Source: Solidesulfovibrio sp. (lineage in GTDB: Bacteria; Desulfobacterota; Desulfovibrionia; Desulfovibrionales; Desulfovibrionaceae). From it: DNA of 32,941 nucleotides. The stretch lies in assembly GCF_029978005.1 (NCBI RefSeq), contig NZ_JARKOZ010000039.1, forward strand, positions 1-32,941, written 5' to 3'. The notes beneath the pieces are model-generated. The model was not told the DNA's origin, ran no database searches, and saw only the letters and a list, made by a program, of their open reading frames with translations. The translations under genes and the position numbers were made by a program. Positions 1 to 32,941 of the stretch are shown piece after piece. Within the stretch, counting starts at the first letter, position 1. Each line of letters opens with the position of its first letter.

Positions 1-469
1 CGTTGTTGCCGCTGTTGACCACATACAGGGCGTGGGCATTGGCGACGCCCCCGGTGGAGGCGAGGAGGTTGGCGATCTGCTGGGTGGTGGTGACATTCCC
101 GGACAGTCCGCCAGGAGCGGCGGAACCGCCGGCAGTGGCGCTTAAAGGGGCCGTATAGGCGCTGCCGTTGGCGAAGTTGGTGCCGCCGGCGCTGACCGTC
201 TCGGCGGAGAGGCCGAACCTTGCCGCCAAAAACGTACTGGTCATCACCCCCGGGCCGGCCCACCCGCCCTGGGCGCCGCCGGCGATGGCGGAGGCGACCA
301 TTGCGTCGGCTGACGCGTTTCCCGTCGACGCATAGCGAAAATAGCCGCTGTCCAGTGTGCTGTCGCCCAAGCCGACAAACTGATTGAACGCCCCTGTAGC
401 GCCGGCCAAGCGCGGCGCAACGATGGCGAGCAAGGCGGCAAGAAATAAATGATGCAGCGTTTTTGACAT
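1..469 (-). CDS. GDSL/SGNH-family secreted esterase, 5' part only
   Basis: This reading frame is open from an ATG at 469 to the window edge, so only the first 156 residues are visible. The start is preceded by GGGAAG. The N-terminus (MSKTLHHLFLAALLAIVAPR) is a signal peptide ending near LAGA. Soon after it comes FVGLGDSTLDSGYF at about residues 32-45, which matches block I of GDSL/SGNH hydrolases, with the nucleophile serine in GDS. GGTNFANGSAYT further on fits the conserved block with Gly and Asn that follows in plant-type and autotransporter GDSL esterases. By family knowledge, an outer-membrane autotransporter esterase or a secreted lipase is expected, but the C-terminus that would decide is off the window. 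It lies on the island side of the tmRNA gene, so it may be island cargo. Confidence 0.72.
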   Translation of the reverse strand, partial: MSKTLHHLFLAALLAIVAPRLAGATGAFNQFVGLGDSTLDSGYFRYASTGNASADAMVASAIAGGAQGGWAGPGVMTSTFLAARFGLSAETVSAGGTNFANGSAYTAPLSATAGGSAAPGGLSGNVTTTQQIANLLASTGGVANAHALYVVNSGNN

Positions 470-729
470 GGGTGCTTCCCTGGATATCGATTTTTGACGT
501 CCGTTTGGCGAGATGCAAATCGACTGGTCGCCAACTGTATTAATTGTCACACAAAAAATGTAAGTTATCAACCAGTAAAGTGTCCTTAGGTCGTGGCGCT
601 AAAGTTCGCTCGGCGCGTTGGGCCTGATGTCGTCGTCACATACGTTCACGAAAAGCCCGCAGGCAGTCATAGCGACGGCCTGGACAAAGAAGAGACCTTG
701 AGGCTTCTGCACTATGGACGTGAAGGTGA
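470..729. other. Intergenic stretch with no recognised gene
   Basis: This stretch lies between the GDSL gene and the decayed integrase. The part next to the GDSL gene is AT-rich (about 520-590) and probably carries its promoter, but I see no convincing -35/-10 pair. The short open frames here have no recognisable motif. Confidence 0.4.
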
Positions 730-1285
730 AAGACCAGTTCCAGCCGCAACGCGCGCATGGTCGCGAAAGAGCCCAGGTGCGTCTCAATGGCCCGCAGCAG
801 GGATGCCACGTCCTTGGGGTCGGTGACGGAAGCGTGATGCTTTTCTTTGGACGGGGGAGGGCTCCGCGCAGGTCGCCGGATATGTCGCGGTCGGCATGGC
901 CAGACGCGACGGCGTAGCGGAAGACTTGCCCGCAGTTCTGCAATGTCCGGTGCGCCGTCTCGATAGCTCCCCGGGGTTCGATGCGGCGAATGGTGGTCAG
1001 CAGTTCGGGGCCAGGATGTCGCGGACGGGGCGCGCGTCGATCCAGGGGAAGACGTCCATTTCAAAGCGGCGCATGGTCCTGGCGGCGTGGCCGGGCGTCC
1101 CTGAGAGATATATCCGGATAGGTGCCCAGGGAAATGAGGCGTTCCTTACCGGATATCCAGAAGCGCAGACGCCACCACTTGCCACCCTTGGGCTGATTTC
1201 AAGATGAAGTCCGCGTTCATCCTTGAGGCGGATAGTCTTCGGACCGGGCTTGGCGTTCCTTACGGGCGACGTCGGTCAAGGCCAT
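730..1285 (-). pseudogene. Tyrosine integrase remnant (P4-type) at tmRNA
   Basis: Read across frames from the ATG at 1285, this is the N-terminal (DUF4102-type) and core-binding part of a P4-like phage integrase. Recognisable stretches are LISLGTYPDIS, then MDVFPWIDARPVRDILAP, then AIETAHRTLQNCGQVFRYAV and SGHADRDISGDLRGAL. It is broken in several ways. There is an extra base about 22 bases after the start, a missing base near the SPKGG-equivalent codons, an internal deletion of roughly 45 codons after DAR, and a missing base near 1015. The catalytic domain with the R-H-R-Y residues is absent. It lies 207 bases from the 3' end of tmRNA, the usual position of an integrase that uses that RNA gene as its attachment site. 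A closely related copy lies beside tRNA-Leu at 18158. Confidence 0.8.
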
Positions 1286-1403
1286 ACGGATATCCTCCGG
1301 AGGCAGGCACGGCCGGGGATTTCGTCAGATATCCGGTTTCCCAAGCGGTCACGTGTCGCCTATCCGGTTTGCTCTCCGGTCAAATTTGGATGTCAACGGA
1401 CCT

Positions 1404-1439
1404 AAAAAGACGAAGCCGGACTATTTCTAGCCCGGCTTC
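1404..1439 (-). terminator. Intrinsic terminator with GAAA tetraloop downstream of tmRNA
   Basis: On the minus strand GAAGCCGG pairs with CCGGCTTC. The stem continues through G-U, C-G, U-A and A-U to a GAAA loop, and a TCTTTTT tract follows. It probably ends the tmRNA transcript. A homologous hairpin with a GAGA loop stands in the same position behind tRNA-Leu (18001-18036), so it appears to belong to the integrase module. Confidence 0.85.
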
Positions 1440-1492
1440 ATGCTGAAATCTTTGGTCTTTTGGATCGTATCGGACCGTGTTGGAAGTTGTTT

Positions 1493-1849
1493 TGGTGGAG
1501 GCGGGGGGAATCGAACCCCCGTCCGAGAATGCTCCACACCTAGCGTCTACAGGCTTAGACCGAAAAACAATCTCGCCTCGGGCAGGCCTTCCGGCCGGGC
1601 CGCCTCCGGCCAGTCCGACTGTAGTCTCGCGCGCGCCTCGCCGGACGGAGGTTTGCGCCAGCCTGATAAGGGTGGCGTCCCGGTTTGGCCTATCAGGCGT
1701 CAGCCAAGGGGACGCTGGCTGTCATTAAGCAGCCAGGGCGTAATCGTAATCGTTGGCAGTTAACCAGTTGCCGCGTGTTTTACGAGGCCTCGCGGCACCT
1801 CGGCCTGCAACCAGGGCTTCACTATCCCCGTCGAAACCAGGGCGCCCCC
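1493..1849 (-). ncRNA. ssrA: tmRNA (transfer-messenger RNA)
   Basis: This is a one-piece tmRNA of 357 nt that rescues stalled ribosomes. The 5' end GGGGGCG pairs with the 3' CGCCTCC, giving a 7-bp acceptor stem with one G-U pair, followed by discriminator A and an encoded CCA. The T-arm sequence GGGGGTTCGATTCCCCC is plain. Near the 5' end, GGTTTCGACGGGGAT is the typical tmRNA start. The tag frame GCC AAC GAT TAC GAT TAC GCC CTG GCT GCT TAA encodes ANDYDYALAA, ending in the LAA/ALAA degron seen across bacteria. The 3' end faces the integrase remnant, consistent with use as an integration site that restored the RNA gene. Confidence 0.97.
1725..1757 (-). other. tmRNA proteolysis tag frame (ANDYDYALAA)
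   Basis: These are the ten codons and TAA stop read by the ribosome after trans-translation. GCC is the likely resume codon, preceded by GTTAACT. The C-terminal ALAA is the part recognised by ClpXP and related proteases in characterised bacteria. Confidence 0.9.
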
Positions 1850-1860
1850 GTCGAAATTTC

Positions 1861-1888
1861 ATAATAACGCATCCCGGCAGAAAGGCAA
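1861..1888 (-). promoter_or_regulatory. Probable sigma-70 promoter of tmRNA
   Basis: On the minus strand, TTGCCT and TATTAT are separated by 16 bases. The -10 hexamer ends 11 bases before the mature 5' end of tmRNA, which is plausible for a precursor trimmed by RNase P. Confidence 0.6.
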
Positions 1889-1889
1889 G

Positions 1890-2090
1890 GACGCGCTTTT
1901 GCTCCCTCGCCTGCGAAAGCCCGCTGGTCCGGCACGCCGGGAGTTCCGGGTCGGCAGCAGCTTTGGCCGCTGCACCCGTCCGGAAAGGCACGGGAAAGCG
2001 CCTCGTCGGCAATGCTCGAACAAGGCGTCTCCCTCGGGGACTCCTGCCTGGCGTCGCAAGCCCAAGGCCAGTGCCATATCCCCGTCATGG
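1890..2090. other. Intergenic stretch with no supported gene
   Basis: This GC-rich stretch between the tmRNA promoter and the repeat at 2092 is open in several frames on both strands. None starts with a good ribosome site or carries a motif I know, so I leave it uncalled. Confidence 0.4.
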
Positions 2091-2091
2091 G

Positions 2092-2167
2092 CATGCTTTT
2101 TCGAGGACAAAGGAGGAACATACTTTTCTTGAAAAATACCGACGTATTTTCCAAGGGCGCAACGCTA
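2092..2167 (+). repeat. Intergenic repeat family A, copy 1 (terminator-like)
   Basis: The copy begins GCATGCTTTTTCGAGGAC and ends with CAAGGGCGCAACGCTAG, touching the TAG stop of the minus-strand lipoprotein gene. It contains a hairpin at 2133-2150 (AAAATAC, loop CGAC, GTATTTT) with T-rich flanks on both sides, so it can terminate transcription from the lipoprotein gene. Pieces of the same sequence recur at about 5020-5091 (mostly inverted) and about 6024-6106. Confidence 0.7.
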
Positions 2168-2410
2168 GAACAGGCGCAGATGGCGCTGGTAGCCCCGCTC
2201 CAGCATGCAGGCGTCGGTGTCCTTGTCGGCCTGGCGCAGCGGACTGTCCGGAAAGGGCGGCGTGTTGACCGTAAGCGACGCCTTGGTGAAGCAGTCCGTA
2301 TAGTCCTCTTCCATGACGGCCAGATCCTTGCCCGGACTGGAATAGGGAGGGCGGGTGCAGCCGCAGGCGACAGACGCGAGCAGCAGGGCCACAAAGGCGG
2401 TACGGCGCAT
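2165..2410 (-). CDS. Small putative lipoprotein, unknown function
   Basis: The protein has 81 residues. The ATG at 2410 follows AAGGAG at good spacing. The N-terminus MRRTAFVALLLASVACGC is a short signal peptide with cysteines at positions 16 and 18. SVAC or ACGC would serve as a loose lipobox, so lipidation is likely but not certain. The mature part is short and polar, with two more cysteines near CFTKAS and DACMLERGY; a paired disulfide is possible in the periplasm. CMLERGY resembles the C-terminal CMxxRGW/Y motif seen in several small enterobacterial and proteobacterial lipoproteins. No function can be assigned. It is monocistronic, with a repeat-borne terminator directly after its stop. 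Confidence 0.7.
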   Translation of the reverse strand: MRRTAFVALLLASVACGCTRPPYSSPGKDLAVMEEDYTDCFTKASLTVNTPPFPDSPLRQADKDTDACMLERGYQRHLRLF

Positions 2411-2651
2411 GAGCGTTTCTCCTTGCAGAGGCCTGCCGCCGCCCGGACGACGGGCGTGGCCTGCGATTTCCCGGGGCGGCGTGGCGCGCCGCCGCATGGG
2501 CCTTGTGTATTCATAGCGTTTGCCGCGCCCTTCGGGAAGCATTTTTTGCCGGGCCGAGCCAAGCCACGGATCTGGCCGCCGGATTGGGTCGACGAGCATG
2601 GGAGCATTTTTCGTCCGATCTGGAGTGGGATTGTCTGGAGTAGTTACTTTT

Positions 2652-2700
2652 ATCACAATAGAGACGCCTGGTGTTGCAACAGTATGGGAACTATTGTGAT
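2652..2700. promoter_or_regulatory. Spaced inverted repeat ATCACAATAG / CTATTGTGAT
   Basis: Two perfect 10-base arms (2652-2661 and 2691-2700) are separated by 29 bases. They lie in the region between the lipoprotein and the chemotaxis receptor, upstream of the receptor promoter. Each arm contains TGTGAT or its complement, like a half-site of Crp/Fnr-family regulators, but the arms face outward rather than forming the usual TGTGA-N6-TCACA site. It is a candidate operator or loop only. Confidence 0.35.
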
Positions 2701-2742
2701 GCAATTCCCAAACCTGTGTGGTGGTGAATTATGATTTTGTTC

Positions 2743-2771
2743 TTGCAATGGTCACGCAAAAGAAATATGAT
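2743..2771 (+). promoter_or_regulatory. Sigma-70-like promoter of the chemotaxis receptor
   Basis: TTGCAA and TATGAT are separated by exactly 17 bases. The expected start of transcription is near 2778, leaving a leader of about 80 bases before the ATG at 2861. Confidence 0.6.
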
Positions 2772-2860
2772 TGTTCAATTCGACATCATTTTTTGTAAAT
2801 CCTTGGTTTTGCATGGAACTGCAACGTCCTCGGGGTCTTGTCTGTCGCCTGGAGTACTAT

Positions 2861-4903
2861 ATGAATCGCATCAGCATAAAGTGGTTGCTTGTGGCGCTTT
2901 GTGTCGCCGGTGTCGTGGGCTCGACCTTGACCGTGTCGCTCTTGTATCTGCAGCAGTCGCGCATGGTGGGCTATCTGGAAACGGTGGCCACCGTGGACGG
3001 GCCGCTCCTGTTCCACCTGCAAAACGTCTACGCCCAGGGACTGCAGACGGAGCAGGCCGCGCGCAACGTGTTGCTCAACCCTTCGGACAAGAAGGCCCGC
3101 GACAACTACGCCAAGGCCGATGCGGAATTCCGTGAGGCCCTGGCCGAGGCCGGCAAGCTCGCCCGGGGGGACATCGGCCGGCAGCTCGCCTCCGTCGCCC
3201 CCAAATGGGAGGCCAGCCACGATCTCAAACTCAAGATCATGGCCCTGGCCACGACCGGGGACATGGCCAAGGCCGTGGCCATGCTCAACGACGAGGAAAC
3301 GCCCTTGTGGCGCGACATCAAGAAGACGGCCCTGTCCTTGATCGACCAGCAGCAGGAGGCGTCCAAGGCCAACCTGGCCGCCATCGAGGCCGGAGGTGCG
3401 GCCGGCTTTAGGATGTTCCTCATCCTGGCCGTAGGCTCCGTCGTGCTCCTCGTGGCGCTCATCGCCGTGATCGTGCGCGGGGTGGCCCAGGGCGCCGACG
3501 CCATAGTCGCCTATGCCGACAAGATCGGCGGCGGCGACTTCGCCTCCCGGCCCGCTTCCGGCCTGCCCAAGGAATTCGCCCACATGGCGCAGTCGCTGCG
3601 CAGCATGGTCCGCCACCTCGAGACGTCCCTGGGCTACTACCAGGGCATCGTGGGCGGCATGGCCACGCCCTACGTGGTGGTGGACGAAAAGGAGGTCCTG
3701 CGCCTGACCAACGACAGCCTCATGGCGCTCCTGGAGCAGTCGGGGCGGCCCGAAGACCATTACGGCCAAAACGTCGCCGGCTTTTTCTACGGGGACCCCG
3801 GCCGCAAGACCGTGCTGGGCACGGCCATGCAGGAGGGACGGGCCATCCGCAAGGAAGTGGAGCTCGTTTCCCGCAAGGGCAGCCGACGCAGCGTCCTCAT
3901 CGACGCCACGCCGCTCTACAACGCCATCAACGGCAAACTCATGGGTTCGCTTTGCGTCTATTCCGACTACACCGAACTGCGTCGCCGCGAAGCCATGATG
4001 CTCGAGCAGACCGAGCGCATGCGCGCCACGGCCCAGGAAGCCAACGCCATCGCGGACAGCCTGGCCCGGGAGATCGAGGACCTCACCCGGCGCGTGGATT
4101 CCGTGGAGCAAGGGGCCACCGAGCAGAAGGACCGCATCGGCGAGACGGCCTCGGCCATGGACGCCATGAGCGAAGCCGTGACCGAAGTGGCCCGCAACGC
4201 CGCCGGCGCCGACGTCCTGGCCAAGGCCGCCCGGGACAAGGCCGAGACCGGGGCCGACATGGTCACCGCCGTGGTCGAGGCCATCCGCGACGCCAATCGC
4301 CTGGCCGGCGAACTGCGGCGCGACATGGGCGAGCTCGGCGGGCAGGCCGAGGGTATCGGCAGGATCATGGGCGTGATCGCCGACATCGCCGACCAGACCA
4401 ACCTGCTGGCCTTAAACGCCGCCATCGAGGCGGCCCGGGCCGGCGATGCCGGGCGCGGCTTCGCCGTGGTGGCCGACGAAGTGCGAAAGCTCGCCGAAAA
4501 GACCATGACCGCCACCAAGGACGTGGCCGGGTTCATCACGACCATGCAGCAAAGCGCCCGCAAGAACATCGACAAGACCGACGAAACCACCAGGGCCATC
4601 GAGCTCGGCACGAAAAAGGCCAACGAGTCCGGCGAGATGCTCCACGAGATAGTGGGCATCGTGGCCCGCACCTCCGACCAGATACGCTCCATGGCCACGG
4701 CGGCCGAACAGCAGGCCGCCACCACCGAGCAGATGCGCCGGGCCATGGAGGAGATCAACCGCATCGCCATGGACACGCTGCAGGCCATGGCCGCCTCGGC
4801 CAGGGCCGTGGGGGCCCTGGGCGGTCAGGCCAGGGGATTGGAAAGCGTGGTGGCCGGGCTCAAGTCCGAGTCCGTCGACGGCCGGCCGGCCATCGCCGCC
4901 TGA
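2861..4903 (+). CDS. Methyl-accepting chemotaxis protein with cytoplasmic PAS domain
   Basis: This 680-residue receptor signals to the CheA/CheW array. The start at MNRISIKW has GGAG ten bases upstream; an in-frame ATG 30 codons earlier lacks a ribosome site and would spoil the membrane anchor. TM1 is at about residues 7-30. A periplasmic sensor of about 150 residues rich in helix follows (four-helix-bundle type by appearance), then TM2 at about 183-207 and a HAMP-like linker. A PAS domain lies at about 259-375 ([15 protein letters not shown], later [12 protein letters not shown]). The signalling domain carries the highly conserved hairpin region [20 protein letters not shown] and [19 protein letters not shown], from about 507 to 550. 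No C-terminal CheR-tether pentapeptide is visible. The ligand cannot be inferred. Confidence 0.93.
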
Positions 4904-4920
4904 GGCAAGGGGCTTCTCGC

Positions 4921-4962
4921 GAAGGGCCGGGCCGCGCCATGACCGGAGCGGCCCGGCCCTTC
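4921..4962 (+). terminator. Strong hairpin after the chemotaxis receptor
   Basis: GAAGGGCCGGGCCGC pairs perfectly with GCGGCCCGGCCCTTC (15 bp) across a 12-base loop, starting 17 bases after the stop. There is no T-tract, so it may act as a pause or 3'-end protection element as much as an intrinsic terminator. Confidence 0.65.
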
Positions 4963-5019
4963 CTGTGCGCTTGCGGGCGACGTCCAAACGCGAGGCTCGT
5001 GCGGCGTCCCTTGAAGAGT

Positions 5020-5091
5020 ACGTCGGGATTTTTCAAGAAAAAGTATTTATATCAAAAAGCTGCGTCCTTTTCGAGGACGCGACGCTAGGCG
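5020..5091 (-). repeat. Intergenic repeat family A, copy 2, with intrinsic terminator
   Basis: Read on the minus strand from the TAG stop of the cyclic-nucleotide-binding gene, it runs CTAGCGTCGCGTCCTCGAAA, then GGACGC, AGCTTTTTGAT, and TACTTTTTCTTGAAAAAT followed by CCGACGTA. The last part matches copy 1 at 2128-2146. GCGTCC (5062-5067 on plus) and GGACGC (5075-5080) form a 6-bp stem followed on the minus strand by AGCTTTTTG, a proper Rho-independent terminator for that gene. Confidence 0.7.
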
Positions 5092-5564
5092 AGCAGGCCG
5101 ACGAAACGGCCCGACACCTGGCGCAGACGGCGGCTTAAGACCCGGCCGATGTAGAAGAGCACCCGTATGGCCAGGTCGGGGCGGACCTCGGCCAGGGCGT
5201 CGAAGTCCTCACGGGTCATGACCAGCAGGCGCACGTCGGTCTTGGCCACCACCGTGGCCGAGCGCGGGTCGTCGTCGAAAAAGGCGATCTCGCCGATGAC
5301 CGCGTCGCGCGCCAGGTCGATGATGTGACGCTCGGGCGCGCCGGCGTCCTCTTTCTGGATGGTCGCCACGCCGGATTCGATGAACGCCAGGGAATTCGCC
5401 CGCCTGCCTTCCTGGATGACGACGGTGCCGGCCGGGAAGGAGGATTCCCGCAGGTAGCCGGCCAGGACGTCCGTGTCCTCCCGGCTGAAGGCCGCGCCGA
5501 ACCTGAGGCCGTAAAGGAGCGCCGCCACGGCGGCGCGCTGCGCTTGGGTCTGCTCCTGTGCCAC
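5085..5564 (-). CDS. Cyclic-nucleotide-binding domain protein without DNA-binding domain
   Basis: The protein has 159 residues. The start is GTG at 5564 with AAGGAG seven bases upstream. Residues about 22-125 form a cNMP-binding fold: FPAGTVVIQEG, then SLAFIESGVATIQK, then the phosphate-binding cassette GEIAFFDDDPRSATV (residues 91-105), in which G91, E92, R101 and S102 are the usual ligand contacts. The C-terminus is a short helix (RVLFYIGRVLSRRLRQVSG), and there is no helix-turn-helix. It is therefore not a Crp/Fnr transcription factor but a stand-alone sensor domain of the kind that controls a partner protein. The partner is not evident from the neighbours; the divergent gene encodes a YciI-like protein. 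Confidence 0.85.
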   Translation of the reverse strand: MAQEQTQAQRAAVAALLYGLRFGAAFSREDTDVLAGYLRESSFPAGTVVIQEGRRANSLAFIESGVATIQKEDAGAPERHIIDLARDAVIGEIAFFDDDPRSATVVAKTDVRLLVMTREDFDALAEVRPDLAIRVLFYIGRVLSRRLRQVSGRFVGLLA

Positions 5565-5633
5565 GTGGTTTCTCCTTGGGCGGGCGTTTGCGAAAGCTCC
5601 CGTCGTCCGACGCGAACTCCCGCAACCGCTCTA

Positions 5634-5645
5634 CCCAAGCTTGGG
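5634..5645. promoter_or_regulatory. 12-bp palindrome in the divergent intergenic region
   Basis: CCCAAGCTTGGG is a perfect palindrome midway between the divergent cNMP-binding and YciI-like genes. A second palindrome, CGCCGCCCGGGCGGCG, lies at 5691-5706. Either could be an operator or a cruciform-forming spacer. Such GC palindromes also arise by chance in this genome. Confidence 0.25.
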
Positions 5646-5733
5646 GAAATTGGAAAGCCGTGGCCGGAGGGCCGGGGCCGGACTTGACGCCGCCGCCCGG
5701 GCGGCGCATCAGTCGGCCAAAACGAGGTGACCC

Positions 5734-6075
5734 ATGTTCCTGGTGCTGCTGACGTACGCGAAGGGGCTCGACGTGGTGGACGGACTGCTCGCGGAGCACG
5801 CCCGCTTCCTGGACGAGCATTACGCTTCCGGGGCGTTTCTGCTGTCCGGCCGCCGCGCGCCGCGCACGGGCGGCGTCATCCTGGCCCAGGCCGAAAGCCG
5901 CGACGCCCTCATGGAAATCCTCTCCCGCGACCCGTTTAGCCGCGAGGGCGCAGCCCGCTACGAAGTGGTGGAGTTCGTGCCGAGCAAGGCCGCTCCCGAG
6001 CTGGCCGGGCTGCTCGCCGGGCGCTCGTGTCGCGTCCTCGAAAAAGCATGCGTTTTTTCGAAGATAATGGAGTGA
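5734..6075 (+). CDS. YciI-like protein with a repeat-derived tail
   Basis: The protein has 113 residues. The ATG follows GAGGTGA. MFLVLLTYAKGLDVVDGLL and EHARFLDEHYASGAFLLSGR match the YciI family (small dimeric alpha-beta barrel proteins related to muconolactone isomerase, with a conserved His near the first helix, here in EHARFL). Its reaction in the cell is unknown, as for most of the family. The usual length is 90-100 residues. Here the last 15 or so residues (RVLEKACVFSKIME) are translated from intergenic repeat A (copy 3), and the point where relatives of the repeat have TAG reads TCG. The stop lies only 28 bases from the end of the convergent TPR gene. Confidence 0.8.
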   Translation: MFLVLLTYAKGLDVVDGLLAEHARFLDEHYASGAFLLSGRRAPRTGGVILAQAESRDALMEILSRDPFSREGAARYEVVEFVPSKAAPELAGLLAGRSCRVLEKACVFSKIME

Positions 6076-6106
6076 AATTACTATTTTCTAAGGGAAGCGG
6101 CCGCTA
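6024..6106 (+). repeat. Intergenic repeat family A, copy 3, overlapping the yciI-like 3' end
   Basis: It starts GTGTCGCGTCCTCGAAAAAG, which matches the minus-strand start of copy 2. It then has GCATGC, and TTTTTTCG that pairs back to CGAAAAA (6039-6060), and it ends TTTTCTAAGGGAAGCGG before the TAG stop of the minus-strand TPR gene. The hairpin with its T and A tracts can terminate from both sides. Confidence 0.6.
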
Positions 6107-6733
6107 GTCCAGCGGCGTCTTGGCGGAAGGATCCAGGCGCTTGACCTGCAGGAAGTCCTCCCGGGCCTTTTCCGGCTCGCCCAGGGCCTCGTAGACCTTG
6201 CCCCGGTTGAGGAAGACGTCCGGGTCCTCGGCGTCCACGGCGATGGCCAGGGCGAAGTTGGCCAGGGCGCTTTGCAGGTTGCCCTTCTTGAACCAGGCCG
6301 CACCCCGGTTGTTGAGGGCCTTGGCGTTGGCCACGTCGATCTCGAGCGTTTTCGAATAGTCGTCGATGGCCTGGTCGTACTGGCGCAGGGCGAAGTGGGC
6401 GTTGCCGCGGTTGTAGGCCGCGGCGGCGTCGCCGGGCTGCTTTTCCAGGGCCGTGGTGTAGTCGTCGATGGCTTCCGGCAGGTCGCCCAGGGCCACGCGG
6501 GCCTGCGCCCTGGCCGCATAGAAGAGCGCGGCCTTTTCCTCGGGCAGCTCGTTGGAGTCGATGGCTTCGGTGAGCAGGGTGGCGGCCTTGGCGGCGTCGC
6601 CGTCGGTCAAGGCGGTCAGGCCGGCCTTGGCCTGGTCGATGCCGCCGGCGGGCGCGGCCTGGGCGGCTCCCAGGACGATGCCGGCGGCGGCCAGGGCCAG
6701 GCCGAGCAGGCGGGGAAGACGGCTGTCGCGCAT
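6104..6733 (-). CDS. Exported TPR-repeat protein
   Basis: The protein has 209 residues. The ATG at 6733 overlaps the TGA of the upstream PilZ gene (ATGA), so the two are translationally coupled. A signal peptide (LLGLALAAAGIVLGAAQAAPA) is followed by an array of tetratricopeptide repeats from about residue 35 to the end: PEEKAALFYAARAQARVALG, DAAAAYNRGNAHFALRQYDQ, ANAKALNNRGAAWFKKGNLQ and DPDVFLNRGKVYEALGEPEK. Each has the W/Y-L-G-A-Y-A-F-P spacing typical of TPRs. Such proteins are periplasmic scaffolds for protein partners. Pairing with a PilZ gene suggests an envelope, motility or polysaccharide role, which is inference. Confidence 0.87.
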   Translation of the reverse strand: MRDSRLPRLLGLALAAAGIVLGAAQAAPAGGIDQAKAGLTALTDGDAAKAATLLTEAIDSNELPEEKAALFYAARAQARVALGDLPEAIDDYTTALEKQPGDAAAAYNRGNAHFALRQYDQAIDDYSKTLEIDVANAKALNNRGAAWFKKGNLQSALANFALAIAVDAEDPDVFLNRGKVYEALGEPEKAREDFLQVKRLDPSAKTPLD

Positions 6734-7110
6734 CAGTCGTTCTTCTCCTCGCGCTCGGGCTCGAAGGCCGGCACCTGCAGCTCGTCGTCGATCTTGTCGG
6801 CGTCCTGGGCCGAGTAACGCACCATGTTGCGCAAGTGGAAGAAAGCGGTTTCGTCCATGCTCTCGAAATCGACGGCCGTGCCTTCGCTGGTCGAGCGCAC
6901 GACCATGCCCTTGAGACGCACCTTGATGTCCTTGGAAAGCGTGAAGACCACGGTGCACTCCCGGTCTTCGGCCAAACGCGGCTCGGGGTCGAAAAGCGCC
7001 CCCTTCATGCTGATGTTCTGCGTGCTGACCGGGATCTTCTCCCCGTCGATGTAGACATAGGCGTCGAAATGGGCGCAGACGCGGCTGCGCCGGCGTTTAT
7101 CCTCTCCCAT
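6733..7110 (-). CDS. PilZ-domain protein
   Basis: The protein has 125 residues. The start at MGEDKRRRSRVCAHFDAYVY has GAGGAAC just upstream; a start 22 codons earlier lacks such a site. RRRSRV near the N-terminus is the RxxxR motif of PilZ domains, and NISMKGALFDPEP supplies the second motif ([D/N]xSxxG), so the two loops that hold cyclic di-GMP are present, with Asn in place of the usual Asp. The C-terminus is acidic. It probably responds to c-di-GMP and acts on an envelope or motility partner. It heads a two-gene unit with the TPR protein. Confidence 0.83.
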   Translation of the reverse strand: MGEDKRRRSRVCAHFDAYVYIDGEKIPVSTQNISMKGALFDPEPRLAEDRECTVVFTLSKDIKVRLKGMVVRSTSEGTAVDFESMDETAFFHLRNMVRYSAQDADKIDDELQVPAFEPEREEKND

Positions 7111-7230
7111 GCGGTTCCTCGCTGCCGGTCGAAAGGCTGCGCCGGCGGGGTTTCGCCCGGGCGCGCAGCCCGGCATGTCACCTTATAACGGGTTATCGTG
7201 TGATGATAAAGCCTCAAGGGCAAAGTGGGC

Positions 7231-7250
7231 AAGGCCGGGGCTCCGGCCGG
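7231..7250 (-). terminator. Hairpin downstream of rsmE
   Basis: GGCCGG, a GGCT loop and CCGGCC lie just beyond the rsmE stop on the minus strand. The following sequence is TTGCCCAC, so the T-tract is poor and the call is weak. Confidence 0.4.
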
Positions 7251-7251
7251 T

Positions 7252-7971
7252 TCAGCCGGCCAGGCGAAGCGCCAGCACGGCCAGACCGGCGGTTTCCCAG
7301 CGCAGGACGCGCTCGCCGAGGCTTGCCGGCACGAAGCCGGCGTCGATGAAAAGGGCGGCTTCCGCCTCGGTCAGCCCCCCCTCGGGGCCAAGGACGAAAA
7401 GGGCCGAGCCCGGGGCGGCCACGTCGGCCACGCAGAGCCGCCTGCCGCTGTCGGCGTCCTCCCAGAGGAGGTAGCGGCGGCAGGCGCGGTCGCGCCAGGC
7501 GGCGGCGAGCCCGGCCGCGCCGCCGGCGACCACGTCGAGTGCCGGGAGCTTGGCCGCGCCGCACTGCTTGGCCGCGGCCACGAGCGTGGCGGTCCAGGCT
7601 TCCTTGGACGCGTCCGGCATGCGGCCCTGGCTGCGTGCGGCCTGCCAGAAGACGATGCCCGCCGCGCCGAGCTCCACGGCCTTTTCCAGAAAGAAATCGC
7701 GCCGGGCCGAGCGGGAAAACCCGGCGGCCAGCCAGACCGCGTTCGTTTCGGGCGGGGTTTCGCGAAGCGATACGGGCGTCAGGACGACCCTTTCCCGGGC
7801 CACTTCGGAGACGACGAACTCGCCTTCCCGCCCCGCGCCGTCGAAGACCCGGACCCGGTCCCCCACCGCCTTTCGCAGCACGCGCGCGCAATGATGCGCC
7901 TCGCTCCCGGTCAGGGCGTAAGGCGGCGCGAAGGCGTCGCCGGGGAGATAGAATGCGTCGAGGCGGCCCAT
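7252..7971 (-). CDS. rsmE: 16S rRNA (uracil-1498-N3)-methyltransferase
   Basis: The protein has 239 residues, normal for the family. RsmE transfers a methyl group from S-adenosylmethionine to U1498 of 16S rRNA in the assembled 30S subunit. The N-terminus has the PUA-like domain (LTGSEAHHCARVLRKAVGD), followed by the SPOUT domain: FSRSARRDFFLEKAVELGA, AAAKQCGAA, and the trefoil-knot signature FVLGPEGGLTEAEA with SLGERVLRWETAGLAVLAL at the C-terminus. These are the conserved RsmE blocks. It lies between the gcvT-led part and the PilZ/TPR pair, separated from gcvT by repeat B. Confidence 0.95.
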   Translation of the reverse strand: MGRLDAFYLPGDAFAPPYALTGSEAHHCARVLRKAVGDRVRVFDGAGREGEFVVSEVARERVVLTPVSLRETPPETNAVWLAAGFSRSARRDFFLEKAVELGAAGIVFWQAARSQGRMPDASKEAWTATLVAAAKQCGAAKLPALDVVAGGAAGLAAAWRDRACRRYLLWEDADSGRRLCVADVAAPGSALFVLGPEGGLTEAEAALFIDAGFVPASLGERVLRWETAGLAVLALRLAG

Positions 7972-7978
7972 TCGCCCC

Positions 7979-8027
7979 TACCGGGAGGTCCGGGGGGGAT
8001 GCTCCCCCCCGGCCGCCGGAGACATTT
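7979..8027 (+). repeat. Intergenic stem-loop repeat family B, copy 1
   Basis: The consensus seen in both copies is CGGGAGGTCC, a G-run, GATG, a C-run, then GGCCGCCGGAG. Here the arms are G7 and C6 around GATGCT. The second copy at 30593 keeps the stem with different bases. It lies between gcvT and rsmE in the orientation opposite to the genes. It may attenuate or terminate transcription between them. Confidence 0.7.
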
Positions 8028-8048
8028 TCCCTTTCTCTTGCCTCGTCC

Positions 8049-9140
8049 TCACGCGCCCACGCTCTTGCGGGCCGTGCCGGCCTTGTAGAAGGGCAGGGCG
8101 CGCTTGACCGCCGGCAGTTCCGTGCGCGCGGCCTGGATGCGGAATTCCTTGGCCTCGGCCGCGGCGGCGTCCACGTAGGCGAGCGCCACGGCGTGCCCGA
8201 GGCTCGGGCCGAAGGAGGCGCTGGTCACCACGCCGACCTTGACGCCGTTTCTGTCCAGCACGGCGTCGCCGTGGCGGGCGCTGCGCCGGCCGGGAATTTC
8301 CAGGGAGACGAGCTTGTCGCGGATCGCCCCGGCCCCGGCCTTGCCCACGTATTCGGCCGGGGAGGCCAGCAGCCAGCCGTAGCCGGCCTCGGCCGGGGTG
8401 TGTTCCTCGTCGAGGTCCTGGCCGTAGAGCGGATAGCCCATCTCCAGGCGCAGGGTGTCGCGGGCCCCGAGCCCGGCCGGGGCCACGCGCGGGTCGGCCA
8501 CGAGCGCCTCCCACAGCTCCACGGCCTTGGTCGCGGGCAGGAAGAGCTCGTAGCCGAGCTCGCCGGTGTAGCCCGTGCGGCTGACCATGAGCTTTTCGCC
8601 GGCGAAGTCGACGAAGGAGAAGTTGAAGTACTTGAGCCCCGAGAAGTCGCCGGGAAGGCGCGCGGCCAGCACGTCGTAGGCAAGGGGGCCCTGCAGGTCG
8701 ATCTTGGCCGTTTCGGCCGAGGCGTCGACGAAGGACAGGCCCTGCCGGGGCAGTCGGGCCTTCACCGTCTCGAAGTCCACGGCGATGCGCGCGCCGTTGA
8801 CCACCAGCATGTAGGAGTCCGGCGCCAGGCAATAGATGATGAGGTCGTCCACCACGCCGCCGGCCTCGTTGAGCAGGAAGCCGTAGCGGCACTTGCCCGG
8901 GGCCAGGGTGTCGAGGTCGTGGGTGACGGCCGTGCCGAGCGCCGCGGCCGCGCCCGGGCCGGACAGGTAGAATTCCCCCATGTGGCAGATGTCGAAGACG
9001 GCGGCCTTTTTGCGGGTCTGCTCGTGCTCGGCCAGGATGGAGGCGTACTGGACCGGCATGTCGAAGCCGGCGAAGGGGACCATCTTGGCCCCGTGGCTTC
9101 TGTTCCAGTCCGAGAGAGGGGTCTTGACGAGTGCTTCCAC
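8049..9140 (-). CDS. gcvT: Glycine cleavage system T protein (aminomethyltransferase)
   Basis: The protein has 363 residues, the family length. It releases ammonia from aminomethylated H protein and transfers the methylene group to tetrahydrofolate. The start is GTG with GGCGGAGC upstream. Conserved stretches are LSDWNRSHGAKMVPFAGFDM at the N-terminus, AAVFDICHMGEF, HDLDTLAPGKCRYGFLLNEA and GGVVDDLIIY, VSRTGYTGELGYELF, and GARDTLRLEMGYPLYG. The C-terminal GcvT_C barrel has VGVVTSASFGPSLGHAVALA. No gcvH or gcvP is in the window, so the rest of the complex is encoded elsewhere. The gene for an unknown 585-aa protein lies 96 bases upstream on the same strand. Confidence 0.95.
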   Translation of the reverse strand: MEALVKTPLSDWNRSHGAKMVPFAGFDMPVQYASILAEHEQTRKKAAVFDICHMGEFYLSGPGAAAALGTAVTHDLDTLAPGKCRYGFLLNEAGGVVDDLIIYCLAPDSYMLVVNGARIAVDFETVKARLPRQGLSFVDASAETAKIDLQGPLAYDVLAARLPGDFSGLKYFNFSFVDFAGEKLMVSRTGYTGELGYELFLPATKAVELWEALVADPRVAPAGLGARDTLRLEMGYPLYGQDLDEEHTPAEAGYGWLLASPAEYVGKAGAGAIRDKLVSLEIPGRRSARHGDAVLDRNGVKVGVVTSASFGPSLGHAVALAYVDAAAAEAKEFRIQAARTELPAVKRALPFYKAGTARKSVGA

Positions 9141-9236
9141 GATTGCTCCGCCTTTTTCTTTGGGTGTGCGCGCCGGGCGCGTCTGAGATGTCCGCCGTGC
9201 CGTCGCCCGATGGGTGGGGCGGCCGGCCGGGTCGCG

Positions 9237-10994
9237 TCAGTTCTGGGCCACCATGGGGACGACGATGCCCTTGTCCTTTTTGGCCTTGCGGATGGAGCGG
9301 AATTCGTCGAGCAGGGCCACGAGGCGGCCGTAGGTCTTCTTCACCGACAGGCCGTAGGGCGAGAGTTCGGTGTCTTTTTTGCGGATGTAGTTCCGCAGCA
9401 GGTAGCCGTCGTTTAAAATCATGTCGCCAAGGGACAGGACGCGCTCGACGAGGGTGTCGAAGTAGTTGACGATCTCGAACTTGAGGTCGTTGAGAATCTC
9501 GGTGAAAAGCGAGAGCATGCGCAGATAGCTCAGGTTCTCGCCCTTGTAGTTGCGGTCCTGGAGGTCTTCCAGCATCTTCACCTTGCGGGCCTGCTGGATG
9601 TAGTTGTACTTGCTCCAGACTTCCTGGTGCAGGTCGCGCATGGTGCTGAAGTCGTCGTAGTTGTCGGCGCTCAGGAGATAGTTGTCGAGCACCTTGACGA
9701 CGTTGGAATAGAACTCGTCGGAGTAGCCGATGATGCGGCGCTGGTGCTTGGACAGCCAGGCGTAGAGGAACTTGAGCTTTTTTTCGTGGGTGTCGGTGTT
9801 CTCCACGATCTCGTTGCGCTTGTAGACGATGCGGCCGTTGTATTCGCCGCGCACGATGTCGTTTAAGCGCAAAAACAGGCTGTAGGTGTCCTTGACCAGG
9901 TTCAGCCGGTAGTAGGTCTTGCCGGTGATCGGGTGGATGACTTCCTGGCTGGCCACGGACAGGGCGCGGTCCTGGCGGACGTTGTTGGGGTCGTACTTGT
10001 GCTGGCGGTAGACCACCCGGGTGATGACCACCCGGCGGTCGGGATCGACGAAATAGCCGCCCTCGTCCAGGGCGCGGATGGCCTCGGTCTGGGTCTTGTC
10101 CACGGCCACCAGGGCGATCTTCTCCACGCGCGGATAGAACCGGGCCTCGGGATGGGAGTAGAGCGAGGTGATGGCCCGGTCGGTCTGGCCGAGCACCCGC
10201 ACCATGAACTTTTCGCCCATGCGAAAGAGCCGCCGGGCGAACAGCGCCGAGGAGGTGCGGCGTTCGGACACGATGGGGAAGCCGTAAAGCTCCATGAGGA
10301 ACTGGTACACGAAGCTGCGGTGGCGCTCGTAGCGCCGATCGTCGCCCACCACGAACTTCTTGATGTTGAGGCCGAAGCGCTTGAGCTCCGTGTCCAGGTA
10401 GGACGGGAAGGAGCAGTAGACCCCGGACAGGTAGAAGTCGCTCTGGCTGTCGAGGGACATGACGTGGGCCCGGTCCATGTCCAGGACCGTGGGCAGAAGG
10501 GCGGCGTAGTTCTCCAGGCTCGTGACGTCGGTGTCGGCGAACTCCTTGCGGAAACGGTCCTGGGCGGTCTTGGGCAGCCGGGCGCAGAAGGCCCGGGTGT
10601 TCTGGCCGAAAATGGAGCTCTCCAGCGGACACTGGTCCCGGTAGGTCTCGTCGGCGTAGTCGAGCAGGCTGTGCAGGATGTCGTACTGGAAAATTTCCTG
10701 GAAATAGCGCAGCGGCCGGGCCACGGCGACCATGGAGAAGCCCGGCAGCTCCTTGTATTCGAAGGCGTCGGCCTCGAAGGAGGGCAGAAGCTCGCGAAAG
10801 TCCACCACTGGGTAGTTGGCGTGTTCGGCGTAGGGCCGCAGCAGACATTCCCTGATGTGGACCCAGTCGAGGAAGCGCTTGAGATCCGGCAGCGACTGGA
10901 CGCGCAGGGTCGCGCCTTCCTTCTGGCGGTGCTCGCCCGAGAGGAAAGGCGCTTCGTCAACCTGGCTGAAGGCTTGGGTCCAGTCGAAGGCCAT
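9237..10994 (-). CDS. Conserved-looking 585-residue protein of unknown function
   Basis: I do not recognise a domain. I prefer the ATG at MAFDWTQAF (585 residues); a TTG four codons earlier is possible, and neither has a strong ribosome site. The protein is soluble by appearance, with no signal peptide and no membrane segment. It is rich in Tyr, Phe, Arg and Asp, with long helical stretches. Distinct segments are FQYDILHSLLDYADETYRDQ, FYLSGVYCSFPSYLDTELKR, VVGDDRRYERHRSFVYQFL, RVVITRVVYRQHKYDPNN and NYIQQARKVKMLEDLQDRNY. Codon use is that of the core, so it is a resident gene. It may share a transcript with gcvT. A hairpin and T-tract lie about 100 bases before its start. Confidence 0.8.
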   Translation of the reverse strand: MAFDWTQAFSQVDEAPFLSGEHRQKEGATLRVQSLPDLKRFLDWVHIRECLLRPYAEHANYPVVDFRELLPSFEADAFEYKELPGFSMVAVARPLRYFQEIFQYDILHSLLDYADETYRDQCPLESSIFGQNTRAFCARLPKTAQDRFRKEFADTDVTSLENYAALLPTVLDMDRAHVMSLDSQSDFYLSGVYCSFPSYLDTELKRFGLNIKKFVVGDDRRYERHRSFVYQFLMELYGFPIVSERRTSSALFARRLFRMGEKFMVRVLGQTDRAITSLYSHPEARFYPRVEKIALVAVDKTQTEAIRALDEGGYFVDPDRRVVITRVVYRQHKYDPNNVRQDRALSVASQEVIHPITGKTYYRLNLVKDTYSLFLRLNDIVRGEYNGRIVYKRNEIVENTDTHEKKLKFLYAWLSKHQRRIIGYSDEFYSNVVKVLDNYLLSADNYDDFSTMRDLHQEVWSKYNYIQQARKVKMLEDLQDRNYKGENLSYLRMLSLFTEILNDLKFEIVNYFDTLVERVLSLGDMILNDGYLLRNYIRKKDTELSPYGLSVKKTYGRLVALLDEFRSIRKAKKDKGIVVPMVAQN

Positions 10995-11097
10995 GGCGTC
11001 GTCCAAAGTGCTGGGTTGCGCCCCCGGGCGGCCGGGCCGGACCGGGGAAAAAAATCACATATCCCAAAGCGGATTTTTTATAAAGGGGCTGTCAAAA

Positions 11098-11122
11098 GGC
11101 GGCAAGGACGCGCCTTGCCGCC
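11098..11122 (-). terminator. Hairpin with T-tract upstream of the 585-aa gene
   Basis: GGCGGCAAGG pairs with CCTTGCCGCC across a 5-base loop, and TTTTGACAG follows on the minus strand. No minus-strand gene ends just upstream, so it is either an attenuator in a long leader of the 585-aa gene or the end of an unseen short transcript. Confidence 0.5.
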
Positions 11123-11180
11123 GTCCGTGCGCCGCTGCGGCCGGCTCCGGCCGACGCCGGCCCGCTCAGGCCCCTCGGGT

Positions 11181-11209
11181 TTGACGCGAAGGGAAGGGCT
11201 CCGTATATT
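11181..11209 (+). promoter_or_regulatory. Near-consensus sigma-70 promoter for the GAF gene unit
   Basis: TTGACG and TATATT are separated by exactly 17 bases. Transcription should begin near 11216, about 43 bases before the leader ORF and 135 before the GAF gene. This is the best-matching promoter I saw in the window. Confidence 0.75.
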
Positions 11210-11258
11210 GCCCCACACGCAACAGCCGGGCCTGGACTCGGCGCGACGGGGAGGGGCG

Positions 11259-11354
11259 ATGGCGCGCAACCGGAAAGAAGGGCCCACGGCGGCCGTGTCC
11301 CGCCAAACGGCCACGCCGCGGCTCCCCGTCGAAGGCCGCCCGACCCAGCCATGA
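11259..11354 (+). CDS. Short leader ORF coupled to the GAF gene
   Basis: The 31-residue frame MARNRKEGPTAAVSRQTATP (first 20 residues) starts with ATG five bases after a very strong ribosome site (GGGGAGGGGCG). Its TGA stop overlaps the ATG of the GAF gene (ATGA). The GAF gene has no ribosome site of its own (CGACCCAGCC precedes it), so ribosomes finishing this ORF probably start the GAF protein. The peptide is basic and has no motif I know. It may be a pure coupling leader rather than a functional peptide. Confidence 0.6.
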   Translation: MARNRKEGPTAAVSRQTATPRLPVEGRPTQP

Positions 11355-12325
11355 CCGACCCCTCGTTCTACGACCAGTTGCTCGCCATCGTCGGCAACGT
11401 CTTCGACGCCTATTCCGCCGTGCTGTTCCTGCCCGGCCCGGACGGCGACGTCTGCCGCACGGCCGCCGCCTTCAGCCTGGGCGACGCCCTGGACCGCGAC
11501 GTGGCCATCGTCCCGGGCATGGGCCTCGTGGGCTGGATCATCCGCGAATCCAAACCCCTTCTCATCAGTAATTTCGACCAGCGCCGGGGCGTGCTCGGCT
11601 ACTACCGGGGCGGCGAGGAGGAGCGCATCCGCGCCTTCATGGGCCACCCCGTGCCCGAGACCGGCGGGGCGCTGTGCCTGGACAGCCGCAAGACCTACAC
11701 CTTCGGCGACAAGGATCTCAAGATCCTGTCCCAATTCGCCGCCCTGGCCGGCTCCCACCTGGCCCGGGCCAGGGAGGTGGAGACGAGCCTGTACGAACAC
11801 CGCTTCTACCAGTGCCTGCGCCTGATCGCCACCCTGCACAAAAGCCGGCCCAAGTGGGAGGCCTTCCGGGACGGGCTGCTGGAGCTCCTGGCCGCCACCA
11901 CGGGCTACCGCTACTGCCTGCTGGCCGTGCGCGACGAATCCGGCCGGTCCTACTATCTGGAAGGGGCCAACGAGAACCCGTTCCAGGGCGGCCGCGAGGC
12001 GGATCTGCGCTTTTCCGTGGGCCAGGGCCTGGTGGGCTGGGTGTTCAAGAACCAGACCCCGGTCTATTCCGGGGAGAAGGACGATGCCGGGGCCACGGGC
12101 CTGCCCCTTTTCGGCCTGGACATGCCGGCCGCCGACTGCAAAAGCGTGGTCTGCCTGCCCATCCGTTTTTCGAAAAAAACCCGGGGCGTGCTGACCCTGG
12201 CCGACCCCAGGCCCCTGCCCGTCACCGAGGAACTCAAGGTTTTCACATCCATGGTAGCGGAAAACCTGGCCCTTTTTTTGGAAAACCTGCACCTGCGCAC
12301 CCGTCTCGCAAAGCCTTCGGCATAG
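11351..12325 (+). CDS. Tandem GAF-domain protein
   Basis: The protein has 324 residues with two GAF-like halves, about 8-140 and 165-315. Each contains a repeat of the same signature (GMGLVGWIIRESKPLLISNF and GQGLVGWVFKNQTPVYSGEK). These are typical GAF cores that bind small ligands or mediate dimerisation. There is no kinase, cyclase, PP2C or HTH output domain, so it must act through a partner. Its gene stands 91 bases upstream of mreB under a good promoter and could be co-transcribed with it, which would hint at a role in shape or envelope control (inference). Translation is probably coupled to the short ORF in front. Confidence 0.85.
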   Translation: MTDPSFYDQLLAIVGNVFDAYSAVLFLPGPDGDVCRTAAAFSLGDALDRDVAIVPGMGLVGWIIRESKPLLISNFDQRRGVLGYYRGGEEERIRAFMGHPVPETGGALCLDSRKTYTFGDKDLKILSQFAALAGSHLARAREVETSLYEHRFYQCLRLIATLHKSRPKWEAFRDGLLELLAATTGYRYCLLAVRDESGRSYYLEGANENPFQGGREADLRFSVGQGLVGWVFKNQTPVYSGEKDDAGATGLPLFGLDMPAADCKSVVCLPIRFSKKTRGVLTLADPRPLPVTEELKVFTSMVAENLALFLENLHLRTRLAKPSA

Positions 12326-12416
12326 ACTTTTCGGCCCGCGCCATCTACCATGCCGCCATCGTGGCGACGTGGGGCTTTTTGTTCCCGGCATCCCGAACTT
12401 CAATGCGAGCGTGGGC

Positions 12417-13442
12417 ATGTTCTTCAGCAAATTCTTCCGGTTCCTCGGGAAAGACCTGGCCATGGACCTGGGCACGGCCAACACCCTGCTCTATACACCG
12501 ACCGACGGCATCGTGCTCAACGAGCCTTCCGTTGTCGCCATCGACACCCGCAGCGGCGAACTCATCGCCGTGGGCAGCGAGGCCAAGGAATTCCTGGGCC
12601 GCACGCCGGAACGCATCCGGGCCATCCGTCCCATGAAGGACGGCGTCATCGCCGACTTCGAGGTGACCCGGGCCATGATCGCCTTCTTCATCCGCAAGGT
12701 CCTGGCCGGCTTCCGCTTCGCCAAGCCCAAGATCGTCATCTGCGTGCCCACGGGCATCACGCAAGTGGAAAAGCGGGCCGTGGTCGAGTCCGCCCAGATG
12801 GCCGGCGCGCGCGACGTGAAGCTCGTGGAGGAGCCCATGGCCGCGGCCATCGGCGCGGGCCTGCCCATCGATCGGCCGTCGGGCAACATGGTCGTGGACA
12901 TCGGCGGCGGCACGACCGAGGTGGCCGTGGTGTCGCTCTCGGCCATCGCCTACGCCGAGTCCGTGCGCGTGGCCGGCGACGAGCTCAACGAAACCATCCA
13001 GCGCTACGTGCAGGACGAGTTCCAGATCCTCATCGGCGAAAACATGTCCGAGGAGATCAAGATCAAGATCGGCTCGGCCATGCCCCTGCCCGAACCCCTG
13101 TCCATGGACGTGGCCGGCAAGTCCCTCATCGACGGCACGCCGACCACGGTCACCATCACCGATTCCCACGTGCGCGAGGCCATCCGCGAGCCGGTCAACA
13201 TCATCGTGGGCGCGGTCATGAAGGCCCTGGAAAAGACCCCGCCGGAGCTGGTGGCGGACATCGCCCGAAACGGCCTGCTCCTGGCCGGCGGCGGCGCGCT
13301 GCTCAAGGGGCTCGACGCCCGCATCAGCCAGGAGTCCAACCTGTCGGTGCTGCTCGACGACGCGCCGCTGACCACGGTCGTGCGCGGCACGGGCCGGGCC
13401 ATGGAAGACCGTCTGCGTTTTCGCGACGTCTTCATCAATTGA
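12417..13442 (+). CDS. mreB: Rod-shape-determining actin-like protein MreB
   Basis: The protein has 341 residues if started at MFFSKFFRFLGKD, which matches the N-terminal amphipathic membrane helix of MreB proteins; an in-frame GTG 16 codons earlier would add a tail with no counterpart. It polymerises on ATP under the inner membrane and guides lateral wall synthesis. The actin-fold ATP-binding blocks are clear: DLGTANTL (residues 17-24), EEPMAAAIGAGLP, DIGGGTTEVAV (from residue 161) and LLLAGGGALLKGLD near the C-terminus. The mreC/mreD genes usually next to it are absent; an inositol monophosphatase gene follows after 17 bases. Confidence 0.97.
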   Translation: MFFSKFFRFLGKDLAMDLGTANTLLYTPTDGIVLNEPSVVAIDTRSGELIAVGSEAKEFLGRTPERIRAIRPMKDGVIADFEVTRAMIAFFIRKVLAGFRFAKPKIVICVPTGITQVEKRAVVESAQMAGARDVKLVEEPMAAAIGAGLPIDRPSGNMVVDIGGGTTEVAVVSLSAIAYAESVRVAGDELNETIQRYVQDEFQILIGENMSEEIKIKIGSAMPLPEPLSMDVAGKSLIDGTPTTVTITDSHVREAIREPVNIIVGAVMKALEKTPPELVADIARNGLLLAGGGALLKGLDARISQESNLSVLLDDAPLTTVVRGTGRAMEDRLRFRDVFIN

Positions 13443-13459
13443 ATAAGGACAGGCGTGAC

Positions 13460-14245
13460 ATGGCCATCGACATCGCCTCGGCCCTTTCGGGGGCTCTTTG
13501 CGCCGTGCGGGCGGCCGGGGAACGCATCCGCGCCGATTTCGCCGCTCCGCACGACGTGCGCCGCAAGGGCCGCATCGACCTGGTCACGGCCACGGATCTG
13601 GCCGTGGAGGCCATGCTCAAGGAGTCCCTGGCCGCGGTCGTGCCCGGGGCCGGCTTCCTGGCCGAGGAAACGGCGGCGGCCACCGCCCTGGCCGGCCTCA
13701 CCTGGATCATCGATCCGGTGGACGGCACCACCAATTTCGCCCACGGCTTTCCGTTCGTGTGCACCTCCGTGGCCCTCTACGACGGCCTGGAGCCGCTGCT
13801 CGGCATCGTCCACGCGCCGCTGCTCGGCCAGTGCTTCGCGGCCGGCCGGGGGCTCGGCGCGCGCTTAAACGGCCAACCCATGGCCGTCTCCACGGTGGAC
13901 GACCCCGTGGACGCTCTGGTCGCCACCGGCTTTCCCTACGCCATCCGCGAGCATCTCGACGAGATCACCACCGACCTGCGGGCCATGCTGGCCGCGACCC
14001 AGGGCATCCGCCGGCCGGGCTCGGCCGCCCTGGACCTGGCCTACGTGGCGGCCGGGCGCTTGGACGCTTTTTACGAACTGGCGCTCAATCCCTGGGACGT
14101 GGCCGCCGGCGCGCTCCTCGTGACCGAGGCCGGGGGCAGGGTGGGCAGCTACCGGCCGGCCGGCCCCTACCGGCTCGGGGATTTCCGCATCCTGGCCAGC
14201 AACGGCCGGCTGCACGGGGCCATGGAAGGGCTGCTGGCGGAGTGA
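13460..14245 (+). CDS. suhB: Inositol monophosphatase family protein
   Basis: The protein has 261 residues, usual for the family. It is a Mg-dependent, Li-sensitive phosphatase of inositol 1-phosphate and related sugar phosphates. The start ATG has AAGGA about 10 bases before it. Metal and phosphate ligands are visible: AEET (E69, E70), motif A WIIDPVDGTTNF (D85, D88, G89, T90), and motif B WDVAAGALLVTEAGG (W212, D213). It follows mreB after 17 bases, so it is probably in the same transcript. The symbol is by similarity; the substrate could also be NADP or fructose bisphosphate. Confidence 0.88.
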   Translation: MAIDIASALSGALCAVRAAGERIRADFAAPHDVRRKGRIDLVTATDLAVEAMLKESLAAVVPGAGFLAEETAAATALAGLTWIIDPVDGTTNFAHGFPFVCTSVALYDGLEPLLGIVHAPLLGQCFAAGRGLGARLNGQPMAVSTVDDPVDALVATGFPYAIREHLDEITTDLRAMLAATQGIRRPGSAALDLAYVAAGRLDAFYELALNPWDVAAGALLVTEAGGRVGSYRPAGPYRLGDFRILASNGRLHGAMEGLLAE

Positions 14246-14314
14246 CGGCGTGTCCCCTGGCCGGGCCTTCGGATCGGGCAGGGAGGCCAGGGCATGACTT
14301 GGCGCAACGATACG

Positions 14315-14346
14315 GGAGTCCCGAGGGCGGCAGCCCGCTGGACTCC
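14315..14346. terminator. Hairpin between convergent suhB-like and Nudix genes
   Basis: The outer stem is GGAGTCC/GGACTCC, with an inner stem GGGC-GGCA-GCCC. It lies between two convergent genes and could stop both transcripts. A T-tract is lacking. Confidence 0.45.
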
Positions 14347-14368
14347 GGAGGCTTTCTCCCCTGCCGGC

Positions 14369-14905
14369 CTACCCCGCGCGCGGAAACAGGCTTTTGCGCT
14401 CGAAGAAGCGCACCACGGCCGGGGTGAGTTGGTCGCGGTAGTCGCGCACCAGGGCGGCCAGTTCCGCCGCGTCCACGAACATGCCGCCCGAGACCTCCTC
14501 GGGGTTGGGGCGCGGCGCGGCGGCCAGGCGGCCGGCGGAAAAGAGCGTCACGAACTCGTAGGCCGTGTCCTGGCCGGCCGGCACGGCGTCGAGGCAGGTC
14601 AGGGAAGGGGCGCGAAGGCCAAGCTCCTCCATGAGCTCCCTGGCCGCTGCGTCCTGGCGGGCCTCGCCGGCCCGGACGTGGCCCGTGGCCGACAGGTCGA
14701 AGCGGCCCGGGTACAGGCTTTTCCTGGCGGACCGTTTCTGGAGGTAGAGCTTGCCCCGGCCGTCGAACACGAGGACCATGACCGAGCGGTGGTAGAGCCC
14801 CTGCCGGTGGGCCTCGGCCAGGGGCAGGACGCAAAGCGGCCGGTCGGCTGCGTCCACGATGTCCACCATTTCCGGCGGCGGGCCGACGATGCGTTTTTTC
14901 GCCAT
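14369..14905 (-). CDS. Nudix hydrolase (YfcD/isopentenyl isomerase-like)
   Basis: The protein has 178 residues. The start ATG has GGGGAAG upstream. The Nudix box GX5EX7REX2EEXG is complete: G75, E81, R89, E90, E93, E94 and G96 (GHVRAGEARQDAAARELMEE begins it). The N-terminus (EMVDIVDAADRPL, EAHRQGLYHRSVMVLVFD, LYLQKRSARKSLYPGRFDLS) is that of the group of Nudix proteins related to isopentenyl-diphosphate isomerase and YfcD. In that group the conserved H in YHRS and the KRSxxK stretch are typical. The substrate is unknown. It diverges from rimI with a gap of only 53 bases. Confidence 0.88.
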   Translation of the reverse strand: MAKKRIVGPPPEMVDIVDAADRPLCVLPLAEAHRQGLYHRSVMVLVFDGRGKLYLQKRSARKSLYPGRFDLSATGHVRAGEARQDAAARELMEELGLRAPSLTCLDAVPAGQDTAYEFVTLFSAGRLAAAPRPNPEEVSGGMFVDAAELAALVRDYRDQLTPAVVRFFERKSLFPRAG

Positions 14906-14958
14906 GAAGACTTCCCCCGGCCATTGGGCCGCAACCCGTATGCCACAAGCCGCGTGCC

Positions 14959-15432
14959 ATGAACATCCCGCCCTCGGCCGCCCCCGTGCGGCTCGGCCCT
15001 GAAAGCGCCCAGGCCCTGGCCGACCTGGAGGCGCGCTGCTTTCCCGATTCCTGGGACGCCGCCGCCTTCGCCGCCGCCTTCGACCGCGCGCCGTTCGCCG
15101 CCTACGGCGTCGCGGACGGGGAGGGGGGACTGGCCGCCTACGCCACGTTCCATTTTCTCGGCGACGAGTTCGAGGTGATAAGCATCGCCGTGGACCCGGC
15201 CCTTCGCGGCCGGGGGCTGGGCGGCCGGCTCTTCGGCCACGTCTTGCAACAAGTGGATAAAATGGGCATGACCCGGGGGTACTTGGAAGTTCGCGCGGGC
15301 AACGCCCCAGCCAAGAGGCTCTACCTGCGCCACGGATTCGCCGCCGTCGGCGTGCGCAGGCGCTACTACCCGGACAACGGGGAGGACGCCCTGGTCATGG
15401 TCCGCGAATCGACGGGGACGGGTTCCCCGTAA
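14959..15432 (+). CDS. rimI: Ribosomal-protein S18 alanine N-acetyltransferase (GNAT)
   Basis: The protein has 157 residues, normal length. RimI acetylates the N-terminal alanine of S18, and some relatives act on other N-termini. The GNAT acetyl-CoA loop RGRGLG is at residues 83-88, in the frame EVISIAVDPALRGRGLGG. The family-typical C-terminal part LEVRAGNAPAKRLYLRHGFA and GVRRRYYPDNGEDALVM is complete. There is no strong ribosome site (CGCGTGCC precedes the ATG). It is followed after 24 bases by pgk, so it probably opens the rimI-pgk-tpiA-secG run. Confidence 0.92.
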   Translation: MNIPPSAAPVRLGPESAQALADLEARCFPDSWDAAAFAAAFDRAPFAAYGVADGEGGLAAYATFHFLGDEFEVISIAVDPALRGRGLGGRLFGHVLQQVDKMGMTRGYLEVRAGNAPAKRLYLRHGFAAVGVRRRYYPDNGEDALVMVRESTGTGSP

Positions 15433-15456
15433 GCTCAAAACACCCAAGGAGATCGC

Positions 15457-16659
15457 ATGGCTCTTATCCGTATCGACGAGGTGGACGTCAAAGGCAAAAA
15501 GCTCCTGATCCGGGTGGACTACAACGTGCCGCTCAAGGGGGACGTCATCACCGACGACCTGCGTATCCGGGCGAGCCTGCCGACCATCGAGTACGCCCTG
15601 TCCCAGGGCTGTCCCATGATCCTGTGCTCGCACCTCGGCAAGGCCAAGGGCGAGCCCGATCCCAAGTATTCCCTGGCCCCGGCGGCCAAGCGGCTGTCGG
15701 AGCTCCTGGGGCGCGAGGTCAAGATGGCCCCGGACTGCCTGGGCGAGTCCACCAAGGCCATGGCCGCCGCGCTCACGCCCGGCGAGATCCTCCTGCTCGA
15801 GAACCTGCGCTTCCACCCCGGCGAGACCGCCGGCGACATGGATTTCGCCAAGGAAGTCATGTCCATGGCCGAGGTCTACGTCAACGACGCCTTCGGCACG
15901 GCCCACCGGCCCCATGCCTCCATGGTGGCCTTCGCCAAGGTGGCCAAAAAATGCTGCGCCGGTTTCCTGCTCATGAAGGAATGGAAGTTCCTGGGCGAGG
16001 CCGTGGAGTCGCCGGCCCGGCCGTTCGTGGCCGTTTCCGGCGGGGCCAAGGTGTCCTCCAAGCTCGGGGTGCTCAACAACCTTCTGGCCAAGGTCGACGC
16101 CATGGTCATCGGCGGGGCCATGGCCAACACCTTCCTGGCCGCCCAGGGCTACAAGGTCGGCAAGTCCCTCATCGAGCCGGACCTGTTTGACGCCGCCCGG
16201 GGCATCCTCAAGGAGGCGAAGGAACGGGGCGTGGGCTTCTACCTGCCCGTGGACTGCGTCATTTCCCTGGACGCCGGCAAGCCCATCGCCGAGATGCGGC
16301 CCGCCGGCCAGGTGCCGTTTATGGCCGTTCCCGACGAGGCCGTGATCCTCGACATCGGGCCGGTGACTGCCGGGCTTTACGCCCTGGTCATCGAGCCGGC
16401 CAAGACCGTGGTCTGGAACGGCCCCATGGGCGCGTTCGAGAACCCGGCCTTCGCCCAGGGCTCCTACACGGTGGGCCACATCGTGGCCGGGGTGCGGGGG
16501 CTCAGCATCGTCGGCGGCGGCGACACCGACGTGGTGGTGCACCAGGCGGGGTTGGCCGACAAGATGTCGTTCATCTCCACGGGCGGCGGCGCGTCTCTGG
16601 AATTTCTGGAAGGCAAGGAGCTGCCGGCCTTCGCCGCGCTCAAGGAGTGTCAGTCATGA
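15457..16659 (+). CDS. pgk: Phosphoglycerate kinase
   Basis: The protein has 400 residues. It interconverts 1,3-bisphosphoglycerate and ADP with 3-phosphoglycerate and ATP. The start has AAGGAG six bases upstream. Conserved blocks are [98 protein letters not shown] and GGGDT at residues 353-357 (nucleotide-binding). Its TGA overlaps the ATG of tpiA, so the two glycolytic enzymes are translationally coupled. Confidence 0.98.
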
Positions 16660-17414
16660 AAAAGCTGATGGCCGCCAACTGGAAGATGTACAAGCTGGCC
16701 GGCGAGGCCGGGGACACGGCCGCCGGCCTGCGGGCCAAACTCGACGGCAGGCTGCCGGCCGACCGCGAGGTGCTGGTGATCCCGCCCTTCACGGCCCTCG
16801 GCACGACGCGCCAGGCCCTGGCCGGCGCGGCCGGGTTCTCCCTGGGGGCGCAGAACTTCTATCCGTCCAGGCAGGGGGCGTTCACCGGCGAGATCGCGCC
16901 GGACATGCTCCTGGACGCCGGCTGCCGCTACGCCCTGACCGGCCATTCCGAGCGCCGCCACATCCTCGGCGAGGACGACGCCCTGGTCGGGAAGAAGACG
17001 GCCTTCGGCCTGGCGGCCGGCCTGGCGGTCATCCTGTGCGTGGGCGAGAAAGTGGAGGAGCGCAAGGCCGGCCAAGTGGAGGCGGTGCTGACGCGCCAAC
17101 TCGCCGCCGGCCTGGCCGACGTGCCGGCGGACGTATCCCCCGACGCCCTGGCCGTGGCTTACGAGCCGGTCTGGGCCATCGGCACGGGTTTGACGGCCGG
17201 CCCCAGGGAGGTCGAGGAGGCCCACGCCCTGATGCGGGCCTGGCTCGTCGCGCGTTTCGGGGCGCAAACCGGCGCGGCCGTGCGCATTCTCTACGGCGGC
17301 AGCGTGAAGCCGGGGAACGCCGGGGAGCTTTTGGGGATTGACAATGTGGACGGTGTGCTGGTAGGTGGCGCGAGCCTTGAGGCTGAAAGCTTCTCGGCCA
17401 TTGTGACGGCTTGA
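16656..17414 (+). CDS. tpiA: Triosephosphate isomerase
   Basis: The protein has 252 residues. It interconverts dihydroxyacetone phosphate and glyceraldehyde 3-phosphate. Catalytic residues are in place: N8 and K10 (AANWKMYK), H97 (TGHSERR) and E170 (AYEPVWAIGTG, which runs into loop 6). The phosphate-binding ILYGGSVKPGN and GVLVGGASL blocks close the barrel. I use the ATG that overlaps the pgk stop (ATGA); AAGGAG lies nine bases before it inside pgk. A GTG three codons earlier is possible. Confidence 0.98.
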   Translation: MKKLMAANWKMYKLAGEAGDTAAGLRAKLDGRLPADREVLVIPPFTALGTTRQALAGAAGFSLGAQNFYPSRQGAFTGEIAPDMLLDAGCRYALTGHSERRHILGEDDALVGKKTAFGLAAGLAVILCVGEKVEERKAGQVEAVLTRQLAAGLADVPADVSPDALAVAYEPVWAIGTGLTAGPREVEEAHALMRAWLVARFGAQTGAAVRILYGGSVKPGNAGELLGIDNVDGVLVGGASLEAESFSAIVTA

Positions 17415-17456
17415 TGAACCCGCGGCCATGTCCGTGAAAATAACGGGAAAATTCAG

Positions 17457-17852
17457 TTGACAACGCTCATAATTACTGTACATGTACTCGCCTGCGTCGC
17501 TGTGATCATCCTGGTTCTGCTCCAGTCGGGCAAGGAAGGGATGGGCGTCATCTTCGGCGGCGGCAGCCAGTCGGTGTTCGGCAGCACGGGAGCCGGCGGA
17601 CTGCTGGTCAAGCTGACGGCGCTTTTCGGGGCGATCTTTCTTATCACGTCGCTCGTGTACAACGTGTACTCGGGCTCGCACAAGCGCTCGGCCAAGTCGG
17701 TGATGATCGACGCGAGCGGCGCTCCCATCGCGCCGCCGGCCGGGGTGGTGGCGCCTGAGGCGGTCAAGGACGCGGAACCCAAGAAGGGAGTGACCTTCGA
17801 GGATGTTCCGCCGCTGGCGCCCAAGGCGCCGGGGACCGCTCCCGCGAACTAG
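17457..17852 (+). CDS. secG: Preprotein translocase subunit SecG
   Basis: The protein has 131 residues. It is the small accessory subunit of SecYEG. Two membrane helices (about residues 3-22 and 51-70) flank a loop with GKEGMGVIFGGGSQSVFGS, the SecG signature. The cytoplasmic tail is long and rich in Pro and Ala, which is common in this group. The start codon is TTG: no ATG or GTG exists in frame upstream, and the TTG opens exactly at the first helix (TTLIITVHVLACVAVIIL). The ribosome site (GGGA) is weak, so expression may be modest or coupled to tpiA. tRNA-Leu follows after 9 bases. Confidence 0.93.
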   Translation: MTTLIITVHVLACVAVIILVLLQSGKEGMGVIFGGGSQSVFGSTGAGGLLVKLTALFGAIFLITSLVYNVYSGSHKRSAKSVMIDASGAPIAPPAGVVAPEAVKDAEPKKGVTFEDVPPLAPKAPGTAPAN

Positions 17853-17861
17853 ACGATATTT

Positions 17862-17947
17862 GCCGAAGTGGTGGAACTGGTAGACACGCCATCTTGAGGG
17901 GGTGGTGGGCCATGCCCGTGGGGGTTCGAGTCCCCCCTTCGGCACCA
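17862..17947 (+). tRNA. tRNA-Leu(GAG)
   Basis: This is a class II tRNA of 86 nt with encoded CCA. The acceptor GCCGAAG pairs with CTTCGGC. The anticodon stem CCATC/GGTGG holds the loop TTGAGGG, giving anticodon GAG for CUC and CUU. A long variable arm (GGGCCATGCCC) and the T-arm GGGGGTTCGAGTCCCCC are present. It lies so close to secG that it is probably cut from the same transcript. Its 3' end is the left border of the island that carries the second integrase remnant. Confidence 0.97.
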
Positions 17948-18000
17948 AATCATAGTCCAGGGAGGTCCGATAAGGACCGGAACAACCTGGAAAGATTAGC

Positions 18001-18036
18001 GAAATCGGGCTAGAGATAGTCCGGTTTCGTTTTTTT
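18001..18036 (+). terminator. Intrinsic terminator with GAGA tetraloop after tRNA-Leu
   Basis: GAAATCGG pairs with CCGGTTTC. The stem is continued by G-U, C-G, U-A and A-U to a GAGA loop, and GTTTTTTT follows. It is homologous to the terminator after tmRNA at 1404-1439, with compensating changes in the stem (AAT versus AGC on the left arm, matching changes on the right). Confidence 0.87.
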
Positions 18037-18043
18037 ACGTCCG

Positions 18044-18066
18044 TTGACATCCGGTATTTGACCGGA
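18044..18066 (+). promoter_or_regulatory. Candidate integrase promoter and CCGGATA repeats
   Basis: A perfect TTGACA is followed by TAGCAA after 17 bases; the same TTGACA is kept in the copy beside tmRNA. Around it, CCGGATA(G/T) recurs in both copies and within the start of the integrase. These could be arm-type sites for the integrase. The -10 is poor. Confidence 0.35.
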
Positions 18067-18157
18067 TAGCAAACCGGATAGGCAAGGAAGTGGCGGTCAG
18101 GGAGGCCGGATATCTGACGGCGAACGCCCGCCACGCCTACATCCGGAGGTTATCCGC

Positions 18158-18657
18158 ATGGCCTTGACCGATGTCGCCGTAGGAACGCCAAGCCTGGTCC
18201 CAAAACCATCCGCCTCAAGGATGAGCGCGGCCTTCATCTGGAAATTAGCCCCAAGGGCGGCAAGTGGTGGCGGCTGCGCTACTGGATATCCGGTCGGGAG
18301 CGGCTCATTTCTTTGGGCACCTATCCGGATATCTCCCTCAAGGATGCCCGGGAGCGCCGCGACGAAGCCCGCAAGCTCATCGCAAACGGCATAGACCCAG
18401 GCAAAGCACGGCAGGATGAAAAGGCTGCTGCCGAGGCGCAGGCTGCCGAAGACGCGAATACCTTCGAAGTCGTGGCCCGAGATTGGCACGCCAAGCAGGT
18501 AAAGGCCTGGAGCGAAGGGCACGCCGCCAAGGTCTTGGCCCGGATGGAGCAGCACCTTTTCCCCGCCTTTGGTCATCTCCCCATCACAACCCTTCGCGCC
18601 CCGGCGATCCTTCCCACACTTCGGGAGATCGAAGCGAAAGGGCATAATGAGACGGCC
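18158..18657 (+). pseudogene. Tyrosine integrase remnant at tRNA-Leu, N-terminal part
   Basis: From ATG at 18158 with GGAGG upstream, the sequence encodes the start of a P4-type integrase. One base is missing about 24 bases after the start (GCCGTAGGAACG where the frame needs GCCGTAAGGAACG). Corrected, it reads NAKPGPKTIRLKDERGLHLE, then WWRLRYWISGRERLISLGTY and PDISLKDARERRDEARKLIA, then TFEVVARDWHAKQVKAWSEG and FPAFGHLPITTL. It stops being integrase after HNETA, where a KilA-N sequence takes over, so the catalytic domain is lost. It is closely similar to the remnant beside tmRNA, including about 200 bases of upstream DNA. The rest of the island no longer has an integrase of its own in this window. 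Confidence 0.85.
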
Positions 18658-18881
18658 AGCCTGACGGATCTGTGGAAAGCGGCTGGAGGCACACAGGGGA
18701 AGTCGTCGAAATATTGGCGAGAGCTCGAGTCAACACAGGAGTTTGTGAAGACTCTTTCGAAAAAAGAAAGGGTCGGGAAATCCGACCTTTTCAAAGCGGT
18801 CATGGGGCGCACGGGAGGCACCTACGCGCATTGGCAAATCGCCCTGGCTACGCCAAGTGGCTGTCTCTATCTGGATGAACG
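18658..18881 (+). pseudogene. KilA-N domain fragment fused in frame to the integrase remnant
   Basis: Directly after the integrase part the frame reads SLTDLWKAAGGTQGKSSKYW, then ESTQEFVKTLSKKERVGKSD and AVMGRTGGTYAHWQIALA. This is a KilA-N DNA-binding domain of phage antirepressor-like proteins. The next expected residues (YAKWLS) appear only after a one-base shift, and that frame ends soon after, so the domain is truncated. A chimeric frame from 18313 to 18903 (196 residues) remains open, with a TTG start and no good ribosome site. The fusion is best explained by a deletion between an integrase gene and a phage gene. Confidence 0.8.
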
Positions 18882-18895
18882 GACTGGAATCGTTC

Positions 18896-18920
18896 AAAGG
18901 TAGCGAATCGCTACTTTTGT
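18896..18920 (+). terminator. Intrinsic terminator after the KilA-N fragment
   Basis: GTAGCG and CGCTAC are separated by AAT, flanked by AAAG and TTTTG. The 17-of-18-base direct repeat GACTGGAATCGTTCAAAG lies on each side of it (18882-18899 and 18937-18954). Confidence 0.6.
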
Positions 18921-19003
18921 ATTGGCACACGCAAGCGACTGGAATTGTTCAAAGACGTTCAGAAGACGGTTTTGGAAATGGCGTCAACCATGCCGACAGG
19001 GCA

Positions 19004-19174
19004 TCACCACTTCGTCTTATCGAATAGGCCGCGCTTGGAAAGTTCCTGGGACTTGTATTTGTCGAAGTCGAAACGACCTGGGACGGTCGCGCCATCATTG
19101 CTATTGGCAGCTACTGCGAAGATGGCCACCATAGCGATGAGGACCACGGCAAGGCCGATAAAAATCCATTCCAT
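19004..19174 (-). CDS. Small single-span membrane protein, unknown
   Basis: This is a 56-residue frame: one membrane helix (WIFIGLAVVLIAMVAIFAVA) followed by a charged tail with KYKSQELSKRGLFDKTKW. GAGG lies three bases before the ATG, which is tight. An in-frame GTG nine codons upstream is an alternative. It is on the same strand as the nuclease operon but more than 300 bases downstream of it. The hydrophobic-then-charged layout argues for a real gene, but there is no family evidence. Confidence 0.45.
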   Translation of the reverse strand: MEWIFIGLAVVLIAMVAIFAVAANSNDGATVPGRFDFDKYKSQELSKRGLFDKTKW

Positions 19175-19501
19175 GATCCTCAATAACAGGGGCCAGGGCA
19201 CAAGTCATTAAGCAAGATTGCTGAGGCTCGTAGCGCCCTCACACTGCGGCCAAGCGGCTTGGCCTGGCAACGTCCATGGGCAGGGTTTCGTCGTTTCTGT
19301 GGACGGATATGGCATGTGGGCAGGCCGGGTCAGGGTGTGCTTTGAAAACACGGCTTTCATCGGGCTCAAATCTGAGCCGGTCGGCACGGACCTCGACGCC
19401 CGCAATTCTGCGTTGGTTGCCCGGCAGGGTGGGGACGCCGCAATTCTGCGGAGTCAGACACCGGAATAACGCCATAACGCCCATCCTGCCGACCAAGACG
19501 G
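19175..19501. other. Island stretch with no supported gene
   Basis: Open frames exist on both strands, the longest on the minus strand with MALFRCLTPQNCGVPTLPGN. None has both a ribosome site and a motif I can name. It is probably decayed island DNA. Confidence 0.4.
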
Positions 19502-19917
19502 CTATTCGACCAGGGTCGTCAGCAGCTCGCCAGCGGATCGGTAGATGGCCTGACACGAGCATTCGATCATGGCGTTGGCCAGGGATGTCGGGGTGTCACC
19601 AGCTTGGCGGAAGTCGGTACGAAGGCCGATTATTGGGAGGCCCCGGGCTAGGCGTAGCCAATCTCCCAGGCCGTGCCGTCGTCCACCTGTGTGCCGTCCA
19701 GCAACGCGACAACGTGTGTGGCGGCGTGAATCGCATCGCGGCAGCCCTCGAAAATGTACTGCTTGGCCCTGGGACCGAGCATGGCAAGATGGTCTGCCTC
19801 GAATAAGTCGCCTGGCCAAGTCACGGTTGTATCGGGAATCTGACGCAGGCGGTCACGGAGGGTTGAGAGGTAGGTCTGGTCTGCGTGGCTAAAGAGAGGG
19901 CCGGCGAGGTAGATGCG
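19502..19917 (-). pseudogene. Nucleoside 2-deoxyribosyltransferase, frameshifted
   Basis: Read across one frameshift, this is a complete nucleoside deoxyribosyltransferase-like protein of about 140 residues. It begins RIYLAGPLFSHADQTYLSTL and GDLFEADHLAML. It continues with HVVALLDGTQVDDGTAWEIG and, in another frame, ARGLPIIGLRTDFRQAGDTP and NAMIECSCQAIYRSAGELL. GPLF, D-G-DDGTAWEIG and the C-terminal NxMIE stretch are the family blocks; the enzyme swaps the base on deoxynucleosides, with Glu as nucleophile. A base is missing near 19649, turning TAC of GYAYARG into a TAG stop. The codon before RIYLAG is TAG rather than ATG, so the start is lost as well. It lies 7 bases after the PLD nuclease gene. 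Confidence 0.8.
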
Positions 19918-19924
19918 CTAAGGT

Positions 19925-20443
19925 TCAGTATTCCTCCGAGTGCTGCCGGTGCTGCTCCCAATTCTCCATGTAGAGCTTAGCCAGGCCAGCGTCCCGGATG
20001 ATCAGCAGGTTCTCGCCGTTCTTCTCTTGTGCCGCCTTCGTGAAATTGAAGCTCCCCGTCACAACCGTCTGCCCATCGATTACCATCACCTTGTTGTGGG
20101 CAATGGCATGGGCTGCATCGATATAGACCGGGACGCCCTCGTTTCTCAGGAAAGTTGCTCCAGTGTATGTCTCCTTCCGCTGGCTCTTGTCCAAAATCAC
20201 CTCGACCTTCACCCCGCGCCGGGCCGCATCCACCAGAGCCTTAGCGATGGGGGCGCTCGTGAAGCTGTAGGCCTGGACGTAGACAGCTCTCCCGAACTTG
20301 CCCGATGGCGTCAACGATGGCCTGCTGTGCGCCACCTTTGGGGCTGAAATAGACACTGACCGGGGTTCCTTCAGGGTCAGGTCGAAGGCATAGGCCCCTG
20401 AACAGACAAGAAGCAGACAGAACGTGATTACAAGCTTTCTCAC
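19925..20443 (-). CDS. Secreted PLD-family endonuclease (Nuc-like), scrambled segment
   Basis: The protein has 172 residues. The signal peptide MRKLVITFCLLLVCSGAYA is followed by one phospholipase D domain. The HKD motif is complete: H116, K118, D123, then G130, S131 and N133 (HNKVMVIDGQTVVTGSFNFT). This is the layout of the Nuc endonuclease of IncN plasmids, which cuts DNA without metal and works as a dimer. Residues about 28-50 look wrong. In another frame the same DNA (20294-20362) encodes SVYFSPKGGAQQAIVDAIGQ, the conserved segment expected there. Two opposite indels therefore cancel and keep the gene open. Downstream of the scrambled part, VYVQAYSFTSAPIAKALVDA is normal. Activity is uncertain. 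Confidence 0.85.
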   Translation of the reverse strand: MRKLVITFCLLLVCSGAYAFDLTLKEPRSVSISAPKVAHSRPSLTPSGKFGRAVYVQAYSFTSAPIAKALVDAARRGVKVEVILDKSQRKETYTGATFLRNEGVPVYIDAAHAIAHNKVMVIDGQTVVTGSFNFTKAAQEKNGENLLIIRDAGLAKLYMENWEQHRQHSEEY

Positions 20444-20451
20444 TATTCCGT

Positions 20452-20733
20452 CTAGAATTTATATGTGCCAGCGTTGGGCATCACACCACCACCAACTCCA
20501 TCCTTGTTATTCCCCAAAGTCTGATCCAACATAGGTTTGAGGCCCCCGAGCCCCTTATCTTCATCTCCCGGCTTGTTACTGCTGTAGTTGAGACGTGGAG
20601 AAGATTTATACTCCGACTTTTTTGACTGTTGAGCATTGCCATTGTTTTGGCTGGTGCCGCTTGGTAAGTCTTCGGCAAACGAGATGCTCGCCAAGAGAAG
20701 GGAACAGGTAACAACCAACACAAAACTCCGCAT
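20452..20733 (-). CDS. Small secreted protein, unknown
   Basis: The protein has 93 residues. The ATG at 20733 has AGGAGG five bases upstream. A clear signal peptide (RSFVLVVTCSLLLASISFAE) is followed by a low-complexity mature part rich in Ser, Asn, Gly and Lys (SGTSQNNGNAQQSKKSEY, GLGGLKPMLDQTLGNNKDG). There are no cysteines after cleavage and no known motif. It lies between the helix-hairpin-helix fragment (13-base gap) and the nuclease (8-base gap), so it is part of their operon and may act with them outside the cytoplasm. Confidence 0.72.
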   Translation of the reverse strand: MRSFVLVVTCSLLLASISFAEDLPSGTSQNNGNAQQSKKSEYKSSPRLNYSSNKPGDEDKGLGGLKPMLDQTLGNNKDGVGGGVMPNAGTYKF

Positions 20734-20746
20734 ACAACCTCCTGTC

Positions 20747-21063
20747 CTATACCATGCCAGCCAAGGCGAGAACGGGAGCAAGCTCGTAGCCCGCCCCGCT
20801 TGCTCGGCTTGTCTGCTTTTGCTTGGCTATGACCTTGTCTTTGATCTTGTCGTAGGTCGCGCCTGGGATAATTTTTCGGGACACAAGCTGGTCCTTCTTG
20901 GCATAGGGACGTCCTTCAATGATCTTTTTAGAGTAAGCGTCACCGATGCCGGGCAACGACTTAAGCTGATCTTCCGTCGCAGAGTTTGGTCAATAAGTTC
21001 GGCCTTGGCGGCAGAGGCTTCGACTTTCACCGGTGTGGCTGCGTTCGGAATGACGTAGCACAT
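20747..21063 (-). pseudogene. ComEA-like helix-hairpin-helix protein, frameshifted and N-truncated
   Basis: The first frame gives [16 protein letters not shown]. After a base missing in GACCAAACTC (about 20985-20991), the other frame gives [20 protein letters not shown] and then [20 protein letters not shown]. This is the helix-hairpin-helix DNA-binding domain (LNSATxxxLxxLPGIGxxxAxxIxxxR) of ComEA-type proteins. The signal peptide expected before it is missing: the start now falls at MCYVIPNA, seven bases after the stop of the AT-rich EamA gene. The AT-rich block therefore seems to have replaced the 5' end. Confidence 0.78.
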
Positions 21064-21069
21064 CTGAAA

Positions 21070-21495
21070 TCACTTTCTCACTAAAATCAACCCGACAACA
21101 CAAAATATAATTCCGACGAAGTTTATTTTTGAAAAACTTTCTTTATATATCAACAAGCCTACCGGAATAAGAAATATCGCTACTGAAATATTTGACAAAA
21201 CAGAAGCAATACTAATATCCCACCCCGATCTATAAGCCAATAAAAATCCAACCTCGAGACCTACTATTGCAAAACCTAATGCAATACTTGGCCAAAGTGA
21301 ATACTTCAAGTGCTCTGATATAGAAAAATTTGAATTACAAAACGGGAGTAGGACAAGAGAAAAGACGATTGCCGTTATATAAGTTACTATCAACGAGACG
21401 AATGGATTGAATTGTTGCGGTATAGATTTTTGAAAAATATGATAAAGTACATTTGATAGAACCACTATTACAATTGATATATAATATGACCCCAT
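21070..21495 (-). CDS. Half-size EamA/DMT-superfamily transporter
   Basis: The protein has 141 residues with about five membrane helices, a single EamA unit instead of the usual two, so it should work as a dimer. The ATG has GGAGG five bases upstream. The start YYISIVIVVLSNVLYHIFQK and the end GLLIYKESFSKINFVGIIFC plus VVGLILVRK carry the DMT pattern (Lys-Glu after the helix, then a closing Gly-rich helix). Base composition is low in GC (17 of 60 bases between 21121 and 21180) and unlike the core, so it is foreign. It is divergent from an ArgP-like regulator, as exporters commonly are from their LysR regulators, suggesting efflux of a basic amino acid or related metabolite (inference). Confidence 0.82.
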   Translation of the reverse strand: MGSYYISIVIVVLSNVLYHIFQKSIPQQFNPFVSLIVTYITAIVFSLVLLPFCNSNFSISEHLKYSLWPSIALGFAIVGLEVGFLLAYRSGWDISIASVLSNISVAIFLIPVGLLIYKESFSKINFVGIIFCVVGLILVRK

Positions 21496-21937
21496 AGGAC
21501 CTCCGTCATACGAGTAGATTAAAATTTCAAAATTTTGAACAAATACTCAAAAGTACTAAAAGAATAATGTGCACAAACTTCAATACCACAATGTATAATC
21601 GGCATAGACTTAAACAGCTATTAATGAAAGAGCTTTTATTTTATTATCTGCACCCCATGCAAGCGACGAGAGAAAACTATTGAATTTGTTAACTCTTCGC
21701 GTTACAGTCGAGGCCAGCGGCATTTTGTCATATTGTTAACTATATGCCCGACATATAAAACTTCGTTTAGCTCTTCAATGTACATTGTTTTTGTAAAATA
21801 TCAGTGCAATTTGCCCAGAGCAGTCACCGACTTTCATCATTCTGCCAGAACAACATTCTTTTGCGTCACTGTAGCCAGTGGCCGGAAAAGTTGTCATAAG
21901 TAAAATTTATAACATTTTTACTACATAAGGATGGCTT
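21496..21937. promoter_or_regulatory. AT-rich divergent control region of the EamA and LysR genes
   Basis: These are 442 bases without a gene. A perfect 14-bp palindrome TTCAAAATTTTGAA lies at 21526-21539, 31-44 bases before the EamA start, where an operator or activator site would fit. Further inside, GTTAACTCTTCGCG and GTTAACTATATG and several A/T tracts are seen. The region is longer than needed for two promoters and may contain decayed DNA. AAGGATG precedes the LysR ATG. Confidence 0.45.
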
Positions 21938-22831
21938 ATGATCGATGTCAATATGCTAGAAGCCCTGGGCTCAGTCCTTGAACATGGTGGTTTTGAAAAA
22001 GCGGCGAAGTCTTTGTTTATTTCACAATCTGCAGTTTCACAGCGAATCAAACAGCTAGAAGAAAGCATTGGGCAAGTTCTAATTGTGCGCTCATCTCCCC
22101 CAAAGGCAACTCCTGCTGGAAAACAGCTGCTAAAATACTACAAACAAGTCAAATACCTTGAAGAAGATGTATTGTCCCGATTGGGTTTTGGTTCCAAAGA
22201 AAGATATTCAATTCTGGCAATCGGAGTAAATGCCGACAGTCTTTCTACTTGGCTTTTTGATATTGTTAATGAATTCTTTAAAATTAACAATGTATTATTT
22301 AATTTGATCGTTGATGATCAAGAAGAAACTCATAAGTTACTTAAGGACGGCGACGTTGTGGGATGCATAAGTGCAAGCAATGTCATTGTCCAAGGCTGTT
22401 CCTGTGATTACCTTGGCGCTATGCAATATAAATTTGCTGCCAACCCCACATTTTGCAAAAAATGGTTTGACAACGGTATTAATTATATCAGTGCAACAGA
22501 TGCCCCAATTGTCAACTTCAATACGAAAGACACCATTCACCACCAATTGTTTAAAAATATTTTTCAAAAAGTTCCTAGTGAATTCAATTCACATTACGTT
22601 CCATCCCCAGAACAACTATTACGCGCAGTAGCAAGTGGATTGGGGTATGGAGCAGTACCCAGCATTCAAGCTGAAAGCTATTTTCGAGCCGGTGAACTCA
22701 TAGATCTTTTCCCCGGGATATATGTTGATATTAATCTTTACTGGCATTATTGGAATATTGATCTCCGATTTTTAAAAAAATTCACAAAATCCCTAACTGA
22801 GCAGTCAAAGCTCGTTTTAAAACCTTATTAG
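21938..22831 (+). CDS. LysR-family regulator of the ArgP/LysG type
   Basis: The protein has 297 residues, the family length. The N-terminal winged HTH reads GGFEKAAKSLFISQSAVSQR followed by IKQLEESIGQVLIVRSSPPK. The RSSPP (RTxPP in ArgP) and TPAGKQLLKYYKQV stretches, then ILAIGVNADSLSTWLFDIV, are the marks of the ArgP/IciA/LysG branch, and NADSLxTW lies in its effector pocket. In known members, Lys or Arg binding controls an amino-acid exporter (argO or lysE). The divergent EamA gene takes that exporter's place here. The C-terminus (AGELIDLFPGIYVDINLYWH) also fits ArgP. Composition is AT-rich, matching the surrounding cargo. Confidence 0.88.
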   Translation: MIDVNMLEALGSVLEHGGFEKAAKSLFISQSAVSQRIKQLEESIGQVLIVRSSPPKATPAGKQLLKYYKQVKYLEEDVLSRLGFGSKERYSILAIGVNADSLSTWLFDIVNEFFKINNVLFNLIVDDQEETHKLLKDGDVVGCISASNVIVQGCSCDYLGAMQYKFAANPTFCKKWFDNGINYISATDAPIVNFNTKDTIHHQLFKNIFQKVPSEFNSHYVPSPEQLLRAVASGLGYGAVPSIQAESYFRAGELIDLFPGIYVDINLYWHYWNIDLRFLKKFTKSLTEQSKLVLKPY

Positions 22832-23045
22832 CGGTGCTGCTTTCTGCGTCATGAAAAGACCTCACCGCACCCAAAGCTTCTATAATAGCAGAGCATAACG
22901 TTTCAAGAGACTCCTCATGTATCCCAAGACAACCCTTGCTCCCGTTGTCATTTTCAAATTGTAATAAAATCATTTTCATTTCTGGAGAAATACGTGGCTG
23001 TAAGAATCTCACTACAAAAGGAATTACTGAATCGAACTTGTCCAT
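22782..23045 (-). CDS. 87-residue protein of unknown function
   Basis: I do not recognise it. The ATG (MDKFDSVIPFVVRFLQ) has AGGAGG a few bases upstream, a strong site that supports the start. The sequence is mixed helix with a cluster of acidic residues and two cysteines (GCLGIHEESLETLCSAIIEA). No signal peptide or membrane helix is seen. It follows the radical SAM gene on the same strand after 53 bases and may be its partner. Its last 50 bases overlap the 3' end of the convergent LysR gene. Confidence 0.62.
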   Translation of the reverse strand: MDKFDSVIPFVVRFLQPRISPEMKMILLQFENDNGSKGCLGIHEESLETLCSAIIEALGAVRSFHDAESSTANKVLKRALTAQLGIL

Positions 23046-23098
23046 GCAACCTCCTATTCGCCTGTTATACATTCAGTACAACCACACAGCCACATGAT

Positions 23099-24241
23099 CT
23101 ACCTTAGGTAACTTGACAATAATTTATCCGCGATGATTTCTGCCACTCTGGCAGGCAGCGACGAAGCAATGTTTAGCGATTGCTCGTTGTATTTTTCCAT
23201 TTCATATGTCTTTGCACATTCACATTCCAAGCTTAACATTTCGTCAATGCTTTTGCTTACATTAAAAGAGTTTATTGCTTTATATAAATCCCCATTACAT
23301 CGATAACAATTGCTTACATAAAGCTGAGGCGTTGGATAGAATTCAAAGCCTCCTATGCGCAACTCAAAGCCCAAGTCTTCAATGTTTTCTTTAATCTCTT
23401 CAATTATATCTTTCAGTATCCATCCACTTGGAATACGATAGATCCCCTGTGAGTAAAAATAATCAACTAAAGTCCACTTTTGGATGCTGGTCGGCTCAAG
23501 AGAAACAACATCTGTTAGGTTGCGCAATTTTCTTAGACTCTCGACAACATCCGATATTGATTCTTTTATTGTTAGGAATAATGGCTTCACTGTAATGTAT
23601 GTCAGCATTTTTATTTTGTATTTTTTAACCAATTCAGCCGCTTTTGTGTAGTCGTTAAAGGAAAACCCTTTATTTATGCAAAGGTCACGCACAACTTCTG
23701 AGACAGATTCTAACCCCATGCCAATCTCTGCGGATGTAGATTTCAATAACTCGGCCATAACTTGCAATACATTTTCAGTGATAAACTCAGGTCTACTTTC
23801 AATTATAACATGCTTTATATGGTTGTTCGATTCAACTATTTTTAATATTTCTGCTAAGTCATGGTCACACATCTCTTCCCGACTTAATATTGATCCAGCA
23901 TTATAAATACATACAATTGGAAATTCTTTAAAATCATATTTTATATATTCACTTATGAACTGCTGAAGATGCGATCCTTCAGGCATGAGACCGCTTTTTG
24001 TTGTCCCATGATAATGGCCACACATGGAACATCCCCCATAATCTAACTTACACCATGAACATCCAACTCCACGTAAATAAAAAATGATACGCTTAACTTG
24101 TTTACCATCCAAGTATCCGGTGCTTATAGATGAATTTGCAACGGATGTTAATTTATAATTCTTCGGTGCATAGGGAGAATAGTTTTTAAGCTTTTGGATC
24201 ATATGAGTCAGTACGCGCTGACTATTCGTTTCTGCATTCAT
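23099..24241 (-). CDS. Radical SAM protein resembling archaeosine-pathway RaSEA
   Basis: The protein has 380 residues from ATG at 24241 (AAGGA seven bases upstream); an earlier GTG would add 21 residues. YLRGVGCSWCKLDYGGCSMC sits at residues 55-74: cysteines C61, C64, C71 and C74 give a CX6CX2C (or CX9CX2C) cluster site rather than the standard CX3CX2C, as in the RaSEA/TIGR01210 group (GCxxx-GGCxMCG). Further group marks are VIIESRPEFIT (146-154), IGMGLES (173-179), VKPLFLTIKESISD (218-231), GGFEFYPTPQ (298-307) and a C-terminal Cys set C312, C315, C340 and C342 (NCYRCNG, ECEC). Archaeal RaSEA works with ArcS on tRNA preQ0 to make archaeosine; no ArcS-like gene is seen here. The bacterial role is unknown. 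The gene is AT-rich and foreign. Confidence 0.82.
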   Translation of the reverse strand: MNAETNSQRVLTHMIQKLKNYSPYAPKNYKLTSVANSSISTGYLDGKQVKRIIFYLRGVGCSWCKLDYGGCSMCGHYHGTTKSGLMPEGSHLQQFISEYIKYDFKEFPIVCIYNAGSILSREEMCDHDLAEILKIVESNNHIKHVIIESRPEFITENVLQVMAELLKSTSAEIGMGLESVSEVVRDLCINKGFSFNDYTKAAELVKKYKIKMLTYITVKPLFLTIKESISDVVESLRKLRNLTDVVSLEPTSIQKWTLVDYFYSQGIYRIPSGWILKDIIEEIKENIEDLGFELRIGGFEFYPTPQLYVSNCYRCNGDLYKAINSFNVSKSIDEMLSLECECAKTYEMEKYNEQSLNIASSLPARVAEIIADKLLSSYLR

Positions 24242-24303
24242 ATTCCATCCTTTTGCTATCATGTAGGCAGCGATAACCAACAGCCATCGTATAAATTCAT
24301 GCA

Positions 24304-24332
24304 CATAAAAAGTATAATTAATACTTTTTATG
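24304..24332. promoter_or_regulatory. 12-bp perfect inverted repeat upstream of the radical SAM gene
   Basis: CATAAAAAGTAT and ATACTTTTTATG are separated by five bases. It lies 63 bases before the ATG of the radical SAM gene. It could be an operator or, given the T-runs, a bidirectional terminator closing the AT-rich block. Confidence 0.5.
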
Positions 24333-24676
24333 ATGTATCAGTAAATTTCATTTAAATTTGCTTGAGCTGCTCGAATAATTCTAGGAAAAATAAGCGGTTA
24401 AGCGCTCCCCCAAAGACCCTATTCTCTCGTGCCGGGCCATGAAATTTCATGAGGACTTTCAAACGAAAGGGCGAAATCGGCCCAACAGCGAGTTGGCGCT
24501 GAAGGAAAGTACCGCAAGGAGGCGGGTAGGCTGCTCGAGGACGGGCGCGGGGCCTGGTAGGTTAGCGACTTGTCTGTCGCCAATTGAGTGTAAATTTCAC
24601 CAGGGAGTCGAGGAGAATAGACACGAGACGTGTCAAATTGGGGGCTCAACTACTTTTTGCGAAATATCGCTTCCAC
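24333..24676. other. Decayed DNA between the AT-rich cargo and the IS fragment
   Basis: Composition changes back to GC-rich around 24400-24480. There is a 14-bp palindrome CATGAAATTTCATG at 24438-24451, and a related GTGTAAATTTCACC near 24589. No gene with a recognisable motif is seen. It may contain the end of another mobile element. Confidence 0.4.
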
Positions 24677-24975
24677 TGACCTGCCGTCATTCTTCGGACC
24701 AGTCAATTCTTGAGGGCGGCTCCGTGGTTTGAGGTACTGTCGAGCATCCGGGCAAAGGCCCCCGGCGTCATTTTACCGAGGCTCGAATGCGGCCGCACCT
24801 CGTTATACGTCCTGCGCCAATCCTCGATGACCACCTTGGCTTCCGTCCGGGAGCGGAACCATTCCATGGAGAGGCATTCGTCCCGGAATTTGCCGTTGAA
24901 GCTCTCGACCATACCGTTTTGCCAGGGCTTGCCGGGATCGATCAGGGCGACTTCGAGCCCTTGGTTCGCCACGGC
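24677..24975 (-). mobile_element. IS3-family transposase OrfB, C-terminal fragment with IS end
   Basis: The minus strand encodes GLEVALIDPGKPWQNGMVES, then FNGKFRDECLSMEWFRSRTE, then VVIEDWRRTYNEVRPHSSLG to a stop. These are the last blocks of the IS3-family integrase core, including the final catalytic Glu in MVESFNGK. The sequence TGACCTGCCGTCATTCTTCG at 24677 looks like an IS3-type terminal repeat. The N-terminal half and OrfA are gone. Confidence 0.82.
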
Positions 24976-25090
24976 TCGAACACTGGTAGCGCGTCCTGGA
25001 TCCGGAAATGGTCTTGGACGTTAAAAAACCATTCTTGTCATAGGTGAAGCTCGCGTTCCCGGCCGCAGTCAGGTGGTCTTCGCTGTCATG
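24976..25090 (-). pseudogene. Rhs/YD-repeat scar
   Basis: Reading toward the IS fragment, the minus strand gives HDSEDHLTAAGNASFTYDKN followed by GFLTSKTISGSRTRYQ. This is the YD-repeat pattern (YDxxxxL..A....YTYDxNGxL) of Rhs and related wall-associated or toxin proteins. Only about 35 residues remain, cut by the IS3 fragment on one side and by core DNA on the other. It marks a lost Rhs gene at the right border of the island. Confidence 0.7.
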
Positions 25091-25459
25091 GACATAGGCC
25101 CGGTGGCGGACGGTCGGCGCATCGCCGCCGCCACGGGAGCCGGCGCGGGCGTCAACCTCAACGGCCTCCTCCCCGCCGGCCCGAGCCGCAATGGCGTTTC
25201 CATCCTGACCGAGGCCGACACGGGCAGTGCCGTGCGCCCGGGGATTCTCGTGCGGGTGGAGAGGATGGTTGAGCGGCAAACGGCAGGCGGGCGCCGGCGC
25301 GGGCGCACCTTCACGGCGATGCGGGAAGGGTCGGCCAAGCGTACGGCGCCTTCGGACGGGGAGCAAGAGCCCCTTTGCGGGAGGGGCCAAATGCCGTAAA
25401 CTGATCCGAGTCCCGCCCCTCCGGGCGCACCGCATCGCCGCACCACAAGGAGCGCCGCC
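25091..25459. other. Region upstream of glcB
   Basis: This stretch is GC-rich and has an open plus-strand frame with core-like third positions (IAAATGAGAGVNLNGLLPAG, GVSILTEADTGSAV), but no start with a ribosome site and no family I know. It may be the stump of a core gene truncated by the island. AAGGAG just before 25460 serves glcB. No clear promoter is seen. Confidence 0.4.
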
Positions 25460-27631
25460 ATGTCAGACCGCATCGCCGTCGCCGGCCTGTCCGTCGAGAA
25501 AACCCTCTACGACGTCGTGGCCGGAGAAATCCTCCCCGCCACCGGCATCGCCCCCGAAGCCTTCTTCGCCTCCCTGGCCGCCATCGTGGCCGAGCTGGGC
25601 CCGAAAAACCGGGAACTGCTCGCCAGGCGCGACGCCATGCAGGCCGCCATCGACGTCTGGCACAAGGAACGCGCCGGAAAGGCCCACGACGCCGAGGCCT
25701 ACAAATGCTTCCTGGCCGGCATCGGCTACCTCCTGCCCGAAGGGCCGGATTTCGCCATAGAAACCGGGGGAGTGGACCCCGAGATCGCCTCCATCCCCGG
25801 ACCCCAGCTCGTGGTGCCCATCACCAATGCCCGCTACGCCATAAACGCCGCCAACGCGCGGTGGGGCAGCCTCTACGACGCGCTCTACGGCACGGACGTG
25901 ATCCCCGAGACCGGCGACGCTGCCAAGGGGCCGGGCTACAACCCGGCACGCGGCGCTGCCGTGGTGGCCTACGCCTCGAGCTTCCTGGACATGGCCGCGC
26001 CGTTGGCCTACGGCCGCCACACCGACGTGACCGCCTATGCGGTCGTGGATGGCGCGCTTGCCGTTTCTTTCGCCAACGGCCAGGTCGCGGGGTTGGCCAG
26101 GCTCGAGCGCTTCGCCGGCTACACGGGCGATCCCGCCTCGCCGGCAAGCGTGCTTTTTCGCAACAACGGCCTGCACATCGAACTCTTCTTCGACCGCTCC
26201 CATCCCGTAGGCGCGGCCAGCCCCTCGGGCCTCAAGGACGTGGTCCTGGAGGCGGCCGTGACCACCATCCTCGACTGCGAGGATTCCGTGGCCGTGGTGG
26301 ACGGACCGGACAAGGCGCTCGCCTACCGCAACCTGCTCGGGCTTTTTCGGGGCGAGCTGACGGCCAGCTTCGAGAAGGGCGGGAGGACCGTGGCCCGCGG
26401 CCTGGCTCCGGACCGGCTCTACGCCGCGCCTGAGGGCGGCGAATTGCTCCTGCCCGGCCGCAGCCTCCTTTTCGTGCGAAACGTCGGCCACCTGATGACC
26501 ACCGACGCCGTCCTCGACGCCAGGGGCGAGGAGATTCCCGAAGGCATGCTCGACGCCATGGCCACGGCCGCGGCCGGCCTGCATGACCTTAATGGCCTGG
26601 GAAGGCTTCACAACAGCCGGTCCGGCGCGGTCTACATCGTCAAGCCCAAGATGCACGGCCCCGAGGAGGTCGCCTTCGCCTGCGAACTCTTCGACCGGGT
26701 CGAGGACGCGCTCGGCATGGCGCGCAACACGCTTAAAATAGGCGTGATGGACGAGGAACGGCGCACCTCGCTCAACCTCAAGGAGTGCGTGCGCGCGGCC
26801 AGGGCGCGCATCGTCTTCATCAACACGGGCTTTCTGGACCGCACCGGCGACGAGATCCACACCGTCATGGAGGCCGGGCCGGTGGTCGGCAAGAGCGCCA
26901 TGCGCGCCGAGCCCTGGATGGCGGCCTACGAGGACGGCAACGTGGACGTGGGCCTGGCCTGCGGCTTTTCCGGCCGGGCCCAGATCGGCAAGGGCATGTG
27001 GGCCAAGCCGGACAGGATGGCCGAGATGGTCGCGGCCAAGATCGAGCATCCGCGCTCCGGGGCCAACTGCGCCTGGGTGCCGTCGCCCACGGCCGCCACG
27101 CTGCACGCCATGCACTACCACGCCGTGGACGTCTTCGACCGCCAGCGCGAGATCGCCGGCCGCGCCAGCGCCGACCGTGAGGTCCTGCTCAGGCTGCCGC
27201 TGCTCGGCGACGCCCGCCCCACGGCCGAGGAGGTCGTGCGGGAACTCGAAACCAACGCCCAGAGCATCCTCGGCTACGTGTCGCGCTGGGTGGACCAGGG
27301 CATCGGCTACTCCAAGGTGCCGGACCTCACCGACGTCGGCCTCATGGAGGACCGGGCGACGCTGCGCATATCCAGCCAGCACATTGCCAATTGGCTGCGC
27401 CACGGGCTTTGCGACGAAGGGCAGGTGCGCGATGTCCTGGCCCGCATGGCCGCAGTGGTGGACCGGCAAAACGCCCTGGACCCGGCCTACCGGCCCATGG
27501 CGGCCGATTTCGGCTCGAGTGTCGCCTTCGCCGCCGCCTGCGACCTCATCTTCAAGGGCCGTGAACAGCCGAGCGGCTATACCGAGCCCATCCTGCACGC
27601 CCGTCGGCGGCAGGCCAAGGCCCGAAGCTGA
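25460..27631 (+). CDS. glcB: Malate synthase G
   Basis: The protein has 723 residues, the length of the G isoform. It condenses glyoxylate and acetyl-CoA to malate. AAGGAG lies before the ATG. Family blocks are [76 protein letters not shown] and [19 protein letters not shown]. They continue with [60 protein letters not shown] and [19 protein letters not shown]. The catalytic Asp and Arg regions are therefore intact. No isocitrate lyase or glycolate oxidase gene is in the window, so the glyoxylate source is not shown. Confidence 0.97.
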
Positions 27632-27664
27632 GGTCCGCCCCGGCATACGGAGGAACATGACGCG

Positions 27665-28120
27665 ATGCTGCCGACCAATTGGGTGAAGATCGGGCTGATG
27701 CTCCTGGCTTTTGCGCTGTCCATGCCCGAGGCGGGGATGCTGCACGCCTCCTCGGAAGGCGGGCACGGCGGGGACTCCAAGAAAAGCGAGAAGAAGGGCG
27801 AGAAGAAGGAGGCGAACAAACCCGAGAACGGAGCCATCGTCATCGGCCCCGTCACGGTCAACATCCTGAGCAACAAGGGCTTCCGCTTCCTCAAGCTGAC
27901 CATGCTCGTGGAGTGCGAGGACAACGCGGCGGCCGAGCGCATCACCCTGCCCGACGCCCGGGAGGAGCTGGTGCTGCGGCTCTCCACCAAGCTGGCCGAG
28001 GACCTGCTGACAAGCGCCGGCAAGATGGCCCTTCGCCGCGAGCTCATCGAGCTTTTCGGCAAGTACGCCGGCCCCGGAAAGGTGAAGAACATCTATTTCC
28101 AGGAGTTCGTCTTTCAATAA
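27665..28120 (+). CDS. FliL-like flagellar basal body protein
   Basis: The protein has 151 residues. GGAGGAAC lies upstream. An N-terminal hydrophobic segment (VKIGLMLLAFALSMPEAG) acts as signal or anchor, followed by a charged Lys/Glu-rich linker. The FliL domain follows: GPVTVNILSNKGFRFLKLTM, LREELVLRLSTKLAEDLL-like DAREELVLRLSTKLAEDLLT and KVKNIYFQEFVFQ at the end. FliL is an inner-membrane partner of the flagellar stator. The gene sits alone, away from other flagellar genes, 33 bases after glcB and 14 before an O-methyltransferase, so this may be a FliL paralogue. Confidence 0.82.
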   Translation: MLPTNWVKIGLMLLAFALSMPEAGMLHASSEGGHGGDSKKSEKKGEKKEANKPENGAIVIGPVTVNILSNKGFRFLKLTMLVECEDNAAAERITLPDAREELVLRLSTKLAEDLLTSAGKMALRRELIELFGKYAGPGKVKNIYFQEFVFQ

Positions 28121-28134
28121 AAGGAGGCCGCATC

Positions 28135-28737
28135 GTGTTCGAAGCCGTCACCGAGGCCATGGCCGCGCGCATGCGGGCCCTGGAAGACATCGACAGCGCC
28201 GACCGCAGCGACGGCACGCCCCACGCCAAACGGCTGCGCCAGGTCTCGCCCGAGACCGGCCGGTTCCTGGCCATCCTGGCCGCTGGGGCTCCGGCGGGCA
28301 ACTGCGTCGAGGTGGGCACCAGCGCCGGCTATTCCGCCCTGTGGCTGTCCCTGGCCTGCCGGGCCAGGGGCGATGTGCTCGTGACCATCGACCGGGACCC
28401 GGACAAGATGGCCCTGGCCGAGGAAACCCTGCGCCTGACCGGAACCGGCGACGTGGTGCGCCTGGCGCGCGGCGACGCCCTGGAGATTCTCGCCGGCTTC
28501 GACGACGTGGCCTTCGCCTTCGTCGACGCCAACCGCGACGTATTGTTGCCCTGCGCTCAACTCCTCGTCGACCGGCTGGTTCCCGGCGGTATCCTGACGG
28601 CGGACAACGTCATCAGCCACGCCCACGAGATCCCGGGCGTGGTGGAGCGCATTCTGGCCGATCCCAGGCTCGACGGCGTGGTGGTGCCCATCGGTTCCGG
28701 CGTGCTCCTGGCCAGGCGCGTCGGGGAGCGCCGATAG
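28135..28737 (+). CDS. SAM-dependent O-methyltransferase (class I, type 3)
   Basis: The protein has 200 residues. The start is GTG with AAGGAGG eight bases upstream. The SAM-binding loop CVEVGTSAGYSALWL (residues 57-71), the acidic end of beta 2 (VTIDRDPDKM) and FAFVDANRDV, then LVPGGILTADNVI, are those of the caffeoyl-CoA/catechol O-methyltransferase-like family. DAN instead of the usual DAxK metal-site segment is a small difference. The substrate is unknown. It is probably in one transcript with the FliL-like gene and is closed by the following hairpin. Confidence 0.88.
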   Translation: MFEAVTEAMAARMRALEDIDSADRSDGTPHAKRLRQVSPETGRFLAILAAGAPAGNCVEVGTSAGYSALWLSLACRARGDVLVTIDRDPDKMALAEETLRLTGTGDVVRLARGDALEILAGFDDVAFAFVDANRDVLLPCAQLLVDRLVPGGILTADNVISHAHEIPGVVERILADPRLDGVVVPIGSGVLLARRVGERR

Positions 28738-28741
28738 GAAC

Positions 28742-28768
28742 GCGGCCGGGGCGGGCCGCCCCGGCCGC
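28742..28768. terminator. Hairpin after the methyltransferase gene
   Basis: GCGGCCGGGGC and GCCCCGGCCGC pair perfectly (11 bp) around a 5-base loop, five bases after the stop and between convergent genes. There is no T-tract. Confidence 0.6.
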
Positions 28769-28807
28769 CTGAACCGGTTCGATCCTGCCGTTTTCGCCCG
28801 GCCCGCC

Positions 28808-30487
28808 TCAGCCCTGCGCCAGCCGCCGTACTTCCGCCTCCTTGTCCAGCAGATCGCGGCGCAGCATATCCAGGTCGCCGCGCCAGAGCTTGTCCGCGTC
28901 GGCGTCGGAAACCTTGTATTCGAGCTTGATCTTGTTGCCCATGATGTGGGCGACCTGGGCCATGCTTTGGGCCATGGCCAGGCTCGAGCCCTGTTTGTGG
29001 GCCACGCGTACGGTCCCGTCGTACACGGCCGGTCGGCCGGCCAGGAAGGCGCGGATGTCGCGGTCGAGGTCGTCGAACTGGGTGGGGTTGAAGCGGATGT
29101 CGAAGCCGCCCACGGTCTCGAGGGAAGCGCGCGGCAGCAGGTGGCAGCAGCCCGAGACGGACAGGCAGGAGCGGGAGTAGGCGTAGAGGCCGAGGTCCGG
29201 CGCGCCCCGGCAGGGTTCGCACACGAACAGGCGCTCGTTGGTTTCGGGCAGGCTCTGTTCGCCGGCGTCCGGCGGGAAGAGGTTGAAGTCGGCGGACTGG
29301 TGGTCGTGGGGCGCGTCCCTGTCCACGATGGCGCAGCCCACGGCCCCGGCTTCGGGGTGGCGGCGGCCCGTTTCCAGGAGCCGGGCCAGCCAGTCGGCCG
29401 GGGGGAAGGCGTCGTCGTCGAGAAAGGCCACGTTGCGGCAGGCGGCGACCTCGGGCTGGGCCAGCAGCCAGTTGCGCGCCCCGGGCGCGCCGATGTTGAC
29501 CGGAAGGCGCACGGACAGGAAGCGGCCCTCGGGAAAGAGCCGGGCCACGTCGCCGAGGACGTCGGCCGTGTGGTCGCTCGATCCGTTGTCCAGGGCGACC
29601 ACGATCGCGCCGCCGAGGTCGGTTGCGGCCAGGTGCGTCAGGCAGTCCCGGAAGAGCTCGGCCTTGTTCATGGAATAGAGGCACACGGCCGCCTCGCCGG
29701 CCTGGGGCGAAGGCGCGGCGGCCCGGGAGGCGGCCAGGGCGAAGGCCCGAAGCGTCAGGTTGACGTGCTGGGGCAGGGTGCGCCAGGCGGCCAGGCAGGC
29801 TTCGAGCGCCTCCTCGCGACGGCCCAGGCGCTCCAGGCAATGGGAGGCGGCGACGGCGGCGTAGAGACCCCAGGCGTCGGGGTCGAGGCCGGAGAGGCGC
29901 TCGAGGGCCGTTTCCGGGGAAAGGCGCAGCACGGCCAGTTCGGCGGCCAGCCGGTCGTAAAGGGGCGGCGGCAGGCTGCCGGCGAAGCCAGCCAGGAGGG
30001 CGGCGGCGACGTCCGCGTCCGGCAGCCGGCACAGGCTCCCGAAGGCCGGGGCGAGCCGGCCCAGGGCGTGGACCTTGTCCTTGGCGGCCACTTCCAGGTA
30101 GCGCACGACGAGTTCCGTGTCGCCGCCGGCCAGGATCTGGTCGAAGGGAATGTCGTTCGGGGCGGCGTCGAGGGCGCTTGACACCAGGCGCGTCGCGGCC
30201 GTCGCCCGCGGGGCGAGGAAGGGGCGGGCGGCCTGGGTTTCGCCCAGCAGGGCCAGGCTTGCCGCGTCGAAGGGGTTCTCCTGGAAGGCCAGGACCAGGA
30301 TCCCCCGGGCGGCGGCCTGGCAGTCGACGTTGTCCTGCCCGAGCAGGATGCGGCAAAGCGACAGGCGCAGCTCCTTCTGTTCGCCGGTGAGGGCCCAGAT
30401 GGGCAGGGCGTCGCAGACGGCGGCCAGGAAGCCTTGCGAGGGGGCGGGGATGGAAGGGGTTGTCGGAAAACCGGTCACGGACGGCAT
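28808..30487 (-). CDS. Family 2 glycosyltransferase with N-terminal helical domain
   Basis: The protein has 559 residues from MPSVTGFPTTPSIPAP, with AAGGGAAAAGG just upstream; longer frames run into repeat B and are rejected. The first half (to about residue 255) is Ala/Leu-rich helical repeat sequence of TPR-like character. Then a GT-A fold follows: VCLYSMNKAELFRDCL, IVVALDNGSSDHTADVL, LPVNIGAPGARNWLL and the metal-binding DDDA at residues 357-360 (NVAFLDDDAFPPADW). The tail (DDLDRDIRAFLAGRPAVYDG, VRVAHKQGSS) fits a complete family 2 enzyme. It has no signal peptide, so it is cytoplasmic. Nearness to a FliL-like gene invites the idea of flagellin or surface glycosylation, which is inference only. 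Confidence 0.85.
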   Translation of the reverse strand: MPSVTGFPTTPSIPAPSQGFLAAVCDALPIWALTGEQKELRLSLCRILLGQDNVDCQAAARGILVLAFQENPFDAASLALLGETQAARPFLAPRATAATRLVSSALDAAPNDIPFDQILAGGDTELVVRYLEVAAKDKVHALGRLAPAFGSLCRLPDADVAAALLAGFAGSLPPPLYDRLAAELAVLRLSPETALERLSGLDPDAWGLYAAVAASHCLERLGRREEALEACLAAWRTLPQHVNLTLRAFALAASRAAAPSPQAGEAAVCLYSMNKAELFRDCLTHLAATDLGGAIVVALDNGSSDHTADVLGDVARLFPEGRFLSVRLPVNIGAPGARNWLLAQPEVAACRNVAFLDDDAFPPADWLARLLETGRRHPEAGAVGCAIVDRDAPHDHQSADFNLFPPDAGEQSLPETNERLFVCEPCRGAPDLGLYAYSRSCLSVSGCCHLLPRASLETVGGFDIRFNPTQFDDLDRDIRAFLAGRPAVYDGTVRVAHKQGSSLAMAQSMAQVAHIMGNKIKLEYKVSDADADKLWRGDLDMLRRDLLDKEAEVRRLAQG

Positions 30488-30592
30488 GGCAATCCTTTTC
30501 CCTTGGTTGTTCTGGTGATAGGCTGCCTTCCGCACTACGGAAACCCCGGCCAAAAGTCCAATAGCCGCATGCGGCGGCTGTATTTCCCATAC

Positions 30593-30644
30593 GGGAGGTC
30601 CAGGAGGGATGTGTCCCTTCTGGCCGCCGGAGGCGTTTTTCACC
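30593..30644 (+). repeat. Intergenic stem-loop repeat family B, copy 2
   Basis: It reads CGGGAGGTCCAGGAGGGATG, GTCCCTTCTGG, CCGCCGGAGGCGTTTTTC and ends one base before the Sua5/YrdC ATG. The stem keeps pairing although its bases differ from copy 1 at 7979. Its GGAGGCG may double as the ribosome site of the following gene, which would place the start under control of the fold (inference). Confidence 0.7.
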
Positions 30645-30645
30645 C

Positions 30646-31290
30646 ATGAATCACATCGCTGTGCCCGCGGCGGCGGCGGCGCTTCGCGCCGGCGGCTGCG
30701 TGGTCTATCCGACCGAAACGTTTTTCGCCCTGGGCGCGCTGGCGACCGAGGCGGCGGCGCTGGCGCGCGTCGTGGCCGTCAAGGCCAGGCCGGCGACCAA
30801 GCCGTTGCCGCTGCTCGTGGGCGGGCTGGACCAGCTTTCGGGCGTGGTGGCGGTGGGGTTTCTGGACGGCCCTCTAGGCGGGGATTTCCGGGAGCTGGCC
30901 GCGCTTTTTTGGCCCGGGCCGCTGTCGCTGGTCGTGCCGTGCCGGGAGGCGCTGCCGGGGCTGGTCAAGGATGGACGGGGGTTCGTTTCGGTGCGCTATA
31001 CGCCGCATCCGGTGGCGGCGGCCCTGTGCCGGCTGGCCGGCGGGGCGGTGGTGGCCACCAGCGCCAACGTGAGCGGCAACCCTCCGGCGGCGGACGTCGC
31101 GGCCCTCGATCCGGCGGTGGCGGCGGCCTCGGACGGGGTCGTGGCCGAGGGGCCGGCTCCCGGTGGCGGTCTGGCGTCGACCGTGGCCGGGCTTCTCGGC
31201 GGGCGGCGGCTGCGGATTTTCCGCCAGGGCGCGACGGCGCTGGCGGCGCTACGGGCGGCCGGGTACGAGCCCTGCCTGCCGCAGGCGTGA
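30646..31290 (+). CDS. Sua5/YrdC/TsaC-type threonylcarbamoyl-AMP synthase
   Basis: The protein has 214 residues. It makes threonylcarbamoyl-AMP for t6A in tRNAs decoding ANN codons. The YrdC fold is clear: YPTETFFALG at 21-30, KARPATKPLPLLV at 46-58, FWPGPLSLVVPC, VRYTPHPVA and ATSANVSGNPPA (TSANVSG at 138-144). In the second motif, the usual KxR/SK(x)hPh is present as K-x-R-x-x-x-K-P-L. It has no C-terminal Sua5 domain, so it is the short TsaC/YciO type; YciO-type paralogues without t6A activity cannot be excluded. The 3' end overlaps the convergent glycosyltransferase gene by 42 bases. Confidence 0.9.
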   Translation: MNHIAVPAAAAALRAGGCVVYPTETFFALGALATEAAALARVVAVKARPATKPLPLLVGGLDQLSGVVAVGFLDGPLGGDFRELAALFWPGPLSLVVPCREALPGLVKDGRGFVSVRYTPHPVAAALCRLAGGAVVATSANVSGNPPAADVAALDPAVAAASDGVVAEGPAPGGGLASTVAGLLGGRRLRIFRQGATALAALRAAGYEPCLPQA

Positions 31291-32178
31291 AAGCGCCTTT
31301 TCCGGCGTGATGCCCGCCAGGCAGGGCAGGGGCCTCTGGCAGCCCGGGGCGAACTCGCCGGAGGTGACCGAGACGCAGGGTGCGCAGTCCAGGCCGGCGG
31401 TGACGATCTCCAGGCCGGCCGGCCCCCATTGGCGCGGGGAGGTGGGGCCGAAAAGGGCCAGGCCGGGCACGCCGTGCATGGCGGCCAGGTGCATGGGACC
31501 GCAGTCCGGGCCGACCGCGAAGCGGCAGGCGCGAAGGGCGCGCGACAGTTCCCCGAGGTCCCCGGGCTCCAGGATTTCGCCCCCGGACGGCAGCACGCCG
31601 CGGTCCCGCTCCACCGGGCCGATCACGAAAACCGGGCGCAGGCCATGCTCCCGCAGCAATTCCGCCAGATGTTCCAGATTGGACAGGGGCCAGGCCTTGT
31701 CCATGTGGCCGGCTCCGGGGAAAAGCAGCACCGTGGCGCCTTGCGGCGCATGGCCGCCGAAGCAGCCCTGGAAGGCCTCACGGTGGTCTTGCGCGAAGGC
31801 GATGCCCCAGGCGCGCAGGGCCTCGCGGTAAAGCCCCAGCGGGGCGACGTCGCGGCCCGGCACGACGCCCCGGACGAAGCGGAAGCCTTCCCAGTCGGGC
31901 AGGGCCGGGCGCGAGGCCAGGCCCGGCCGGAAGACCAGCGCCCCTTCCAGGTCCCTGGGCCAGGCCTCCCCGGCGAAACGGGCGTCCAGGGCGCGGCGCA
32001 GCGCCGGCGGGCAGGGGGCGGCCAGGGGCGTGAGCCAGCGGCCATGGGAGGGCGGGGCGGCCCAATAGACGGAAAGGCCCTGGAAATGGCGGGCCACGGA
32101 CAGAAAAAAAGGCCAAGCCAGAAGAAAATCTCCAAGTGCGCCGGCATGTTCCAAAACGATCTTGTCAGGGGGCCGCAT
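31249..32178 (-). CDS. Family 9 glycosyltransferase (heptosyltransferase-like)
   Basis: The protein has 309 residues if started at MRPPDKIVLEHAGALGDFLL, which matches the usual GT9 beginning with its GALGD loop. An in-frame ATG 18 codons upstream has GGGGAAAG before it and is a real alternative. The C-terminal half holds the nucleotide-sugar site: VLLFPGAGHMDKAWPLSNLE, CRFAVGPDCGPMHLAAMHGV and LALFGPTSPRQWGP. CAPCVSVTSGEF and CQRPLPCLAGITPEKAL at the end are the usual Cys-containing tail. Such enzymes add heptose or a related sugar to lipopolysaccharide core on the cytoplasmic face. No other LPS genes are adjacent. Confidence 0.9.
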   Translation of the reverse strand: MRPPDKIVLEHAGALGDFLLAWPFFLSVARHFQGLSVYWAAPPSHGRWLTPLAAPCPPALRRALDARFAGEAWPRDLEGALVFRPGLASRPALPDWEGFRFVRGVVPGRDVAPLGLYREALRAWGIAFAQDHREAFQGCFGGHAPQGATVLLFPGAGHMDKAWPLSNLEHLAELLREHGLRPVFVIGPVERDRGVLPSGGEILEPGDLGELSRALRACRFAVGPDCGPMHLAAMHGVPGLALFGPTSPRQWGPAGLEIVTAGLDCAPCVSVTSGEFAPGCQRPLPCLAGITPEKALSRLRQAGLVPGRP

Positions 32179-32305
32179 TTCGCGTAGTCTCTCGGATAAG
32201 AAAAAACTTATTTTTATAAACGCTTGAGACATCTTTCCCCGCGCGCCCGACCGGCGGGCGGCCCGGCGGGAGGCTGTCTTGGGCTCGTCCCGGAGCCGAA
32301 GACCC

Positions 32306-32764
32306 ATGGCCCTTACCAAACCCTGTCCCCATTGCGGTCAGCCCGTGGTCCACTACCGCAATCCCGTGCCCACGGTCGATGCGCTGATCCACATCCCGGG
32401 GCGCGGCGTGGTCTTCGTCAAACGCCTCAACGAACCTTTCGGTTGGGCCTTGCCCGGAGGCTTCGTCGATTACGGCGAATCCGCCGAGAAGGCCGCCATC
32501 CGGGAAGCCAAGGAGGAGACCGGGCTCACCGTGGAACTGACCGGACTCTTGGGCGTATATTCCGATCCCGCCCGCGATCCCCGGCAGCATACCATGAGCG
32601 TGGTCTACATCGCCCAGGCCCTCGACCCGGACGAACTGGCCGCAGGCGACGACGCCAAGGAAGTCGACGTCTTTCCCGTGGGACAGTGGCCCAGCCCCCT
32701 CTGCTTCGATCACGAACGTATTGTCAATGATTACGCAATATTACTGGGTAGATACAAAGCCTGA
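32306..32764 (+). CDS. Nudix hydrolase with N-terminal CxxC
   Basis: The protein has 152 residues from MALTKPCPHCGQPVVHYRNP, with GGAG about 11 bases upstream. The Nudix box is complete: G52, E58, R66, E67, E70, E71 and G73 (GGFVDYGESAEKAAIREAKE begins it). The Pro-Thr-Val-Asp-Ala segment and FGWALPGGFVDYGE are typical of ADP-ribose or NADH pyrophosphatase-like members. The N-terminal CPHC could be half of a zinc site, but no second pair of cysteines is close. The substrate is unproven. Confidence 0.88.
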   Translation: MALTKPCPHCGQPVVHYRNPVPTVDALIHIPGRGVVFVKRLNEPFGWALPGGFVDYGESAEKAAIREAKEETGLTVELTGLLGVYSDPARDPRQHTMSVVYIAQALDPDELAAGDDAKEVDVFPVGQWPSPLCFDHERIVNDYAILLGRYKA

Positions 32765-32911
32765 TCCGTTCGCCGTTATGGTTTGCTTAATGTTTCGGGC
32801 AGCGGAGGGCAAGCGGCGCATTGTCCGTGCATGCGCGGCAACACCGCGCGCCGTCACGGGAAACGGGCGGTTTCGGGCCCGCGAACGCAACCGGCCAGGC
32901 CGAGGAGCGCG
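32765..32911. other. Intergenic region before the last gene
   Basis: I see no gene and no clear promoter here. GAGGAG close to 32911 is the ribosome site of the partial gene that follows. Confidence 0.4.
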
Positions 32912-32941
32912 ATGAAGTTCCATCACAAGGTCCTCTTTGTC
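32912..32941 (+). CDS. Start of a gene cut by the window edge
   Basis: Ten codons only: MKFHHKVLFV, six bases after GAGGAG. A basic N-terminus running into hydrophobic residues suggests a membrane anchor or signal peptide, as in sensor or chemotaxis proteins, but too little is visible to name it. Confidence 0.5.
   Translation, partial: MKFHHKVLFV

Follow-up and report, generated by a model that had tools for sequence, protein, structure and literature searches.

A RaSEA-like radical SAM gene of Solidesulfovibrio in a phage-located cassette with a small protein shared by LuxI/LuxR modules

The enzyme and its four-gene cassette

What does a radical SAM protein resembling RaSEA, the archaeosine enzyme of archaea, do in an AT-rich stretch of a GC-rich Solidesulfovibrio genome? 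We addressed this question on a stretch of 32,941 nucleotides (hereafter the window), which is one whole contig (C31) of the genome G000 and also carries a tmRNA and a tRNA-Leu. A first-pass annotation, made from the letters, had read an open reading frame with an odd cysteine motif at 23099-24241. The frame is there, on the minus strand, running from 24241 to 23099; the plus-strand frame over the same interval holds 25 stops. The features of the locus are the following.

23099..24241, minus strand: RaSEA-like radical SAM protein, 380 aa, ATG at 24241 (TIGR01210, PF04055, orthologues)
22782..23045, minus strand: 87-aa small protein, homologue of the small protein beside LuxI/LuxR (homology)
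23050..23055, minus strand: AGGAGG ribosome-binding site of the small gene (sequence)
21938..22831, plus strand: ArgP/LysG-family LysR-type regulator, 297 aa, convergent with the small gene (NF002964)
21070..21495, minus strand: single-domain EamA transporter, 141 aa, divergent from the ArgP gene (PF00892)
24304..24332, no strand: 29-bp near-perfect palindrome CATAAAAAGTATTAATTATACTTTTTATG, candidate operator, 62 bp upstream of the RaSEA start
19925..20443, minus strand: PLD-type nuclease, marking the phage slot (78% DNA identity over 423 bp to the PLD gene of G004)

Searched against NCBIfam, the enzyme matched the RaSEA family TIGR01210 with 202.6 bits (E 8.4e-60) over profile positions 8-301 of 313, the second-ranking family being MnmL/YtqA with 37.6 bits. 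It also reached PF04055 (radical SAM; 30.8 bits, cut-off 29.5). The TIGR01210 equivalog cut-off of 212.15 bits was missed by the window protein and by its orthologues from S. alcoholivorans and a phage (206.1 and 210.8 bits). These orthologues are 81% and 74% identical to it and start at the same position, and they are this alike despite synonymous sites near saturation. All the motifs quoted in the first-pass annotation were found, namely CSWCKLDYGGCSMC at 61-74, IESRPEF, MGLES, VKPLFLT and C312/C315/C340/C342. When eight family proteins were aligned, G60, C61, C71, C74, C312, C315, C340 and C342 were among the invariant columns and C64 was variable. Among 11 bacterial and phage family proteins read by script, every one has an N-terminal site between CX4CX2C and CX9CX2C and a C-terminal CX2C...CXC; in the window enzyme these are CX9CX2C (C61-X9-C71-X2-C74), CYRC at 312 and CEC at 340. 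The noncanonical motif and the C-terminal cysteine set had thus been read correctly, and the proposed four-cysteine N-terminal set was wrong, because, of the 11 proteins, the three cassette members alone have C64. Profile search and motif reading agree on the RaSEA family rather than a CX3CX2C family, and no search placed the protein in an ordinary CX3CX2C radical SAM family. Judged from its sequence, the enzyme is a RaSEA-family member whose score falls slightly short of the cut-off. An AF2 model (three sequences) had a mean pLDDT of 52.9, below 50 at both cysteine regions, and a profile search of the PDB gave weak matches, the best to Elp3 at 2.3e-5. The best single-sequence PDB matches were set aside as tag-like chance matches, residues 82-91 resembling an expression tag.

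The small gene (23045-22782) starts 53 bp downstream of the enzyme gene with its AGGAGG at 23055-23050; at first reading it had been noticed as an 87-aa gene with a strong ribosome site. Its product had no match up to E 1 in Pfam and NCBIfam, and its AF2 model had a mean pLDDT of 66.1. The regulator matched NF002964 (ArgP/LysG) with 343.8 bits (cut-off 197) and has 3isp and LysG 6xtv/6xtu as solved relatives, and the EamA protein matched PF00892 with 36.1 bits (cut-off 28.2). A survey of neighbourhoods, which the first-pass annotation had proposed, showed that these genes form one conserved unit with the enzyme gene. The four genes occur in one order (RaSEA-like, small, convergent ArgP, divergent EamA) in the window, in S. 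alcoholivorans (L012) and in the viral contig G309, with identities to the window proteins, for S. alcoholivorans and the phage respectively, of 81/74% for the enzyme, 67/43% for the small protein, 78/67% for ArgP and 74/68% for EamA. S. alcoholivorans DSM 5433 appears to be the genome G003; estimated contamination is 8% for G003 and 4.1% for G000. Across the copies, pS was 0.52-0.75, mostly near saturation, while pN ranged from 0.11 to 0.20 in the three large genes and from 0.19 to 0.35 in the small gene; the corresponding pN/pS values, 0.15-0.27 and 0.37-0.56, indicate purifying selection on all four genes.

In 1-kb windows, and leaving aside mixed windows at the edges of the AT-rich stretch, the region from about 21 to 24.5 kb has 36-39% GC, the right flank about 69% and the remaining contig 57-76%. 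The enzyme gene had been described as foreign and AT-rich. The AT-richness was borne out; foreign origin is unproven, because the cassette has 33-42% GC in all three copies despite mostly saturated synonymous divergence, and because LuxR and LuxI genes in the matching phage slot are also AT-rich (36% and 43% GC), so that this composition may belong to the slot. The palindrome CATAAAAAGTATTAATTATACTTTTTATG was equalled by none of 200 mononucleotide shuffles in the window. By eye it is degenerate at the corresponding site of S. alcoholivorans and weaker in the phage; the S. alcoholivorans copy is not significant alone (97% of shuffles were as good), and the best palindrome of the phage is another one (7% of shuffles). 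These shuffles did not establish an operator common to the three copies.

Archaeosine partners and relatives of the enzyme

Could the enzyme be a true RaSEA, one that serves to modify tRNA or phage DNA with archaeosine or some other 7-deazaguanine? According to the available part of PMC11298593, RaSEA of T. kodakarensis works in complex with ArcS on the preQ0-attached lysine in tRNA. The cassette enzyme resembles it by a near full-length profile match that spans both the noncanonical CXnCX2C motif and the C-terminal CX2C...CXC, and two nearest outside relatives pass the TIGR01210 cut-off. The host also has TGT and QueC (260.4 bits in its own genome), so it probably makes preQ0. Against a true RaSEA, the ArcS domain PF17884 was found in none of seven genomes or records, the own genome (96.3% complete) among them, and among 14 controls the search rang only in the archaea M. 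jannaschii, H. volcanii and M. acetivorans; this supports the earlier remark that nothing like ArcS lies nearby. TGT-domain proteins (PF01702) numbered one per genome in the six genomes, G000 and G003 included, and zero on the phage record, and an extra archaeal-type TGT that would place preQ0 in tRNA was absent from G000, G003 and the phage record. One TGT with QueC in the own genome is as expected for queuosine. The cassette enzyme further differs from RaSEA in that all three cassette proteins score under the equivalog cut-off and that it is bacterial and phage-borne. Its gene also shares an operon with the small gene and has those of an EamA transporter and a LysR regulator as neighbours, two partners that archaeosine synthesis leaves unexplained. 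A tRNA role is therefore unlikely; the ArcS-domain result led us to set it aside as the leading reading, and we consider the wider reading, tRNA or phage DNA, very improbable.

When G000 and 98 relatives, a sample that includes every one of the 14 genus genomes, were searched with TIGR01210, 46 of the 99 had matches, and in only three, G003, G000 and G022, did these exceed 100 bits. With the enzyme as query, 2 of 297 class genomes matched at 1e-15 and 3 of 395 phylum genomes at 1e-12, both counts including G000 and neither G003. A scan of genome contigs with two narrow peptide patterns returned only S. alcoholivorans; one viral contig was matched by RaSEA queries, the same one by the EamA query, and a phage collection gave a weak match to the enzyme (23%, 1e-4).

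The nearest relatives found (L034 and L035) belong to f28, a Desulfobacterota-level family, and show 34-35% identity by alignment with the same seven cysteines. In a tree of 11 bacterial and phage proteins, the cassette members formed one group (100/100), joined to the two f28 proteins (97/96). Unlike the cassette enzyme, these proteins (L034:2232-3455 and L035:8999-10108) score over the TIGR01210 cut-off, with 214.2 and 223.5 bits; their genes are divergent to gyrA (by eye), and no cassette lies beside them in the 15 kb and 10 kb read, the latter ending 53 bp past the gene. Their genomes have a single TGT and no ArcS domain was found there, so bacterial TIGR01210 members need not be archaeosine enzymes, and that label on the f28 proteins is probably an over-annotation. 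A bacterial branch with a different substrate had been suggested as a possibility at first reading, and ArcS-free bacterial relatives do exist; a consistent ArcS/queuosine neighbourhood was seen in none of the relatives.

More distant members lie in metabolite-type surroundings, on the Streptomyces plasmids pFRL5 and pFRL3 and, in three copies, in G182. On the two plasmids (L010 and L041), the RaSEA-like gene is accompanied by P450, SHMT, glycosyltransferase, carbamoyltransferase and heptose genes, possibly a biosynthetic cluster. In G182 (L027:5216-18285), the three RaSEA-like proteins are encoded with an Orn/DAP-type decarboxylase, a methyltransferase, a PALP enzyme and an ABC-type ATPase (UvrA-like by eye), which looks like a natural-product cluster. 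In G022 (L028:7715-10895), the gene adjoins those of a nitroreductase and an ATP-grasp protein, with TIR- and STAND-like genes in the region (these two by eye). Among the papers listed in the literature searched, which included few subscription papers, none dealt with a RaSEA-like protein from bacteria or with a radical SAM signal synthase.

Phage location, slot exchange and the small protein

The third copy of the cassette lies in the viral contig IMGVR_UViG_3300010381_000010 (G309), which encodes a terminase, a portal or head-tail adaptor, an internal virion protein, a CI-like repressor, an antirepressor and a RecT-like protein; from its internal virion protein we would call it podovirus-like. 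The CI-like gene is divergent from the enzyme gene in G309 and in S. alcoholivorans, the two copies being 69% identical (the S. alcoholivorans copy passes the PF07022 cut-off, the phage copy has weak PHROG matches). No CI-like gene stands beside the cassette in the window. On the side where the other two copies carry it, upstream of the cassette, the window has at 24703-24972 a fragment like the end of an IS3-type transposase (by eye).

A prophage in another genome of the genus, G004, matches the flanks of G309 with 96.2% DNA identity over 3161 bp on the right and 97.7% over 299 bp on the left. Between them, the G004 slot holds a repressor, a PLD nuclease, LuxR, LuxI and the small protein, and the G309 slot a repressor (45% identical), nuclease-like genes (by eye), EamA, ArgP, the small protein and the RaSEA-like enzyme. 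Further G309 genes with relatives near the G004 locus are the antirepressor (62%) and the terminase (38%). The cassette is thus an exchangeable unit in a temperate-phage regulatory region. In the window a PLD gene lies next to the cassette, as the G004 PLD gene lies next to the LuxR-LuxI module, so the window looks like a remnant of the G004/G309 phage family. The small gene is part of the RaSEA operon and has the opposite orientation to that in the LuxI slot; it was therefore probably carried in rather than simply left over as flank. From these comparisons of sequence, the cassette is phage-borne and its small gene common to LuxI/LuxR modules, neither of which had been foreseen in the first-pass annotation.

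In Phaeobacter, prophage LuxI/LuxR units are exchangeable regulatory cassettes, according to the available part of a preprint (PMC13345283). The RaSEA cassette is like them in being an exchangeable synthase-regulator unit in a temperate-phage regulatory region, and unlike them in having a radical SAM enzyme, a LysR regulator, an exporter and a small protein in place of LuxI/LuxR. The same source describes, in Alphaproteobacteria, quorum-sensing modules also replaced by regulators that are not of quorum sensing, so that slot exchange alone is no proof of signalling. In a term search of its text, 'radical', 'exporter' and 'Desulfo' were not found, and 'small protein' appeared in the reference list only.

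Near the S. alcoholivorans cassette, L012:8290-13920 encodes a 1876-aa DRT-type reverse transcriptase (RT_UG10_large, 1102 bits), likely a defence gene in the mobile region of the cassette. The cassette itself could be a defence or superinfection-control module using a molecule made by radical SAM chemistry, for which viperin offers a comparison in logic. In favour are its place in a phage accessory slot; the DRT gene, roughly 1 kb past the S. alcoholivorans EamA gene; and DrmC matches of the window PLD gene (best 5.5e-14), of a kind that PLD-family proteins may give. PADLOC, however, matched none of the four window cassette proteins at E 0.01, on which we set aside a known defence family as leading reading, and an exporter and a LysR sensor are, to our knowledge, unusual defence parts. 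We regard such a module as unlikely.

With a profile of three small proteins, the small protein was found in 7 of 288 family genomes, all within the genus (14 genomes). Two of them, G000 and G003, have the cassette; in the other five (G004, G005, G007, G009 and G012; E 1.7e-15 to 1.6e-10) the small gene adjoins LuxR and a LuxI-family gene in every case. LuxI (PF00765) occurs in 5 of the 14 genus genomes, exactly the small-protein genomes without RaSEA, and had no match in G000 or G003; tblastn with the G004 LuxI and LuxR found no match in the window, L012 or the phage. Conversely, G000 and G003 are the only genus genomes with a TIGR01210 match above 100 bits. The remaining seven genomes, one of which (G002) is only 69% complete, have no small protein, no LuxI and no such TIGR01210 match. 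The co-occurrence of LuxI or RaSEA with the small protein gave a one-sided Fisher value of 2.9e-4, shared ancestry being ignored.

Pfam was run on five of the ten LuxI/LuxR proteins and recovered three LuxI (Autoind_synth) and two LuxR (Autoind_bind and GerE), all over the cut-offs; the other LuxR genes are 61-64% identical to that of G004. The LuxI-family proteins match an exosortase acyltransferase model below its cut-off and score under the cut-offs of named AHL synthase models as well, so that an acyl-homoserine lactone product is not certain. Four of the five LuxI sites are one syntenic chromosomal locus and the fifth is the G004 prophage related to G309; one chromosomal locus and one prophage amount to few independent events.

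Overall, the small protein adjoins a synthase-regulator set in nine of ten places, three RaSEA cassettes and six LuxI modules. The tenth is a weaker small-like stretch in the G004 prophage (L063:5639-5773, E 6.3e-6), about 2.7 kb from the LuxR gene and with no synthase directly beside it. At the LuxI modules, luxI and the small gene are transcribed divergently rather than as one operon. A profile of eight small proteins found only G000 among 395 phylum genomes, and two viral contigs, one of them apparently host DNA. The viral-contig search with the small-protein alignment matched G309 and L082. The left part of L082 (IMGVR_UViG_3300048577_000235) is the chromosomal LuxR-LuxI-small locus, with 94% DNA identity to L066 over 3.5 kb; it appears to be host sequence next to a prophage that by eye is Mu-like. 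Single queries with the small protein and LuxI of the G004 prophage returned nothing from viral contigs, and plasmid and phage searches with the small proteins nothing convincing.

Proposed function of the cassette

We propose that the cassette is phage cargo for making, exporting and sensing a small metabolite of lysine or arginine type, likely used as a signal and possibly a LysR-sensed alternative to LuxI/LuxR; we hold this tentatively, at a little under an even chance. With SAM and a [4Fe-4S] cluster bound by C61/C71/C74, the enzyme would break or rearrange a C-N bond in a small substrate resembling lysine or arginine, or in a conjugate of such a compound, as RaSEA does on preQ0-lysine. 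Its product would leave the cell through the single-domain EamA protein and be sensed by the ArgP/LysG-type regulator, which would control the EamA gene divergent from its own and might act on the RaSEA operon as well. The small protein would be an accessory also found in LuxI/LuxR modules. ArgP/LysG-family regulators classically respond to lysine or arginine and have basic amino-acid exporters as targets. As RaSEA uses a lysine conjugate, a product of lysine or arginine type is the simplest joint reading. That it would most likely be a signal follows from the phage slot and the small protein that the cassette shares with the LuxR-LuxI-small set. Against signalling stand the small number of independent LuxI sites, the divergent placement of the small gene at luxI, the CI-like gene missing from the window, the EamA relatives in genomes with no RaSEA gene and the exchange of quorum-sensing modules for other regulators in Alphaproteobacteria. 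A LysR-type receptor for a self-made signal has a precedent in the PqsR/alkylquinolone system of Pseudomonas, in which synthase and signal are unrelated to those considered here.

A rival reading is ordinary lysogenic-conversion cargo: the enzyme would make or detoxify a metabolite, EamA would export it and ArgP would regulate, with no signalling, and the small protein would be a generic regulator acquired by several phage and host modules. The divergent ArgP and EamA genes are arranged as in classical regulator-exporter pairs, and EamA relatives occur without a RaSEA gene (at 1e-15 in 35 of 288 genomes, two of which have the cassette). The settings of distant RaSEA-like genes, with P450, SHMT and carbamoyltransferase on the Streptomyces plasmids and, for the three G182 copies, with a decarboxylase and an ABC-type ATPase, fit such cargo too, as does the weak G004 small-like stretch without a synthase beside it. 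A generic regulator, however, sits less well with nine of ten small-protein places adjoining a synthase-regulator set, and with its absence from all seven genus genomes that lack both modules. We take cargo without signalling as a serious possibility, though not a probable one.

For the small protein in the signalling proposal, phage TF-smORF modules, as described in the available part of PMC10432266, offer an analogy, being likewise a regulator with a small protein in the phage decision region. By that analogy, the cassette small protein may act as an output on a repressor. The smORFs of that source have no homologues and inactivate cI; the cassette small protein, in contrast, also stands at a chromosomal LuxI locus, so its role may be broader. 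In its fullest form the proposal is temperate-phage quorum sensing with new chemistry: a RaSEA-family synthase, a lysine- or arginine-derived autoinducer, EamA export, a LysG-type receptor, a small-protein link to phage or host control, and a slot that swaps with LuxI/LuxR. We consider this full version possible and rather doubtful.

If true, it would mean that phages use signal chemistry other than acyl-homoserine lactones or peptides, and that the synthase of such a signal comes from a family of which the one member described, in the literature covered and as far as its available text goes, acts on archaeal tRNA. Whether or not the proposal holds, labels of 'archaeosine biosynthesis' in bacteria are doubtful, since two bacterial proteins pass the RaSEA cut-off and a search of their genomes for the ArcS domain found none. 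By linking two synthase-regulator sets that are unrelated, the small protein offers a handle for finding more of them.
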